Assembly: GCA_019454125.1 (NCBI GenBank)
Contig: CP075365.1
Span: 248,001-312,000 of the forward strand
Direction: 5' to 3'
From: Fimbriimonadaceae bacterium
Lineage (GTDB): Bacteria > Armatimonadota > Fimbriimonadia > Fimbriimonadales > Fimbriimonadaceae
Length of the DNA: 64,000 nt
In this document: one piece after another, positions 1-64,000 of the stretch
Numbering within the stretch: position 1 is the stretch's first letter
How the letters are laid out: the number at the start of each line of letters is the position of its first letter
Notes under the pieces: model-generated
What the model was told of the DNA's origin: nothing
Databases searched by the model: none
The model's input: only the letters and a program-made list of their open reading frames with translations
Position numbers and translations under genes: made by a program

Positions 1-181
1 GGTCAGTAGCCGACCCGCTCAGAGACTGCTGGGCTAGGGGCGCCCGCTTTGAGGACGGCGGGTCTGGAATCGCCCCTACCCTCGCGCCCCTGCCGAGCGT
101 GGCCGCAGGAACACCCCTCCGCCGGTCAAAGACTAGGTTAGACTTGGGGCGTGACTTTGGCCGGCGCCGAGAGTTGACGCC

Positions 182-1036
182 TCAGGTGTTCGCGACCCCG
201 CCGATGATGCCGGAGAGGTCGGTCGGTAGCGTGTAGGTGTCGCACTCGCTTTGGCCGTTCGGGCAGTCCTTGATCGACTTGCCCTCGATCTTGCCTTTTC
301 TCTGGTACCGCTTGGCGTGCCCATCGGCGAACGAAATGTTGAACCCGTCGGCGTGGCGCGGCGCACCCGGGAAGATTATGCCGCCGAAAAAGCCGTCCCG
401 AAGCAGCTCTTGCAGGGTGGGGCGCTTGAAGCCTTCCATCATGTCGCCTTCGGGCGTGTACGGCAACAAGAGGAACGAGTCGTAGAACGCGGTGGTCTTC
501 GACGGTTCTTCGAGCTGGCTGCTGTTTATGGTGGGGTCGTCCCCGCCGAGCGAGGCGATGCCGGGGTCTTGGAAGAGGGCCCAATTGAAGCCGTAAGAAC
601 TCCGCCGGGTGAACTCGGTGAAGCGGACGTTGGGCGGCGTGGGAATCTGGAACGTCCACGGGAAGAGGTTGTCCAAGTTCACCGTCGCCTGGCGAGACGT
701 GCAGACCTGCACCTCTTTCGACTTCGTGTAAGGCTGATGCGCGTCGTAGACGGTGAAAAAGTCGTTGTCGGTCGTGATGATCAACGTCAGGACGTCGAGC
801 CCGCTACCGCCCATCTCACGCTGTTTGCTATAAAGGCTCTGGGCGAAAAAGTCGTCGTTGTCGCCCAGGTAAAGCTGGATCGCCGTGGCCAACTGCTTGT
901 TGTTGGAGAGGCAACTCGAGGCTTTTCCCGCCTCCTTGGCCTGCGAGAAGACAGGGAAGAGAATGGCGGCAAGGATGGCGATGATCGCGATAACGACCAG
1001 AAGCTCAATTAGAGTAAAGGCGGCGAGTCGACGCAT
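182..1036 (-). CDS. Type II secretion/type IV pilus-like pseudopilin (DUF1559 type)
   Basis: The 284-residue product starts [18 protein letters not shown]. This is a short basic leader, a prepilin-peptidase site before Phe7, the conserved Glu at mature position 5, and one hydrophobic helix (about residues 7-30). The C-terminal half carries an H-X9-DG signature ([17 protein letters not shown], about residues 245-260), typical of the large DUF1559 pseudopilin families of Planctomycetes and Armatimonadota. The start is supported by CGGAGG about 8 nt upstream of ATG. The protein is probably processed by a prepilin peptidase and assembled in, or exported through, a pilus-like system. Its substrate or partner cannot be told from sequence. 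A second, unlinked member lies at 47018-47974. Confidence 0.9.
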
Positions 1037-1113
1037 TAGGTGATCCTCCGGTTCTAGGCCCGCTACGACCGGGTTAATTGTGACCCCTGGAGCCGGGTAA
1101 AGTCCACCGCGTC

Positions 1114-1275
1114 GTGTCTTGGCTCCGCGTGATCGCCTGTATCCTGATGCCGCCCCTGGCCGTGATCGACCGAGGGATCCGCCCCCTTATCCTCACCACC
1201 ATCCTCACGTTCTTCGGCTGGATCCCGGGCGTCGTGAGCGCCCTGGTGCACTCTTCAATGGTGCGCCGGGCCTAG
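1114..1275 (+). CDS. Small Pmp3/YqaE-family membrane protein
   Basis: This 53-residue frame from GTG reads [20 protein letters not shown] and later [15 protein letters not shown]. That matches the Pmp3/YqaE layout of two short hydrophobic helices, with a PPLAV motif in the first and GWIPG in the second. Family members are tiny inner-membrane proteins linked to stress and ion homeostasis. No other ATG/GTG/TTG lies between the upstream in-frame stop (1081) and this GTG. The last four bases (CTAG, 1272-1275) overlap the uvrC stop tail to tail. No clear Shine-Dalgarno is seen. The assignment rests on motif recognition. Confidence 0.75.
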
Positions 1276-3188
1276 TCTCGCCGCAAAAACTCCCGCACCG
1301 TCTCAGCCTGCCGCAGGGTGAGGGTCGGCACCGCCGCGATCTCCTCCACCGTTGCCCGGCGGATCGCCTCGATCGAGCCGAACGTGCGCAACAAAAGCCG
1401 CCGCTTCTTCGGCCCGATGCCGGGGACCTCGTCCAACACCGAACCCTGGAACCGCTTGTCGCGGACCTTGCGGTGGTAGCCCAGCGCGAAGCGGTGCGCC
1501 TCGTCCCGGAGCCGCTTCAGCAACTCCAAACCCGGCGATCCCATCGGCAGAACGACCTCGCGGTACCCCTTGGCCGATTCGGCCTCCCCGTCCACCAACA
1601 CGGAGCACGGCTGCTCCAGCGGCAGATAAAGGATCTCCTGCTTCTTCGCCAACCCCACCATCGGCACCGTCAACCCGAGCTCGTTGCGCGCCTTCAGGGC
1701 CGCGCCGAGCTGCCCCTTGCCGCCGTCGATCATGATCAGGTCGGGCAGGCGCGAGAACTTCTCGTCACCGTCGCGGTACGCCTTCAACCTTCGATAGAGC
1801 ACTTCGTGCATCATCGCGAAGTCGTCCGGGCTCTCCGGGCTCCATTTCACCTTGAACCGCCGGTACTCGCCCTTGGCCGCCTCCCCCGCCTCCGCGACCA
1901 CCATCGAGCCCACCGGCGCCGTGCCCTGCACGTTCGAGATGTCGTAGCCCTCGATCCTGACGGGCGGGGTCGGCAGGTCGAGCGCTTCCGCCAGTTCTTC
2001 CGCCGCCCGTTCGGCGGCAAGCTCTTTCTGCTCCAGCTCCAGCGCCATGACCTTCAAAGCCTGCTCCGCGTTCGACGCGGCCATGTCAATGAGCCGCATG
2101 CCCTCGCCCCCTTGGGGCACTTCCACCGAAACGGCGCCGCCCCTGCGCTGGCGCAGGAAGGACTCCACAATACGCCGCTCTTCGATCTCGACCGGTAACA
2201 ACACTTCGCGCGGGATTTCGGCGGCGTCGCTGTAATACTGCTTGACAAATTCCTGCACGGCTTCGCCCGGGGCTACGTCCTTAGAGCCGTCCAAAACAAA
2301 CTGTCTTTGCCCGATCAGCCGCCCGCCCCGGATGTAAAGCATTTGCACCGCGGCCCCGCGGTCATCCTTGACGACCGCGATCACGTCGCGGTCGCTTTCG
2401 TCCTCGGACATTACTTTTTGCTTGGTCAAAACTTTTTCCACCGCTTCGATGCGGTCTCGGACGGCGGCCGCTTGCTCGAACTCCAAATCCTCGACATAGG
2501 CGGCCATCTGGCTGCGAAGGTCGGCGAGCAGCCCGGACTCCCGTCCTTGCAGGAACTTATGCACTTGGGCGATGATCTTGTCGTACTCGTCCTTATCGCT
2601 TAAGCCCGCGCAGGGGCCCAGGCACTGCTTTAAGTGGTAATAGAGGCAGGGACGCTGGTCCGCCTTGCCGCTCCAGCTCTTTCCGCAAGGGATAAGGGGA
2701 AAGGTCTTGTGCAAGAGTTGCAGCGTATCGCGCACGGCCCAGGCGCTGGTGTAAGGCCCATAAGCCTTCGCCGCCCACCGCTTCGGGTTGCGCGTGAAGA
2801 GCACCCGCGGATAGGGCTCCTTGGTGACGATGATGTACGGATAGCTCTTATCGTCCCGCATCAGGACGTTGTAAGGCGGCCGGTGCTCTTTGATGAGGTT
2901 GCATTCCAGCACGAGGGCCTCAATCTCCGAGTCCACGACGATCCACTCCAGGTCGCAAACTTTGGCGACCATGCGGGCGATGCGGTTGCCTAACTTTGCA
3001 CTCGGCTGGAAGTAGCTCCGGACGCGGTTCCGAAGGTTCAGGGCCTTACCGACGTAAAGGACCTCGCCTTTCGAATCGCGATAGATGTAGCAGCCGGGAC
3101 GGGTCGGCAACCCGCGGAGCTTTTCGCTCACGGTCTCGGGGAGGGATTGTGCCCGTGGCACCCCTCGATTATTGCGTACCCGGGCCAA
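1272..3188 (-). CDS. uvrC: Excinuclease ABC subunit C
   Basis: UvrC makes the 3' and 5' incisions beside DNA lesions in nucleotide excision repair with UvrA and UvrB. In order the 638 residues show: a GIY-YIG nuclease domain (about 28-110, RPGCYIYRDSKGEVLYVGKA); the UVR motif that contacts UvrB (about 205-240); the RNase H-like C-terminal nuclease with Asp in IEGYDISNVQG and IDGGKGQL; and a helix-hairpin-helix pair (VPGIGPKKRRLLLRTFGS). The TTG at 3188 is the longest start. GTG codons at 3161 and 3131 would give products 9 and 19 residues shorter, and the 3131 start (MSEKLRGLPTRPG) fits the family N-terminus well. It is a single gene with no linked uvrA or uvrB. Confidence 0.97.
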   Translation of the reverse strand: MARVRNNRGVPRAQSLPETVSEKLRGLPTRPGCYIYRDSKGEVLYVGKALNLRNRVRSYFQPSAKLGNRIARMVAKVCDLEWIVVDSEIEALVLECNLIKEHRPPYNVLMRDDKSYPYIIVTKEPYPRVLFTRNPKRWAAKAYGPYTSAWAVRDTLQLLHKTFPLIPCGKSWSGKADQRPCLYYHLKQCLGPCAGLSDKDEYDKIIAQVHKFLQGRESGLLADLRSQMAAYVEDLEFEQAAAVRDRIEAVEKVLTKQKVMSEDESDRDVIAVVKDDRGAAVQMLYIRGGRLIGQRQFVLDGSKDVAPGEAVQEFVKQYYSDAAEIPREVLLPVEIEERRIVESFLRQRRGGAVSVEVPQGGEGMRLIDMAASNAEQALKVMALELEQKELAAERAAEELAEALDLPTPPVRIEGYDISNVQGTAPVGSMVVAEAGEAAKGEYRRFKVKWSPESPDDFAMMHEVLYRRLKAYRDGDEKFSRLPDLIMIDGGKGQLGAALKARNELGLTVPMVGLAKKQEILYLPLEQPCSVLVDGEAESAKGYREVVLPMGSPGLELLKRLRDEAHRFALGYHRKVRDKRFQGSVLDEVPGIGPKKRRLLLRTFGSIEAIRRATVEEIAAVPTLTLRQAETVREFLRRD

Positions 3189-3195
3189 GGGGCAA

Positions 3196-3227
3196 AGCGA
3201 AAAGGCGGGCCGCTTGGGGCCCGCCTT
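3196..3227 (-). terminator. Intrinsic terminator after the thioredoxin-like gene
   Basis: A 10-bp G+C-rich stem (arms 3202-3211 and 3218-3227, 6-nt loop) is followed on the minus strand by TTTTCGCTTT. It lies 24 bases past the stop of the gene at 3252-3812 and just before uvrC on the same strand, so it separates the two transcripts. Confidence 0.8.
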
Positions 3228-3251
3228 CTTCGAATCGGTCGGCTGTCGAGC

Positions 3252-3812
3252 TTAGTTGGCGACCTTGGCGACCATCTTGTCGATGGTCTCGCTGACCTTC
3301 GCGCCTTCGACGTTGGTCATGTTCGCGGCGACCGTCCAGTCCTTGTAGGCGAGGACGGTGTTCTTGACCGACTTGTCGAGGTTGATCTTGTAAGCCTTGA
3401 CCGACTCGTCGTTCTTGCCGATGACGGCGATGGCGACGTCCTTGACGCCGCTCTTCTCGGCGACCATCTTGGCCTCACCGGCGCAAGCCTGGCAGTCGGT
3501 GGACATGCCGACCATGACGATCATAGCCTTGAGCTCCTTGCCCTGGTGCTTGTCGATGTTGGCCTGCAGGCTCTTGGCGATGGCGACCACGTTCTCCTGG
3601 CTGTCGCCGTTGACCCAGACTTGGATCTGCGGGCGGGCCTGGTAGGTGCACGGGAAGCACTTGGTGCTGTCCGCCAGCGGGCCGCTGACGTGCTTGGGGT
3701 GGAAGGGGCTGACCTTCTCGCCAGGCTTGAGGCCGGAGTTGACCGGGCTGAGGGCCATAGCGGGGACGGCAAAGAGGGCGGCGGCGAGGCCGGCTAAGAG
3801 AACGGATTTCAT
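3252..3812 (-). CDS. Secreted thioredoxin-like protein with two CxxC motifs
   Basis: The 186-residue protein starts with a clear signal peptide (MKSVLLAGLAAALFAVPAMA, cleavage after AMA). The mature part has CFPC in TKCFPCTYQARP (about residue 52) and a second pair CQAC in STDCQACAGEAKMV (about 107), with the alternating beta/alpha pattern of a thioredoxin fold. Such proteins act as periplasmic or surface dithiol oxidoreductases or redox sensors. The physiological substrate is unknown, and the usual cis-Pro is not obvious. A GAGGA sequence 8 nt before ATG supports the start. It is transcribed alone between a terminator and an unrelated fragment. Confidence 0.8.
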   Translation of the reverse strand: MKSVLLAGLAAALFAVPAMALSPVNSGLKPGEKVSPFHPKHVSGPLADSTKCFPCTYQARPQIQVWVNGDSQENVVAIAKSLQANIDKHQGKELKAMIVMVGMSTDCQACAGEAKMVAEKSGVKDVAIAVIGKNDESVKAYKINLDKSVKNTVLAYKDWTVAANMTNVEGAKVSETIDKMVAKVAN

Positions 3813-4027
3813 GGTTGTATCCTCGTACTATCTTCGGCCGGTAACCCGAAAAGGCACCGTCCTATCGGGACGTAATGCCGGAGCGCCCCCTAAAGTTCCG
3901 CCTTTCGCCCGCGGTGGGTCTTTGGATGGGCTATCAACGTGCTTAGGCTACCGTGGAGCCGGTTGGACGGGGAAGCGCGAGCGAGTAGCCTGATGTTTGC
4001 GGCTGACTTAGGAACCTGCCCTCTTAG

Positions 4028-4390
4028 CTGGGTCCATCATTAGCCTGCTTCTGGCCGCCGACTGCGTACCAGCGTCTCAAGGGCCCGAGCGGGGCGAACA
4101 CGCTCGGCACGAAGACGGAGCTGCTGCTGGCCAAGCTGCCGAGCGCCAATCGCAAGGCCTTTGCGGGCCAGTACCGGACCAAGGCTTACGTGGCCTTCAC
4201 GGGAGGTTCTCTGAGCGCGGACGTGAATGTGCCGGCCGGCTATTGCGCAGCGGGTTATCGGTTCGTGAACACGGCGACGGGCCAGGCCACGGACATGGTG
4301 CCGATCGGCTTGCGGACGGTCGCGCTCTCGCTGGAGCTTGGCGGCGACCAGCCCCGAGAGACGACGCAGGGCCGCAAGAAAGCGGCTTGA
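4028..4390 (+). pseudogene. Orphan open fragment, possible 3' remnant of a lost gene
   Basis: An open frame runs from the stop at 4025 to TGA at 4388-4390. From about 4070 it reads like real protein (LLLAKLPSANRKAFAGQYRT, then SADVNVPAGYCAAGYRFVNT), with codon use like the neighbours. No ATG start exists. The only usable starts are internal CTG/GTG codons, such as GTG 4190, which would yield 66 residues. I do not recognise the family. The best reading is the C-terminal end of a decayed or transferred gene. The 3813-4027 stretch upstream shows no gene. Confidence 0.35.
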
Positions 4391-4408
4391 CGGCTCAGTG
4401 ACACGGCT

Positions 4409-4428
4409 CTCCTCCTTTCGGGGAGGAG
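4409..4428. terminator. Hairpin between convergent genes
   Basis: A perfect 7-bp stem (CTCCTCC/GGAGGAG, 6-nt loop) sits between the end of the orphan fragment and the stop of the pspA-like gene. It may end transcription from both sides. There is no long T-run, so the call is moderate. Confidence 0.45.
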
Positions 4429-4450
4429 GGTTTGCTTAAGACTCGGGGGG

Positions 4451-5215
4451 CTAGTTGCCCGACTGGCCTTGTTGGAGGCGTTTCTCGAGGGCCTCGAGCT
4501 CGGCTTCGACGTCGCTGGACGTCGCGGGGACTTCGGTCGCCGCCGGTTGCTCCACCATGCCGAGCTTCTCTTCCAGCTTGCGGAGTTCCGCCTCGGCGGC
4601 GTGGTCCATGGCTTGGTCTTCCAGCGCCATGATCTTGCCCTGGATCGAGCCACCCAGCATCTCTTGGCGGGCGGCGGCCTCGGCCTGTTTCTCGTTGATC
4701 CTCTCGCGAGCGGCGGCGAAGCTGCCCTCGTACTGGTTCTCGAACGTTAGGCCCTCCAGGGCCTTGGTGATGCCCGTTTGAATCTGCGACTGCTTCCACT
4801 GCGCCTTCAGCGCGAGCGCCTCGGCAGCCTTTCGGCGGACTTCCTCCTCTTGGCGCTTGATCGCGACCTTCACTTGCTCGACCGTCTCGACGGCCTGGGC
4901 GTGGGAGGACTTCAGCGTCTCCAGCGTGGAATCGTTGGAAGCCTTCTCTCGCAGCAGGTTCAGGGCGAGCTCGCGGTTCCCTGCCTTCAGCGCCATCGCC
5001 GCCTGGTTCTCAAGCTGGGCAGACTTTTTCTGGTTTTCTTCCAGCATCTGCTGCAGCCGGTTCTTCTGGGTGATGGCCTGAACCGCCTTTTCCCGGTTCT
5101 GGACGAGGGCCGACTGCATGTCCCGGCGGGCCTGGTCGAGCATGACCTCGGGGTCTTCGAGGTTGTCCATTGTCCGGTGGAAGAGGGCGCGCAACCAGGC
5201 AAAGAATCGCTTCAT
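4451..5215 (-). CDS. PspA/IM30 (Vipp1) family membrane-stress protein
   Basis: The 254 residues are almost wholly alpha-helical coiled coil, beginning with an amphipathic helix (MKRFFAWLRALFHRTMDNLE). The family core follows (DPEVMLDQARRDM, then long heptad stretches to about residue 185). PspA/IM30 proteins polymerise on the inner membrane and protect it from permeability stress. The tail (about 190-254) is acidic, with a low-complexity Ala/Pro/Thr linker before a last helix. A GAGGAA Shine-Dalgarno and a TATACT -10 (5240-5245) precede the start. No pspBC or pspF lies nearby, so regulation is not the enterobacterial type. Confidence 0.92.
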   Translation of the reverse strand: MKRFFAWLRALFHRTMDNLEDPEVMLDQARRDMQSALVQNREKAVQAITQKNRLQQMLEENQKKSAQLENQAAMALKAGNRELALNLLREKASNDSTLETLKSSHAQAVETVEQVKVAIKRQEEEVRRKAAEALALKAQWKQSQIQTGITKALEGLTFENQYEGSFAAARERINEKQAEAAARQEMLGGSIQGKIMALEDQAMDHAAEAELRKLEEKLGMVEQPAATEVPATSSDVEAELEALEKRLQQGQSGN

Positions 5216-5239
5216 TCGTTCCTCAGGTTAAGGGTCGGC

Positions 5240-5245
5240 AGTATA
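5240..5245 (-). promoter_or_regulatory. Putative -10 element of the pspA-like gene
   Basis: The minus strand reads TATACT 24 nt before the ATG, with GAGGAA between. This is a conventional leadered layout, and no clear -35 is seen. Confidence 0.4.
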
Positions 5246-5320
5246 CACGGCATGGCGGCTAGGTTCGTTTCAGGCCGTCACGGCCAATCCGGATCGTAGG
5301 ACCGAAAAGGGGAATGGGCC

Positions 5321-5728
5321 CTAGCCACCCTTCGCGACCCGAAGGCGGGCCATAGCGCGGTCGAGCTCTTGCTGGGCCTGCTCCATCGTCATGTCCGACT
5401 GTTCGCCCCGCAGGGTGCGGCGGGCGCGCTCAAGGATCTGGTTTTCCTCGGCCACGTCGATCTCCTTGGCCCGGCGGGCGTCGTCGACCAGGATGATGCA
5501 GCTCCCGCCGCTCACTTCAAGGAAGCCGGGGCCGATGGCGATGTGCTCGCGCTGGTTGTCCGTTCCCAAGGCTTCCACCACGCCGGCCCGCAACGCCACG
5601 ATCGATGCCTCGTGGTCAGCCATCACGCCGAGGTAGCCCTCGACCCCAGGCGCCACCACCGAGGTCACCTGGTCGTCCACAACCGTCCTGTCCGGTGCCA
5701 CCACCGACAGTCGAAACGCCTTCGCCAT
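5321..5728 (-). CDS. atpC: F0F1 ATP synthase epsilon subunit
   Basis: Epsilon is the regulatory subunit of the rotary stalk. The 135 residues have the N-terminal beta-sandwich (FRLSVVAPDRTVVDDQV, then GVMADHEASIVALRAG) and a C-terminal helical hairpin (about 90-133, ending with DRAMARLRVAKGG). The length is normal. In most bacteria atpC ends the operon after atpD. Here the upstream neighbour at 5877 is divergent, so the gene is solitary and must have its own promoter. The other eight subunit genes are not in the window. Confidence 0.93.
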   Translation of the reverse strand: MAKAFRLSVVAPDRTVVDDQVTSVVAPGVEGYLGVMADHEASIVALRAGVVEALGTDNQREHIAIGPGFLEVSGGSCIILVDDARRAKEIDVAEENQILERARRTLRGEQSDMTMEQAQQELDRAMARLRVAKGG

Positions 5729-5856
5729 TGCCTCAGGATTGTAGCCTCTCAGATTGGGGCCTTCGGGCCCCGGCCCAACCCTCAGGCCTCCGCATCCGTG
5801 GACAAACTAGATGGGGCGGTTTGTGGCGGAGTCTGGGCCGCCGTACGTCTGAACGA

Positions 5857-5862
5857 ATAGAA
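5857..5862 (+). promoter_or_regulatory. Putative -10 of the yvcK-gmk-coaBC operon
   Basis: TAGAAT lies 14 nt before the ATG of the first operon gene. The spacing implies a very short leader. No -35 is evident. Confidence 0.35.
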
Positions 5863-5876
5863 TCAAGGCGACTCCC

Positions 5877-6254
5877 ATGAGAAAAATGTTCTTGCGCTGG
5901 GTGTTGCTCGCGGTGTCGCTCGTGGCGGCGTCGTGGCTGACGGGGTTGGTGCTGCCCGGGCAGTTCGTGGTGCGGCTCGAAAACGCGGGAGACGTCTTGA
6001 TGATCTTCATCGGGGTGGCCGTGCTCTCGTTCGTGAACGCGACCATCGGCTCCTTGGTCAAACTTCTCACCCTACCGCTGAACTGCCTGACGCTCGGCTT
6101 GTTCTCGCTCGTCGTGAACGCGGCGATGCTGATGATCGTCGGGAACCTCGGGCTGGGCTTCCGCGTGGAGGGTTTTCTGGCCGCGCTCCTGGGCAGCGTG
6201 CTCCTCTCGGCGGTGAGCGCCGTCCTGGGGGCGTTCGTGAAGGAAGATGATTAG
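5877..6254 (+). CDS. Four-helix membrane protein of the DUF360 / phage-holin superfamily IV type
   Basis: The 125-residue protein has four hydrophobic segments (about 5-28, 38-60, 63-88, 95-120). It carries the family's NATIGSLVKLLTLPLNCLTLG stretch, here with its Pro and Leu-Thr-Leu-Gly core, between helices two and three. Despite the holin label, chromosomal members such as this are housekeeping inner-membrane proteins of unknown function. It is the first gene of an operon: its stop overlaps the yvcK start by 8 bp, so the two are translationally coupled. Confidence 0.85.
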   Translation: MRKMFLRWVLLAVSLVAASWLTGLVLPGQFVVRLENAGDVLMIFIGVAVLSFVNATIGSLVKLLTLPLNCLTLGLFSLVVNAAMLMIVGNLGLGFRVEGFLAALLGSVLLSAVSAVLGAFVKEDD

Positions 6255-7563
6255 GTCAAGGGCGACGATCGGTCGCTTGCGGAGGTTCTTCGCGCCGGCC
6301 TACGGCCTTCGGCGCTATGCCTTCCTGTCCCTCTTCGGGCTGCTGGTCTTCCTCGGCGGGATGGCGCTGAGTTTCAAGGTCCTCTTCGGCCCCGTGGTGG
6401 AGGCCGTGGCTCGCGGTTGGAACGGCATGATCGGCGGGCTGTTCCCGGGTGACGGGCTCGACCAGACCAACCACCTGCTCGGCGGCACCACCATGCTGCT
6501 CGGCGCGGTCGCCCTCTATTTCGGCACGACCGGGGTCTGGCGGCGGCTGAACGAACCGCGCGACCCGCGCCAACCGACCGGGGTCGTCGACACCTACAAG
6601 CGACGGCAAAAGCTCGCCTTCGGCCCCCGCGTGGTCGCCATCGGCGGCGGCACCGGACTCTCCACCCTGCTGAGGGGCCTGAAGCAGCACACCTCGAACA
6701 TCACCGCCATCGTGACGGTCACGGACGACGGCGGCTCCAGCGGCAAACTGGTCCAAGAACTCGGCATCATCCCGCCCGGCGACATCCGCAACTGCTTGGT
6801 CGCGCTGGCCGACGCGGAAAAGCTCATGACCGACCTTTTCCAGCACCGCTTCACCTCGCGAACGGGCTCGCTGAGCGGGCACTCCGTGGGCAACCTGCTC
6901 ATCGCCGGGTTCCTGGAGCAGACCGGCGGTGACGTGGACCGCGCGCTCGAGATGGCGAGCGAGGTCCTCGCGATCCGGGGGCGGGTCGTGCCCTCCACCG
7001 TCGCCCACGTGCGGCTCCGCGCCCTGATGGAAGACGGCAGCGAGATCTGTGGAGAGACCGCCATCGTCGAGTCCACCAAGCGGATTCGCCGGATCTTCAT
7101 CGATCCCGGCGACCCGCCCGCCCACCCCGCCGCCCTTGCCGCCATCGCCGACGCCGAGATCATTTGCATCGGGCCGGGGAGCGTTTACACTTCGGTCGTG
7201 CCGAACTTGCTCGTCGGAGGGATAACGGAGGCCGTGGCCGAGTCCAGGGTCCCCAAGGTCTACATCTGCAACGTGATGACCCAACCGGGGGAGAGCGACG
7301 CCTTCACCGCCGCGGAGCACCTCGTCGCGATCGAGGCGAACGTGCCTGGCAAGGTCTTCGAGAACGTGATCGTGAACACGGGCGTGCCGTCGCAAGCTAC
7401 CCTCGACAAGTATAAGGACTACCGCCAAGAGTTCGTCGTGCCGGACATCGACCGCGTGGCCGCGATGGGTTACAAAGCGCTGACGGGAGACTTTATGAGC
7501 GAGACCGACTACGTGCGGCACGACCCCTCGCGGCTCGCCGCCCGCATCCTGGACCTGGTGTGA
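6247..7563 (+). CDS. yvcK: Membrane-anchored YvcK/CofD-like gluconeogenesis factor
   Basis: The conserved domain (about residues 125-430) has the CofD/YvcK nucleotide-binding signatures IGGGTGLSTLLRGLK, TDDGGSSGKL, PPGDIRNCLVALAD and GPGSVYTSVVPNLLVGGI. YvcK binds UDP-sugars and is needed for growth on gluconeogenic carbon sources and for normal cell-wall synthesis in Gram-positives. Unlike the roughly 320-residue Bacillus protein, this one has an extra 120-residue N-terminus with two transmembrane helices (about 20-45 and 78-97). That layout is known from other deep-branching phyla. The gene overlaps its upstream neighbour, and only 3 nt separate it from gmk. Confidence 0.93.
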   Translation: MIRSRATIGRLRRFFAPAYGLRRYAFLSLFGLLVFLGGMALSFKVLFGPVVEAVARGWNGMIGGLFPGDGLDQTNHLLGGTTMLLGAVALYFGTTGVWRRLNEPRDPRQPTGVVDTYKRRQKLAFGPRVVAIGGGTGLSTLLRGLKQHTSNITAIVTVTDDGGSSGKLVQELGIIPPGDIRNCLVALADAEKLMTDLFQHRFTSRTGSLSGHSVGNLLIAGFLEQTGGDVDRALEMASEVLAIRGRVVPSTVAHVRLRALMEDGSEICGETAIVESTKRIRRIFIDPGDPPAHPAALAAIADAEIICIGPGSVYTSVVPNLLVGGITEAVAESRVPKVYICNVMTQPGESDAFTAAEHLVAIEANVPGKVFENVIVNTGVPSQATLDKYKDYRQEFVVPDIDRVAAMGYKALTGDFMSETDYVRHDPSRLAARILDLV

Positions 7564-7566
7564 CCG

Positions 7567-8115
7567 ATGGCGGGGAAGCTTGTGATCTTGAGCGGGCCGA
7601 GCGGGGTCGGGAAGGACACCGTGATCGAGGCATGGCGGCAACGCGACCCTCGGGTCGAGCGCGTCGTCGCCACCTGCACCCGCGCCCCCCGGGAGGGCGA
7701 GGTTCAAGGGACCGACTACGACTTCGTCTCCCACGAGCACTTCCATCGCATGGCGGCGGAAGGCCGCTTCCTTGAATTCAAGGAGGTCCACGGCAACTGG
7801 TACGCCACGCCCCTTGCAGGGGTCGAGGCGCGCCTCGCCGCAGGGAAGGTCGCGGTGCTTAAAATCGACGTGCAGGGCGCTCTGGAGGTCATGCGAAAGC
7901 GGCCGGAGGCCCTCACCATCTTCTTGCTGCCGCCCTCGCTCGAAGAGTTGGAGCGGCGCATCCGCAGTCGGGGGCAGGACGACGAGGCGACCATCCAGCG
8001 CCGTCTCGAAGGCGCCCGGCGCGAACTCGCCTGCGTGGACAAGTACCGGCACCAAGTGGTGAACGACGACTTGGCGACGGCCGTCACCAAGATCATGGAG
8101 GCGGTCGGTGCCTAA
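7567..8115 (+). CDS. gmk: Guanylate kinase
   Basis: The enzyme phosphorylates GMP to GDP with ATP. The 182 residues show the P-loop LSGPSGVGKDTVI (about 6-18), the GMP-binding segment TRAPREGEVQGTDYDFVS (about 38-55), and the lid and adenine region with RRIRSRGQDDEATIQRRL. Residue 15 is Asp where many GMKs have Ser/Thr after GxGK, a tolerated variation. In many bacteria gmk is followed by rpoZ and then coaBC. Here rpoZ is missing and coaBC starts 8 bp before the gmk stop. Confidence 0.96.
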   Translation: MAGKLVILSGPSGVGKDTVIEAWRQRDPRVERVVATCTRAPREGEVQGTDYDFVSHEHFHRMAAEGRFLEFKEVHGNWYATPLAGVEARLAAGKVAVLKIDVQGALEVMRKRPEALTIFLLPPSLEELERRIRSRGQDDEATIQRRLEGARRELACVDKYRHQVVNDDLATAVTKIMEAVGA

Positions 8116-9343
8116 GCTCGTCCTCGGCGTGAGCGGTTCCATCTCCTGCTACCGGGCCTGCGACCTGGCGCGGGACTTCATGCGCGCTGGGTACGAAGTG
8201 CGGGTCGCGCTTACGGACAGCGCCCAGAAGTTCGTCTCCCCCGTGCTCTTCGAGACCCTCACGGGGCAGGCGTGCCTGGTGGACGTCTTCGACGAACCCG
8301 AGCGTGGGCGCATGGCCCACATCGATTGGGCGCGGCAGGCCGACGTCCTGGTGCTCGCCCCCGCGACCGCCTCGCTCCTGAACCGGGTGGCGGCGGGGAT
8401 CGGAGACGACATGCTCGCCGCCATCGCCATAGCCTATGAAGGCCGCATCGTCGTCGCCCCCGCGATGAACCCGTCGATGCTGGCCAGCGAACCGACCCAA
8501 GAGGCGCTGCGGCTGCTCGAAGCTCGCGGGGCCGTCATCGTGGAAGGACAGGAAGGCGACGTGGCCTCGGGCGAGCTCGGCCAAGGGAAGCTCGCCCCGA
8601 ACGCCCAGATCGTCGAGGCGACGCTCGCGCTGGCCAGGGCGTCCCGGTCCCTCGCCGGACTCCGCGTGCTCGTCACGAGCGGACCGACCCGGGAGCCGAT
8701 CGACGACGTCCGCTTCCTCTCCAACCGCTCAAGTGGCAAGATGGGGGTCGCCATCGCCAAGGCGGCGTGGACGATGGGCGCGGAGGTCGCCTTCGTCACC
8801 GGGCCGACGGCCCTGCCCGACCCGCGCTATGCCAAGGTGCACCGCGTCCAAACCGCGGACGAGATGTTGCGCGCGGCGCTTTCCGAGATCGGCAACGCAG
8901 ACCTCGTTGTCGCGGCCGCGGCCGTCGCGGACTACCGCCCGGCCCAGAGGGTCGAGGGCAAGCTCCGTCGGGGCGACGAGCCCATGGCGCTCGAGCTCCT
9001 TCCAAACCCCGACGTCATCGCGAACCTCGCCCAACGGGCGCTGCCCCAGGCGACCCTTTGCGCCTTCGCGGCCGAGCCGGGAGAGGGCCTCGAAGAGGCC
9101 CGGGCGAAGCTCCGCCGCAAGGGGGTGCACGCGATCGCCGTCAACGACGTCAGCCGTGCGGACATCGGGCTGGAATCGGACGAGAACGACCTGGCCCTCG
9201 TCACCGAGGCAAGCGAGGCGCGATCAGGAAAGATGAGCAAGCTGCGATGCGCCCTGTGGCTCCTGGAGAACCTAGCGGCGCTGCATCGCGAGCGTGGCGC
9301 TGGCGCCTCGCTGGCCGAGAAAGTCGGCGAAGCGGGCGTCTAG
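8108..9343 (+). CDS. coaBC: Bifunctional phosphopantothenoylcysteine decarboxylase/synthase
   Basis: CoaBC makes 4'-phosphopantetheine from phosphopantothenate and cysteine in coenzyme A synthesis. The N-terminal FMN-binding CoaC half (about 1-180) has GSISCYRACDLARDF and the PAMNPSML motif. The C-terminal CoaB half has LVTSGPTREPIDDVRFLSNR (about 187-206) and NDVSRADIG. The segment matching the E. coli active-site Cys158 loop reads ASGELGQGKLA, so Ser replaces Cys, as in some other lineages. The start is GTG, overlapping gmk by 8 bp. The 3' end overlaps the convergent gene at 9272 by 72 bp. Confidence 0.95.
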   Translation: MPKLVLGVSGSISCYRACDLARDFMRAGYEVRVALTDSAQKFVSPVLFETLTGQACLVDVFDEPERGRMAHIDWARQADVLVLAPATASLLNRVAAGIGDDMLAAIAIAYEGRIVVAPAMNPSMLASEPTQEALRLLEARGAVIVEGQEGDVASGELGQGKLAPNAQIVEATLALARASRSLAGLRVLVTSGPTREPIDDVRFLSNRSSGKMGVAIAKAAWTMGAEVAFVTGPTALPDPRYAKVHRVQTADEMLRAALSEIGNADLVVAAAAVADYRPAQRVEGKLRRGDEPMALELLPNPDVIANLAQRALPQATLCAFAAEPGEGLEEARAKLRRKGVHAIAVNDVSRADIGLESDENDLALVTEASEARSGKMSKLRCALWLLENLAALHRERGAGASLAEKVGEAGV

Positions 9344-9919
9344 TCGCACCAAGGATCCGGACGCGTCCAAGACCCACGTGGCCTTCATGGCCATTGGCAC
9401 GGGCACTCCTGTCTCCACCGCCTCGCCCCCCACGGTCGCCTGTCCGTCTTGCAGCGCGACCAGCGTGAACGTGGTGCGGCATGCAGGCCAGCCCTCACGG
9501 GCCGGGCTTTCGTAGGCCCACGTTCCGCCCACTTCGACGGGCGCCTCGGGGGAGACGAACGCGGCCATCGCCGCCTGCCGCCCTTCCTGGGCGCCGCCGC
9601 TCACAGACCGTACGTCCCCGCGCGGGCCATAGGCGATGGTCTTCGTCGTCGTCCGCTCGTCCCGGGCGGAGTCGGTGCCCACCGTCACGAAGCCGCCTTG
9701 GCTTTTCGCGACCACGGTGTAGCCGTCGGGCCGCGATTTCGACACCTTGCGCTCGACAAGGCCCGTCACCGCGACCGTGTCCCCCGCTCCCTTGATTTCG
9801 AGCGACGCCTCGTAAAGCGCCTTCTCGCCCGCCTTAGGCGTCCATCGCAGGCCCACCCTTTCACCACCTCCGGCGAAGCTTGAAAGGAAAACGAACCAAA
9901 TCGCAGTTGCGCCCGACAT
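9272..9919 (-). CDS. Secreted protein of unknown function
   Basis: The chosen ATG at 9919 gives 215 residues starting with a hydrophobic export signal (ATAIWFVFLSSFAGG). The frame is open up to 10159, but the extra 80 codons lie antisense inside the next gene and look non-coding. The mature part is beta-rich (LRWTPKAGEKALYEASLEIK, then TGLVERKV), and I recognise no domain. Its last 72 bp are antisense to the end of coaBC. Its start codon lies only 9 nt from that of the divergent gene at 9929. Confidence 0.7.
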   Translation of the reverse strand: MSGATAIWFVFLSSFAGGGERVGLRWTPKAGEKALYEASLEIKGAGDTVAVTGLVERKVSKSRPDGYTVVAKSQGGFVTVGTDSARDERTTTKTIAYGPRGDVRSVSGGAQEGRQAAMAAFVSPEAPVEVGGTWAYESPAREGWPACRTTFTLVALQDGQATVGGEAVETGVPVPMAMKATWVLDASGSLVRLDARFADFLGQRGASATLAMQRR

Positions 9920-9922
9920 ACT
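9917..9922 (+). promoter_or_regulatory. Putative leaderless -10 (CATACT-N6-ATG)
   Basis: CATACT ends exactly 6 nt before the ATG at 9929, with no Shine-Dalgarno. Because the divergent gene starts at 9919, a normal leader is impossible without running into that gene. Confidence 0.5.
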
Positions 9923-9928
9923 GTTGTT

Positions 9929-11188
9929 ATGATCGGGTTGCTCGCCGTTCTCTTGACTGCCCCGCAGGACTCTCAAGCCGCAGTCGCCCTGAACCCGGCC
10001 TGCCGCTATATGTTCTGGGAGGACAAAGGATATGCGGTGCTCCCCCCGAAAAAGGTCGGCGGACCGCTCGTTTCCAGGATCGCGGCTTCGAACGACCGTT
10101 ACGTGGTCTTCTGGGAGACCCCTCTTGCAAGTCTTGAAAAGGTCGCCACGATTGACCAAGCGACCGCGTCCAAGGCGAAGACCCGCCTAGGGGTCTGGGA
10201 CTCGACCACCGACAAGGTCTCGTATCTTGGCGCGGACCTTTCGGTTCCAATGGGACAGCTCGAACTGGCGACAAACGGGCCCGTCCTGCTTCAGGGCCTG
10301 CCGGTCGAACAGGAGCCGGGCGGCCGAAGCCGGGTTCGTCTGGTCTGGCTTGACCATATGACCTCCAAGACGCTGGACGTCGGCCCGGCAGGGGGCAGCT
10401 CCATTCTTTCGCCCAGCGGCAAGTTCCTGCTCCAAATGACCTTCGAACAAGACGGCGGCAACCCTCCGGTTCAGAAGATGTCCCTTTACGAGACCGCGCG
10501 GGGAACCACGATTCCGATCGAACTCCCAAAGACGAGTTCGTTCCGTGTGAGCGGCTGGGCGCCGAACGTGGACGCCCTGGTCCTCACCCGCCCCGCGACC
10601 TCCGGCTCGATGGCCAGCGAATTCGTGCGGTACGACCTCGCCTCCGGGACGGTCACTCCGGTCGACCGCGAAGACCTCTTTCCCCAGCCGCTGCTCATGC
10701 TGGCGAACCTGAAGCGGGACGTGCGCACGCTTTGGCTGCAAACCAGCGAGAGCAAGCGGCCGGGGGAACGGGCGTTCATCGACGCGGAGGCGGAAGAGGA
10801 GCGGCTCCTCGGCCAATCCTGGGCGGTCTATCTCCGGCAAGGGTCGCTCTATGCGGCCGCGATCAAGGTCGTCGATAAGGCGCTGATCCTCGAGGCCCTG
10901 GCCCGGGAAGCCCGGACGGAGGCCCTGCTGAAAGCCAAACAGATCGGCACGGGGCTCATCATCTACGGACTCGACAACGGCGAGATGCTCCCGGACAAGT
11001 CCACGTTCCGCCAGGACCTGCTGCCATACCTCAAGTCGGAATCGATCCTGGACGGCTTCGTCTACACCACCCAAGAGCGCAACCTTTCGAAGATCAAAGA
11101 ACCGAGCACGTTCGTGCTGGGCTATATCGAAGCGGGGGGAATGCGTGCGGTGCTCTACGCCGACGGCCACGTAAAGCTTGAGAAATAG
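9929..11188 (+). CDS. Secreted beta-propeller-like protein with a pseudopilin-type C-terminus
   Basis: The 419-residue product begins with a short export signal (MIGLLAVLLTAPQDSQA). Residues about 20-300 are repeated beta-strand segments with WDSTTDKVSYLG- and SPSGKFLL-like turns, resembling WD40/TolB-type propeller blades. The last 90 residues (AKQIGTGLIIYGLDNGEMLP, then GGMRAVLYADGHVK) closely resemble the globular end of the H-X9-DG pseudopilins, including the ADGH box, but no prepilin leader is present. This suggests domain swapping between the secreted and pseudopilin families. The function is unknown. Confidence 0.75.
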   Translation: MIGLLAVLLTAPQDSQAAVALNPACRYMFWEDKGYAVLPPKKVGGPLVSRIAASNDRYVVFWETPLASLEKVATIDQATASKAKTRLGVWDSTTDKVSYLGADLSVPMGQLELATNGPVLLQGLPVEQEPGGRSRVRLVWLDHMTSKTLDVGPAGGSSILSPSGKFLLQMTFEQDGGNPPVQKMSLYETARGTTIPIELPKTSSFRVSGWAPNVDALVLTRPATSGSMASEFVRYDLASGTVTPVDREDLFPQPLLMLANLKRDVRTLWLQTSESKRPGERAFIDAEAEEERLLGQSWAVYLRQGSLYAAAIKVVDKALILEALAREARTEALLKAKQIGTGLIIYGLDNGEMLPDKSTFRQDLLPYLKSESILDGFVYTTQERNLSKIKEPSTFVLGYIEAGGMRAVLYADGHVKLEK

Positions 11189-11232
11189 GCCCCTTCTAGT
11201 AGACAGACGGCGCCATGCCGCGGGATTCCGGG

Positions 11233-11238
11233 TAGCTT
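11233..11238 (+). promoter_or_regulatory. Putative leaderless -10 (TAGCTT-N6-GTG)
   Basis: TAGCTT lies exactly 6 nt before the GTG start of the ABC exporter gene. No Shine-Dalgarno is seen in the gap. Confidence 0.5.
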
Positions 11239-11244
11239 AACCTC

Positions 11245-13074
11245 GTGGCAGAGCCCGAAGGAAAAGCGAACGACAGAGCCCTGCTCCGCCGCATTATCGG
11301 GCTGTTCGCCCCGTACCGTTCCGAGGTCTTAGGGATCGCGCTGGCCGTGCTGGTCGGCGTCACCCTCGGCATCCTGCCGCCATTCCTCCTGCAGCGGGTC
11401 ATCGATTTCGGCATCCAGGCAGGGGACCTTGGCGTGGTCGCCCAGTTCTCGGTCTTCACCGTGCTGGCCGTGCTTGCCGGCGCCGGGGTCACCTTGCTCT
11501 ATGGCTATTGGAGCGTCGTGGTCGGGCAGAAGATCATGTGCGACCTTCGCGAGCGGCTCTTCACCCACCTCCAGGGGATGTCGCTGCGATTCTTCACCGC
11601 GACCCGCACGGGCGACATCCAGACCCGACTGATCAACGACGTCGCAGGCGTGCAGACCGTGGTCAGCAATACGATCACGGACCAGCTGAGCAACGTCGCG
11701 ATCGTGGCCACGACGGTGGTCGCCATGTTCGTGCTGGACTGGCGACTGAGCCTGCTCAGCATCGCGATGGTGCCGTTCTTCGCGTTCTTCGGCCGCTACG
11801 TCGGCGAGTTCTCCCGCAAGGTGCGGCAAGGGATGCAGGAGCAAACGAGCGAGCTCAACTCGATGATGCAGGAGCAGCTCAGCGTGAGCGGCATCCTCCT
11901 CAGCAAGACCATCGCCGACCAGGGCCTCCTTCACGATAAGTTCGACAAGGAGAACAAGGAGCTCGCCCGGTGGCAGATCAAGTCGAGCGTCGTCCAATAC
12001 CTCTTCTTCGCCTTGATCCGGCTCATCACCCAGCTCGCGCCGGCCCTTGTCTTCTGGCTCGCGGGCTGGCTGCTGATCGCCCAGGGCGACAGCAACATCA
12101 CGGTCGGCAAGCTGGTGGCGTTCACAGGGCTCCAGGCCCGGCTCTTCTTCCCCCTGACGGGACTGCTGAGCGCCCAGGTGGAGATCATCAGCTCGTTCGC
12201 GCTCTTCCAGCGCATCTTCGAGTACCTGGACATGCCCCACGACGTGCAGGACGCGCCGGACGCAATCCCCCTCACGGTGACCTGCGCCCACGCCAAGACG
12301 AACGGCGAGCTGGGCGTCCGCGGTCGGGTCGAGTTCCGCGACGTCGAGTTCCGGTACGAGCCCACCCAAGCCGAACCGACCCTGTCAGGCATCAACTTCG
12401 TGGCCGAACCGGGCCAACTCGTCGCCCTGGTGGGGCCGAGCGGCGCCGGGAAGACGACGCTGACCTACCTGATCCCCCGGCTCTACGACCCCGACCAGGG
12501 CCAAGTCCTGATCGATGGGCACGACCTACGCAAGGTCAAACTCGAATCGGTGCACCGGCTCGTGGGGACCGTCACCCAGGAGACGTACCTTGTCCACACG
12601 ACCATCCGCGAGAACCTGCGCATGGCCCGGCCCCAAGCCACCGACGAAGAACTCGTCGACGCCTGCAAGAGCGCGGCCATCCATGAGCACATCGCCTCGC
12701 TCCCAGAAGGCTACGACACCGTCGTCGGGGAGCGCGGCTACAAACTGAGCGGCGGCGAAAAACAGCGCCTGGCCATCGCCCGCGCAATTCTCAAAGACCC
12801 TCGGGTCCTGATCCTGGACGAGGCGACCTCGGCCCTCGACACCGCGAGCGAGCGGGTCGTCCAAGCCTCCCTGGCCGAGCTGATGAAAGGCCGCACGACC
12901 TTCGCCATCGCCCACCGGCTCTCCACCATCCTTGCCGCCGACCAGATCCTGGCGCTGCAGGACGGACGCATCGTGGAACGGGGGACACACGCCGAACTCT
13001 TGGCCAAGGGCGGCCTCTACCGCAAACTGTACGACGAACAGTTCCGCGGCGAGGCGACGGAAGCCCACGTCTAA
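11245..13074 (+). CDS. ABC exporter half-transporter (fused permease and ATPase)
   Basis: The 609 residues form one half of a type IV (MsbA/MDR-like) exporter. A six-helix transmembrane domain covers about 15-330. The nucleotide-binding domain (about 350-600) has Walker A GPSGAGKTTL (about 399), Q-loop TQET, signature LSGGEKQRLAIARA, Walker B VLILDEATSALD and H-loop AHRLST. It probably works as a homodimer exporting lipid or a hydrophobic compound, but the substrate cannot be deduced. The gene stands alone, with no partner half-transporter beside it. The GTG start follows a -10-like hexamer at 6 nt. Confidence 0.93.
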   Translation: MAEPEGKANDRALLRRIIGLFAPYRSEVLGIALAVLVGVTLGILPPFLLQRVIDFGIQAGDLGVVAQFSVFTVLAVLAGAGVTLLYGYWSVVVGQKIMCDLRERLFTHLQGMSLRFFTATRTGDIQTRLINDVAGVQTVVSNTITDQLSNVAIVATTVVAMFVLDWRLSLLSIAMVPFFAFFGRYVGEFSRKVRQGMQEQTSELNSMMQEQLSVSGILLSKTIADQGLLHDKFDKENKELARWQIKSSVVQYLFFALIRLITQLAPALVFWLAGWLLIAQGDSNITVGKLVAFTGLQARLFFPLTGLLSAQVEIISSFALFQRIFEYLDMPHDVQDAPDAIPLTVTCAHAKTNGELGVRGRVEFRDVEFRYEPTQAEPTLSGINFVAEPGQLVALVGPSGAGKTTLTYLIPRLYDPDQGQVLIDGHDLRKVKLESVHRLVGTVTQETYLVHTTIRENLRMARPQATDEELVDACKSAAIHEHIASLPEGYDTVVGERGYKLSGGEKQRLAIARAILKDPRVLILDEATSALDTASERVVQASLAELMKGRTTFAIAHRLSTILAADQILALQDGRIVERGTHAELLAKGGLYRKLYDEQFRGEATEAHV

Positions 13075-13085
13075 GCCCCGCTTCT

Positions 13086-13160
13086 GAGTGGGTGGCATGG
13101 TTATGGCCCGCCGCGAGCCGCCGGGTGACGCCCACCGACACCTAAGGGCCATAGCCATGG
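13086..13160. repeat. REP-like inverted pair, element A
   Basis: The left arm CATGGTTATGGCCC (13096-13109) faces the right arm GGGCCATAGCCATG (13146-13159), separated by 36 nt. The arms pair along 14 positions with one G-T wobble. The left arm is preceded by GAGTGGGTGG, which also precedes the single copy at 13891. Confidence 0.75.
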
Positions 13161-13275
13161 GCTCCCGCCCCGTGCTAACCGCGGAGACAACCACGACGAC
13201 AGCTTAGCCCGCACGCGCCAAGAAAACAAGCGTGGCAGTGCACCTCTCGCAGGGCCCCGCAGAGACAAGCGTGTC

Positions 13276-13345
13276 CCATGGCTATGACCCTTGACCAGCG
13301 CCCAGCAACGAGGAAGCGTGAAGACGGGTCATAACCATGCCACCC
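13276..13345. repeat. REP-like inverted pair, element B
   Basis: The arms CATGGCTATGACCC (13277-13290) and GGGTCATAACCATG (13326-13339) are separated by 35 nt. Read on the minus strand this is the same layout as element A, including the GGGTGG flank. The GC pair near the arm base has changed to AT on both sides. Confidence 0.75.
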
Positions 13346-13424
13346 ACCCAAAGGAGCAAGTCACCCGTCGTCGAAGGGATCGCACGGGAAGACGGGCTGG
13401 ACTTAGACTTGTCGCTCGCGATGT

Positions 13425-13682
13425 TCAGCGTGGCCGAGCAGGAGTTGTCGGTCGAGAATAGCCCCGGCACGGGGCGTGCCGAGGCATGAAAAGATCAATA
13501 GCACTCTGATCTTTGCTGTTGAAGAAGTCGTCTGCAGTTACATTGCTCCCAGGCGGGGTAAGGACAACGCTGTCTCCGATCGTCACGAAGTTACCAGGCA
13601 CAGGAGACTCGCCCTCGATGACTGTGACCCCGGATTCCCAGTCATAGTGGACGTTATCACGGTCAATCCACCTTCCTAGCAT
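13425..13682 (-). CDS. Small hypothetical protein or gene fragment
   Basis: The 85-residue frame begins MLGRWIDRDNVHYDWESG and continues with a beta-rich, acidic sequence (VIEGESPVPGNFVTIGDS) to about residue 66. The last 18 residues, near the repeat island, look like non-coding read-through. GC is lower than in neighbouring genes, hinting at transfer or decay. No Shine-Dalgarno is visible, and I recognise no family. Confidence 0.35.
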   Translation of the reverse strand: MLGRWIDRDNVHYDWESGVTVIEGESPVPGNFVTIGDSVVLTPPGSNVTADDFFNSKDQSAIDLFMPRHAPCRGYSRPTTPARPR

Positions 13683-13773
13683 TTGGAGGCCCCTCGGCCA
13701 GCGCCCTCGGCCGCATCTTTGCCATAGCTTGGTTACTGGCCCTCAGCCGGCTTTTCCCAAGGGCTCCCCGACG

Positions 13774-13825
13774 GTTCCCCGAGCGTTCCCCACGGCACCG
13801 GTGCCGTGGGGAACCCTCGGGGAGC
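13774..13825. repeat. 52-bp near-perfect palindrome
   Basis: The centre ACCGGT (13797-13802) is the axis. Positions 13785-13814 form a perfect 30-bp palindrome. Pairing continues outward to 13774/13825 with one C-C mismatch (13784/13815) and one T-G wobble. With no loop it could extrude as a cruciform or form a very stable RNA hairpin. Confidence 0.85.
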
Positions 13826-13890
13826 GCGGGGGGAGTTGGCGGGGCTGTGGTCGAGGACGCGCTTTGTCTCGACGGGTGGCACGGCCCTCC

Positions 13891-13913
13891 GAGTGGGTGG
13901 CATGGTTATGGCC
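13891..13913 (+). repeat. Single REP-like arm
   Basis: These 23 bases are identical to the outer arm of element A at 13086-13108 (the GAGTGGGTGG flank plus CATGGTTATGGCC). No facing partner arm lies within about 150 bp, so this is a half element. Confidence 0.7.
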
Positions 13914-14019
13914 CTCACCAGTCGCTCCTGCCAACTCTCTGCCCACATGCGGGCCGGAGGCCCGCTAGCCGGGTTGCGGACGGGGACGTCCGCGCTCCGG
14001 GCGCCGCCATTGGTACGGG

Positions 14020-14625
14020 CTAGCCGCGCTGTCGCAGGCGTTCCAGCACGAACCCCAGGGCCGTGGCAAGCGTCTCCTCCGGGGGGCGGCTCGCGTCGAT
14101 CACGACCCAGCGCCCCGGCTCCGCCTTCGCCTCGGCGTGGAACCCTTCGCGCACCCTCTTGTGAAACTCGATCCCCTCGTTGTCGATCCGGTCCTTGTCC
14201 TTGATCCGGTCCAGACCGCTCTCCGGCGGGAGGTCCAGCAGCAGCGTGAGCTCCGGCTTCAAGCCCCCGCTCGCGATCTCGTTCATGCGGCGGAGCTCGT
14301 CCAGGTCCAAGCCCCGACCGTAGCCTTGATAGACCACGGTGGAATCGGTGAAGCGGTCGCACAAGACGACGGTCCCCTCCTCGAGCGCTGGGCGCAATGT
14401 AGTCGCGACGTGCTGGGCACGGTCGGCCAGGAACAGGAAGAGCTCGGTCGTCGGGAGGATGTCCTCGCCGTGCAGCAGCAGTCCGCGCACGGCCGCGCCG
14501 AACTTGCCCGAACCCGGTTCGCGCGTCGCCAGGACTTTGTAGCCGCACGCCCCCAGCTCTTGGGCCAGGCCGCGGACGAGAGTGGTCTTGCCCGACCCTT
14601 CCGGCCCCTCGAGGGTCACAAACAT
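14020..14625 (-). CDS. tmk: Thymidylate kinase
   Basis: The enzyme phosphorylates dTMP to dTDP. The 201 residues have the P-loop LEGPEGSGKTTL (about 5-16), the DR(F/Y) motif in VVLCDRFTDSTVVYQGYGRG (catalytic Asp-Arg, about 90), and the LID region DRIKDKDRIDNEGIEFHKRV. The TREPGSGKFG segment is the thymidine-binding loop. The ATG start has a CATAAT hexamer 8 nt upstream on the minus strand and no Shine-Dalgarno. The start codons of tmk and the divergent flavoprotein gene are about 54 nt apart, so they share a promoter region. Confidence 0.95.
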   Translation of the reverse strand: MFVTLEGPEGSGKTTLVRGLAQELGACGYKVLATREPGSGKFGAAVRGLLLHGEDILPTTELFLFLADRAQHVATTLRPALEEGTVVLCDRFTDSTVVYQGYGRGLDLDELRRMNEIASGGLKPELTLLLDLPPESGLDRIKDKDRIDNEGIEFHKRVREGFHAEAKAEPGRWVVIDASRPPEETLATALGFVLERLRQRG

Positions 14626-14633
14626 GAGGCCCT

Positions 14634-14639
14634 ATTATG
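14634..14639 (-). promoter_or_regulatory. Putative near-leaderless -10 of tmk (CATAAT-N8-ATG)
   Basis: The minus strand reads CATAAT 8 nt before the tmk ATG, without a ribosome-binding site between. Confidence 0.45.
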
Positions 14640-14679
14640 CCGACCCTCGCGCCCTCTAGGCTGAAGGTAGCCTTCGGCC

Positions 14680-15762
14680 ATGCATCCCGTGGTGGAAGAG
14701 GCGGTCGCATTCTTGAAGGCGGAAGTCGCGCCAAAGGCGAACGAGATCGACCGCGACCCGGAAGCGCTTCGCCAAGCCCTGCAAGGCCTCTGCGAGCGCG
14801 GGCTGATGGCCCTGCGCCGCCCGGCCCAGTTTGGGGGCCCCGGCCTCGCCGAGAGCGAATTCCGGACCTACCAAGAAGCGGTCGCGCGGGCTAGCGGCAC
14901 CCTCGCCTTTCTCCAGACCCAGCACCAGAGCGCAGGCTCGATGATCGCCAAGAGCGAAAACGCGCCGCTGAAGGAGGAGGCGCTGCCGAAGATGGGGAAC
15001 GGGGAGCGGCTCATCGGCATCGGCTTCAGCCAGCTCCGCCGCCATGGGGAGCCGGTCTTGCGGGCCGAGCCGGTGGAGGGCGGCTACCGCCTGGACGGAC
15101 ACGTGCCCTGGATCACGGGCTATGGCTTTTACCCGGAGTTCCTCATCGGCGCGACCTTGCCGGACGGCCGCGCCGTCTTCGGCATCGTGCCGTTCACCGC
15201 GTCGCCCGGGATCAGCTTCAGCGAGCCGATGCGGCTCGCCGCCATGGAGGCCGCGATGACGGTGACGGCCGAACTCAACGGGCTCCACCTGCCCGCCTCC
15301 CACGTGGTCTTCAAGAAACCGGCCGGCTGGATCCACGAGAACGACCAGATCAATGTGACCTTGCAGGGCTTCTTCGCCATCGGCTGCGCACAAGCCGGGA
15401 TCGACGTCACCCAGCGCAACTTCGAGAAGAAGGGCATGGCCGCGATCGGGGAGGCGGCCGCGGCGCTCCAGCTGGAACTGGAGGAATGCCGCCGGGCCAC
15501 CAACGAAGCGCTCGGCGAAGGGGACGAAGGGGTGACCAACGAGGAAAAGCTGCGGTTGCGCGCCTGGGCGATCGACCTGGCCGTGCGCTGCGCCCACGCC
15601 GCCGTCACCAGCAGCAGCGGGGCCGCCAACAGCATCCACCACGACGCCCAGCGCATCTACCGGGAGGCGCTCGTCTTCACCGTTTCCGCCCAGACCGGCC
15701 CCATCATGGCGGCCACCCTCGACCGCCTTGCCGCCCGCTCCCGGGAGTGGCCGAGCCCATAG
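14680..15762 (+). CDS. Acyl-CoA dehydrogenase-like flavoprotein lacking the catalytic Glu
   Basis: The 360 residues follow the acyl-CoA dehydrogenase fold: helical N-domain ([22 protein letters not shown]), beta middle domain ([17 protein letters not shown], about 130-145) and C-terminal helical bundle ([20 protein letters not shown], about 310-330). Where dehydrogenases have the YEGT catalytic Glu, this protein reads FTVSAQTG with no Glu. The [10 protein letters not shown] stretch recalls the DszC/HpaB-like flavin monooxygenase branch. It may therefore be a flavin-dependent oxygenase or non-dehydrogenase member. The substrate is unknown, and it is encoded alone. Confidence 0.75.
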
Positions 15763-15838
15763 GCGCACGCGGTCCGCGCAGGCTCCGAGAAGGCCCCTGG
15801 CCAAAGCCCGGACGCCGGCCGTCGAGGAACCCCATAGG

Positions 15839-15844
15839 TAAGAT
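15839..15844 (+). promoter_or_regulatory. Putative near-leaderless -10 of acnA (TAAGAT-N7-ATG)
   Basis: TAAGAT lies 7 nt before the acnA ATG. The only purine run between is GAGG, which is too close to serve as a normal ribosome-binding site. Confidence 0.4.
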
Positions 15845-15851
15845 TGAGGCG

Positions 15852-18539
15852 ATGGACAGCTTCGGGACGCGCAGACAGTTAGACCTCGCCGGGAAGGAGC
15901 GGACGATCTTCTCTCTGAGGGCCCTGGAGCAAAAGGGGCACGACCTCACCCGCCTGCCCTATTCGCTGAAGGTGTTCCTGGAGAACCTCCTGCGGAACGA
16001 GGACGGCGCACGGGTCGAGCGCAAAGACGTCGAGGCCCTTCTCGCTTGGGACCCGAAGGCGCAGCCCACGGCGGAGATCAGCTTCTCCCCCGCCCGCGTC
16101 CTCTTACAGGACTTCACGGGCGTGCCCTGCGTCGTGGACCTCGCGAGCATGCGTGACGCGATGGCGGCGCTCGGTGGCGACCCGAACAAGATCAACCCGC
16201 TGCAGCCCGTCGAGCTTGTGATCGACCACAGTGTACAGGTCGACGCCTACGGCAGCGAAGCCGCCCTGCTGATCAACCTGGACCACGAGTACGAGCGCAA
16301 CAACGAGCGCTACCAGTTCCTCAAATGGGGGCAAGGGGCGTTCGAGAACTTCAAGGTGGTGCCCCCGAACACCGGCATCTGCCACCAGGTGAACTTGGAA
16401 TACCTGGCCCGGGTCGTCTTCGACAGCGAAGGCGTCTGCTATCCCGACACGCTCGTCGGCACGGACAGCCACACGACCATGGTGAACGGCCTCGGCGTCC
16501 TGGGCTGGGGCGTGGGGGGCATCGAGGCGGAGGCGGCGATGCTCGGCCAGCCGGTCAGCATGCTCTTGCCGCAGGTGGTCGGGTTCCGCCTGACGGGGCA
16601 GCTGCGGGAGGGGGCGACCGCCACCGACCTCGTGCTCACCGTCACCGAGATGCTGCGCAAACACGGCGTGGTCGGCAAGTTCGTCGAGTTCTACGGCCCG
16701 GGCGTCAGCACCCTGCCCCTGGCCGACCGCGCGACCATCGCGAACATGGCGCCGGAATACGGCGCGACCTGCGGCCTCTTCATGATCGACGAGGAGACCT
16801 TGCGCTACCTCCGCACCAGCGGCCGCCCAGAAAGCCAGGTCGACCTTGTCGAGGCCTATGCCCGCGAACAGGGCATTTTCCACCAGCCCGGGGGGGCGGA
16901 GGCGGAGTACTCCAGCACCCTCGAACTCGACCTCGGCGACGTGGAGCCGAGCGTGGCGGGGCCGAAGCGGCCTCAAGACCGCTCCCCGCTCGCCAAGGCG
17001 CGCGACAGCTTCTTCCAGGCCTTTCCGAACGCGGTCCCCGGCTCTGACCGGCCCCGCGAGAAGGGCGGCGCGGCCGTCATGGACCGGGCCAAGACCGAGA
17101 CTCTCACCCACGCCAGCGTCGTCATCGCGGCCATCACGAGCTGCACCAACACGAGCAACCCGAGCGTGATGATGGCGGCCGGGCTGGTGGCGAAGAAGGC
17201 GAACGCGCTCGGCCTCAAGCCGAAACCCTGGGTGAAGACGAGCCTCGCGCCAGGTTCCAAGGTCGTCACCGAGTACCTGCAGGCAGCCGGGCTGCTCGCG
17301 GAGCTCGACGCAATCGGCTTCAACCTCGTGGGTTACGGCTGCACGACGTGCATCGGCAATTCCGGCCCCCTGCCCGAAGATGTGAGCCGGGAGGTGAACC
17401 AGCGCGACCTCACAGTGGTGAGCGTGCTCTCTGGGAACCGGAACTTCGAAGGCCGGGTCAACCAGGAGGTCAAGGCGAACTACCTGATGTCGCCGCCGCT
17501 GGTGGTGGCCTATTCCTTGGCCGGCACCATAGACATCGACCTTGCCAATGAGCCCATCGCCCAGACCCCGAGCGGGCACGACGTGTACCTTCGCGACCTC
17601 TGGCCGAGCCAGGCCGAGATCGCGGTGACGGTGGAGCGCCACATCACGCGCGAAATGTTCACCCAGAGCTACGCCACCGTCTTCGACGGGGACGCAAAGT
17701 GGCAGGGGATCTCGACCGCCGCAAGCGACCGGTACGACTGGGACGGGTCTTCGACCTACGTGAAGGGCGCGCCCTACTTCGAAGGCATGCGGCCGGATCC
17801 CGCGGACCACATCGAAGACCTGAACGGCATGAAGTGCCTCGCCCTGCTCGGCGACTCCATCACAACGGACCACATCTCCCCGGCGGGCTCGATCAAGCCG
17901 AACTCGCCGGCAGGCGAGTACCTGGTGCAGAACAACGTGCGCCCCCACCTCTTCAACAGCTATGGCAGCCGGAGGGGTAACCACGAGGTGATGATCCGGG
18001 GCACCTTTGCGAACGTCCGGTTGCGCAACTTGCTCGCCCCGGGCACGGAAGGCGGGTTCACCACGCACCTGCCCACCGGCCAGGTCACGACGATCTACGA
18101 GGCCTCCCGCCGCTACGCGGAAAGGGCCACCCCGCTTATCGTTGTCGCAGGCAAGGAGTACGGGACCGGATCGAGCCGCGACTGGGCGGCGAAGGGAACC
18201 TTGCTACTCGGCGTGAAGGCCGTCCTGGCCGAGAGCTTCGAGCGCATCCACCGCTCGAACCTGATCGGGATGGGCGTGCTGCCGCTACAGTTCGCCGCGG
18301 GCGAGGGCGCCGCGAGCCTCTGCCTGACCGGCCACGAAGAGTTCGCCCTCGTCGGCCTCTCCGAGGCCTACGACGCGGGGACGCTCGTCGGCAGCACCCT
18401 CACCATGCGGGCTACCGACGATGGCGGCATGACCCGGCAGTTCCAAGTCCTGGTCCGGATCGATACGCCCATGGAGGCGCAGTACTACCGCCACGGCGGC
18501 ATCCTCCAGTACGTCCTTCGCCAGTTGTTGAACGCCTGA
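15852..18539 (+). CDS. acnA: Aconitate hydratase A
   Basis: Aconitase interconverts citrate and isocitrate in the TCA cycle. The ATG at 15852 gives 895 residues, normal for AcnA, starting [12 protein letters not shown]. The frame is open further upstream but overlaps the preceding gene. The [4Fe-4S] ligands lie in [17 protein letters not shown] (about 435) and [14 protein letters not shown] (about 497-500). The swivel domain carries [15 protein letters not shown] (about 670) and [15 protein letters not shown]. The gene stands alone. Confidence 0.97.
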
Positions 18540-18617
18540 GGCCACCTTCCGGGCGGCTTCGGGCTCAGACCAGGGGCTGGGCCCCGAGGTATCATGCCCA
18601 GCCGCGAAGAGAGACCC

Positions 18618-18923
18618 ATGAGAGTTCGAAACAAGGAAATGCGAGCCCGGCGCCACCGCAAGGAACAGCGCATCCGGGAGCTGATCAAGGAAGCCATCGA
18701 ACAGGCGAAGGCCGCCGGCAAGACCAAGGGCGGGGCCAAGGCCAAGCGCACTGCTGCCCCCAAGGCCGCCCCGGCTGAGAAGGCCGCCACGCCCGCCGCC
18801 GAGAAGCCCAAGAAGGCCGCCAAGCCGAAGAAGGCCGCAGAGCCGAAAGCTGCGGAAGAGTCCCAAACCGAAACGCCCGCCCCGGTCGCCGACGAAGCCG
18901 GGCAGGCTCCCAGCGAAGGCTGA
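18618..18923 (+). CDS. Small basic Lys/Ala-rich protein
   Basis: The 101-residue product has a basic helical head (MRVRNKEMRARRHRKEQRIR) followed by a Lys/Ala/Pro-rich tail with repeated KKAAKPKKAAEPKA units and an acidic end. The composition resembles histone H1-like or AlgP-like nucleoid or RNA-binding proteins, but no defined domain is seen. ATG 18594 would add eight residues. The 18618 start is preferred for its AAGAGAGA purine stretch. The role (DNA compaction or ribosome association) is inference only. Confidence 0.65.
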   Translation: MRVRNKEMRARRHRKEQRIRELIKEAIEQAKAAGKTKGGAKAKRTAAPKAAPAEKAATPAAEKPKKAAKPKKAAEPKAAEESQTETPAPVADEAGQAPSEG

Positions 18924-18930
18924 GCCCAGG

Positions 18931-20097
18931 TCAATCAACGTGTGACGCGGCGGCGACTGGAGCGAGCGAAAGCATCCGCTCCAGCGCCACCAGCGCCCAT
19001 TTCTTCACGTCGTCCGGCACCACGACCTGGTTGACGACCTCGCCCGCGGCAAGCCGCTCGAGCGCCCAGCAGAGGAAGCTGGGGTGGATGCGGTACATGG
19101 TCGAGCACGGGCAAATCTGGGGATCCAGACAAAAGACGGTCTTGTCCGGGTTCTCCTTCTGAAGCCGGCTGACCAAGTTGATCTCCGTCCCGACCGCCCA
19201 CACCGTCCCTGGAGCCGCTTCGGTCACCATCCGGATGATGTACTCGGTGGATCCGTTATAGTCTGCTTCGCGGACGAGGGAAATGTCGCACTCCGGGTGG
19301 ACCAGCACCTTGACTCCGGGGTGCGCCTCACGCGCGGCCAGAGCCTGCTCAAGCGTGAACCGTGCGTGGACCGAGCAGTGGCCTTTCCACAGAATGAACT
19401 TGGCTTGCTTCAGGCGGTCGGCCGTGTTGCCGCCGAGCGGCTTGAAGGGGTCCCACACCACCATGTCCCGCTCGGGATCGTAGCCCAGGGTCGCCCCCGT
19501 GTTGCGACCGAGGTGCTGGTCCGGGAAGAACAGCACCTTATCGCCGCGGTCGAGCGCCCACTTCACGGCGACCGGGGCATTGGTCGAGGTGCAGACGGTG
19601 CCGCCGTGCTCCCCGACGAAGGCTTTCAAGTTCGCGGCCGAATTGATATAGGTGACGGGGATTACGGACGCGCCCTTCTCGGCCACGACCGGACGGTTTG
19701 TGCCGTTCGCGGGGGTCGGCCAGCCGAGGACCTCGCCGAGCTGGCGCCAAGCCGCGCGGACTTGGAAGATGTTCGCCATGTCCGCCATGGAACATCCCGC
19801 CGCCAGGTTCGGCAAGACCACCTTTTGGTGGTCCGGGGTCAGGATGTCGGCGCTCTCCGCCATGAAGTGGACGCCGCAGAAGACGATGAACTCGGCCTCA
19901 GGATGCTTTCGTGCGTCCTGGGCAAGTTTGTAGCTGTCGCCGCGGTAGTCGGCGTGCTGGATGATCTCGTCGCGCTGGTAGTGGTGGCCGAGGACGACGA
20001 GCCGGCTTCCCAGAGCCGCCTTTGCCGCCGAGATCCGGCGGGAGGTCTCCGCCTCGTCAAGGGTGGTGTACTCCTCCGGGAGGGGAAGCTGTCTCAT
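18931..20097 (-). CDS. nadA: Quinolinate synthase
   Basis: NadA condenses iminoaspartate with dihydroxyacetone phosphate to quinolinate, the first ring of NAD. The 388 residues show LGHHYQRDEIIQHADYRGDS (about 36-55), CGVHFMAESADIL, PDQHLGRN and HPECDISLVREADYNGSTEY. The Fe-S ligand cysteines sit in FCGVHF, WKGHCSVH and DPQICPCS. It is slightly longer than the 300-350 residue norm because of an insert around residues 140-160. No nadB or nadC adjoins it. The ATG follows GACGTGAG, a weak ribosome-binding site. Confidence 0.96.
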   Translation of the reverse strand: MRQLPLPEEYTTLDEAETSRRISAAKAALGSRLVVLGHHYQRDEIIQHADYRGDSYKLAQDARKHPEAEFIVFCGVHFMAESADILTPDHQKVVLPNLAAGCSMADMANIFQVRAAWRQLGEVLGWPTPANGTNRPVVAEKGASVIPVTYINSAANLKAFVGEHGGTVCTSTNAPVAVKWALDRGDKVLFFPDQHLGRNTGATLGYDPERDMVVWDPFKPLGGNTADRLKQAKFILWKGHCSVHARFTLEQALAAREAHPGVKVLVHPECDISLVREADYNGSTEYIIRMVTEAAPGTVWAVGTEINLVSRLQKENPDKTVFCLDPQICPCSTMYRIHPSFLCWALERLAAGEVVNQVVVPDDVKKWALVALERMLSLAPVAAASHVD

Positions 20098-20155
20098 CTC
20101 ACGTCCGTCCTTAATCGAGTCTACGGGTCCGCCGCTCCGCCGCTGTCCAGGGGCC

Positions 20156-22081
20156 CTAACCGGAGCGCGCCTTTCTATAGGCCACGGCGCGCCTCGCCGC
20201 CTCGGCGATGCCTTCGGGGCTCAGCCCCTGCTCGGCACGGATGATGGGCTGGGCGCCGTGCTCGACGAACGCGTCGGGCAACGCCACGATCTCGATCGGG
20301 ACCGTCGCCAGCCCCCTGCCCGCGAGGCCGTCGCGAACCTGCTGGCCGAAGCCGCCGATCCGGGCGTTCTCCTCCGCTGTGACCACCGCGCCGCATTCCC
20401 GGGCGACCTGGGCGATCGTCTCGAGGTCGAGCGGCTTTGCCCAGCGGGCATTGACCACGACCGCGCGGAGCCCTTCCTGGGCGAGGGCTTCCGCCGCTCG
20501 CCAAGCCTCCGCGACCATCGAACCGAGCGCCACGATCGCGACCGAGGAGGAGGCGATCGGGCGGGCCGATTCTGGCGAGCCGAGCACTTCGGCCTGGCCG
20601 AGCCGGATCGGGGTGCGGGACTCGGGAAGGACGTCTTCCGCCGAGCCTCGCGGGTAGCGCATCGCCACCGGCCCTTCGTCGTACCGCGCCATGAAGCGCA
20701 GCATCTCGCGAAGCTCGGTGGCGTCGCGCGGGGCGCAGATCGTCATGTTCGGCATGAACGAGAGGTAGGAAACGTCGAAGACGCCGTGGTGGGTCGGCCC
20801 GTCGTCGCCGACCAGGCCGGCTCGGTCCATCACGAACCGCACGGGCAGGTTCTGGATGCAAACGTCGTGCAGGACTTGGTCGAAACCGCGCTGCAGGAAC
20901 GTGGAATAGACCGTGCAGAAGGGCTTCATGCCGCCCGCCGCGAGCCCGGCGGCGAAGGTGACCGCGTGCTGCTCGGCGATGCCGACGTCGTAGTAGCGGT
21001 CCGGCAGGGTCTTCGCGAAGAGGTTCAGCCCGGTGCCGTCCGGCATGGCCGCCGTGATCGCGACCACCCGCTCGTCATCCTGGGCGACTTCGACCATGGC
21101 CTCGCCGAAGACTTGGGTGTAGGCCGGGGCCCCGCCCTTCTTTGGGAACTCGCAGGCGACCTTGTCGAACGGCACCACGCCGTGCCACTTACGCGAGTCG
21201 TCCTCGGCGACCTCGAACCCCTTGCCCTTAACCGTGATCGCATGGACGAACACGGGGTAGTCGACCGTCCGCACGTTGCGGAAGATCTGGAGCAGGGTGG
21301 CAAGGTCGTGGCCGTCGACGGGGCCGATGTATTCGAAGCCCATCTCCTCGAAGATCGTGCCCGTCTCTTCCGGCGCGAGCGAGTGGGTGATGCCGTGGCG
21401 CAGGCCCGCGGCGAACCTCGGGGCCGGCTCTGGCAGGTGCTCGATCACCGACTTGGCCATGCGGGCGAGGCCCTGCACTTCCGGCCGCGAGCGGAGCCGT
21501 GCCAGGTAGTTGTGGAGTGCGCCGACGTTGGGCGCGATGGACATGCGGTTGTCGTTCAGCACGACGCAGAGGTCCGTTCCCATCTCGCCCGCATGGTTCA
21601 GGGCCTCCCAGCTCATGCCGCTGGCGATGGCCGCGTCCCCCGCCACCGCGATGACCTTCTCCTTCGTGCCCAAGCGGTCTCGGGCGGCAGCGAAGCCGAG
21701 CGCGGCCGAGATCGCCGTGCCCGCATGGCCCGCTCCAAAGGAGTCAAGCTCGTGCTCGTCGCGCTTCAAAAAGCCGCTGATGCCTTTGTGCTTGCGAAGC
21801 GTGTCGAAGCGGGGAAGGCGGCCCGTGAGCAACTTGTGGGGATAGGCTTGGTGCCCCGTGTCCCACACGACCTTGTCCGGCGGCAAGGAGTACGTGGCAT
21901 AGAGGGCCACGGTGAGTTCGACCGTGCCGAGGTTCGAACTGAAGTGACCGCCCGTCTGGCTCACCTTGTCGATGATCGCCTTGCGCACTTCCTTCGCCAC
22001 TTGGTGGAGCTCCTTATCGCTAAAGCGGTGGAGGTCGGTCGGGTTGACGATCTGCTCTAGGAGCTCGTATGTTCCGCTCAT
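20156..22081 (-). CDS. dxs: 1-deoxy-D-xylulose-5-phosphate synthase
   Basis: DXS condenses pyruvate and glyceraldehyde 3-phosphate with thiamin diphosphate, the entry step of the MEP isoprenoid pathway. The 641 residues show the ThDP motif [20 protein letters not shown] (about 147-165, ending in LNDNRMSI), [15 protein letters not shown], and the pyrimidine-domain [16 protein letters not shown] (about 425-440). The start is supported by GCAGGGA just before ATG. No other MEP gene is adjacent. hemW lies 82 bp upstream on the same strand. Confidence 0.97.
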
Positions 22082-22163
22082 TCCCTGCCTGATAGTCCAA
22101 TACGTTGCCCGCGCGTCAGACGTTGAAAGGATGGTAGCACGTAGGCCGGATTCTCCGGAGACG

Positions 22164-23267
22164 TTAGGCCAGGGTGGCCACGACTTCGTTGTGGAGAAGT
22201 CGGCCCTTCGGCGTCAGCCGGAGCCTGCCTTCGGAAAGCTCGCCCCAACCCGCGGCCAAAACCCTTTCCAGCGCCTTCGGTCGCAGGCCGAGCGGCGCGG
22301 TCTCCAGCCCCGAATTGAGCCGCAAACCCAGCATCAAGCGTTCGAGCCGCAGGGTAGGGTCGTCCACCGACTCCTCTTCGCAGGCGAGGGGCTGCCGCGT
22401 CTCGACCCGCTCGCAGTAAGCGGCCGGGTGCTTCGTGTTCGTTTGGCGCAGGGAGCCCACACGGCCGACCGCCCCTGGGCCATAGCCGACGTACTCCTCC
22501 GCCCGCCAATAGGCCAGGTTGTGGCGGCACTCCCGCCCGGGCCGAGCGAAGTTCGAGATCTCGTACTGGGCGAGGCCCGCCTCCTCGCAGGCGGCTACGG
22601 CCTCCTCGTACATGGCGACCTGGCGGTCCTCGTCCGGCAAGTCCAGCATGCCACGGAGCTGGTAGCGGTAGAACCGGGTGTTCGGCTCGATCGTAAGGCA
22701 GTAGAGGCTCAAGTGCTCAGGCGCCATCGCCAGCGCAAGCTCCAAGTTGCGACGCCAACCCCGGAGGCTCTGGCCGGGCAACGCGAACATCAGGTCCAGG
22801 TTCAAGTTCTCAAACCCGGCCTGGCGGGCCGCGTGGACGGCACGCCCCACATGCCCAGGCTCGTGCACCCGGCCTAGTTGGACCAGGTCTGAGGTGTCAA
22901 ATGATTGAGCGCCGAGGCTGATCCGGTTGAACCCGGCCTGGCGCATCGCGGCGAACTTGCCCGCGTCCACCGTGCCGGGGTTGGCCTCGCTCGTGATTTC
23001 GCAGTCCGGGGCGAAGGGGTGGGCCTCGCGAACCGCATCCAGGATCCGCGCCAACTGGGAAGCTTCGATGAAGGTCGGCGTGCCGCCGCCGAAGAAGACG
23101 GTCTTCGCCGGGCGGCCCCGGTGGGGGCTCCCCGCGACCTCCGCCACGATCGCGTCGACCGTCCTCGGCACGATCTCCCCCGAGAGGGCAAAGGAATTAA
23201 AGTCGCAGTACCCGCACTTTGACGGGCAGAAGGGGATGTGCACGTAGATGGCGACGGGCTCACTCAT
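22164..23267 (-). CDS. hemW: HemW-like radical SAM protein
   Basis: The 367 residues begin MSEPVAIYVHIPFCPSKC. The radical-SAM cluster motif is CPSKCGYC (Cx3Cx2C), followed by FGGGTPTFIEASQLARIL and SEANPGTVD, as in the HemN/HemW family. HemW is a heme chaperone, often misnamed oxygen-independent coproporphyrinogen oxidase. It has the HemW form CxxxCxxC rather than the extra Cys of true HemN. The ATG at 23267 overlaps the stop of the small gene upstream (ATGAGTGA), so the two are probably translationally coupled. Confidence 0.93.
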   Translation of the reverse strand: MSEPVAIYVHIPFCPSKCGYCDFNSFALSGEIVPRTVDAIVAEVAGSPHRGRPAKTVFFGGGTPTFIEASQLARILDAVREAHPFAPDCEITSEANPGTVDAGKFAAMRQAGFNRISLGAQSFDTSDLVQLGRVHEPGHVGRAVHAARQAGFENLNLDLMFALPGQSLRGWRRNLELALAMAPEHLSLYCLTIEPNTRFYRYQLRGMLDLPDEDRQVAMYEEAVAACEEAGLAQYEISNFARPGRECRHNLAYWRAEEYVGYGPGAVGRVGSLRQTNTKHPAAYCERVETRQPLACEEESVDDPTLRLERLMLGLRLNSGLETAPLGLRPKALERVLAAGWGELSEGRLRLTPKGRLLHNEVVATLA

Positions 23268-23433
23268 GGCGAGCCGAGAGCACCGCGACCAGGCCGAGGA
23301 CGGCCCCAAAGATAACCGGCACCGCCGGTTGGCGCGAAGAGATTCACCCCGTCTTGCAAGACATCATCCAGAGCGAGTACAGCCAGCCCGCGCCGCCTCC
23401 CAGCGCCATGCCGACAAGAGCTTTCAAAACCAT
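23260..23433 (-). CDS. Candidate selenoprotein: small two-helix membrane protein with in-frame TGA
   Basis: From ATG 23433 the frame reads MVLKALVGMALGGGAGWLYS, then LWMMSCKTG, then TGA (23344-23346). It continues in the same frame as ISSRQPAVPVIFGAVLGLVA plus VLSARHE to a TGA at 23260-23262, inside the hemW start. Read through, this is a 57-residue protein with two membrane helices and a Cys-Lys-Thr-Gly-X loop. From memory the layout resembles the DUF6132-type family (GA-rich helix, C-x-S-G-x-C-P loop, GAxxG helix), whose second Cys would fall at the TGA. Thirteen nt past the TGA is a perfect 7-bp hairpin with a GGU loop. The alternative is a nonsense-mutated gene. Confidence 0.5.
23314..23330 (-). 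promoter_or_regulatory. Candidate SECIS-like hairpin
   Basis: On the minus strand AACCGGC-GGT-GCCGGTT forms a perfect 7-bp stem with a GGT triloop. It begins 13 nt after the in-frame TGA (23344-23346), and the loop begins 20 nt after it. Known bacterial SECIS elements have a G (often GU) in a small apical loop roughly 16-37 nt after UGA. The bulged U of the E. coli element is not seen. Confidence 0.4.
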
Positions 23434-23472
23434 CTCTATCTCTCATAAGGTTGGGAAGCGGACCGCCGTTCC

Positions 23473-25530
23473 CTACATTCGGGACGGTGCGCTCACCCCG
23501 AGCAGTTCCAGCGCGGCCCGCAGCGCCGTCCGCGCGGCCACACAATAGGCCAGTCTCCGCTGGGTGGTCTGGAGGTCGTCTGCATTGATGACCCGGCACG
23601 TGTCATAGAAGCCGTGGTAGGCCCTCGCGAGTTCGATCGCGTAGGTCGCGAGGCGGTTCACGGCATAGTCCTCGGCGCTTCGCTCGATCTCATAGGGCAG
23701 GTCGAAAGCCTTCAAGAGCAGGGCCCGCTCCTTCGGGTGGAGTTCCGGAGCCCCTTCGATATCGGTCGGCTGCGGCCCTTGCCCCGAAGGTGGGGAGGCG
23801 GCTGGGGGCGGGGCGATGCCAGCCTCCGCCGCCTTGTCGATCACTCCCGTGATCCTCGCGTGGGCGTATTGCACGTAGAAGACCGGGTTCTCGTCGCTCT
23901 GCTTCTCAGCCAGGTCAAGGTCGAAATCGAACGTGGTGTCGTGGTGGCGCATCAGGTAGAAGAACCGGGCGACGTCCTTCCCGGCCTCGAGCTGCTCGGC
24001 CTCGGGCGCATCGGGACGCACCTTCTGGCCGATCTCTTTCACCAGGTCGATGAGGGCATAAATGTTGCCGTCGCGCTTGCGCATGGGGGCGGGCTTTCCT
24101 TCCTTCAGGAATCGGACGAGTTGGAAGATCACGACCTCCAGGCGCTCGTCGCTGAGGGAGCGGGCGGCGCGGCATTGGTCGCGGCGCGCAGCTGTGCCAT
24201 AGAGCTGCGCCTCCCAGTCGGCCAGCCCCTGCTCGGCCAAGGTGTCCCCTCCCCCCGACCCCCTCCCCAAGCTTGGGGAGGGGGAGAGGCCTGCCATCAG
24301 GTTGGCCGCGACCACGGCGTGGAGCCGGTTGACATAGCCGTGGTGGTCCGGGCCTAGCACGGTGATGAGCTTGTCCGCGTCGGAGGGACGGTTGAACTTG
24401 TCCTTGTGATAGGCGACGTCGCTGGCGATATAGGTCAAGCGGCCGTCGGCCCTCCGCAGCACGCGGTCCATGTCGTCCCCAAAGAGGGTCGATCGCAACC
24501 ACAGCGTCTCCCTGAGCCCCTCCATTTCGGCCTGGACAGGATCGTGCCCCGCAGGGCTCAGGGGCGGAGCCTCGCCTTCGTCGTCGAGCACCGCCGTCGT
24601 CTGGACCTCGAACTCGACCTCCTCGACTTTGCCCCCCTTGCCAAGCTTCAGCTTCGTGCGGACGGGACGCTCGTCGGCGACCCCCGAGGCTTCCAACCCC
24701 GCCACACACCGCGCCACCTCGCCGCTCTCGTGCAGCGACTGCTCGCTGAACCAGGTGTCGAACTCAACGCCGAAGGTGGTCAGGTCGGCGTGCTGGCGCT
24801 TGAGCATCATATCTTGGGAGATGGTCTGCCAGGCCCCGTCGGGAACCGGTACATCTTTCAGCCGGTCCGCGACTTCTTGGACATAGTCGCCGCGATACCC
24901 TTTCTGGGGAAACGGCGTGCCCGTCGCCAATGACCGCACCGACTCGGCGAAGAGCCGCATCTGCTCGCTGTTCACGCCGTCGTTGATGTAGTACTCCCGG
25001 TGCACCTCGTTCCCGCTCGCCTGCAACACGTTGCAGAGGGCCGATCCATAGGCCGCCCCGCGTCCCGAGCCGATCGTGATCGGGCCGTTGGGGTTGACCG
25101 AGACGAACTCGACGTTGATCCTCTGGCGGGTGGCGGCCGGGCGGGCGAAGTGGGAGGGGTCGGCCAAGACCTGGCGGTCCTGCGAGGCGAGCACGGACTG
25201 AATCTGGCCCGCGAAGACCAGGTCGGCCAAGAAAAGGTTCACGAACCCAGGCCCCGCGACCTCGACCTTCGCGAACTCCGGGAGCTCGGCCAGGGCCTCG
25301 ACGAGGAGGGCGGCCAGCTCTCGAGGGTTGGCAGGGGCGGCCGTCCCTGCCGCGTTCTCCTTCACCTGCTTCACCGCGACCATCGCCCAGTTCGTGGCAA
25401 AGTCGCCGTGGGCCGGGTCCTTTGTGTCCTGGACCTCAGGGTCCGGATAGTCCTCCGAAGGAAGCTTGCCCCCGGAAACCAGGCGGTCCAAGGCGGTGCG
25501 GAGCAGACGGGCGACTAGAGAACGAAGCAC
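23473..25530 (-). CDS. argS: Arginyl-tRNA synthetase with extra insertions
   Basis: ArgRS charges tRNA-Arg. The 685 residues are about 100 more than usual. Visible parts are the N-terminal additional domain (about 1-110), the HIGH region NPNGPITIGSGRGAAYGSAL (about 149-168, both His replaced), LGPDHHGYVNRLHAV, the degenerate KMSK segment PMRKRDGN, and the anticodon-binding DALR domain with C-terminal YDTCRVI. Three low-complexity inserts interrupt it: LDDEGEAPPLSPAGHDP, GLSPSPSLGRGSGGGDTLAE and IAPPPAASPPSGQGPQPTD. The second is encoded by a 26-bp palindrome. The start is GTG 25530. The gene is otherwise intact. Confidence 0.93.
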   Translation of the reverse strand: MLRSLVARLLRTALDRLVSGGKLPSEDYPDPEVQDTKDPAHGDFATNWAMVAVKQVKENAAGTAAPANPRELAALLVEALAELPEFAKVEVAGPGFVNLFLADLVFAGQIQSVLASQDRQVLADPSHFARPAATRQRINVEFVSVNPNGPITIGSGRGAAYGSALCNVLQASGNEVHREYYINDGVNSEQMRLFAESVRSLATGTPFPQKGYRGDYVQEVADRLKDVPVPDGAWQTISQDMMLKRQHADLTTFGVEFDTWFSEQSLHESGEVARCVAGLEASGVADERPVRTKLKLGKGGKVEEVEFEVQTTAVLDDEGEAPPLSPAGHDPVQAEMEGLRETLWLRSTLFGDDMDRVLRRADGRLTYIASDVAYHKDKFNRPSDADKLITVLGPDHHGYVNRLHAVVAANLMAGLSPSPSLGRGSGGGDTLAEQGLADWEAQLYGTAARRDQCRAARSLSDERLEVVIFQLVRFLKEGKPAPMRKRDGNIYALIDLVKEIGQKVRPDAPEAEQLEAGKDVARFFYLMRHHDTTFDFDLDLAEKQSDENPVFYVQYAHARITGVIDKAAEAGIAPPPAASPPSGQGPQPTDIEGAPELHPKERALLLKAFDLPYEIERSAEDYAVNRLATYAIELARAYHGFYDTCRVINADDLQTTQRRLAYCVAARTALRAALELLGVSAPSRM
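24259..24284. repeat. 26-bp perfect palindrome inside argS
   Basis: CCCCCTCCCC-AAGCTT-GGGGAGGGGG is perfectly self-complementary around AAGCTT. It lies in frame within argS and encodes the SPSPSLGRG insert. The sequence type resembles the C/G-rich hairpins between genes at 4409 and 46796. Confidence 0.85.
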
Positions 25531-25635
25531 GAGAACCCCACGGATACCTGAAACTTGGGCCCAGTCCTGAACGAACCGCCTACCGGCGTACGTCTTTCAG
25601 GTCACGCCCGCTAACAATGTCCTGGGATGATGGGC

Positions 25636-25641
25636 TAGAAT
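25636..25641 (+). promoter_or_regulatory. Putative -10 element of pilB
   Basis: TAGAAT lies 90 nt before the pilB ATG in the 201-bp gap shared with the divergent argS. No convincing -35 is seen, and the leader would be about 80 nt. Confidence 0.3.
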
Positions 25642-25731
25642 CGTTCCACGGTCGATGGGATCGGTGCCCAAATTGGTGCGCCTCCGTCCTCGGCCCGAGG
25701 AGCGGCTAGGCCGCAGGCGAAACAAGGATCC

Positions 25732-27525
25732 ATGGCACTACCTCGTCTACCGATGGCTGAGTTCCTCGTGCAGCGTGGCTACGTCACGCCCGAGCAAATG
25801 GAGGAGGCCAAACAGGTCTCAAAGCAGACGAACAACCCGGACCTCGGCCGGGTCGTGATCAACCTCGGCTTCGCCGGTGAGCGCGAAGTGCTGCACGCCC
25901 AGGCGCAGGAGGCCGGCCACCCGTTCGTCGACCTGGACCGGGTGCAGGTCGACAAGGCCGCGATCGCCGCTGTGCCCGAGCGCATCGCCAAGATGCACAA
26001 CGTCATCCCGGTCAAGAAGGAGGGCACCGTCCTCTGGATCGCGATGTCGAACCCGAACAACCTGCAGGCCCTTGACGACGTGCGCCTCGCCAGCGGGCTC
26101 CTCGTCCGCCCGGCCGTGGCCGTCAACGGCGCCATCGAGGACGCGGTCCGCAAGTATTACCAGGGCGCGACGGAAGGATCCGCTCCCGCTCCCGCCGAAG
26201 CGCCCAGCCCCGCCCCTACCGCCGGTGGCACCGGCAGCAAGATGACGAGCGACCTTCGCGCGGTGATGGCCCAGGCCCAGGCGACCCGCGACGTCGCCGA
26301 CCGCGACCTCAAGGGCGGCGGAAAGGAAGAGTCCGACGAGGAGATGGCCGAGCAGGCGCCGATCATCCGCCTCGCCAACGCCGTCATCCAGCAGGCCATC
26401 AACGACCGCGCTTCGGACATCCACGTGGAGCCGGGCGAGCGGGCCGTCCGCGTGCGCTACCGCATCGACGGCGTCCTCATGGAAGCCATGACGGTGCCGA
26501 AGAACCTCCAGGCCCCGCTCATCTCGCGCTTCAAGATCATGTCCGAGATGAACATCGCCGAGCGCCGCATCCCCCAGGACGGCCGCATCGAGGTGCGCAG
26601 CACGGGCAAAGACTACGACCTGCGCGTGAGCAGCATCCCCACCCCGTTCGGGGAAAAGATCGTCATGCGCATCCTTGACAAGGGCAACGCGATGGTCGGA
26701 CTCGGCCGGCTCGGCTTCACCGCCGAGAACCAGGCGAAGATCGAAGAGCTCGTCAGCCAGCCGAACGGCATGTTCCTCTGCACGGGCCCGACGGGTTCGG
26801 GCAAGACGACGACCCAGTACTCCGTCTTGCACAAGCTGAACACGACCGAGGTCAACTGCATCACGGTCGAAGACCCCGTCGAATACCAGCTCGGCGGCAT
26901 CGCACAGGTCCAGGTCAACCGAAAGGCCGGCCTGACCTTCGCCACCGCCCTCCGCGCCTTCCTCCGCCAAGACCCGGACATCATCATGGTCGGCGAGATG
27001 CGCGACTTGGAAACGGCCGAGATCGCGATCGAAGCGTCCCTCACGGGACACTTGGTGCTCTCCACGCTCCACACGAACGACGCCCCCTCCGCCACGATCC
27101 GTATGATCGACATGGGCGTCGAGCCGTACCTCATCTCCGCCACCGTCATCGGCGTCCTCGCCCAGCGTCTCGGCCGACAGGTCGATAAGGACAACAAGGA
27201 GCCCTACACCGTCAAGGAGATCGACTTGAGGCGCTTCGGCTTCACCGTCACCGACCCTGACGCGGAGGTCACGCTCTACCGCGGTATCCCCGCCGAAAGC
27301 AACCGCATGACCGGCTACCGAGGCCGGACCGGCTTCCACGAGCTGATGGTCATGAACGAAGAGATCGCCGAGATGGTCGTGCGCCGCGCCCCCCTCGGCG
27401 ACCTAAAGGCGGCCGCCAAAGCGGGCGGCATGAAGGAGCTTCGCGAAGACGGCCTTGAGAAGGTCTTGATGGGCGTGACGACGCCCGAAGAAGTCATGCG
27501 CGTGGTCTTCACCGCCGGCTTCTAG
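25732..27525 (+). CDS. pilB: Type IV pilus/type II secretion assembly ATPase PilB/GspE
   Basis: This hexameric ATPase powers pilus extension. The 597 residues contain an MshEN/GspE N-domain (about 5-145), an Ala/Pro-rich linker (about 150-165) and the secretion ATPase core. The core has Walker A GPTGSGKTTTQYS (about 351), the Asp box ITVEDPVEYQLGG, Walker B DPDIIMVGEMRD and His box STLHTNDAPSATIR. The usual tetra-cysteine zinc site before GYRGRTG is missing: the segment has no Cys at all. AAGGA precedes the ATG. pilT (37980) and pilC (44515) are unlinked. Confidence 0.95.
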   Translation: MALPRLPMAEFLVQRGYVTPEQMEEAKQVSKQTNNPDLGRVVINLGFAGEREVLHAQAQEAGHPFVDLDRVQVDKAAIAAVPERIAKMHNVIPVKKEGTVLWIAMSNPNNLQALDDVRLASGLLVRPAVAVNGAIEDAVRKYYQGATEGSAPAPAEAPSPAPTAGGTGSKMTSDLRAVMAQAQATRDVADRDLKGGGKEESDEEMAEQAPIIRLANAVIQQAINDRASDIHVEPGERAVRVRYRIDGVLMEAMTVPKNLQAPLISRFKIMSEMNIAERRIPQDGRIEVRSTGKDYDLRVSSIPTPFGEKIVMRILDKGNAMVGLGRLGFTAENQAKIEELVSQPNGMFLCTGPTGSGKTTTQYSVLHKLNTTEVNCITVEDPVEYQLGGIAQVQVNRKAGLTFATALRAFLRQDPDIIMVGEMRDLETAEIAIEASLTGHLVLSTLHTNDAPSATIRMIDMGVEPYLISATVIGVLAQRLGRQVDKDNKEPYTVKEIDLRRFGFTVTDPDAEVTLYRGIPAESNRMTGYRGRTGFHELMVMNEEIAEMVVRRAPLGDLKAAAKAGGMKELREDGLEKVLMGVTTPEEVMRVVFTAGF

Positions 27526-27550
27526 GCTCGCCGCTTGAGGGTCGTCGTTC

Positions 27551-27566
27551 TACCGAAAAATCGGTA
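27551..27566 (+). terminator. Weak hairpin after pilB
   Basis: TACCGA-AAAA-TCGGTA forms a 6-bp stem 25 bases past the pilB stop. It has no T-tract on the plus strand, so a terminator role is uncertain. Confidence 0.3.
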
Positions 27567-27597
27567 AGACCAAACGAAACACTTCGGGGCAGGCGTC

Positions 27598-27603
27598 TAA
27601 AAC
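27598..27603 (+). promoter_or_regulatory. Putative leaderless -10 (TAAAAC-N6-ATG)
   Basis: TAAAAC lies exactly 6 nt before the ATG at 27610, the start that supplies the signal peptide. No Shine-Dalgarno is present. Confidence 0.45.
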
Positions 27604-27609
27604 GGTGTC

Positions 27610-29260
27610 ATGAAGACAACTTTGACCCGAAGCCTTTTCGCCCTCTCGCTTTTTGCGGGGGGGGGGGGCAGCTTTCGCCCAAGACCCGAGCGCAATCCTC
27701 TCAAATGGCATTTTCGAGGTGGTGGGATCTAACCCCACTGGCACCGTGACCCCGCAGGGCATGAGCGAGACTGGCTCGGGGGCCATCTTCAACGTCTTGT
27801 CCGGCGGCGTGAGCCGGAGCTACATCTTCGACGGCACGACGCTTGGCGACCCCCTCCCCATCCCGCCCGACTCCTCCGCGACCGTCGCCATGCGCGGCGC
27901 GACCGGAGACTCGGCGGTAGGCTGGTTCCGGAGGAACGGCCAAACCTTCGACCGACCGATCTACTGGCCAAACAGGACGACCTACGTTGATCAGGACCTC
28001 TTGCCCGAAGGCGCGACCGAGGGAAAGATCCATGGGATCAGCCAGGAGAACGGCTTGCTGGTCGAGCGGCAGATGGTGGGGGAATACAGAAATGCATTTG
28101 GTCAGACTCTTCCATTTCGATCCCTCCACGGTATCGCCTTTACTTTGCCTTTTGATACAACCCACAACCAAGGCCGGGCGCTGGCGACCAGCTTCGACAA
28201 CGCCTACATCGCGGGCCAGGCGCGGCACACGACCCTGGGCATCTGGGTGCCGGTCTACTGGACCTTAACGAACGATCAGTACCAGATGAACGTGGTCGGC
28301 GGCTTCCCGACCAACCGGGAGGGCCGGATCGTGGGAGTCCGCGAGGACGGGGTCATGGTCGGCTACATGGAGCCAGCCGCAGTCCCCGAGGAGGAAGGCG
28401 CAGGCGCTCAAGGACAGACCTTTGTCTTCAAGCCTGGGCAAGCCATCAAGTGGCTGCCTTCAATCTACGGGCCGCCTTCGCAGTTGCTCAGGGCTAACCC
28501 AGGCAGTCCTGACGACAGCGACGTGCAATTCGTCGGCAACAGCCCGGTGCCCTACGTCTGGATCGGCTCGAAGACGCTGTCGGGCTTCGGTGAGGCCTTA
28601 GACCTCGGCGCGTTCACCGTGCCCTACTACAACGATATCGATTCGGCCACGGTCACCGGCATCGGCCAACCGGCCGGGCCGGCAGCCCCCGCGATCTCCG
28701 GCGCCAACTTGAACGGGCTCAAGGCCTGGGCGGCCAAATCAAGCGCGAGCTACTTCAGAGTCGCGACCGGGGAAATGTCGTTGTACGAAGTGACGACTGT
28801 GGTCGGCACCACGCTGCCGGGAAGCGACAGCAGCTTCGCGATGCTGCCAGACGGGCGCGTCTATACGGTAGAGCGCAGTTTGACCGCCTCGCCGTGGAAA
28901 GTCCACCTGGAGGCGAGTTTGCCCCTCAACCTGAACGTAAACGTCATCGACGAGTTATCCATAAGGGCTTCGACCAGGTTCAGCACTACATCGCTGTACC
29001 TCATCGAGCTTTCCCTCTGGGACTATACGGTGGGGGTCTAGGCGTCCGTGACCGAGCTTGACGCAAGGCCCTACATGTACACCTACGACGTGCCCGTGGC
29101 CGGGGGGAACTTCATAAACCGCTTCTTCCCAAGTTCCCACGGCCGCATAGGCAAGGTCCGCCTCCGCCTGCGGATAAACCCGGCCCAGCCCATCCAGCCG
29201 GCGTACTGGTCGGTGGCGACCGACCAGATCAACTGCGTCGTCAAGGGGTCGAAGTTGTGA
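27610..29260 (+). pseudogene. HAF-repeat secreted protein, interrupted by a G12 frameshift and an in-frame TAG
   Basis: ATG 27610 opens a signal peptide (MKTTLTRSLFALSLFAGGG) that runs into twelve consecutive G (27657-27668). With 12 G the frame leaves the downstream coding frame and stops at about 27730. With 11 G it would read on as AAFAQDPSAILSNGIF, a proper cleavage site. Downstream the protein has HAF-type repeats (GWFRRNGQTFDRPIYWPN, then REDGVMVGYMEP) up to TAG 29039-29041. The same frame then continues to 29260 as TELDARPYMYTYDVPVAGGN, matching the end of its tandem paralogue. The gene is decayed, or the G-tract is phase-variable and the TAG a second lesion. Confidence 0.7.
27657..27668 (+). 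repeat. Poly-G tract of 12 in a signal-peptide coding region
   Basis: Twelve uninterrupted G residues are seen, and no other run of this length was noticed in the window. Loss of one G (or gain of two) restores the frame between the ATG at 27610 and the long open frame downstream. Confidence 0.85.
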
Positions 29261-30714
29261 ACCGCGCCTTAACGCTCCTGGCCCTCGCCGCCGCCGCCCT
29301 TGGGGCGGAGGCGGGCCCCTTGCAGTACCGCGTCGTCTTTCCCCTCCCAGCCTGGAAAGACAGGGACGCCGTCATCACGCTATACGGAAACCGGGGGTAC
29401 TGCGTCCTTGGCGACCGGCGATCGAACCGAATTTTTCTCGTGCACCGAGGCAAGATCGTCGACCGCTTTATCCTGCCAAACGGGCTAAACCCGCAACTCT
29501 CCATTCTAAGCATGAACGATTACGGCGAGGCGGTCGGCGTGGCGGTCACCGGGAGAAACTTGCCTTGTTACTGGCGCGCTGCTGGGGCAGCGGTCTTTCT
29601 CCCATTGCCCGCTGGGCGCCTTGACGGCTGGGCATCCGATATCGACAATTCAAGGATTATCGTTGGCGCGTCGGCCGACAAGAGGCCGAATTGGGGCCCG
29701 ACGTTGTGGGATTCCAACTTCAACGCGCATGTCCTTCCTTCCCCCGTCGAAGACTTCTGCCATGCCAAGGCCCGCGACCCGGAGGGCCGGATCGTGCTAG
29801 GGCGACAGGGCGGCAGCTACCGGTACGACCCGGGCGAAGGGTTCGTGGAGATCCTGCCGCCCCCCGGGGCGAGCAACGCCGGCGCCAAAGACATCTCGAA
29901 GTCGGGCCTGGTCGTAGGATCCTCTTTCTATGTCCCTGCGCTCATCGCTAAGCCGTTCATTTTCACCCTGGACAACCGCTACATCGAGATCGAGCCGCGG
30001 GAGGACGGCGAGTTCGGCGACGTGAACGCGCTCGACCATGCGACGGGCCTGAGCGGGACCGTCCAATACAAAGACTGGCCCAACTTCTGGAGCGAGGACA
30101 CGGGGTGGTTGATCTTGGCCGAGCACATGGAGCCCGGGAGCCGCCAGTACACCCTCAGCGGCGACGCAAAGGTCAACGACAAGGGCCAGGTCTCATGCTG
30201 GGTCAAGCTTGACGGCGAGTTCCGCCCGGGCATCGCCGAGCCTGTCACCACAGACGCCCCGGCCACGTCGTTCCGGCTCGAGACGGGCAGACTTGAGGCG
30301 GGGGGGCTCGGGAGCCTGGCCGCGAGGGACGGCGACGCCCTGCGCGCCGCCCGCTTCATCGTCCCGAACCGCAAGGCCCCCCCGGTCTCGCTCGTGGTCG
30401 AGGCCGCCCTGCCCGAGAGGGCCCTCTACCTCTGGCTCCGCACGAGCCTCCGCTCTGCCAACGCCGGAGTGAGGGCCACAGCCGAGCTCTACGACTGGCA
30501 GGCCGCCGGCTACGACGACGCCTGGACCGAGGCCCTCACCGCCGAGTACCAGCCCCTCGAGGCGATTGGCACGCTCAAGCTCGACCGCTACCGAGGCCCC
30601 GAGGGCAAGGTCCGCGCCCGAATCACGTGCCAAGCCCCGGAAAACCCCGGCCCCTGGTCCGTCGAGTTCGACGAGGCCGTGCTCGAATGGGTGCCGGTGC
30701 CGCCGAAAGGATGA
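29257..30714 (+). CDS. HAF-repeat secreted protein (intact tandem paralogue)
   Basis: The 485-residue protein starts at GTG 29257, overlapping the TGA of the upstream copy by 3 bases (GTGA). It has a signal peptide (MNRALTLLALAAAALGAEAG). Residues about 40-300 contain repeated segments of the HAF type (LSMNDYGEAVGVAVTGRNLP, then DISKSGLVVGSSF, then KVNDKGQVSCWV), a beta-propeller-like extracellular repeat. The C-terminal 130 residues (FRLETGRLEAGGLGSLAARD onward) form a second, beta-rich domain. The broken upstream copy aligns in layout to its end. The ligand or role outside the cell is unknown. Confidence 0.8.
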   Translation: MNRALTLLALAAAALGAEAGPLQYRVVFPLPAWKDRDAVITLYGNRGYCVLGDRRSNRIFLVHRGKIVDRFILPNGLNPQLSILSMNDYGEAVGVAVTGRNLPCYWRAAGAAVFLPLPAGRLDGWASDIDNSRIIVGASADKRPNWGPTLWDSNFNAHVLPSPVEDFCHAKARDPEGRIVLGRQGGSYRYDPGEGFVEILPPPGASNAGAKDISKSGLVVGSSFYVPALIAKPFIFTLDNRYIEIEPREDGEFGDVNALDHATGLSGTVQYKDWPNFWSEDTGWLILAEHMEPGSRQYTLSGDAKVNDKGQVSCWVKLDGEFRPGIAEPVTTDAPATSFRLETGRLEAGGLGSLAARDGDALRAARFIVPNRKAPPVSLVVEAALPERALYLWLRTSLRSANAGVRATAELYDWQAAGYDDAWTEALTAEYQPLEAIGTLKLDRYRGPEGKVRARITCQAPENPGPWSVEFDEAVLEWVPVPPKG

Positions 30715-30767
30715 GCCCGAACTCGGACAGCCACACCCGCCGTCTTCACCGCCCGGCCCAAATGGTC

Positions 30768-32405
30768 TCACGCCTCGGGGTTGGGCTTATCGCCCGACCC
30801 TTGCAGGAATTTCGGCAGGGTCTCGTCCTTGACGTGCAGAGTCTGGGTCGGAAAGGCGAACTCCACGCCCACCTCGTCCGCGATCCTCACGATGCGGAGC
30901 AAGAGGTCGTCGCGGATGACGAGCTCCTCCTGGTAGGTCGCGGCGGTCAAGAAGCAGTAGAGCAGGATGGTGAGCGAGCTCGGGCCGAAGTCGTTGAAGT
31001 AGACGTAGCGCTTTTCGTCCCAGACCTGGGGGTGCTCGCGCAGCATCTCGCGGATCCGCTTGGTGAATTCGGCCAGCTTCTCGGGCGGCGTGTCGTAAGT
31101 GACGCCGATCGTCGTGCGGAGCCGTCGGAACCGCCTCATCCCGAAGTTCTCGACACTGTCCGTGACCAGCGTCCGGTTCGGCAGGATGATCACCGAGTCC
31201 TCGAAGGTGCGGATGCGCGTGGACCGCAATTGGATGTCCTCCACCTCGCCGTCGATCGAGCCCAGCCGGACCCAGTCGCCGATGCGGAACGGCCGCTCGA
31301 TCAAGACCATGAGCGAGCCGAAGAGGTTTTCCACACTGTCTTTCGCGGCCAGCGCGAGGACGACGCCGCCCAGTCCCAAAGTCGCGACCAGGCCGGTGAT
31401 GTTCACGCCGAGATACCCAAGGACGACCAGCGCGGCGACGAGCCCCATGACCGCCTTGCCCAGGCGCGAAAGGACAGGCGCCACCAGCTTTTCGCCGCTC
31501 CCAGTCCGATCCTGCAGGCGCCGGGTGAGGTGAAAGACCGCCGCGTCCCAAGCGGCAAACGCAATCAGCGTGAAACCGACCACCTCGGCCAGCCGCGCGA
31601 TGAAGCCCACCGCCCCTGCGACCGGCCCCGGCAAGTTCAGAAAGGGAAGGCTCGCGCGCAGGAGCCCGCCCGCGATGAGCACGTTCGCGGCCATGCTGGC
31701 CTTGGCCAGTTCGCGGTAGGCCCGGCTTGATTTTTCAAGCCGCAGGACCCGCTTTCCCAGAACCCGCGCAAGAATCTGCACCAGGGCCCCCATGGCAACG
31801 GCCACGACGACGAGGGCGCCGAGCATTCCGAGCTTCCACACCGCGATCCCAAGGACGGGCCTGCGCGCCTCTTCGGGGAGCTGGCCCTCTGCCCAGGCGT
31901 CCGTGTCGAACCTCAGGGCGTTGGGGTCTTCGAGGCCGGTGATGACCGGCTTTGACCTGACCAGTTCCCAGATTCGGGGCAAGTCCTCCAACGTGTCCGA
32001 GGTGAACCTGAAGGCCTTGTCGTCCTGCTTGGCGATGGTGACCTGGCCGACCGTCGAACCGCGCCTTGTCGTAATCGCAAGAGTGTATGGCTTCGCCTCC
32101 GGGCTGGAGGAGAGCTTGTCGAGCACGATGTATTCCTGCCGATTCAGGACCGCCCAGAGTTGAAAGGCGAGCTTGGGGCCCCGGTCCGGTCGTTCTAGCA
32201 GGCTCACCCAGCTCAGGTCCAGCGCCTTCACCGCTTGCCCGAGGTCGCCGTCGTTCATCCCGCGCAGGAAGGTGTCCATGGTCGCGCGCGGGGACTCCAG
32301 CCCGACGGGGACTGCCTGCGGCGGGGCTTGCTGCTGGCCTGGAACGATCTGCGCGAGACCAGTCGCGAACCAAAGGGAAAGGGCGCAAACCCAGACAAGT
32401 CGCAT
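30768..32405 (-). CDS. MscS-family mechanosensitive channel with periplasmic extension
   Basis: The chosen start (ATG 32405) gives 545 residues with a signal peptide (MRLVWVCALSLWFATGLAQ). A roughly 150-residue periplasmic domain follows, then several transmembrane helices (about 175-330). The MscS core has the pore helix GLGGVVLALAAKDSVENLFG (about 350-370), then the beta domain ERPFRIGDWVRLGSIDGEVE and the alpha/beta cage. Such channels release solutes under hypo-osmotic shock. The frame is open to 32657, but those codons lie antisense to the start of the divergent gene. The C-terminus ends shortly after the cage. Confidence 0.92.
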   Translation of the reverse strand: MRLVWVCALSLWFATGLAQIVPGQQQAPPQAVPVGLESPRATMDTFLRGMNDGDLGQAVKALDLSWVSLLERPDRGPKLAFQLWAVLNRQEYIVLDKLSSSPEAKPYTLAITTRRGSTVGQVTIAKQDDKAFRFTSDTLEDLPRIWELVRSKPVITGLEDPNALRFDTDAWAEGQLPEEARRPVLGIAVWKLGMLGALVVVAVAMGALVQILARVLGKRVLRLEKSSRAYRELAKASMAANVLIAGGLLRASLPFLNLPGPVAGAVGFIARLAEVVGFTLIAFAAWDAAVFHLTRRLQDRTGSGEKLVAPVLSRLGKAVMGLVAALVVLGYLGVNITGLVATLGLGGVVLALAAKDSVENLFGSLMVLIERPFRIGDWVRLGSIDGEVEDIQLRSTRIRTFEDSVIILPNRTLVTDSVENFGMRRFRRLRTTIGVTYDTPPEKLAEFTKRIREMLREHPQVWDEKRYVYFNDFGPSSLTILLYCFLTAATYQEELVIRDDLLLRIVRIADEVGVEFAFPTQTLHVKDETLPKFLQGSGDKPNPEA

Positions 32406-32503
32406 AGCCGACCCGGAAAGTACCTGACCGCCGGCCCACGTGGTCTTTCGGGAGGCCGCAGGCCGTGCCGAACCTTTTTCCACGGCGGTGTCTTGTAGGA
32501 GGC

Positions 32504-32974
32504 ATGGACACGAATCCTCGCCCGGCACAACCGGTACTGGACCGTTCTGCCCCGTTGTTCCTCGTCGCGCTCTTACTGGCCGTGCTGTGGTTCCAGATGA
32601 TCCTCCCGAAGTGGACAGGCGGAGGAGTGCCTCCCCAGTTCCACGAAATGTTTGCAAACACCTTCTTGGCCCAGTTCCCCGGCACCACCGTGGCGTTCTA
32701 TATGATCGCGGTAATGGAGACCGTCGCCTTCCTGCTCGCGGCCCTCTCCCTGGTCCGCGGCGAGTTCCTGGGGCAGCGCTCGCCCGTGCTCCTCAAGTGG
32801 GCCCTGGCCGTCTCCAGCCTCACGTTCATCAAGCTGGGCTTTGGCCTGCGGCTCGTGATGGATTCGCAAGGAGGCTTCCAGCAGTACGTCTACGCGGTGG
32901 GCGCGCTCACACTCTGGTTCCTGGTGGATTACTGGGATAGTCGTGGTGGCCGCGCCGTCACAGGGCCAGCATAA
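32504..32974 (+). CDS. Four-helix membrane protein, possibly DoxX-like
   Basis: The 156-residue product from ATG 32504 has a good ribosome-binding site (TAGGAGG). It has four hydrophobic segments (about 17-35, 60-80, 93-112, 125-143). An exposed loop after helix 1 reads LPKWTGGGVPPQFHEMFANT. The spacing recalls small DoxX/DoxD-like proteins, but no diagnostic residues are certain. It is divergent from the MscS gene, and its last 17 bp overlap the end of the mannosidase gene tail to tail. Confidence 0.75.
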   Translation: MDTNPRPAQPVLDRSAPLFLVALLLAVLWFQMILPKWTGGGVPPQFHEMFANTFLAQFPGTTVAFYMIAVMETVAFLLAALSLVRGEFLGQRSPVLLKWALAVSSLTFIKLGFGLRLVMDSQGGFQQYVYAVGALTLWFLVDYWDSRGGRAVTGPA

Positions 32975-35900
32975 GCGTCACGATCTCGAATGGCTTAAAC
33001 CGAACTTCGACCACCCCGTCAATCACGTCCAACTCCTGCTCCCGGTTCTCGTTCAGGTCGCAGAGCCAGGCGTGGCGGACGGGGGTGGCGCAATGCACCT
33101 GGGCCGAGCCGCGCGTGTTGTGGCACTCATAGAGCCGCACCACGATGTCGTCGGAGTCTTCCGCCAATTTCACGGACTCGACCACGACGTTGCGGTTGTC
33201 GCAGGAGACGAAGCGCGGCAGCGTCGTCGCGGCCCCTTGCGCGGGCCGCAGGGGCACGACGTGGACGGGCGCATTGACCGCATAGGAGGCGGCCACGACG
33301 TCCGAGTGCTGCACCTGGTCATAGTGGGGGAAGAGCGCGTACGTGAAGCGGTGCATCCCCATGTCGCAGACCGGGTCGGGCGCCTTCGGCGAGCGGAGCA
33401 AGGTGAGCCGCAGGGTGTTGCCGAGCACGTCGTGCCCGTACTTCCCCTGGTTCAAGATGGCGGCGCCGTAGCCTCCTTCTGAGAGGTCGGCCCACTTCTG
33501 GGCGCAGACCTCGAACTGGGCGAGATCCCAGCTCGTGTTGCGATGGGTCGGGCGCTCGACGTGGCCGAACTGGATCTCGAACTTCGCCCGGGCCGCGTTG
33601 ACGTTGAGCGGGAACGCGACCTTGAGCATCTTGTTGTCCTCCTGCCAGTCCACCCATGTGTCGAAGCGGATGCCGGGGGTGGGGCCAAGGCTGATCCGTT
33701 GACGGATCGTGCTCCCGCCGAACCGCTTGACGAGTTCGACCGCGACCCGGACCGGGCCGCGCTCGACCACCTCGAACACTTCACTGCGGACGAGATCGGT
33801 CGTGGTCTCCAGGGCAAAGACGTCCACGTCCCAGGCGCTCCAGAAGAGCGGTTGGTCGTCAAAGACCTGGAAGAGGTTCGCCAGCTTGCCCGGGGCGATG
33901 AACTCGATGGGGTCGTCGTCCAGCGTCTGGAGGCTGACGATGTTGCCGTTGTTGTCGAAGCGGACGGCCCAATCGTCGTTCTCGATGCGGCGGGCCGAGG
34001 CCTTGATGCGTGGGAAGACGTGGGGCGGGGTCTCGACCAAGTCTCCCACCGCGACCGCGCCGAGCGCGTCCGAAGGGGTCCGGAAGATGAGGCGCCTTCC
34101 GTCCGCGTCTTCGACAAGCTGGACCGGGAGCTTTTCGTCGCCGGACCGCAAGGCGGCGGGGGCGGCGCCCTCCTCCCACGGCAGCTCCGCCTGGGTCGCC
34201 ACCGTCGCGTTGTGGAAAACGGCCACGGGGCGGGCCATTTCGGCCGTGTCCAGGCTCTGGCCGAATGCGGCGACGCACGATTCGATGAGGGGTTGCAGGG
34301 CAGCCCGGACTTCGTCATAGTCGCGGGCGCTGTCCTCGTAGACCTCGCGCACGCTGCTCCCCGGAATGATGTCGTGGAACTGGTTCAAGAGCACCGTCTT
34401 CCAGGCCCGCTCCAACTCGGCCGCGCGGCCGCGCCGGTCGCCGTGCGGGCAGAAGGCGGAGAGCAGGTCGGCGTCGCGCAGGAGGAACTCGCACTCACGG
34501 TTCGAACGCTTGTTCGCGGCCTGGCTCGTATAGGTGCCACGGTGCATCTCGAAGTAGAGCTCGCCGGACCAGGTGCAGAGGTCCTCGCTCTCCGCGATGG
34601 CGGTGGTGAAGAAGTCGCGCGCGCTGGATCGCTGGGCGAGGGCAGGCATGCCCGGCGCCTCCTGGGCGCGTCGCAGGAACTCGATCTGGAACTCGGTGGA
34701 GCCCCCGCCCCCGTCGCCGAACCCGTAGAGGTAGAGCGACTGGTCGGACCGCCCCGCGTCCTTGAATTTTCGGACGGACTCGGCGAGCTGGGCCGGGCTG
34801 CAGTCGCCGATGTAGGTGTCCGCAGGGGGGAAGTGCGTCCAGATCCGGCTGCCGTCGATCCCCTGCCACCAGAACGTGTGGTGCGGGATCTTGTTGAACT
34901 GGTTCCAGCTCAGCTTCTGGGTCAGGAACGCGCGGATGCCGAACTTTGTGAGGATCTGGGGAAGGGCGGCCGAATAGCCGAAGACGTCCGGCAGCCACAT
35001 ATCCACCGTCTCCGTGCCGAGGCGCGCCTTGAAATAGCGGCGGCCATAGAGGAACTGCCGCACGAGCGACTCGCCGCCCGGCAGGTTGCAGTCGGCCTCC
35101 ACCCACATCGAGCCGACCGCCTCCCACTGGCCCTTGCGCATGGCGCGTTGGACCCGCTTGAAAAGGTCGGGGCGGTCCCTTTCCAGCCACTCGTACTGGG
35201 AGGCCTGGGAATGGACGAAGACGTGCTCCGGGAAGCGGTCGCAGAGGGCGAGCTGCACGGCAGTCGTGTGGATCATCTTCAAGTGGGTGACGCTCAGCGG
35301 CCAAAGCCACGCCGTATCCAGGTGGGCGTGCCCGAGCGGGGTGACGCGATGGGCGGTCTCGGCCTGGAGCCGCTCGAACGTGTGGCGGAGCTGGCGTCGC
35401 GCCTGGCTCCAGGTGCGGCGCCTTTCCGGGTCGTAGCCGTTGCAGACGTCGTTCAACGCCCTCAGGACGATCTCGCGCTCGGGGGCCCCTTCCGACAGGG
35501 CGTCGACAAGCCCGAGCCCGAACGCGAAATCGCAGGCGAGTTGGATCGCCTCGCCGTCGAGGACCATCAAGAGGAAGCCGCGGTACTCCTCCGGCTCTGG
35601 CGAGCGCGGATTCTCCCGGCCGTGCACCGTCGTCTCAGAGTTGTGGGCAAAAGTCTGCACGGTGAGTTCGAACTTCTCGCCGCCGGCCACGCGGTCCGCC
35701 AGCCGGCAGTGCCGGTGGGCGTGGTCAAGGCCGCCGAGCGCCTCGCCGTCCCGGTAGACCGTGCCCTCGACCTCCTTGCCGCGCGGCCGCGGGGGGACGC
35801 TGGGCTCCATGCCGACCCAGATGTCCGTGTCGCCATAGCCGAGGGCGACGTCCATGCCCGCCCACTCCTTGGGGATGCGCACGGGCACCCGGTACCAGGC

Positions 35901-36071
35901 CTCGCGGTAAGCCGGGCCCCAGTGGTCGCCCCGCTCGATCGGCGCCCAGGATTTGCCGTCGCCGAGCGCCACCCCCTCGCACGGTCGGGAGTCGGCGACG
36001 ATGCGGCCCCGCAGTTCCCGGTCGAAGAACTGGCGGGCGCGAGAATGCGTGATCGTGAAGTGCTTCAGCAT
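32958..36071 (-). CDS. Alpha-mannosidase, glycoside hydrolase family 38
   Basis: GH38 enzymes remove alpha-linked mannose with retention and need a divalent metal. The 1037-residue protein has the metal/active-site motif GHAHLDTAWLWPL (about 260), the catalytic nucleophile region DMWLPDVFGYSAALPQILTK (Asp about 370), and a long C-terminal beta-sandwich half ending in RFKPFEIVTLML. There is no signal peptide, so it is cytosolic and probably works on imported or internal mannosides. ATG 36071 is chosen because a TACAAT -10 (36087-36092) lies just upstream. GTG 36095 would precede that element. Confidence 0.93.
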   Translation of the reverse strand: MLKHFTITHSRARQFFDRELRGRIVADSRPCEGVALGDGKSWAPIERGDHWGPAYREAWYRVPVRIPKEWAGMDVALGYGDTDIWVGMEPSVPPRPRGKEVEGTVYRDGEALGGLDHAHRHCRLADRVAGGEKFELTVQTFAHNSETTVHGRENPRSPEPEEYRGFLLMVLDGEAIQLACDFAFGLGLVDALSEGAPEREIVLRALNDVCNGYDPERRRTWSQARRQLRHTFERLQAETAHRVTPLGHAHLDTAWLWPLSVTHLKMIHTTAVQLALCDRFPEHVFVHSQASQYEWLERDRPDLFKRVQRAMRKGQWEAVGSMWVEADCNLPGGESLVRQFLYGRRYFKARLGTETVDMWLPDVFGYSAALPQILTKFGIRAFLTQKLSWNQFNKIPHHTFWWQGIDGSRIWTHFPPADTYIGDCSPAQLAESVRKFKDAGRSDQSLYLYGFGDGGGGSTEFQIEFLRRAQEAPGMPALAQRSSARDFFTTAIAESEDLCTWSGELYFEMHRGTYTSQAANKRSNRECEFLLRDADLLSAFCPHGDRRGRAAELERAWKTVLLNQFHDIIPGSSVREVYEDSARDYDEVRAALQPLIESCVAAFGQSLDTAEMARPVAVFHNATVATQAELPWEEGAAPAALRSGDEKLPVQLVEDADGRRLIFRTPSDALGAVAVGDLVETPPHVFPRIKASARRIENDDWAVRFDNNGNIVSLQTLDDDPIEFIAPGKLANLFQVFDDQPLFWSAWDVDVFALETTTDLVRSEVFEVVERGPVRVAVELVKRFGGSTIRQRISLGPTPGIRFDTWVDWQEDNKMLKVAFPLNVNAARAKFEIQFGHVERPTHRNTSWDLAQFEVCAQKWADLSEGGYGAAILNQGKYGHDVLGNTLRLTLLRSPKAPDPVCDMGMHRFTYALFPHYDQVQHSDVVAASYAVNAPVHVVPLRPAQGAATTLPRFVSCDNRNVVVESVKLAEDSDDIVVRLYECHNTRGSAQVHCATPVRHAWLCDLNENREQELDVIDGVVEVRFKPFEIVTLMLAL

Positions 36072-36086
36072 GGCCCGGGCCCAGGG

Positions 36087-36092
36087 ATTGTA
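36087..36092 (-). promoter_or_regulatory. Putative -10 of the GH38 gene
   Basis: The minus strand reads GTGTACAAT, with TACAAT 15 nt before the ATG at 36071. This favours that ATG over the upstream GTG. Confidence 0.4.
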
Positions 36093-36112
36093 CACGGGCT
36101 AGGATTGCGCAA

Positions 36113-37075
36113 GTGGTGAGCGGAGAGAGGTTGGGGGCGGAGGCCGTGCTCGCGGCGCTCTACCTGCGGGGGGCTCCGCACAGCCAGCCGCGGGCCCGTC
36201 GGCGTTGGCCGCTCGTCCGGGCGGTGCTGCTCGGCGCGCCGGGGCCGCTCGGCTCCGTCGGCGCCTCCTTGCGGGGGGCGGGCCTCTTCGAGGAGGCGTG
36301 GTGCCTCGCGCAGTCCGGAGCGCTCGGCTGGGGCGTCGCCCAAGTCGAATCGCGGCGCTGCCTGACGGCCGCTTCGCTCGCATTCCCCTCCCGCTGGGAG
36401 TCGGTGCTCGGCGATGCCGCCCCGCCCTGCTTCTGGGTGCGCGGGGCCTGGCCCGCCGCCCCCTCCGTCAGCGTGGCGGGCTCGCGCACCCCTTCGCCGC
36501 GGTTGCGCGCCCTCTGCCGGGGGCTCGGCGCGGCGCTGTTGGCCGAGGGCCGGGCGCTCGTGAGCGGCGGGGCGGCCGGGGTCGACTCCCTTGTCGCGGG
36601 GGCCACCCTGCTCGCGGGGGGCGAGGGGCGCGTGGTGGAGATCCTGCCCTGCGGGCTCGACTCGGCCCCTGGGCGCGAGGGCGCGTGCCAGGTCTCCCTT
36701 TGCGCGCCTGGGGCGGGATTCAGCACGGGGCAGGCGATGGAGCGCAACCTGTTGCTCTACGCCGCCTCTTCCGTCTCGCTCGTGCTCGGGCCCCGGTTCC
36801 GGGCGGGGGGCTCTTGGGCGGGCGCGACGGAGTGCCTGCGGCGGCGCGCCTCTCGGCTCGCGGTGGGGGCGGGGGCAGGGGCCGACGGCCGCCGCGCGGC
36901 CCAGGCGCTCGTCGCCTTGGGGGCGGCGCCCTTCGCGTCCCTGGCCGACCTCCCCTCCCTGCTCGCCCTGCCGGATCCCCGGTGGGGGCTCTTCAGCGAC
37001 GCCGAGTTTGGGGTTTCGGAGCCGCGACGGCCTTATCGGGCGTATCGGCAGCCCCAGCAGGGCCGAGCGGCCTGA
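36113..37075 (+). CDS. Divergent DprA/Smf-type DNA-processing protein
   Basis: DprA loads RecA on incoming single-stranded DNA during natural transformation. The 320 residues include the Rossmann-like core: VSVAGSRTPSPRLRALCRGL (about 118-137), LVSGGAAGVDSLVAGATLL, EILPCGLD and FSTGQAMERNLLLYAASSV (about 203-221). The usual SGxAxGID is kept only as SGGAAGVD, and normally conserved charged residues are missing. The sequence is extremely GC- and Ala/Gly-rich. Two GTG starts (36113, 36116) are possible. The last 83 bp overlap the end of ruvC in antisense. It may be a rapidly evolving dprA or a related non-competence paralogue. Confidence 0.75.
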   Translation: MVSGERLGAEAVLAALYLRGAPHSQPRARRRWPLVRAVLLGAPGPLGSVGASLRGAGLFEEAWCLAQSGALGWGVAQVESRRCLTAASLAFPSRWESVLGDAAPPCFWVRGAWPAAPSVSVAGSRTPSPRLRALCRGLGAALLAEGRALVSGGAAGVDSLVAGATLLAGGEGRVVEILPCGLDSAPGREGACQVSLCAPGAGFSTGQAMERNLLLYAASSVSLVLGPRFRAGGSWAGATECLRRRASRLAVGAGAGADGRRAAQALVALGAAPFASLADLPSLLALPDPRWGLFSDAEFGVSEPRRPYRAYRQPQQGRAA

Positions 37076-37529
37076 GCGCCAGGCAGATCGCCACGGCGAG
37101 GGCATCGGCGACGTCGTCCGGCCGCGGGGGCTCGGCCAAGCCCAAGAGCCGCTGCACCATGAACTGCACCTGGGCCTTCTCCGCCCCCCCGTGCCCCACC
37201 ACGGCGAGCTTCACCTCCGGCGGCGTGATCTCCAAGCAGCCCAGTCCCGCGCGGGCACAGACCAGTTGGGCCACGCCCAGCGCCTTCGCCACGTCGAAGA
37301 CCGTGGTCTGGTTCTTCGCGAAGAAGAGCCGCTCGCAGGCGACGGCGTCGGGACGGTGCGCCTCCAGCACCTTGCAGAGCTGTTGCTCCAGCATCACAAG
37401 CCGCTCGGGAGTGGAGACGCGGGGGGTGGAGAGGAGGCCGTAGGCCACCGAGGTCAGGCGCGACCCGCTGCGTCGGACGAGCCCGAAGCCCATCCGCTCA
37501 AGACCGGGGTCCAGCCCAAGGACAAGCAC
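36993..37529 (-). CDS. ruvC: Crossover junction endodeoxyribonuclease RuvC
   Basis: RuvC resolves Holliday junctions after RuvAB branch migration. The 178 residues contain the four acidic catalytic positions: LGLDPGLERMG (Asp about 7), VACERLFFAKN (Glu about 66), and DDVADALAVAICLAL (Asp-Asp and Asp, about 139-142). The length is normal, with a Pro/Ala/basic tail (about 155-178) inside the overlap with the dprA-like gene. ruvA and ruvB are not adjacent. Confidence 0.95.
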   Translation of the reverse strand: MLVLGLDPGLERMGFGLVRRSGSRLTSVAYGLLSTPRVSTPERLVMLEQQLCKVLEAHRPDAVACERLFFAKNQTTVFDVAKALGVAQLVCARAGLGCLEITPPEVKLAVVGHGGAEKAQVQFMVQRLLGLAEPPRPDDVADALAVAICLALRPLGPAGAADTPDKAVAAPKPQTRRR

Positions 37530-37540
37530 CGCTCAGAAGC

Positions 37541-37813
37541 TTAGCCCGCGAGGAGCCCTTCGTCCACGACGCCGACGTACCAAGGGTCCCCGGTGTCGTC
37601 CGGGCCCTGGTGCCAGTCGTAAAGGTAGCCGTCGACGAGCGGCAACTGGGTCAGCCGGGCGTCGAGCCCGATCGTGGGGACCCAGACCTCCCGCAGCACC
37701 GGGTACCACTCGTTGGGCAAGGGCTGCCGCATAAAGCGGTAGTCGTCCGTGACATCCACCACCACCACTTTCGCCAGGTTGAAGGCGTGCAGGTTCCTAT
37801 CCATAAGGGCCAT
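37541..37813 (-). CDS. Conserved hypothetical small protein
   Basis: The 90-residue product (from ATG 37813, or ATG 37804 three codons later) reads RNLHAFNLAKVVVVDVTDDY and later WVPTIGLDARLTQLPLVDGY. It is soluble, beta-rich and aromatic-rich, and has no signal peptide. I do not recognise the family. It is just upstream of ruvC on the same strand (stop at 37541, ruvC start at 37529), so the two may share a transcript. Confidence 0.6.
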   Translation of the reverse strand: MALMDRNLHAFNLAKVVVVDVTDDYRFMRQPLPNEWYPVLREVWVPTIGLDARLTQLPLVDGYLYDWHQGPDDTGDPWYVGVVDEGLLAG

Positions 37814-37979
37814 GCTTCGGATCCGTCCGAGCTTTGGGACGGAACAACCCCGCAATTCGCCGCCCCCAGCGTGCTCAAGGCGCGAACGAATGGGCTAAAC
37901 TTGGCGTCAATAGAGGGCCGAGCGGTTGATTTCGGCCGCTGCTTCCCCCAGGCGCCCGCGCGACGCCGAGAGACCTGCG

Positions 37980-39233
37980 ATGAACGAGAACCAGCCGACG
38001 TCAAACCCGATTCCGCCCAGTGTCGTGAACCCTACAGGCCCGGCACCGTCGGCCGCCCCGCCTGCGGACGCAGCGAACGGCGCCCCCGGCGCCGAAGTGC
38101 CCCGCATCGGCGCCACGGGCCAGCCCAAGACCCTTGAAGACCTCCACATCGACGAGCTGCTGCACGTGGTGGTCGATCGCAACTGCTCGGACCTCCACAT
38201 TTCCGCCAACGTCGAGCCGGTCATCCGCGAGGACGGCGCCCTCAAGCGGCTGAACTATGAGAAGTTCTCCCCGCAACAGACCCAGCGCATGCTCTTCGAG
38301 ATCCTCTCGGACGAGCAGGTCACCCGCTTCGAGCAGAGCCTCGAGCTCGACTTCTCCTACCAGCTCCCGCGCCGCGCCCGCTTCCGCGTCAACCTTTACC
38401 GTGACCGGGGCGCCGTCGCCGCCGCCTTCCGCTTGATCAGTAGCCGCATCCCCACCACGCGCGACCTGAACTTGCCGCCCATCCTCGACCAGCTGACCGA
38501 GAAGCCCCGCGGCCTGATCCTGGTCACGGGTCCGACCGGTTCCGGCAAGTCGACCTCCCTGGCGGCGATGATCAACTACATCAACACCTCGAAGTCGGTC
38601 CACATCATCACGATCGAGGACCCAATCGAGTACCTCCACCCGCACAAGCTCTCCGTCATCAACCAGCGTGAACTTGGCAGCGACACAAGGAGCTTCTCCA
38701 ACGCGCTCCGAGCCTGCCTCCGCGAAGACCCCGACGTGCTCCTCGTCGGCGAGATGCGCGACACGGAGACGATCGCCCTTGCGATCACGGCCGCGGAAAC
38801 GGGCCACTTGGTCTTCGCCACGCTCCACACGAACAACGCGGCCGAATCTATCGACCGCATCATCGACGTCTTCCCCCCAGGACAGCAGGAGCAGATCCGC
38901 GTCCAGCTCTCGAACAACATCGTCGCGATCATCGCCCAGCAGCTACTGCCCCGCGCAAACGGCCCGGGCCGCATCCCTGCGAACGAGATCATGATCGCCT
39001 CGCCGGCCATTCGCAACCTCATCCGCGAAGGCAAGACGCACCAGATCCCTTCGATGATCCAGACCAGCGCCGCGATGGGCATGCTCAGCATGGACCAGTG
39101 CCTCCGCGACCTCTACATGAAGGGCATCATCACGATGGAAGAGGCGCTCACACGGTGCCAGAACGTCGACGAGTTGAAAAAGATGATCAACCTCGGCGGA
39201 CAGCAGGGCGGACCCCCGCAGCGCGGCCGCTAA
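37980..39233 (+). CDS. pilT: Type IV pilus retraction ATPase PilT
   Basis: PilT depolymerises pili for twitching and DNA uptake. The ATG at 37980 gives 417 residues. A Pro/Ala-rich, unstructured head of about 45 residues is unusual for PilT, whose normal start would be near LEDLHIDELLHVVVDRNCSD. The core has Walker A GPTGSGKSTSLAAM (about 183), the Asp box ITIEDPIEYLH, Walker B DPDVLLVGEMRD, His box ATLHTNNAAESIDR, and the PilT-specific AIRNLIREGKTHQ. The gene is unlinked to pilB and pilC. Confidence 0.96.
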   Translation: MNENQPTSNPIPPSVVNPTGPAPSAAPPADAANGAPGAEVPRIGATGQPKTLEDLHIDELLHVVVDRNCSDLHISANVEPVIREDGALKRLNYEKFSPQQTQRMLFEILSDEQVTRFEQSLELDFSYQLPRRARFRVNLYRDRGAVAAAFRLISSRIPTTRDLNLPPILDQLTEKPRGLILVTGPTGSGKSTSLAAMINYINTSKSVHIITIEDPIEYLHPHKLSVINQRELGSDTRSFSNALRACLREDPDVLLVGEMRDTETIALAITAAETGHLVFATLHTNNAAESIDRIIDVFPPGQQEQIRVQLSNNIVAIIAQQLLPRANGPGRIPANEIMIASPAIRNLIREGKTHQIPSMIQTSAAMGMLSMDQCLRDLYMKGIITMEEALTRCQNVDELKKMINLGGQQGGPPQRGR

Positions 39234-39255
39234 GCGCACCGCCGCCACGAAAGAA

Positions 39256-39298
39256 GGCCGAGCCGCAATAAAGGCGACTCGGCCGGCTCCCTTTTCTC
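39256..39298 (+). terminator. Intrinsic terminator after pilT
   Basis: A 7-bp stem GGCCGAG/CTCGGCC (39256-39262, 39278-39284) is followed by CCCTTTTCTCT, 23 bases past the pilT stop. It also separates pilT from the convergent YtxH-like gene. Confidence 0.7.
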
Positions 39299-39319
39299 TG
39301 CCGCCCCGAAGGGCAACGC

Positions 39320-39658
39320 TTAGCTTGCCGAAATCTCGCGCCCGTCGGCGGCCTTGCGAGCGAGTTGCTCCGCTCGCGTTTCGACCGTGCTGACGGCGCC
39401 CTTGACGTGTTCGCGCGTCATGTCGATCTTATCCTTGGCCCGTTCGGCGACCTGGTCGACCACCGCTTGGCCCTTGGAGGCGATCTCCCGGACCCGGTCG
39501 GCCCCGCGCTCCGTCATCTCTTGGGCACGGTCCACGGCTTGCTCGAATTCCTGCCGGCGGTAAGTCGCGTACATCATCGTGGCAGCGACGCCGACAGCGG
39601 CCCCGAATAAAAACGTCATGAGGTCGAATCCCCTTTCGTGTCGGTCGTACATGTCCAT
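39320..39658 (-). CDS. YtxH-like membrane-anchored coiled-coil protein
   Basis: ATG 39658 (with AAGGAAG upstream) gives 112 residues. One transmembrane helix (LMTFLFGAAVGVAATMMYAT, about 13-32) is followed by a long amphipathic helix with 11-mer-like repeats (RAQEMTERGADRVREIASKG), rich in Lys/Glu/Asp/Arg and Ala. The architecture is that of YtxH/gas-vesicle-like and LEA-like stress proteins. A role in desiccation or general stress is plausible but only inferred. The upstream neighbour at 39752 is on the same strand. Confidence 0.75.
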   Translation of the reverse strand: MDMYDRHERGFDLMTFLFGAAVGVAATMMYATYRRQEFEQAVDRAQEMTERGADRVREIASKGQAVVDQVAERAKDKIDMTREHVKGAVSTVETRAEQLARKAADGREISAS

Positions 39659-39751
39659 CACTTCCTTTCTACGCCGGAGACCATAGGGGCGGCATAAGAA
39701 ATCGTCGGCCCTTCGCAAAGAATGCCGCACGGAAGCGGGCCTAGACCGGCT

Positions 39752-40897
39752 TCAATACCGGAAGATCGCGGCCGCCTCGCGCTCGCCCGGCACCTGATCG
39801 CCCTCGGCCACGACAACGAGGCCGTTCGTCCGCAAGGTCTGGCGGACGGCGACCTCCACGAGGTCTTCGCTGGCCTTGCCACCTTCGCGGGCGAGGTTCT
39901 CCCCTTCGTCGTACTCGCCCCAGACCGCGACCGTTGGCGAGACGACCAGTGTCTCCACCCGGCCCTCCGAGGCGGCCCGCAGAATCTCCACTACGTCCGA
40001 AGAGGCGATGCCGTGGGCTTGGGCGGTACCGAAGCGCTCACCCAGTTCTGCAAACTCCAGCTGCCAGATAGGCTCCATGATCTCGAGCGCCTTCTCGCGC
40101 AAGGTCTCATCCGGCACATGCTCCGGATTGCCCGGTATGGCGTGGGGGACGACGTTCTTGCGCTTGGTGGCGTGCATGAAATCCGGCCAAGTCGAATCGG
40201 CCCCCGCGACGATCAGAGGGGTCTCGTCGCCGATCACCCGGGTCACGCCTTCGTCGAGCTGTCGCATGAAGAAGGCGGTGTTCTCGCGCAACTCGGGCTC
40301 CTGGTCCGGGCCGTGGCCGTGGGCCTGGGTGACCTGCGTTTGAGCCGACGTGCCTCCACCGTGCCGCCACAGGCCGCGGTCGATGTGGTGGTCCTTGCTC
40401 CCGATGGCCGCGCTGTACCGCGTCGCCACGTCGTCGGGCAGTTTCACGCGCTCGACCGAGTGACGCCGACACTCCAACAGCCGCACGTCGTTCAGGCTGA
40501 CCGCGAGAACGTGGAACGGGCGGCTCGCCAGGATCGGCAGCAGCGGCTTCAGCTGGAACCGGTCGTTCACGACCATGAGCTCCTCCGTCTGCAATGGCAG
40601 GCGGTACGCGCGGAAGAACCCCTCGGCGATGAAGACCGCGAGCGCATCGCTCGAATAGAGCCAGAAGGTGGGCTCCTCCAGGAGCTCGCGGGCGGGTTGC
40701 AGGAGGTCTCGGGCCAAGGTCGGGCGCATCGGCCGTTCGGTCAACTGCTCCTCTGCGTGGCTCAGAAGGTTCTTCAGCCGTGTCGGGTCACCCTGAGTCT
40801 CGCGGCCGGACCGGTGCGTCGGCAGGTAGATCGAGATGCAAGGCGGGTTTGCCGCTTCGGCGAGCGCTTGATAGTCCTCAAAGTTCAGTCGGTCCAT
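39752..40897 (-). CDS. baeRF-type (bacterial archaeo-eukaryotic release factor-like) protein
   Basis: The 381-residue protein starts MDRLNFEDYQALAEAANPPC with the SIYLPTHRSG strand. It has the layout described for bacterial eRF1-like proteins (baeRF family 3 type): an N-terminal sensor domain, a middle RNase H-like domain (FFMRQLDEGVTRVIGDETPL, about 205) and a C-terminal L7Ae/eL30-like part (LRTNGLVVVAEGDQVPGERE). A His/Gly-rich loop (HIDRGLWRHGGGTSAQTQ) replaces the catalytic GGQ region. Such proteins are proposed to act on stalled ribosomes, although this is not proven. It is followed by the YtxH-like gene. Confidence 0.8.
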   Translation of the reverse strand: MDRLNFEDYQALAEAANPPCISIYLPTHRSGRETQGDPTRLKNLLSHAEEQLTERPMRPTLARDLLQPARELLEEPTFWLYSSDALAVFIAEGFFRAYRLPLQTEELMVVNDRFQLKPLLPILASRPFHVLAVSLNDVRLLECRRHSVERVKLPDDVATRYSAAIGSKDHHIDRGLWRHGGGTSAQTQVTQAHGHGPDQEPELRENTAFFMRQLDEGVTRVIGDETPLIVAGADSTWPDFMHATKRKNVVPHAIPGNPEHVPDETLREKALEIMEPIWQLEFAELGERFGTAQAHGIASSDVVEILRAASEGRVETLVVSPTVAVWGEYDEGENLAREGGKASEDLVEVAVRQTLRTNGLVVVAEGDQVPGEREAAAIFRY

Positions 40898-41009
40898 GAT
40901 GGTTCCTTAGCTCAGATAAACGTCGTGGACGCCAAAGCGCAAAGGGCGCGGCTCGGCACGAATCGAGCCCGGCCCGTCCCCATTGGGCCAGACCGGGCGA
41001 ACCGCTGTC

Positions 41010-41807
41010 CTAGGCGCCTTTTCGGCGACGCCCAAGGAGACCGACGGCGGCGGCGAGCGTGAGGAGCGTCGCCGGCTCTGGAACCGGGTCCCCAAAGCTG
41101 CCGTCGCGCCAACCGACGACCTTGGTGTCCCCAATGTACGTCGCCTTGGCCGTATCCAGGTCCAGTGAGTAGAGCCCGCCATTGACGTCGAGCCCATAGA
41201 AGGCCGAGCCGCTCCAAGCAACGCCGTCGATGTCCGCCTTCGCGCCCGAGAGCGCGCCGATCTCGGTGGCGTTGCCCGAGGTCGAGGTCTTGAACACTTT
41301 CTGGCCGCCGCTGGTGGAGTCGAGCGTGTAGTAGCTCGTCCCGTTATAGCCAAAGGCCATCGCGCGCCCGATCGAGGAGTCAGGCTTCAGCTTCTTGATC
41401 GGCCCCTTCGCGGGCGGGCTGATCACAAAGCCGGTCTCGGCCTCGTCGGTGGCCGCGACGAGCGCGTCGCCTTCCGCCGGGTCGTTCCCGAAATCCAAAT
41501 CCGGCGTGCCGGTGCCGCCGCCGAGCGTGTAAAGGACGTCGCTGAGCTGGCCCGTCTGCAGGTTCAGGACGCTCTTGAGCTCCCCGGCTCCGTTCGTGAC
41601 GTAGACGGTCCCCGCATAGGGCGAGCCGTCTCCCGCCCAGATGTGCAGGCCGAAGGCCTCTTCCGAAAGGGTGGCGAGCTTGGTCGCGGCCGCGTTGGAC
41701 ACGTCGATGGAGTACAGGCCACGGTCTTGGGCGACCGCGTAGAGGGTCTGCGCCTGGGAGATGCCGCCCAGAGCGAGTACGACGAGGCTTGTTTTGGTTT
41801 TATGCAT
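41010..41807 (-). CDS. PEP-CTERM secreted protein
   Basis: The 265 residues begin with a signal peptide (MHKTKTSLVVLALGGISQAQ). They end with a PEP-CTERM sorting signal: VPEPATLL, a hydrophobic helix and the basic tail GRRRKGA. Between these lies a repeated beta-strand pattern (DRGLYSIDVSNAAATKLATL, then GVAWSGSAFYGLDVNGGLYS) like a small beta-propeller (DUF4394-like). The protein is exported, processed by an exosortase (not in this window), and probably released into the matrix or anchored at the surface. The ligand is unknown. Confidence 0.85.
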   Translation of the reverse strand: MHKTKTSLVVLALGGISQAQTLYAVAQDRGLYSIDVSNAAATKLATLSEEAFGLHIWAGDGSPYAGTVYVTNGAGELKSVLNLQTGQLSDVLYTLGGGTGTPDLDFGNDPAEGDALVAATDEAETGFVISPPAKGPIKKLKPDSSIGRAMAFGYNGTSYYTLDSTSGGQKVFKTSTSGNATEIGALSGAKADIDGVAWSGSAFYGLDVNGGLYSLDLDTAKATYIGDTKVVGWRDGSFGDPVPEPATLLTLAAAVGLLGRRRKGA

Positions 41808-41945
41808 GATTTCCTCCCGACATGGGTGGGGACCTGCTCAAAGACAGTTGCGCGCGGCGCCTGTCTTTGTGACGTTTCTTGCCATGGGGTTCGCGCCCGG
41901 CCCCGAAATCCGCGGTGGCGGTCCGCGACACGACCGGCGCACGAA

Positions 41946-41990
41946 CCCGACGACACCCCCTCAAACGCGCTTTGCGGGGGTGTCGTCGGG
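41946..41990. terminator. 15-bp perfect stem between two PEP-CTERM genes
   Basis: Arms CCCGACGACACCCCC (41946-41960) and GGGGGTGTCGTCGGG (41976-41990) pair perfectly. CAAA/TTTG inside the loop extends the stem. It lies 22 bases past the stop of the protease gene and probably ends that transcript, though no T-tract follows. Confidence 0.6.
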
Positions 41991-42011
41991 AGCGATGCGG
42001 GGGTCAGAGGC

Positions 42012-42932
42012 TTAGTCGCGCTTGCGTCGGAGCCGCAGGACGGGCCCGGCCAGGAGCGCGGCGACGGCGAGCATGGTGCCCGGTTCCGGGACGACCTTGG
42101 TATCGACCCAAGCCTGGTTGTCGCGAAGCGCCGTGAAGAAGGGCACCGCTCCATAGACGGACGAGTCTGCGCTCTCCGCGACTCCCGCGATGTGCCACTC
42201 CTTGCCGACCTTGATGAAGAAGCCTCCCCCGCTGTCACCCGAAGCCGTGCAGCCTTCGAGCGTTGTCGGTGCCGCGACCGACTCGTTCGCGCCCAGTGGG
42301 GAGAACTTCTTCATGGTGTTGTTGGCCTCTTCGCCGTTGTCGAAGTCCACCATGAAAGTGTTCTGGATGATCTTTTCGTTGTTCGTCGGGTTAACGAGGT
42401 CGATGGCGTCGATCGCGTTGGTGGCCGCCCGTCGCTTGTCGTCTTTGTCGTCCTTGCCCGTCTTGCCGTCGCCGTAATAGCCAAAGCCGGCGAAGGCGGC
42501 CTCCGCTGCGTAAAGGGTCTTCGTGTCCCACTTGCCGCCATAGAACTTAGCCGGGTCGGTGCCGGCGACCTTGTCCTTCAGCTTCAGGACAGCGACGTCG
42601 TTGCCCTTGCCCTTCGATTCGCCCTCCTTCCAAGGGTTCTTGTCGTTCAGGCAGATCTCTTCGACTTCGTAGTCCTTGCCGTTCAGCGAAAACGTCAGGT
42701 CTCGCGCCTTGAGGCCGTCCACTACGTGGGCGGCGGTGAGCACGTACTGCTCGGCGACGAGGGTGCCGCTGCCCCAGCCGCCTTTGTCAGAGACCTTGCC
42801 GACGAACTTGAACTCGTCGCCGAACTTGATGTAGTCGGCGTCGGGCTTCGTGTCCAGCCGGATGATGGCGAAGCTGGCGGTGGTTGCGGTGACGAGAGCC
42901 GCGAGGGCGATGTTTCGAATCGTGCTGTTCAT
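42012..42932 (-). CDS. Trypsin-like serine protease with PEP-CTERM signal
   Basis: The 306-residue protein has an N-terminal signal (IRNIALAALVTATTASFA) and an S1-type catalytic triad: His in VLTAAHVVDGL (about 69), Asp in GNDVAVLKLKDKV (about 113) and Ser in GCTASGDSGGGFFIKVGK (about 234). It ends in [20 protein letters not shown] plus RKRD, the PEP-CTERM signal. It should be exported, folded outside the inner membrane and handled by an exosortase, so a surface or matrix protease is likely. The divergent regulator at 43058 starts 125 bp away, and both promoters are in that gap. Confidence 0.9.
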   Translation of the reverse strand: MNSTIRNIALAALVTATTASFAIIRLDTKPDADYIKFGDEFKFVGKVSDKGGWGSGTLVAEQYVLTAAHVVDGLKARDLTFSLNGKDYEVEEICLNDKNPWKEGESKGKGNDVAVLKLKDKVAGTDPAKFYGGKWDTKTLYAAEAAFAGFGYYGDGKTGKDDKDDKRRAATNAIDAIDLVNPTNNEKIIQNTFMVDFDNGEEANNTMKKFSPLGANESVAAPTTLEGCTASGDSGGGFFIKVGKEWHIAGVAESADSSVYGAVPFFTALRDNQAWVDTKVVPEPGTMLAVAALLAGPVLRLRRKRD

Positions 42933-43030
42933 GGTCCTTTTCCTTGTTCCCCGCCTTGCCCGGCGGGCATGCCGCAGTTATAGGGCAGGGCGGGGCAACC
43001 GACGGCGGTTCTGCGGAAAGTGGAACGGCG

Positions 43031-43036
43031 TATGCT
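43031..43036 (+). promoter_or_regulatory. Putative -10 of the double-HTH regulator gene
   Basis: TATGCT lies 21 nt before ATG 43058, leaving room for the GGGAGAGAGG ribosome-binding site. This is a conventional leadered layout. Confidence 0.4.
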
Positions 43037-43057
43037 AAAAACCAGGGAGAGAGGCTG

Positions 43058-44476
43058 ATGGAGGGGGTCGCAACGGTCACCACCAAGCTGACGGCGGGCG
43101 AATTCGTCCGTGAAAGGCGGCTTGCCGCCGGTCTCTCGCTCTCAGAGCTGGCCCGCCGGTCCGAGGTCGCCAAGTCCACCCTTTCGCGGTGGGAGGCGGG
43201 GAAGGTCGAGCCGGATGTGGCCCCGCTCGAACTGGTCCTCGACGCCCTCGGGACTGGGCCGGCCGAGAAGCTCCGGGTCTTCGGGGCCCTGCGGGCGCCG
43301 CGCGGCACCCGCGCCGTGAAGGAGTTCGACCAGGAGGACGGCAAGTTCTTCGACCAGATCGGGGTCTCTGCCCCGGCCTTCGGGAGCGCGTTGCGCGCGC
43401 TCCGCGGGCGGAGCGGGCTCTCCGCCCAAGAACTGGCTGACCGGCTCGGCGTGGCGCGCTCGACCTTCGGCCTCTGGGAGACGGGGGACCGGGTGCCGAG
43501 CCAGGAGAGCTTGGACCGCCTGGCCACACTCTGCGGCGCGACCCCGGAAGAAAGGGCCTCCCTGCGCGGGCGGAGCCTCACCGTCACATCGGCCGAACCG
43601 GGTCGGGACGGCCTGGCCGAATGGCTCCAGGCCTTGGTCGAGACGCTCGCCCGCAACCGCACCGTCAACGAGGTCGAAGCGGCCGGCTTCGAGGCCGAGG
43701 CGTGGCGACTGGCCCAGCACGACGACTTCGCCGCGGCCCTCCTCGGCCAGTACTACAACGTGCGGGCGGGCGACCTTTGCGAATCGTTCCGGGTCGAGGA
43801 GGTGCGGCGGTACGCGCTCAAGGCGCGGGACTTGCCGTTTTGGGAGGCGCCGAAGCTTGTGAGCCACCTCCCCGAAGCCTGCCTCGCCTGGGTTCAGTAC
43901 GGCACCGGGGGGATCGACCGCATGGCCCGCGCGATCAGGCGGCTGGAAGAGTGCTTCGCCCGTCCCATGACCTGGTACGAGACGTGGTCTCTACACCTCT
44001 TCCTGGCCAAGTTCTACGCGGAACAAGGGAGGGTCGCGGAGATGGAGGCCGCCCTCGGGGCGGCGACCGACCTGGCGGCGGCCAAAGGGGCGCCGGAGAT
44101 GCAGGAACTGACCGATTCTTACCTGGCGGACTGCTGGGACGCGGCCGGTTTCCCAGAAAGGGCGCTTCGATTGCTTCCCGGCGAGCTCCCCGACGTCTGG
44201 GCGGTCCCCGCCCACTTGGAGACGACCCGCGCCAGCGCCCTCGTCCGGCTCGGCGACGAGGATGGGGCCAGGAGATCACTGGAAAGGGTCGGATCCTGGA
44301 TCGAGCGAAACGGCATCGTCACGGTCGAAATGCGGCAAGTCGCCGCCCGGTTCGAGGCTCAGTTCGCCGCTCCATGCAGCGTTCCCCCAGGCAAAGAACC
44401 ACCCGCCAACGCCGCAATTAGACCAGCCGATATCGTGGACACGCAAAGGGGAACCGAAACTGAACTTGTCGAGTAA
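43058..44476 (+). CDS. Transcriptional regulator with two XRE-type HTH domains and helical-repeat C-terminus
   Basis: ATG 43058 has a strong purine ribosome-binding site and gives 472 residues. HTH 1 is about 14-68 (LSLSELARRSEVAKSTLSRW). HTH 2 is about 110-165 (LSAQELADRLGVARSTFGLW). Residues about 195-440 are TPR-like helices (CLAWVQYGTGGIDRMARAIR, then HLFLAKFYAEQGRVAEMEAA). Such arrangements usually sense a peptide or small molecule through the repeats. It is divergent from the protease gene and may regulate it, but this is inference from position. Confidence 0.85.
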   Translation: MEGVATVTTKLTAGEFVRERRLAAGLSLSELARRSEVAKSTLSRWEAGKVEPDVAPLELVLDALGTGPAEKLRVFGALRAPRGTRAVKEFDQEDGKFFDQIGVSAPAFGSALRALRGRSGLSAQELADRLGVARSTFGLWETGDRVPSQESLDRLATLCGATPEERASLRGRSLTVTSAEPGRDGLAEWLQALVETLARNRTVNEVEAAGFEAEAWRLAQHDDFAAALLGQYYNVRAGDLCESFRVEEVRRYALKARDLPFWEAPKLVSHLPEACLAWVQYGTGGIDRMARAIRRLEECFARPMTWYETWSLHLFLAKFYAEQGRVAEMEAALGAATDLAAAKGAPEMQELTDSYLADCWDAAGFPERALRLLPGELPDVWAVPAHLETTRASALVRLGDEDGARRSLERVGSWIERNGIVTVEMRQVAARFEAQFAAPCSVPPGKEPPANAAIRPADIVDTQRGTETELVE

Positions 44477-44514
44477 ACTCGCCGTCTTCTAAGAGAAGCG
44501 CGGGCGACACGCAG

Positions 44515-45744
<1,230 letters not shown>

Positions 45745-45773
45745 CGCGACCGCACAATTCGCGAAAACGTCGT

Positions 45774-45803
45774 CGGAGGGCGGGCAGAAATGTCCGCCCT
45801 CCG
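45774..45803 (+). terminator. Hairpin after pilC
   Basis: A 10-bp stem CGGAGGGCGG/CCGCCCTCCG (loop 45784-45793) lies 29 bases past the pilC stop and before the next gene on the same strand. No T-tract follows. Confidence 0.5.
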
Positions 45804-45820
45804 GGTGTAATCCGACCTAG

Positions 45821-46747
45821 ATGTCAGACCGTCCTTCGCGGCGCCAAGTGGTGAAAGGGGGGATCGCCCTGATGGGCGCCCCGCTCCTGAACCTGGCCGC
45901 CAGGGCGGAAAGGACGCCCCCGCCTATGGAACCGATGCCCTTCTCGCTGAAATATGCCCCCCACTTCGGGATGTTCTCGAACCACGCCGGGGACGACAAG
46001 ATCGCCCAGCTCCAGTTCGCCGCAGACGAGGGCTTCAAAGCCTGGGAGTGCAACGAGATGAAGAGCTTCCCGGTCGACGAACAGGAAAGGATCGCCAAAA
46101 AGATGGACCAGCTCGGCATGACCATGGGCGTGTTCGTCGTGAACCTCGGCACCGCCTGGTCGGCCACCCTCACCACCGGCAAGCAGGACTCGCTCGACAA
46201 ATTCTTGGACGAGTGCCGCACCTCGGTGGACGTCGCCAAGCGGGTGAACGCCAAGTGGATGACCGTCGTGCCAGGCACCTGCGCCCACTGGCTGGAAATG
46301 GGCTACCAGACCGCGAACGTCGTCGAGGCGCTGCGGCGCGGCGCCGAGATCTTTGAGCCGCACGGGCTCGTGATGGTGCTCGAGCCGCTCAATTACCGAG
46401 ACCACCCCGAACTGTTCCTCACCAAGGTCGCGCAAGGCTTTCAAATCTGCCGCGCGGTCGATAGCCCCTCCTGCAAGCTTCTGATGGACCTCTACCACCA
46501 GCAGATCGAGGAAGGCAACCTCATCCCGAACATGGACCTCGCCTGGAGCGAGATCGCCTACTTCCAGATCGGGGACAACCCGGGTCGGAACGAACCGACC
46601 ACGGGCGAAGTGAACTATAAGAACGTTTTCGGCCACATTCGGGCCAAGGGCTTTACCGGGGTGATGGGCATGGAGCACGGCATCGCCCAAGCGGGGAAGG
46701 AGGGCGAGCGCGCCCTGATCCAAGCCTATCGCAGCTGCGATTCTTAA
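45821..46747 (+). CDS. Exported sugar isomerase/epimerase-like TIM-barrel (hydroxypyruvate isomerase family)
   Basis: The 308-residue protein has an N-terminal SRRQVVKGGIALMGAPLLNL stretch, a twin-arginine-like signal. The xylose-isomerase-like barrel follows: LKYAPHFGMFSNHAGDDKIA (about 42-61), FKAWECNEMKSF, VMVLEPLNYRDHP (metal ligand Glu, about 187), KLLMDLYHQQIEEGN (Asp/His, about 222) and VMGMEHGIAQAG (Glu, about 288). The metal-binding Glu/Asp/His set of the Hyi family is kept. The substrate is unknown. The start follows TGTAAT at 9 nt. Confidence 0.85.
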   Translation: MSDRPSRRQVVKGGIALMGAPLLNLAARAERTPPPMEPMPFSLKYAPHFGMFSNHAGDDKIAQLQFAADEGFKAWECNEMKSFPVDEQERIAKKMDQLGMTMGVFVVNLGTAWSATLTTGKQDSLDKFLDECRTSVDVAKRVNAKWMTVVPGTCAHWLEMGYQTANVVEALRRGAEIFEPHGLVMVLEPLNYRDHPELFLTKVAQGFQICRAVDSPSCKLLMDLYHQQIEEGNLIPNMDLAWSEIAYFQIGDNPGRNEPTTGEVNYKNVFGHIRAKGFTGVMGMEHGIAQAGKEGERALIQAYRSCDS

Positions 46748-46785
46748 GCTCGCTGCTTTAAAATCCTTCCGGATCGGAGCCCTGG

Positions 46786-46832
46786 CGAGAAAAGACCTGC
46801 CCTCCCCCCGATAGCGTGGAGGGGAGGGCAGG
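46786..46832 (-). terminator. Intrinsic terminator of the pseudopilin-lipoprotein transcript
   Basis: A perfect 12-bp stem (46796-46807 with 46821-46832, 13-nt loop) is followed on the minus strand by TCTTTTC. It lies 9 bases past the lipoprotein stop. Confidence 0.85.
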
Positions 46833-46841
46833 TGCGCGGCC

Positions 46842-47017
46842 TTAGTTGACCCGGCCTTCGCCGGGCTCGAGCGGCTCGTTCTTGATGAACTCGTCGTTGT
46901 ACTGCTTCTGGGCGTTGAATTCTTCCTGGATGGCTTGGTCCGAGCGGCCCATCCGGTCCTCGCACCCGACCAAGGCGAAGCCGGCCGCAACGACCACTAT
47001 CAAGAGTAGGGACCTCA

Positions 47018-47021
<4 letters not shown>
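46842..47021 (-). CDS. Small lipoprotein
   Basis: The 59-residue product starts [20 protein letters not shown], a lipoprotein signal with lipobox LVGC. The mature part is a short charged peptide ([20 protein letters not shown]). The ATG overlaps the TGA of the upstream pseudopilin gene (ATGA), so the two are translationally coupled. It may assist that pseudopilin's export or be a small envelope protein. No family is recognised. Confidence 0.8.
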
Positions 47022-47974
<953 letters not shown>

Positions 47975-48038
47975 AGAAGAGCTCCTTCGGAGGATAGCGG
48001 CCCAAGAACCACTACCCCCCGCAGATTGCCCTGTAGCT

Positions 48039-48066
48039 TGAATAGGCTATGTTAATAACCTGTTAA
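48039..48066 (-). promoter_or_regulatory. Putative promoter of the pseudopilin-lipoprotein operon
   Basis: In an AT-rich stretch the minus strand has TTAACA (48061-48066), 16 nt, then TATTCA (48039-48044), about 65 nt before the start codon. A GTTAA/TTAAC inverted repeat (48051-48067) overlaps the -35 and could be an operator. Confidence 0.35.
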
Positions 48067-48130
48067 CAGTCGGGACCGACATACCCGGCACGCGCCAAAA
48101 CCACCCCAAAATCCCTAAGCGGGTGGGGCC

Positions 48131-48670
48131 TTAGAACCGGACGAGGCCGTACTGCAGCTGGACGCTGAAGCCGCTGAAGTTCAGCCCGTCATAGCTCGGC
48201 ATGACGTCGTAGCGGGCGCTGACCGTGAACCGCTCGCCGACATTGATGCCGACCTCGGCGTTGGCGTTGAAACCGATCCGCTTGGCCGATTCGCGCCGGA
48301 CGCCGGTGACGTCCACCGCGTAGTCGATATAGCTCAAGCCGCCGCGCACGGCGAAGTAGGGCCTCGTCATGTTGCCCGCCATGCCGATGGGTTGCACGAG
48401 GCCGATCGAGCCGGCCAGCATGAACACCTTGTTGCCGTCCCGCTCCTTGCTGAAGCCGTTCCAGTCGAAGCCGATATTGCGCTTCTTATAGCCGTCGACC
48501 TTGATCCGCGACGCGCCGAAGCTGAACCAAGACGCGCCCAGGCGGTCGCGAAGCGTGGAGTCCGAGGGGAGGAAGAAGCCGACCGAGACCCCGCCGTAAT
48601 TGTCCTGGGCGAGGGCCGAGACTGCCATGGCGAGCGCGAGTGTGCCGGCGACGAAACGTCCGTGCGTCAT
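48131..48670 (-). CDS. Outer-membrane beta-barrel protein
   Basis: The 179 residues have a signal peptide (GTLALAMAVSALAQD) and alternating amphipathic strands with aromatic girdles, ending in a C-terminal Phe (LNFSGFSVQLQYGLVRF). That is the classic BAM recognition end. The size suggests an eight-strand barrel, OmpW/OmpX-like. The mature N-terminus reads NYGGVSVGFFLPSDSTLRDR. The function is unknown. A TACGCT hexamer lies 7 nt before the ATG. Confidence 0.8.
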   Translation of the reverse strand: MTHGRFVAGTLALAMAVSALAQDNYGGVSVGFFLPSDSTLRDRLGASWFSFGASRIKVDGYKKRNIGFDWNGFSKERDGNKVFMLAGSIGLVQPIGMAGNMTRPYFAVRGGLSYIDYAVDVTGVRRESAKRIGFNANAEVGINVGERFTVSARYDVMPSYDGLNFSGFSVQLQYGLVRF

Positions 48671-48675
48671 CCCCG

Positions 48676-49437
48676 CTAGCGTACCGGATTCGGCGGCAGG
48701 CTCTGGAGGGAAACTCCCTCGGCCATGGCCTTAAGTTGCGCGGTCAGGCCCTCTACGGCGGCCTCCAGGATCGCGCGGCCCGTCTCCGGATCGGCCAAGG
48801 TCGCATAACCATACGAGCCCTCCTCGCTGACCTCGTCGAAGTTCCAGGCCAGGCCTTTGAGGCTGGGGTCCGCCAAGCCGTCGTCCCGCAGGCGCCCGGT
48901 GCGCACTAGGTCGGGGGCGACGTGCATCACCATGCTGGTCTCCGCCTCGCAAGCGTGCCGGATCGAGCGGACCGGCCCCCGCATCGCCTGCTCGAAGACC
49001 TCGGGGCCCACAAAGTCCGAGTACATCGCGTGGCCGACCACGACCTCTTCCCGCCCAGCCTTCAGGCGGCGGCAGGCGATGTCGTTCGGCGCGGCGTTGC
49101 CGCCGTGGCCGTTGACGACGAAGAACTTCCAGAACCCTTCGCGCGCCAAGGAGTCGAAGACCGCGGCGAGAGCGAGGTCGTATCCCTCGAAGCTCGCCGA
49201 GAGGGTGCCCGCGAAGGCGAGGTGGTGCGCGCTCGCGCCGAGCCAGACGGCAGGGGTCAGCAGCACCTGGCCCGGCAGGGCCTGCTCGGCCCGCGCGGCC
49301 ACGTGGCTGGCGAGGAGGGTGTCCGTGCAAAGCGGCAGGTGCGGCCCGTGCTGCTCGATCGAGCCGGTCGGGACGAGCACCACGACGTCGCGGGAGAGGT
49401 CCCGCACTTCCTGCCAAGTCATCCGCTCAAGAACCAT
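48676..49437 (-). CDS. Creatininase-family amidohydrolase
   Basis: ATG 49437 gives 253 residues in the normal range. The frame is open further upstream, but that part overlaps the region of dnaA's end. Metal-binding motifs are present: VPTGSIEQHGPHLPLCTD (Glu and His, about 27-35), FVVNGHGGNAAPND (His, about 113), and HACEAETSMVMH, where the family usually has HAGE. Members hydrolyse creatinine or act in mycofactocin or riboflavin-type pathways (MftE, ArfB), so the substrate is uncertain. dnaA lies 33 bp upstream on the same strand. Confidence 0.9.
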   Translation of the reverse strand: MVLERMTWQEVRDLSRDVVVLVPTGSIEQHGPHLPLCTDTLLASHVAARAEQALPGQVLLTPAVWLGASAHHLAFAGTLSASFEGYDLALAAVFDSLAREGFWKFFVVNGHGGNAAPNDIACRRLKAGREEVVVGHAMYSDFVGPEVFEQAMRGPVRSIRHACEAETSMVMHVAPDLVRTGRLRDDGLADPSLKGLAWNFDEVSEEGSYGYATLADPETGRAILEAAVEGLTAQLKAMAEGVSLQSLPPNPVR

Positions 49438-49469
49438 CGCTACGGTGAGTTTAGAGCGAACGGACGCGC

Positions 49470-50855
49470 CTAGATTTCGGGGAAGAGGTTGTTGATGAGC
49501 AACTGGACCGAGGCGTTCAGCTCCTTGTCCCGGTTCATCATCTCGCGGATCTTTCGATAGCCGTGCATCACGGAGGTGTGGTCGCGGTTGCCGAAGAGCG
49601 CACCGATGTGCTTCCACGAGTCGCCCGTGATCTCACGGGTGACGTAGACCGCCACGTGGCGGGCATGGGCGATGGGCGCCTTGCGACTGGAGCCCTTGAT
49701 GTCCGAAGGGGGGATTTTGTAGTGCTTGGAGACGCTGTCCAGGATCTGGTCGAAGCTCGGCTTGGCCGCGCCGATGTTGCGGTAATACTTTTCGACCACT
49801 GCTTCGGCCAGGCCCAGCGTGATCCGCCCGCCGTCGAGGCTCGCCTCGGTGGCGATCTTGATGAGCGCGCCCTCCAGGATGCGGACGTTCGAGTGGACGG
49901 ACTCGGCCAGGTACATCGCGACCTCGTGGTCCAGCTGGATGCGGTCCTGCTTGGCCTTGCTCTGGAGGATCGCGCAACGGCACTCCGTGTCCGGCATCTG
50001 CACGTCCGCCACGAGACCCATCTCGAAGCGCGACCGAAGGCGCTCGTCCATCAGGAGCAAGTCGCGCGGAGGGCGGTCCGAGCAAAGGACGATCTGCTTG
50101 CCCAGCGAGTGCAGGTAGTTGAAGGTGTGGAAGACCTCCTCCTGGGTGCGTTCCTTGCCCGCGATGAACTGGACGTCGTCCAGAAGCCAGACCTGCACGC
50201 CGCGCTGCGCCTTGCGGAACGCCTCGATCCGGTTCGACTGGAGCGCGTGGACGAACTCCTCGGCGAACTGCTGGCCGGTCATGTAGACCACGTGCGCCTG
50301 CGCGTTGTGGCGGTGGATCTCGTGCGCGATCGAGTGCAGGAGGTGGGTCTTGCCCAGCCCGCACGACCCGTAGATGAAGAACGGGTTGTAGCGGACCCCT
50401 GGCGCCGAGGCCACGGCCTTGGCCCCCGCGTGGGCGAGCCGGTTGCTCTGGCCGACCACGAAGGTGTCGAACCGGTAGCGCTCCGACGGTTTGAACGCGG
50501 GTTTGGGCTCGACCGTGATCGGTTGCCGACTGATGACGCCGACCTCGGCCTTGGTCGGCTCGGGCTTGCCGCGCTGCTGGATGCGGATGTTGAGCTTGAT
50601 GGAGCGGCCCAACTGCTCGGAGAGCTTCGCCTCCAAGAGCTCCGCGTACTTCTGGCGCACCCACTCTGCGACGAAGCTGCCGGGAGCGTCGAGGATCACG
50701 GTCGTCCCCTCGGTCTCGGCGGGCGTCAGCGGAGAAAGGAACTTCTCGAAGGCGGTGTCGGGCAACTCGGGACGCACTTCTGAAAGCACCTGCTCCCAAG
50801 CGTCACGCAAGGTGACGGCGTCCTCCCGGTCCATCAAAGAATATTGGTCAGACAT
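49470..50855 (-). CDS. dnaA: Chromosomal replication initiator DnaA
   Basis: DnaA opens the origin. The 461 residues include domain I (about 10-85), a short linker, the AAA+ domain with Walker A GSCGLGKTHLLHSI (about 160) and Walker B VWLLDDVQFIAGK (about 223). The C-terminal DNA-binding domain has the signature GNRDHTSVMHGYRKI (about 430-445). The first residues after the start are MSDQYSLMDREDAVTLRDAW. dnaN does not follow it; a creatininase gene does, so the common dnaA-dnaN-recF order is broken. Confidence 0.97.
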   Translation of the reverse strand: MSDQYSLMDREDAVTLRDAWEQVLSEVRPELPDTAFEKFLSPLTPAETEGTTVILDAPGSFVAEWVRQKYAELLEAKLSEQLGRSIKLNIRIQQRGKPEPTKAEVGVISRQPITVEPKPAFKPSERYRFDTFVVGQSNRLAHAGAKAVASAPGVRYNPFFIYGSCGLGKTHLLHSIAHEIHRHNAQAHVVYMTGQQFAEEFVHALQSNRIEAFRKAQRGVQVWLLDDVQFIAGKERTQEEVFHTFNYLHSLGKQIVLCSDRPPRDLLLMDERLRSRFEMGLVADVQMPDTECRCAILQSKAKQDRIQLDHEVAMYLAESVHSNVRILEGALIKIATEASLDGGRITLGLAEAVVEKYYRNIGAAKPSFDQILDSVSKHYKIPPSDIKGSSRKAPIAHARHVAVYVTREITGDSWKHIGALFGNRDHTSVMHGYRKIREMMNRDKELNASVQLLINNLFPEI

Positions 50856-50894
50856 CGATCGGCAAGTCCAGGAAGAGGCCCCTGGGGTGGGCGA

Positions 50895-50941
50895 GTATAC
50901 ACACGGGATGCCGCCACAAATGGCAGGGGACTTGTGGAAAA
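50895..50941. promoter_or_regulatory. Two DnaA-box-like sites upstream of dnaA
   Basis: GTATACACA (50895-50903, plus strand) differs from TTATNCACA by its first base. TTTTCCACA (50933-50941, minus strand) fits TTWTNCACA fully. They lie in the 196-bp gap between dnaA and the divergent gene, together with an AT-rich stretch (GATAAAAAACCTTTT). Two sites are enough for dnaA autoregulation but few for an origin. Confidence 0.4.
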
Positions 50942-51039
50942 TTCCGAGGGATGAACCTGCAGTCGTAAGACAGCCGCACGATCTTAGGCCAGGACGCGAT
51001 AAAAAACCTTTTGACGAAAGGCGGTGTGCCCGGGACGGA

Positions 51040-51045
51040 TAAACT
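51040..51045 (+). promoter_or_regulatory. Putative leaderless -10 (TAAACT-N6-GTG)
   Basis: TAAACT ends exactly 6 nt before the GTG start of the thiamin pyrophosphokinase gene. The nearer ATG (51047) is out of frame. Confidence 0.5.
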
Positions 51046-51051
51046 TATGAG

Positions 51052-51690
51052 GTGCAGCGACGGGTCCTCGGGGTTCTGGGGGGAGGGGAGACCCCAGAGC
51101 CGATGCTCCGCGCCTGGACCGAGTCCGCGGACGTGGTCTACGCCGCGGATTCCGGTGCGAACCGCCTGATCCGCATGGGCTTCACGCCGCACGTCATCGG
51201 CGACCTTGACTCCTTCGACCCTTCCTTACACAGCCCGGACATCCGCGTCGTGCAGGACGGCGACCAGCATCGCACCGACTGCGACAAGCTCCTTGACCTC
51301 GCCATGGCCGAAGGTGCCACCGCCCTCACCCTGATCGAAGCCGAGGGCGACCTGCTGGACCACGTCATGGCGACCCTCTCCAGCCTGGGTCGGTCCGCCC
51401 TGCGGGGCCGCATCGTCTTGCGACGGGCGATCGCTTGGAAGTTGGCCCCGGGCGACCAGGTTGCGGTCCCCGCCGTGCCGGGGGGCCGGGTCTCGCTCAT
51501 CCCGCTCGTCGCCTCCACCGGCATCTCCCTGAGCGGCGTGCGGTGGCCGGTCGAGGACGCGGCGATGGAGCCGGCCGGCTTCCTCAGCATCTCCAACGAG
51601 GCCACCGCGGACCGGGTGGTCGCTTCGCTGGGAGCGGGCCTCGCCTACCTGTTCGTCGAAGCGCCGACCCCGGCCGAACCGGCCTGGTGA
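51052..51690 (+). CDS. Thiamin pyrophosphokinase
   Basis: The enzyme transfers pyrophosphate from ATP to thiamin to give thiamin diphosphate, the cofactor of DXS. The 212 residues show the family motifs VLGGGETPEP, YAADSGANRLIRMG (about 30-43), VIGDLDSFDP (about 48-57) and DQHRTDCDKLLDLAM (about 71-85), with a C-terminal beta-sandwich (LASTGISLSGVRWPVED-like). The start is GTG, with no Shine-Dalgarno. The gene is divergent from dnaA and precedes the FHA gene by 94 bp. Confidence 0.92.
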   Translation: MQRRVLGVLGGGETPEPMLRAWTESADVVYAADSGANRLIRMGFTPHVIGDLDSFDPSLHSPDIRVVQDGDQHRTDCDKLLDLAMAEGATALTLIEAEGDLLDHVMATLSSLGRSALRGRIVLRRAIAWKLAPGDQVAVPAVPGGRVSLIPLVASTGISLSGVRWPVEDAAMEPAGFLSISNEATADRVVASLGAGLAYLFVEAPTPAEPAW

Positions 51691-51784
51691 GTCAAACCAG
51701 CGACAAAAAGCGTCAATCCTCCTACGGATTAGGCCCGGGGTAACCTGGTGGGGCCCCCAATCTTTACCGAGGAAGATTTAAGCG

Positions 51785-52204
51785 ATGACGAACGACGCTC
51801 AAGAACTCGAGCCGATGGTGGAAGAGATGGAGCCGATGGCCGAGGAGACCTCCGAGGCCGCGGCCGAGCCGGGGCAAGCCCGGGGGCGGCTGACCGTGGT
51901 CCGCGCAGGCGTGGAGACCGAAGAAGTCTTCGAGTTCGCGCCGCCGGCCCTCATCGGCCGTTTCGACCCCGAAGTGGGGCCGATCGACGTCGACCTCGGG
52001 CCCTTGCCGGAAGGCTCCTACGTCTCCCGCAAGCACGCCCGAATCGAGTGCGCCGACGGGGTCTGGACGATCACCGACCTCGGCTCGTCGAACGGCACCT
52101 ACATCCGCCGCGACGACTTCGAACGAGTCGAATCGGGCGAGATCGAGGACGGGAGCGAGATCGCCCTCGGCAACGCGCGCCTGCTCTTCCACGTCCTCGG
52201 CTGA
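51785..52204 (+). CDS. FHA-domain protein
   Basis: The 139 residues have an acidic, Glu/Met-rich N-terminus (about 1-32). One forkhead-associated domain follows: PPALIGRFDPEV (about 53), the phosphothreonine-binding loop SYVSRKHARIE (about 78-88) and LGSSNGTYIRRDDF. FHA domains bind phosphothreonine on partners of Ser/Thr kinases. No kinase or phosphatase gene is adjacent, so the partner is unknown. It ends 4 bp from the convergent purM stop. Confidence 0.9.
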   Translation: MTNDAQELEPMVEEMEPMAEETSEAAAEPGQARGRLTVVRAGVETEEVFEFAPPALIGRFDPEVGPIDVDLGPLPEGSYVSRKHARIECADGVWTITDLGSSNGTYIRRDDFERVESGEIEDGSEIALGNARLLFHVLG

Positions 52205-52208
52205 GCGC

Positions 52209-53249
52209 CTAGACGAACTGGACGTCCTGCGACCCGGTGCGGAGCTGGCCGATCTCCGCCGCCGCCTCGCCCATTTCGTTTAGACGTCGGACCAGTTCGG
52301 ACGCGGCGTCCGCGGAGACGACCGCGACCATGCCGATGCCCATGTTGAAGACGCGGTACATCTCGTCCTCGGGCACGTTGCCTTGGCGCTGGATGAAGCG
52401 GAAGATCGGCAGCGGCTCCCAAGCGCGCTTTGAGATCTCCGCGCGCATGTTGGCCGGGATCACCCGCGAGAGGTTGCCCGCGATGCCGCCCCCGGTCACG
52501 TGGGCGAGCGAATAGAGCCCGGGCAAGTCGTCAATGATCGGCAAAAGCGGCTTGGCGTAGCACCGGTGCGGCTTCAGCACTTCCTCGCCGATCGTGACCT
52601 CCGAATCCGGCATGGGGTCGCGGACGGAGAGGCCCCCCTGCTCGAACAGGACCTTGCGGGCGAGGCTGTACCCATTGGTGTGGAGGCCGTCGCTCGCGAT
52701 GCCGATGATCCGGTCGCCCGCCTGCGGCCGGATGCGGGGAAGCCGCTTGTCCGCCTCCACAACGCCTGTGATCGCGCCGACGATGTCAATCTCACCGTCG
52801 TGGTAGACGCCGGGCATCTCCGCCGTCTCACCCCCCACCAAGGCGCAGTCCACCTGGAGACACGCTTCGACGGCGCCCGCGAGCACCTGCTCGAAGATTG
52901 GCCCGCTCAGGCGCGAGCAGCCGAAATAGTCAAGGAAATAGAGGGGCCGCGCCCCTTGGCAGAGGATGTCGTTGACGCAGTGGTTGACGATGTCGAACCC
53001 GATGTTCGAGAAATCGCCCGCCATCGCCGCGACCTTGGTCTTGGTGCCGACCCCGTCGATACTCGTGACCAGCACGGGCTGGCGCATCTCGGAGAAGACG
53101 GCCGAGAACATAGCCCCGAAACCCCCGATGCCGCCCAGCACGCGCTCGTTGTGGGTCTCGCGAATACGGGGCGCGACGATCCGCAGGACGCGTTCCGCTT
53201 CGCCGACGTCGACTCCCGCACTGGCGTAGGTCATGCCAAGGTCGCTCAC
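52209..53249 (-). CDS. purM: Phosphoribosylformylglycinamidine cyclo-ligase (AIR synthetase)
   Basis: PurM closes the imidazole ring in purine synthesis. The 346 residues show GVGTKTKVAAMAGDFSNIGF (about 63-82), NHCVNDILCQGARPLYFLDY, GGETAEMPGVY, GDRIIGIASDGLHTNG (about 178-193) and HVTGGGIAGNLSRVIP. The length is typical. The start is GTG with no Shine-Dalgarno, and a TAAAAC hexamer lies exactly 6 nt upstream. No other pur gene is nearby. Confidence 0.96.
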   Translation of the reverse strand: MSDLGMTYASAGVDVGEAERVLRIVAPRIRETHNERVLGGIGGFGAMFSAVFSEMRQPVLVTSIDGVGTKTKVAAMAGDFSNIGFDIVNHCVNDILCQGARPLYFLDYFGCSRLSGPIFEQVLAGAVEACLQVDCALVGGETAEMPGVYHDGEIDIVGAITGVVEADKRLPRIRPQAGDRIIGIASDGLHTNGYSLARKVLFEQGGLSVRDPMPDSEVTIGEEVLKPHRCYAKPLLPIIDDLPGLYSLAHVTGGGIAGNLSRVIPANMRAEISKRAWEPLPIFRFIQRQGNVPEDEMYRVFNMGIGMVAVVSADAASELVRRLNEMGEAAAEIGQLRTGSQDVQFV

Positions 53250-53255
53250 AGGGGC

Positions 53256-53261
53256 GTTTTA
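53256..53261 (-). promoter_or_regulatory. Putative leaderless -10 of purM (TAAAAC-N6-GTG)
   Basis: The minus strand reads TAAAAC, six bases (GCCCCT), then GTG, without a ribosome-binding site. Confidence 0.45.
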
Positions 53262-53317
53262 CCCCCGGGCCTGCAAGGCTCAAGAATGAGGACTCGGGTA
53301 GATTCCTTCTTCGCAAC

Positions 53318-53390
53318 GAGCCGGTAGCTCAGTTGGTAGAGCAGCGCCCTTTTAAGGCGCGGGTCCTGGGTTCGAGTCCCAGCCGGCTCA
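53318..53390 (+). tRNA. tRNA-Lys (anticodon TTT)
   Basis: The cloverleaf folds fully. The 7-bp acceptor stem is GAGCCGG/CCGGCTC. The D-arm has AGCTCAGTTGGTAGAGC. The anticodon stem is GCGCC/GGCGC around loop CTTTTAA, giving anticodon TTT. The T-arm is CTGGG-TTCGAGT-CCCAG. The discriminator base is A and CCA is not encoded. The GH13 gene stop on the opposite strand is 3 bases away. Confidence 0.97.
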
Positions 53391-53392
53391 CA

Positions 53393-55531
53393 TTACGGGT
53401 CGATCGGGTGTCGAGACCGGTCAGAGGGCGCCTTCTTCTTCGGCCCAAACTGCTTCGCCAGGTCGAACCCGATCAGCGGCTTAAAGACGAGGGTCGCGCA
53501 GCCCCCTTTCTCAAGGTCGATCTCAGCGGTGGCAGCGGAGGCGATAGACCCTTCCGCGCCGGCCCTCAGCCTCGCCGTGGCTTTGTTGGCCAGGCTCGCC
53601 AACAGACCGTTGGCCGCGAACGAGACTTCGACCCGACGCTTGGCCGGGGCCAGGTTCAGCACCGTCACCGCACTCTCGTCCCGGCCCCGCCGCTCGAAGG
53701 CGAAGAGCCCGGTCCGGTCGTCGGCCGCGAGCAGGCGGTACTGCCCCTCCTGCAAGGCCCTGACCCCGAGACGGAGCTTCACGAGGTCTTGGTAGAACGT
53801 GAAGAGGCGGACGTCCCACGTCCTTTTCGTCCAATCCATGGTGCGGCGACAGTCCGGGTCCGCGCCGCCTTCCATGCCGACCTCGTCGCCATAGTAAATG
53901 CTCGGCACCCCGGGATACGTGAACTGGAGCATGGCAAGTTGCCTCACCTTGTCCATGTCCCCTTTCGCCACAGTCTTGATGCGCGGGGTGTCGTGGCTCC
54001 CTAAGAGGTTGAACATCGCATGCTCCACCCCCTTGGGATAGGAATCTCGGAGAGAGGCGAGACGGAGGCCCATCTCTTTGGGAGTGATCCGGTCCTCGAC
54101 GACGCCGTCCAGGACGATGCGACGCCAGCGATAGTTCATCACGCTGTCGAACTCGTCGCCGCGCAGGAACCGGCGCGCGTCCCCCCACACCTCCCCAAGG
54201 AGGAAGGCGTCCGGATTCGCCCCGCGGACGGCCGCGCGGAAGCGCCGCCAGAAGCCCTCGTCGACTTCGTCGGCGACGTCCAGACGCCACCCGTCGGCCC
54301 CCATGTCCTTGATCCAGTAGACCCCGACCTTGGCGAAATATTCCTGGACTTCGGGATTGTCCCCGCGTAGTTTCGGCATGCTGCTCACGCCCGCGAACGT
54401 GGCATAGGTTTGCTGCCCTTCTTTCACTTCGACCGGGAACCGGTGGACCGTGTACCAATCGCGATAGGCCGAGCCTTCCCCTTTCTCGCGCAAGTCCTTA
54501 AACGCAAAGAAGTCGGGGGATGAATGGTTGAAGACCCCGTCGAGGACGAGCCTTATGCCGATCGCCTTTAGCCTCGCGGTCAAGGCCTTAAAGTCGTCCT
54601 CGTCGCCGAACCTTTCCGTGATCTTGTAGTAGTCGACGGTGTCGTATGCGTGGTAGGAACCGGCCTCGAAGACCGGGTTCAGATAGAGCGCGTTCACGCC
54701 CAGCTCGTGCAGGTGGCCCAGGCGCCTGGCCACCCCTGCGAGGTCGCCGCCAAAGTCTCCGCGCAGGTTCTTCGTACTGCCCCAGGGCTCAAGCCTTTCT
54801 GGGTCGTTGTCGGAGCGGCCGTTCTCGAAGCGCTCCGGGAAGATCTGGTAGAAGACGGTCCGGCCCACCCACTTGGGAACGTTCGGCAACGGCCACCCCT
54901 TGGCGTCGATCTTGAAGCCCTCGCCTTCGGGCCAAAGCGTCTCGCTCGGGCCGTCGGTCACTTGGAACCGGTAGCCGACCGTCTCGGCACTGGTGGCGGC
55001 GTCCCCCTCCCAATAGTCGTAGAGCTGGTCGCTTTCGGTCACCTGGAGCTTCGCGGTGCCGCCGCCGTCCAGCACGACGGAGACCGACTGGACGTCGGCG
55101 TGCCGTGTGCGCAGCCGGAAGCGCCATAGGGCCGCGTCCCGACGGACGACGTCGCGCGCATCTGGCGAGTGGGCAAGGGCCTCCATCGTGACGAACCCGT
55201 CCCCGACCACGCCGGGTTGCCCGTCGAAGAACGGCGGCACGACCACGAGCATAGAGTTCGTGTTGCCGTTCGAATCCAGCACGGCGGGCGCGCTCGGGTC
55301 GGGGACCCATCTCTTTCCGTCCTCCACGAAGCGGTACTGATAGACGCCCGGCGCGATCTCGACCGTGCCGCGCCAGACTCCGTCCGCGCCCTTCGCGAGC
55401 GGGTTTCGACCCCGGTCCCAGTTGTTGAACTCCCCGGCCACCGCGACGGAGACGAGCTCGGTCTTCGGCTTATAGGAGAACGAGACCTCGCGCATCGAGG
55501 ACATAAGCAGGGCCGACGCGATGATCAGCAC
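53393..55531 (-). CDS. Exported GH13 alpha-amylase/neopullulanase-type enzyme
   Basis: GTG 55531 gives 712 residues with a hydrophobic start (MLIIASALLMSSMREVSFSY). In order they contain a glycogen-binding-like CBM48/E-set module (about 15-95, VAVAGEFNNWDRGRNPLAKG), a second beta domain (about 110-220), and the GH13 barrel: DGVFNHSS (region I), GWRLDVADEVD (region II, nucleophile Asp), LLGEVWGDAR (region III acid Glu) and LLGSHDTPRI (region IV). A C-terminal beta domain ends the protein. It should hydrolyse alpha-1,4/1,6-glucans outside the inner membrane. The upstream in-frame codons to 55663 are probably not translated. Confidence 0.92.
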   Translation of the reverse strand: MLIIASALLMSSMREVSFSYKPKTELVSVAVAGEFNNWDRGRNPLAKGADGVWRGTVEIAPGVYQYRFVEDGKRWVPDPSAPAVLDSNGNTNSMLVVVPPFFDGQPGVVGDGFVTMEALAHSPDARDVVRRDAALWRFRLRTRHADVQSVSVVLDGGGTAKLQVTESDQLYDYWEGDAATSAETVGYRFQVTDGPSETLWPEGEGFKIDAKGWPLPNVPKWVGRTVFYQIFPERFENGRSDNDPERLEPWGSTKNLRGDFGGDLAGVARRLGHLHELGVNALYLNPVFEAGSYHAYDTVDYYKITERFGDEDDFKALTARLKAIGIRLVLDGVFNHSSPDFFAFKDLREKGEGSAYRDWYTVHRFPVEVKEGQQTYATFAGVSSMPKLRGDNPEVQEYFAKVGVYWIKDMGADGWRLDVADEVDEGFWRRFRAAVRGANPDAFLLGEVWGDARRFLRGDEFDSVMNYRWRRIVLDGVVEDRITPKEMGLRLASLRDSYPKGVEHAMFNLLGSHDTPRIKTVAKGDMDKVRQLAMLQFTYPGVPSIYYGDEVGMEGGADPDCRRTMDWTKRTWDVRLFTFYQDLVKLRLGVRALQEGQYRLLAADDRTGLFAFERRGRDESAVTVLNLAPAKRRVEVSFAANGLLASLANKATARLRAGAEGSIASAATAEIDLEKGGCATLVFKPLIGFDLAKQFGPKKKAPSDRSRHPIDP

Positions 55532-55705
55532 GGTCAATTCTGACGACTGGTGGCGGGGCCGGTTCGTGGACCCTTTGGGCCTTTCGCCTAGCTCGGGGTT
55601 CCTCAAACCAGCGGCCTGCGCCACCGGCCCCGAGTGCCGGACGCCCGCTTTGAAGGCGGCCAAATGTGAACTCTCTGGGCCTTCCGCCTCGTCACTCTTT
55701 ATCTA

Positions 55706-56509
55706 ATGGAGAAGCTGGTCAGCTTTCTCGGCGTCCTCGCCCTGGTCCCCATCACGGGGGCGGGCGTGGTCTGGATGGTCCACCGAATGGTGGCCGGCGA
55801 CGTCGGCGCTCTCCAGGGGCTGGTCGGGATCGGTTGCCTCCTCTCTTGCCTCGGCCTTGCTGCCGTCTCCGGGAGCTTGGTCGTGACCGCGACGGTGGCG
55901 CTCGTCCTGCTCGCCGTCATGGTCACACTCCCCTTTGCCGAAGAAAAGCTCGCCTTTGCCGACGTGGACGCAGTGGAGGTCGACCGGTTGGAACGCATGC
56001 AGGAGGCCCTGCGAGAGCGGCCCGACAACGCCGCCGCCTGGCTCGCCCTGGCGAAGGGGATGCACGATTTCGGCCTCCGCGGCCAGGCCGTCGCCGTGGC
56101 CGACCGCGTCTTAAGCGGCATGTCCACCAGCTACGACCCGTTCTCCAACCGCAACCAGAGCGACATCTTCGCGAACGAGGCGCGGCTCTTGGCGCGGTGG
56201 AAGGCCGAACTGCGGCCCCGAGACCTCGCCCCCGTGCCCTGCCCCCGGTGCGGGAGCGCGAACGAGCCCGGCTCCATCGCCTGCAACCAGTGCCAGGGGC
56301 CCTATGTTCTGGACGTCGTCCGGCTTCGCACGAGCCGGTCCCGCGTCTTGGGGCGGATCGTGGTCTCGTTCGGCGTGGTGGCCGTGACCCTCGGGTCGGC
56401 CGCCCTCATCGGGCTCAGCGTGCCCTCGCCACTAAATATCTTTACGTTGTTCGGGGCGCTCGTTCTGGCGGGCGGGATCTTGGCTTGGCTCTTCCGTCCC
56501 CAGTGGTGA
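55706..56509 (+). CDS. Membrane protein with TPR-like segment and zinc ribbon
   Basis: The 267-residue protein has two or three N-terminal transmembrane helices (about 8-28, 37-55, 58-76). A soluble helical region follows (RLERMQEALRERPDNAAAWL, about 93-112, TPR-like). A zinc ribbon reads PCPRCGSANEPGSIACNQCQ (about 178-197), and two C-terminal helices lie at about 213-262. I recognise no named family. The last 68 bp overlap the convergent SpoIIM-type gene. It could be a membrane quality-control or signalling adaptor, but that is speculative. Confidence 0.75.
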   Translation: MEKLVSFLGVLALVPITGAGVVWMVHRMVAGDVGALQGLVGIGCLLSCLGLAAVSGSLVVTATVALVLLAVMVTLPFAEEKLAFADVDAVEVDRLERMQEALRERPDNAAAWLALAKGMHDFGLRGQAVAVADRVLSGMSTSYDPFSNRNQSDIFANEARLLARWKAELRPRDLAPVPCPRCGSANEPGSIACNQCQGPYVLDVVRLRTSRSRVLGRIVVSFGVVAVTLGSAALIGLSVPSPLNIFTLFGALVLAGGILAWLFRPQW

Positions 56510-57464
56510 CCTCGCGGCCATAGCCCACGAAGTAGGCGCCATAGGCCAGCATCGAGAGGGCCGCGACCCCGACCTTGGCTTCCTGGGGGACGGCCGGGCT
56601 AAAGCTGAAGAAGCCTTCGATAGGGGCAGCGATCACGATCATGACGAGGCCCACCACGAGCAGACCAAAGGCGTCCTTGCCCGCTTCGGCCAGGGCCTGG
56701 CCCCTCGTGCGACGCCCCGGACGGACGACGGCCCAACCCAAGACCAAGCCCCCGCTACCCGCAATGAAGAGCCCCCCGATCTCCGAGACGCCATGCGGCG
56801 CGACCGAGGACAGGAGGAAGCCGAGCTTGCCCACCGAGTCCATCTCGGCCGCGAGCGCGCCAATGATGGTGCCGTTCGACCACGAGATGTACACTGTGCC
56901 GAGCCCCAGGGTCAAGAGGGAAACCGCGTTCATGAGGATACCGACCCGCGGGTTGTTCCCCGCATAGAGCGCGGTCATCGCGATGGACTGGCCCCCTTCG
57001 CGCTCCTTGAACTGGCCCTTCTTCCACTCCGTGAAAAGCTCCTCCATTTGCGAGGGCACGAAGTGTTCGCGGTAGGCGGGCGCGCCCTTCACGACGCCGA
57101 AGGCGAAGAACGACCCCGCGAAGAAGATCGAGGCACAAAGGGCCACGGCCCACCACTGGCGGCGGACCACCCGCGCCCCTTCCTCCACCAACCCCGGCAG
57201 AGACCGCCAAAACGACCGGCGGGGCCGCAAATACAGCTGGCCGTAGGCGCGGCTCACTATGGCGTTCAGGTAGTCGATCACCTCGACGTTGCTGGTGTGG
57301 CTTGTGAGGTAGGCGAGGTCGGCCGACGCCTGGCGGTATAGCCGGACGAACTCGAGGACTTCTGCGCCCGAAAGCCGGTCCCAACCGACGTCCACACGGT
57401 CGCCTAGCTGCTTCAATCGAATCCAGCCCGCAGACCTCCGGTGAAGGATCGCCTCCTCGTTCAT
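56442..57464 (-). CDS. SpoIIM-family (stage II sporulation protein M-like) membrane protein
   Basis: ATG 57464 gives 340 residues. A cytoplasmic helical head (about 1-90) is followed by at least five membrane helices. The family signature region GILMNAVSLLTLGLGTVYIS leads to NGTIIGALAAEM and PHGVSEIGGLFIAGSGGLVL, with the conserved PHG-xxE. SpoIIM-like proteins outside endospore formers are common and often sit beside RDD and AAA ATPase genes, which are not seen here. This is not evidence of sporulation. It is convergent and overlapping with the zinc-ribbon gene. Confidence 0.87.
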   Translation of the reverse strand: MNEEAILHRRSAGWIRLKQLGDRVDVGWDRLSGAEVLEFVRLYRQASADLAYLTSHTSNVEVIDYLNAIVSRAYGQLYLRPRRSFWRSLPGLVEEGARVVRRQWWAVALCASIFFAGSFFAFGVVKGAPAYREHFVPSQMEELFTEWKKGQFKEREGGQSIAMTALYAGNNPRVGILMNAVSLLTLGLGTVYISWSNGTIIGALAAEMDSVGKLGFLLSSVAPHGVSEIGGLFIAGSGGLVLGWAVVRPGRRTRGQALAEAGKDAFGLLVVGLVMIVIAAPIEGFFSFSPAVPQEAKVGVAALSMLAYGAYFVGYGREVTTGDGRAKPRSRPPERAPRTT

Positions 57465-57544
57465 CGAACTCTCTGCATTGTCGCACGTCCGAAGGGGAAG
57501 AGGAGCCGCTACGTCGCGCAACCGGGCGGCGTAGTAACTTGTAT

Positions 57545-57573
57545 CCGGTACGGCACGGAACTTGCCGTACTGG
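57545..57573 (+). promoter_or_regulatory. Hairpin touching the ribosome-binding site of the sigma-factor gene
   Basis: The arms CCGGTACGGCA (57545-57555) and TGCCGTACTGG (57563-57573) pair over 11 positions with one G-U and a 7-nt loop. The 3' arm ends within the purine run TGGAGGAGGAGGAG that contains the Shine-Dalgarno for ATG 57593. Confidence 0.5.
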
Positions 57574-57592
57574 AGGAGGAGGAGTTTAGGCC

Positions 57593-58447
57593 ATGGTGTC
57601 TCGCGAGGCCTTTGGATACGATGACCAGCTGCCAAGTTATCTTGGTCGGCTGACTCAAACACCCCTCCTGACGGCCGCGGAAGAGATGACCCTCACCCGG
57701 GCCGCCCAAGCGGGCTGCTCCGACTCTCGGAAGCGGATCGTCGAGGCGAACATGCGCCTGGTGGTGAACATTGCCAAGGGCTACCGCCACCGGAGCATCT
57801 CGCTGGAGGACCTCGTGCAGGAGGGGGCGATCGGGCTGCTGCAAGCCATCGACCGCTTCGACCCGGAGAAGGGCTTCCGATTCTCCACCTATGCCACCCA
57901 CTGGATCAAGCAAGCGATCGCCCGAGCGATCACGGGCAAGACGAGCGCGATCCGCTTGCCCGCCCACGTGAGCCAAGCCCTCCGCAGGGTCGAAAGAGAG
58001 CGGCAGATCGCGGTACAGCAACTCGGCACGGAACCTTCGTGCGAGCAGCTGGCCGAGCGCCTCGGCATCAGTTCGAGCCGCCTGCGAACGCTCCTGCAGT
58101 GTTCGCAGGACCTCGTGAGTCTGGACATCCGGGTCGGCGAGAACGATTCCGCCACCCTGGGCAGCCTCATTAGCGACGACAACGCGATCGACCCCGAGGC
58201 GGAGGCCCTCAACTCGGAGGCGATCGAAGAGATCCTCCATGCGCTGAGCGAGCTCACCGAACGCGAACAGAAGGTGATGGCCCACCGGCTCCGGATCGAG
58301 GAAGGGGGCGGGGACGCCGGACGCGACGAACTCTGTGACGAATTGAAGCTGAGCCGAGAACGGATCCGCCAGATCGAAGTCTCGGCCGTGAAGAAACTGC
58401 GCCGCTTGGCCCAGCGGCGTCGGACCCTTGGCTTTGGCACCGATTGA
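57593..58447 (+). CDS. Group 2 sigma-70 RNA polymerase sigma factor
   Basis: The 284 residues contain region 1.2 (LPSYLGRLTQTPLLTAAEEM), region 2 with the -10-recognition segment (GAIGLLQAIDRFDPEKGFRF and YATHWIKQAIARAI, about 82-115), region 3 (about 125-200) and region 4 with LSRERIRQIEVSAVKKLRRL (about 245-270). The non-conserved long N-terminal region of RpoD is missing, so it is an alternative, non-essential-type sigma. Region 4.1 has an acidic/Gly insertion (EEGGGDAGRD). A strong Shine-Dalgarno precedes it, with a hairpin next to it. Confidence 0.92.
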   Translation: MVSREAFGYDDQLPSYLGRLTQTPLLTAAEEMTLTRAAQAGCSDSRKRIVEANMRLVVNIAKGYRHRSISLEDLVQEGAIGLLQAIDRFDPEKGFRFSTYATHWIKQAIARAITGKTSAIRLPAHVSQALRRVERERQIAVQQLGTEPSCEQLAERLGISSSRLRTLLQCSQDLVSLDIRVGENDSATLGSLISDDNAIDPEAEALNSEAIEEILHALSELTEREQKVMAHRLRIEEGGGDAGRDELCDELKLSRERIRQIEVSAVKKLRRLAQRRRTLGFGTD

Positions 58448-58472
58448 CGGTCCAAACATAATCGCCTGAAGC

Positions 58473-59171
58473 ATGGACAACCCTTCCCTGATCGAGGTTC
58501 TTTTGCACCTGGACAAGCACCTTGGATCGGTGATCAACCAGTACCAGGGATGGACTTACGCGATCCTTTTCGGGCTGATCTTCTGCGAGACCGGCTTCGT
58601 GATCATGCCCTTCCTCCCGGGCGACACGTTGTTGCTGGCCGCGGGGCTCTTCGCAAACCCGATTCATGCCCAGCTGAACATTTTCACGCTGCTTTTCCTG
58701 CTGACCGCCGCCTCGATCCTGGGCGACAACACGAACTTTTGGATCGGCCGCTTCCTCGGGCGCAGCCTCTATAGCAACCCGAACTCCAAAATTTTCAAAC
58801 GCTCGCACCTGGAACACGCAGAGCAGTTCTTCGAGAAGCACGGCGCCAAGGCGATCATCCTCGGCAAGTTCTTGGCGGTCGTTCGCACGGTCGTCCCGTT
58901 CGTGGCCGGCATGGACGCCATGCCGTACCGAAAGTTCTTCACGTTGAGCGTCATCAGCGCCTTCGTCTGGGTGTGGACGTGCACCCTGGCGGGCTATTTC
59001 CTGGGGCAGATCGCGTTCGTGCGCGATAACTTCGAGTTAGTGATCCTGGGCATTCTCGGGCTCACCGTGCTGCTCGTGGCTAAAGAAGCCTACTTCTCGC
59101 GCCGGGAGAAGCACCGAAAGGCGGTGGCTTTGGACGCGCGTGATAAACTCGGGCAGACCGAAGCACCCTGA
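58473..59171 (+). CDS. DedA-family membrane protein
   Basis: The 232 residues match DedA/SNARE-associated proteins. The conserved N-terminal ILFGLIFCETGFVIMPFLPG (about 32-51) has the Glu and the PFLPGD motif. Re-entrant helices and FLAVVRTVVPFVAGMDAMPY (Arg and PFVAG, about 133-152) follow, with five or six membrane segments. DedA proteins include undecaprenyl-phosphate and phosphatidylethanolamine flippases and support membrane homeostasis. A CATAAT hexamer lies 10 nt before the ATG. It is followed by fabZ. Confidence 0.93.
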   Translation: MDNPSLIEVLLHLDKHLGSVINQYQGWTYAILFGLIFCETGFVIMPFLPGDTLLLAAGLFANPIHAQLNIFTLLFLLTAASILGDNTNFWIGRFLGRSLYSNPNSKIFKRSHLEHAEQFFEKHGAKAIILGKFLAVVRTVVPFVAGMDAMPYRKFFTLSVISAFVWVWTCTLAGYFLGQIAFVRDNFELVILGILGLTVLLVAKEAYFSRREKHRKAVALDARDKLGQTEAP

Positions 59172-59184
59172 AACGGTCTGCGAC

Positions 59185-59613
59185 ATGGACGTTAACGAAA
59201 TCATGCGGCTGTTGCCGCACCGCTATCCCATGCTCCTAGTCGACCGAGTGGTCGACATCGAGCCTGGCAAAAAGTGCCGCGGCATCAAGAACGTGACCAT
59301 CAACGAGGCGTTCTTCAGCGGCCACTACCCTGGACTGCCCATCATGCCCGGAGTCCTCATCGTGGAGGCGATGGCCCAAGCCGGCGCGGTCATCTTGCTC
59401 TCCGAACCCCGGTTCGAAGGCATGGTCCCCCTCATCGGCGCGATCGGCGAAGTGAAGTTTCGACGCCAGGTCGTTCCCGGCGACGTGCTAGTCTCAGACG
59501 TCGAACTCTTGTGGCTGAAAAGCGCTGTTGGGCGGATCAAAGCGGTGGGACGGGTGGAGGACGAGATCGCAGCCGAAATGGAACTCACCTTCAAGTTAGT
59601 GCCGCGAGATTGA
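59185..59613 (+). CDS. fabZ: 3-hydroxyacyl-ACP dehydratase FabZ
   Basis: FabZ dehydrates 3-hydroxyacyl-ACP in fatty-acid elongation. The 142 residues from ATG 59185 contain LLPHRYPMLLVDRVV (about 8-22) and the active-site stretch FFSGHYPGLPIMPGVLIVEA (His about 49, Glu about 63), then MAQAG. The ATG lies 13 nt past the DedA stop. The frame is open from TTG 59140, but the first 15 codons overlap DedA. It overlaps lpxA by TTGA, linking fatty-acid and lipid A synthesis as in many diderms. Confidence 0.95.
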   Translation: MDVNEIMRLLPHRYPMLLVDRVVDIEPGKKCRGIKNVTINEAFFSGHYPGLPIMPGVLIVEAMAQAGAVILLSEPRFEGMVPLIGAIGEVKFRRQVVPGDVLVSDVELLWLKSAVGRIKAVGRVEDEIAAEMELTFKLVPRD

Positions 59614-60458
59614 CCCCCTTGACCCGAATCCACCCTACCGCCGTCGTCGATCCTGCAGCCGAGCTGGCTGAAGGCGTCGACATTGGGCCCTACTGCTTCG
59701 TCGAGGCGGGCGTCGTCATCGGCCGGGAGACCCGGCTGGAATCGCACGTGACCGTGCGGGGCGGAACCACCATCGGCGAAAGGAACGTCTTCGCCCAAGG
59801 GTCCGTGATCGGCGGCGATCCCCAGGACCGCAAATGGGCGGGCGAGCCGACCTACCTGAACATCGGCCACGACAACGTCTTCCGCGAGTACGTGACCATC
59901 CACCGGGCCACGGGCGAGGGCAACGCCACCGTCGTGGGAGACCGCAACTATCTGATGGCCTTCGTCCACCTGGGCCACAACGTCACGATCCACAACGACG
60001 TGACCATGGCCAACTCGGTGGGAGTCTCGGGGCACGTCACGGTCGAAGACCTCGTGAACATCGGGGGGATGACGGGCGTCCACCAGTTCGTCCGCATCGG
60101 GCGGGTCGCGATGGTCGGCGGGATGTCGCGAATCGTCCGCGACGTGCCCCCCTTCATGCTGGTCGAAGGGCTGGAACAGACCGTCCACGACATCAATGCG
60201 GTCGGCCTGCGCCGGATCGGCGTCACCCAGGAGGCGCGCCTCGCCCTGCACAAGGCGTGCAAGCTCCTCTTCAAGTCGAAGCTGGGGCTCTCGGACGCCA
60301 TGGAAGTCGTCCGGCGGGAAGTCCGGCCGACGCCGGAGATCGACTACCTCCTCTGGTTCCTTGAACGGCTCTTCCGGGGCAAGAACGGACGCGGCGACCA
60401 AAACCTGGAGCCCCACCCCCCACCGCCCCTGGCGGGCAGGGCAAGCCAGTTGCAGTGA
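59610..60458 (+). CDS. lpxA: UDP-N-acetylglucosamine acyltransferase
   Basis: LpxA puts the first 3-hydroxyacyl chain on UDP-GlcNAc in lipid A synthesis. TTG 59610 overlaps the fabZ stop (TTGA); TTG 59619 would give MTRIHPTAVVDP. There is no ATG or GTG. The roughly 280-residue protein has left-handed beta-helix hexapeptides (IGPYCFVEAGVVIG, VTIHNDVTMANSVGVSGHVT), the catalytic His in LMAFVHLGHNVTI, and the C-terminal helical domain (ARLALHKACKLLFKSK). The last 20 residues are a Pro-rich tail (NLEPHPPPPLAGRASQL). It shows that the cell probably makes lipopolysaccharide. Confidence 0.94.
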   Translation: MTPLTRIHPTAVVDPAAELAEGVDIGPYCFVEAGVVIGRETRLESHVTVRGGTTIGERNVFAQGSVIGGDPQDRKWAGEPTYLNIGHDNVFREYVTIHRATGEGNATVVGDRNYLMAFVHLGHNVTIHNDVTMANSVGVSGHVTVEDLVNIGGMTGVHQFVRIGRVAMVGGMSRIVRDVPPFMLVEGLEQTVHDINAVGLRRIGVTQEARLALHKACKLLFKSKLGLSDAMEVVRREVRPTPEIDYLLWFLERLFRGKNGRGDQNLEPHPPPPLAGRASQLQ

Positions 60459-60582
60459 AGGCAGCTTTTAGGTGTTCCCGAGTCATGCACTTTTCCTATC
60501 AATTGGATCGGCATCGCGCTCGAAAAGATGCCCCGGTCCGCGCCGACGACGGCAAGGTCCTGCGCATCCAGACCGAATACGC

Positions 60583-61470
60583 CTACTCGCGGCGAAGGTC
60601 GACTGCGTCCGGCCCCGCCGGCTTGGGAACCCGGAACACGCCCTCGACCGATTCGCGTGAGACGTCAGCCGGGAGCCCGGCGATCGTCGCCTGCTTGAAC
60701 GAGTATGGGATCAGGATCGAGACGCGTCGGTTGCTGAAGTGATTGGGGTCCTCAGGCCGGCGGGGCTGCCGCGCCGCGAACCCTCGTACTGCCAAGAACT
60801 GCTCCTCCGGCACCCCCCCAGAGCGGAGGAGCCGACGCACCGCGTTCGCCCGGTCGTGGCTCAAGTCAAAGTTGTCGTAGTTCGCGGTGGGTAGCGGGCG
60901 GGCGTCGGTGTGGCCGTCCACAACCATCTCTCGGCCCGTCTTCGCGAGGATCGGTGCGATCTTCGCCAGGATCTCGCGGGCGGCCGGCCGCACTTCGGCT
61001 CTCCCCAGCTTGAAGAACACCTCGCTGTTCTGTTCGTTCTCGGTGAGCTCGACTATGACCCCGTCGGGGGTCAGCTTCACTTCGACGCCCTTCGACTCCA
61101 GAAGTTTCCTCGAAGCAGGGTCCGACTCGGCCGCCTGTTCGATCTGGTCGCGAATGGCCCGCATCACGGCGACTTCCTCTTTCTCCTTGTCCGCGGCGCC
61201 GGCCTGACCCATCGGGCTGCGAAGGGTGCCGCCCTCGGGGCCCACGTTCACCGACAGCTTGGGCGGGTTCTTCATGAACCCGGCGGGGTCGCGAAAGTAA
61301 CCCTGGATCACGTCGCGGGTCTCCTGCGACATCCCCATGATCCACATCACCATGAAGAAGGCCATCATCGCCGTGACGAAGTCGGCGTAAGCCACCTTCC
61401 AGGCACCGCCATGGTGACCGTGGCCCTGGACCTTCTTCTTCTTGATAATGATCGGGGTTGCTTCTTGCAT
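60583..61470 (-). CDS. motB: MotB-like stator protein with OmpA domain
   Basis: The 295 residues have a basic head (IIKKKKVQGHGHHGGAWKVA), one membrane helix with the proton-carrying Asp (AYADFVTAMMAFFMVMWIMG, Asp about 26), a plug/linker region, and a C-terminal OmpA/MotB peptidoglycan-binding domain (MVVDGHTDARPLPTANYDNF, about 185-204, then NRRVSILI). With MotA it forms the proton channel that drives flagellar rotation. No other flagellar gene is in the window. The motA stop lies upstream across a 57-nt gap. Confidence 0.92.
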   Translation of the reverse strand: MQEATPIIIKKKKVQGHGHHGGAWKVAYADFVTAMMAFFMVMWIMGMSQETRDVIQGYFRDPAGFMKNPPKLSVNVGPEGGTLRSPMGQAGAADKEKEEVAVMRAIRDQIEQAAESDPASRKLLESKGVEVKLTPDGVIVELTENEQNSEVFFKLGRAEVRPAAREILAKIAPILAKTGREMVVDGHTDARPLPTANYDNFDLSHDRANAVRRLLRSGGVPEEQFLAVRGFAARQPRRPEDPNHFSNRRVSILIPYSFKQATIAGLPADVSRESVEGVFRVPKPAGPDAVDLRRE

Positions 61471-61527
61471 GGGGATTGTTCGGGTTAGTTCGGGTTGGTT
61501 CGGCTGAATTCCTATTGCGCACTCGGG

Positions 61528-62385
61528 TTACGCCGCATCCTTTTCCTTGACCGCTTTCTCGAGCTCTTGGAAGCCGGGGCGGATGCTGGGGTCGATGTTG
61601 CGGCGAGCGAACTCGACACACGTGATCGGGCTCTCGCCCCGGGCAAAGCTGAAGAGGGCGTACCGGATGCAGTTCATGTACGAGCTAAGCGCCTTGTTCT
61701 TCGTGGAGATCGCCTTCGACATCGGGGCAAAGATGACGTAGCCCGCGAAGATGCCCATGAACGTTCCGACCAGGGCCACGCCGACGGAGTGGCCGATCCC
61801 GGCGGGGTCGCCGCCGATCTTGCCCATCGTGATGATGATGCCGAGGACGGCCGCGACGATGCCGACGGCGGGCATGGCGTCGGCGATGCTCTGGAGCGCT
61901 TCGACCGGGCCTTCTTCCTCGTGGTGGGCGACCTCAAGGTCGAGCTCCATCATCTCGGCGAGGTCGTGGGGGCCGACCGCGCCCGTCAAGATCACCTTCA
62001 TTGTGTCGCAGAAGAAGTGCTCCGCATGGTGGTTCGCGAGGAAGCTGGGGTACTTCTTGATCACATCGCTCTCGTGCGGGTTCTCGACGTGCTTCTCAAG
62101 GCCGAGGAGCCCCTCCTTTCTGGCGATCGTGAAGAGCTGGTACATCATCTTCAGCAGGTCGACATAGGCCTGCTTGCCTGGCGGCGGCTTCAAGAGGCCA
62201 AGGACCGCCTTGATCGTCGATGTCAGCATCGGCATGCCGTAGCTGGCAAGGAAGATGCCCACGGCCGCCCCCCCCAGGATGATGATCTCGGTGGGCTGGA
62301 TCAAAATCCCGACGTTGCCGCCGTGCATGGTATAGCCCAGCAGCGTCGCAACGATGCCGACGACGATCCCGATGAAGGCGAACAT
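61528..62385 (-). CDS. motA: MotA-like stator protein
   Basis: The 285 residues have four membrane helices (about 2-20, 30-52, 165-190, 195-220), a cytoplasmic loop between helices 2 and 3 with conserved charged residues (EGLLGLEKHVENPHESDVIK), and the PAVGIVAAVLGIIITMGKIG stretch with its conserved Pro. MotA surrounds MotB in the stator. The motA-motB order is standard. The pair is transcribed away from the divergent mutL. Confidence 0.94.
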   Translation of the reverse strand: MFAFIGIVVGIVATLLGYTMHGGNVGILIQPTEIIILGGAAVGIFLASYGMPMLTSTIKAVLGLLKPPPGKQAYVDLLKMMYQLFTIARKEGLLGLEKHVENPHESDVIKKYPSFLANHHAEHFFCDTMKVILTGAVGPHDLAEMMELDLEVAHHEEEGPVEALQSIADAMPAVGIVAAVLGIIITMGKIGGDPAGIGHSVGVALVGTFMGIFAGYVIFAPMSKAISTKNKALSSYMNCIRYALFSFARGESPITCVEFARRNIDPSIRPGFQELEKAVKEKDAA

Positions 62386-62589
62386 GGAGAGACTTAGGAG
62401 AATTGTCGGGACGCCAGCCCTGGCTTTCCAGTGGGGACACTCCGGTTTGGGCCCAACCCCCGCAGTAGACTCCGGATGGGGAAAACCAGGGGCGGCGAAA
62501 GGTTTTTGGGGCCCGTCTAGACTGCTACACTAATTGGCTTTTTGGCCACAACCGCTGTTGGCGGCCCTGACCCAATCTCCCTGTCGCTT

Positions 62590-64000
62590 ATGCCCGAGCC
62601 GATCCGCCTCCTTGATCCCCACACGATCAACCAGATCGCGGCGGGCGAGGTCGTGGAGCGCCCGGCCAGCGTCGTGAAGGAACTGGTCGAGAACGCCCTG
62701 GACGCGGGCGCCACCCGGATCCAGATCGAGATCGAGGAGGCGGGGCGCAACCTGATCGAGGTCTCGGACGACGGTCACGGGATCCCTTCCGAGGCCATCC
62801 CGCTCGCCATGGAGCGGCATGCGACCTCGAAGATCCGTCGGGCCGCCGACCTCTTGCGGGTGGAAAGCTACGGCTTCCGGGGAGAGGCCCTGCCCTCGAT
62901 CGCCTCGGTCGCCCGGTTGACCCTGGCCTCCGGCACCACGGACGGGTTGCGCTACGAAGTCGTGGCGGAAGACGGCAAGCTGGCCGGCCCCGACCCGGTT
63001 TCTGGCCCCAGGGGGACGACCGTCCGGGTCGAGCGGCTGTTCGGTTCGACGCCGGCCCGGCTCAAGTTCCTGAAGACCGACGGCACCGAGTTGGGCGCCT
63101 GCGTCGAGGCGGTCGGCAAAGCGGCCGTCTCCCGGCCGGACGTGCGGTTCGTCCTGAAGCACGGCGCGCAGACCCTGGTGGCGACCTCCGGCTCTGGCGA
63201 CCCCGCCACCGCTCTCGGCGAGGTCTGGGGCCGGGAAGTGGCCAAGGCCCTGGTGCCGGTGGACGCGATGGCCTCCGGCGTGCGCGTGCGCGGCCTTGTC
63301 GCCCCGCCCCACTTCACACGGCCCACACGCTCCCAGCAATGGTTCTTCGTGAACGGGCGGCCCGTCCGGTCGCGGACGCTGCAAGCGGCGCTCGACCAGG
63401 CCTTCCGCTCCTTGACGCCGGAGAAGCGGTTCCCCGTCGCCGCGATCTTCGTGGACGCCGACCCGGCCCGGCTGGACATCAACGTTTCCCCGACGAAGAG
63501 CGAGGTGCGCTTCCAGCAAGAGGGGGCGGTCTTTGACGCCGTCCGGCGGGCGGTCACGTCCGCCTTGCTCGAGCACGGCATGGTCCCGACCCTGGGGCAG
63601 GTCGCTGAAGTGAACCAGGCCCTGACCGCGGCCCGGCCGCTCCCCTTTGGCGCGGACCCCGGTTTGCGCATCGAGGCGGGAGGGGCGCCTGCCCTGGGTG
63701 CGCTCTCTTTGCTCGCCCAGCAGCCGCTTTTGCCCGTGAACGGGACGGCCGCCCTGGACTACGCGGCAGCCCCGGCCACGCTGCCGGGCCTGCTGGAAGG
63801 TCTGCGCGTCTTCGGCCAAGTCGACGCCACCTTCATCCTTGCCGAGAACGCGACGGGCGTGCTGATCATCGACCAGCACGTGGCCCACGAGCGCATCCTC
63901 TTCGAGCGGTTGCGCAACACGCGCGGCGGCGGTGCCGTAGAGACCCAAGCCTTGGTCGCGCCGGAAACGCTCCACGTCGGCGCGGCCGGCGCAAAATGTC
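62590..64000 (+). CDS. mutL: DNA mismatch repair protein MutL (5' part, runs off the window)
   Basis: The 470 visible codons start at ATG 62590 and stay open to the last base. The GHKL ATPase has KELVENALDAGATRIQIEIE (about 31-50), SDDGHGIP, ATSKI and YGFRGEALPSIASV, then RLFGSTPARLKFLK. The transducer domain is about 210-330. The beginning of the C-terminal domain has DQHVAHERILFE, close to the DQHAxxExxxxE endonuclease motif, with Val for Ala. MutL is therefore probably a nicking type, as in bacteria without MutH. It is divergent from motA. Confidence 0.95.
   Translation, partial: MPEPIRLLDPHTINQIAAGEVVERPASVVKELVENALDAGATRIQIEIEEAGRNLIEVSDDGHGIPSEAIPLAMERHATSKIRRAADLLRVESYGFRGEALPSIASVARLTLASGTTDGLRYEVVAEDGKLAGPDPVSGPRGTTVRVERLFGSTPARLKFLKTDGTELGACVEAVGKAAVSRPDVRFVLKHGAQTLVATSGSGDPATALGEVWGREVAKALVPVDAMASGVRVRGLVAPPHFTRPTRSQQWFFVNGRPVRSRTLQAALDQAFRSLTPEKRFPVAAIFVDADPARLDINVSPTKSEVRFQQEGAVFDAVRRAVTSALLEHGMVPTLGQVAEVNQALTAARPLPFGADPGLRIEAGGAPALGALSLLAQQPLLPVNGTAALDYAAAPATLPGLLEGLRVFGQVDATFILAENATGVLIIDQHVAHERILFERLRNTRGGGAVETQALVAPETLHVGAAGAKC

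Follow-up and report, generated by a model that had tools for sequence, protein, structure and literature searches.

An in-frame TGA in a small gene upstream of hemW

A short open reading frame that overlaps hemW in the genome of a Fimbriimonadaceae bacterium is interrupted by an in-frame TGA, and the question raised by this locus is whether that codon ends a peptide or encodes selenocysteine (Sec). The frame lies on the minus strand of the window, by which we mean the whole 64,000-nucleotide stretch of DNA that was analysed, and runs from an ATG at 23433 to a TGA at 23260, with the internal TGA as codon 30. Its translation is MVLKALVGMALGGGAGWLYSLWMMSCKTG-U-ISSRQPAVPVIFGAVLGLVAVLSARHE, where U marks the internal TGA, located immediately 3′ of the codons for SCKTG. 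The initial annotation had described exactly such a frame, meeting TGA after Ser-Cys-Lys-Thr-Gly and then continuing into a second hydrophobic helix, and both translation and helix prediction bear this description out. The features of the locus are as follows.

23260..23433, minus strand: candidate selenoprotein gene, 57 residues plus a TGA stop, with predicted Sec as residue 30 (homologues are conserved on either side of the TGA)
23344..23346, minus strand: TGA at codon 30, the putative Sec codon (TGA or a Cys codon in homologues, tracking selA)
23356..23358, minus strand: Cys26 codon, the presumed resolving Cys of a C-x-x-x-U arrangement (most Sec homologues have a single partner Cys)
23359..23430, minus strand: predicted membrane helix 1, residues 2-25 (hydrophobicity and AlphaFold2, modest confidence)
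23269..23325, minus strand: predicted membrane helix 2, residues 37-55 (hydrophobicity and AlphaFold2)
23314..23330, minus strand: stem-loop of the bacterial SECIS (bSECIS) type, AACCGGC-GGT-GCCGGTT, 7 bp, loop at 23321-23323 (conserved in Sec genes)
22164..23267, minus strand: hemW (radical SAM, HemN_C), overlapping the candidate selenoprotein gene by 8 nt
23473..25530, minus strand: argS-like gene upstream (the same gene is upstream in about 15 loci)

Both predicted helices consist of hydrophobic sequence; AlphaFold2, at a mean pLDDT of only 68.5 for the 57-residue protein, places them at residues 2-25 and 37-55, with residue 30 in the intervening loop. Codon-position counts from pooled pairs of homologues reveal third-position bias on both sides of the TGA, but this bias is weak in the closest pair and we place no weight on it.

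The terminal TGA (23262-23260) had been described as overlapping the hemW start codon. The two genes do overlap, by 8 nt and in different frames, but the TGA itself does not lie on the ATG (23267-23265), which begins 5 nt upstream of the stop. The name of the argS-like gene is provisional, being given by homology rather than by a family search. This gene carries GC-rich, palindrome-like stretches that seem to be inserted in frame (window positions 24240-24290 and 23790-23830, minus strand; for example LSPSPSLGRGSGGG). A simple pattern search found no copies of the stretch within the window, and selD contains a stretch that resembles these palindromes.

The genome encodes the machinery for selenocysteine

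The Sec reading of codon 30, as put forward in the initial annotation, presupposes selA, selB, selC and selD, and all four were found in the complete genome, a single contig of 2.65 Mb. SelA is matched at E = 2e-114 and SelB at 360 bits, above the curated cut-off, and tRNA-Sec scores 78 bits and has the anticodon UCA. SelD is present with an in-frame TGA of its own (LVACAG-U-ASKLG, at the U-x-x-K site), and by sequence it appears itself to be a Sec protein; UGA is therefore very probably read as Sec elsewhere in this genome as well. We also observed in selD (L068, about 1480-1660; G000:C1 near 888060-888206) a 7-bp hairpin, GGCCGAG-GTC-CTCGGCC, about 33 nt past the UGA.

TGA and cysteine codons alternate at one position

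When 101 related genomes were searched in six frames, most members of the family proved to have the gene, almost always with one TGA, and a profile search of 291 Armatimonadota genomes extended it to many bacterial families. A narrower profile returned eight named loci, mostly from Fimbriimonadaceae and Fimbriimonadales MAGs. A close homologue also occurs in a record labelled as a Methanoregulaceae archaeon (L092), a label that is probably a binning error. After the loci were read, the comparison set comprised 82 members, all from the phylum Armatimonadota. At the column of interest 65 of these 82 have TGA and the other 17 have Cys; no other replacement was seen.

The state of this column follows the Sec machinery closely, with selA present in 63 of the 65 Sec genomes versus one of the 17 Cys genomes (Fisher p = 6e-14, a value that overstates independence because the genomes are related). 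Three genomes (G036, G255 and G049) are exceptions to this rule, and the two TGA genomes that lack selA are assemblies with a completeness of only 74% and 85%. In G049, a genome that retains selA, the Cys-type member (L035, 305-475) has a loop whose spacing is altered (CTVGCQQGPAVP). Within-genus switches are the safer and stronger argument: Sec and Cys states coexist inside five genera (g4, g6, g19, g21 and g31), and the exchange must therefore have occurred repeatedly rather than by a single inheritance. Homologues thus have TGA or Cys precisely at the site, with Cys nearly confined to genomes without selA, and the sequence downstream of the TGA is conserved across dozens of genera with no sign of decay.

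A hairpin at bacterial SECIS spacing is conserved in the Sec genes

Bacterial SECIS elements have been delimited as stems of 4-16 bp with loops of 3-9 nt, a G in the first two loop positions and a spacing of 16-37 nt (PMC13188914). The window hairpin falls within these limits, with 7 bp, a GGU loop and a spacing of 20; its stem begins 13 nt 3′ of the TGA and its loop lies 20 nt 3′ of it. Counting only perfect stems of at least 5 bp with a 3-nt loop exactly 20 nt past the UGA, the hairpin occurs in 32 of the 36 Sec genes and in none of the 12 Cys genes of a set centred on Fimbriimonadales (p = 3e-8), and it is missing even from Cys genes that retain the PAVP residues it encodes. Its usual form in the Sec genes is CCGGC-GGU-GCCGG, the loop being mostly GGU. 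The C-G pair that closes the loop is replaced by U-A in two genera (L016 and L024), and outer stem pairs vary too, on both sides.

The fold of this one RNA sequence taken alone is not significant (z = -0.66), and hairpins of at least 7 bp arise at an allowed position in 0.35% of synonymous shuffles. Across genomes, shuffling with window codon usage predicts 2.7 hairpins among 35 genes, versus 31 of 35 observed. It is because of this conservation, and not on account of single-sequence energy, that we regard the hairpin as exceeding chance. The element proposed in the initial annotation is thus confirmed as to size, loop and spacing, and in addition it is retained among the Sec forms but missing among the Cys forms. 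A hairpin at spacing 20 is not kept in the distant members outside Fimbriimonadales.

These data bear on two readings in which codon 30 is not Sec. A lone in-frame TGA in a single genome could well be a nonsense mutation, and the energy of the hairpin is by itself unremarkable, so that the TGA might simply terminate a gene in decay or might end a functional 29-residue N-terminal peptide. Yet the TGA recurs at one column in 65 genomes from many families, with conserved sequence beyond it, and is replaced by Cys codons in genomes that lack selA; we consider a nonsense mutation next to impossible and reject the pseudogene reading because the downstream half is conserved and because of how Sec and Cys are distributed. 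The downstream frame would be kept equally well if UGA were translated as another residue, either through near-cognate readthrough or through a general reassignment of the stop codon. Such decoding would not account for Cys being the only replacement in homologues, for the way in which the TGA tracks selA or for a hairpin of bSECIS geometry, and the candidate gene's own terminator is TGA, which hence acts as a stop elsewhere. We judge these possibilities scarcely more probable than a mutation, and reject both on the homologue data. With the machinery, the TGA/Cys homologues, the conserved downstream half and the hairpin all in its support, decoding of UGA-30 as Sec is almost certain.

A single partner cysteine lies on either side of Sec

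The initial annotation envisaged a CxxxU redox loop, which is indeed what the window protein has, although most members of the family have UxxC or UxxxC and the upstream arrangement is a minority form. Of the 65 Sec proteins, 63 have exactly one loop Cys near Sec: it is upstream in 17 and downstream in 46, and no protein has one on both sides. The partner is located 3-7 residues upstream or 3-4 residues downstream of Sec, the latter giving U-x-x-C or U-x-x-x-C. Two Sec members (G013 and G074) are without a partner, and Cys residues outside the loop pair are nearly absent (3 of 2454 residues). One partner on either side but never both points to a two-residue, selenenylsulfide-forming redox pair, and no other observation argues as strongly for such a centre as this mutual exclusion. 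From these patterns we strongly infer a Sec/Cys redox pair held in a hairpin of membrane helices, a conclusion in which our confidence is high.

Relation to known protein families

Searches of Pfam and NCBIfam assign the window protein to no family, DUF6132 (PF19628) at its curated cut-off included. However, 12 of 14 distant members match DUF6132 at E values of up to 0.1, at least one of them above the cut-off: the Sec member G254 (CAGGG-U-PMTSNP) scores 31.7 bits, the cut-off being 23.2. When the profile of the window's group is compared with that of the distant set by hhalign, the probability is 98.3 and E = 2.4e-14. The resemblance to DUF6132 suggested at the outset consequently holds transitively through intermediates, but not directly. 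Like the window's family, DUF6132 proteins have two helices, about 60 residues and a Cys-bearing loop; the window protein differs in lacking the CP and SNP residues, in a loop one residue shorter and in having predicted Sec in place of Cys. In our view the window's family represents two-helix proteins of a DUF6132-like kind in their Sec form.

A 2026 catalogue lists 119 prokaryotic selenoprotein families and subfamilies (PMC13188914), and nothing of this kind occurs among them or in NCBIfam. Selenoproteins of the UxxC/CxxU type (thioredoxin-, glutaredoxin- and DsbA-like) likewise combine Sec and one nearby Cys with Cys orthologues and a bSECIS, but the window's family has two membrane helices and no thioredoxin fold, and its partner Cys can precede or follow Sec. 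One catalogued integral membrane selenoprotein is the YeeE/YedE thiosulfate transporter (PF04143, GUxSG) (PMC13188914), which is much larger and with which no homology is shown. A PDB sequence search with the distant profile gave no convincing solved relative, a Cys-type distant member used as query had no match in plasmids, and the open-licence literature yielded no paper joining Armatimonadota or Fimbriimonas with selenocysteine. The family is almost certainly a real selenoprotein family, and one that has apparently so far gone uncatalogued.

Gene neighbourhoods and a possible function

Close coupling to hemW had also been proposed. Within the window's family this holds: hemW is the next gene downstream at 29 of the 48 loci, at a distance of up to about 65 nt, and all 29 belong to that family; it is not a universal rule, in that distant relatives have other neighbours, and the link may be mere operon position. 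Whereas the window's own family has hemW as neighbour and not thioredoxin or OsmC, OsmC is the next gene in f5, a family of the same taxonomic order, and follows or lies near the gene in f10, f16 and f35. Thioredoxin precedes the gene in f8 and f35 and follows it together with TrxB in f13, and FmdB-type zinc ribbons adjoin it in four families. A neighbourhood of OsmC, thioredoxin and an FmdB-type zinc ribbon recurs in several Armatimonadota families (L040, L041, L046, L057, L053 and L103-L106). Two of the neighbouring thioredoxins have an anchor-like or lipoprotein-like N-terminal segment, which hints at a periplasmic loop; other thioredoxins are without it.

The explanation that we favour as a whole, and hold to be very likely, is a two-helix inner-membrane selenoprotein with a Sec30/Cys26 redox couple. 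SelB and Sec-tRNA(Sec) would insert Sec at UGA-30, guided by the hairpin with its G-rich loop 20 nt downstream, and the 57-residue product would span the inner membrane with its two helices, Sec30 and Cys26 lying in the short loop that connects them. The selenolate would attack an oxidised substrate, which could be a hydroperoxide, a reactive sulfur species or a disulfide; Sec would then be joined to the Cys by a Se-S bond, and a reductant of the thioredoxin type would regenerate the pair. Cys would take the place of Sec once the Sec machinery had been lost. That the chemistry concerns peroxides or thiols at the membrane and is linked to thioredoxin and OsmC is suggested by gene neighbourhoods, and we offer it tentatively, at somewhat less than an even chance.

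A selenoprotein without redox function is a weaker contender, in which Sec or Cys would bind a metal or carry a small substrate, such as sulfide, thiosulfate or heme-related cargo for HemW, within a small membrane assembly. The very small, two-helix form of the protein and the adjoining hemW in 29 of 48 loci speak for such a role, and metal- or sulfur-handling transporters, among them YeeE/YedE and a Cu/Zn efflux family, are found among catalogued selenoproteins (PMC13188914). However, this proposal leaves unexplained why there is exactly one partner Cys that changes sides, and why thioredoxin and OsmC are neighbours in other families, and the hemW link is missing beyond the window's family; we therefore consider it unlikely, though to be taken seriously. 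The redox reading can be extended, more speculatively, to a phylum-wide membrane selenol relay, in which small two-helix proteins assembled in the inner membrane would link their Sec/Cys pair with the chemistry of thioredoxin and of OsmC (hydroperoxides), the resolving Cys being evolutionarily mobile across Sec. We regard this relay as possible but doubtful.

If such a relay exists, it would be among the smallest membrane redox centres. The finding adds a selenoprotein family that spans much of the phylum, that is unusually small and membrane-bound, and that standard gene-calling software cuts short or overlooks. The clean exchange of Sec and Cys with gain or loss of selA, together with the swapping of the partner Cys, provides natural experiments for asking what makes a protein retain Sec and in what way a resolving cysteine changes place, and DUF6132, a family of unknown function, gains a redox function that can be tested.
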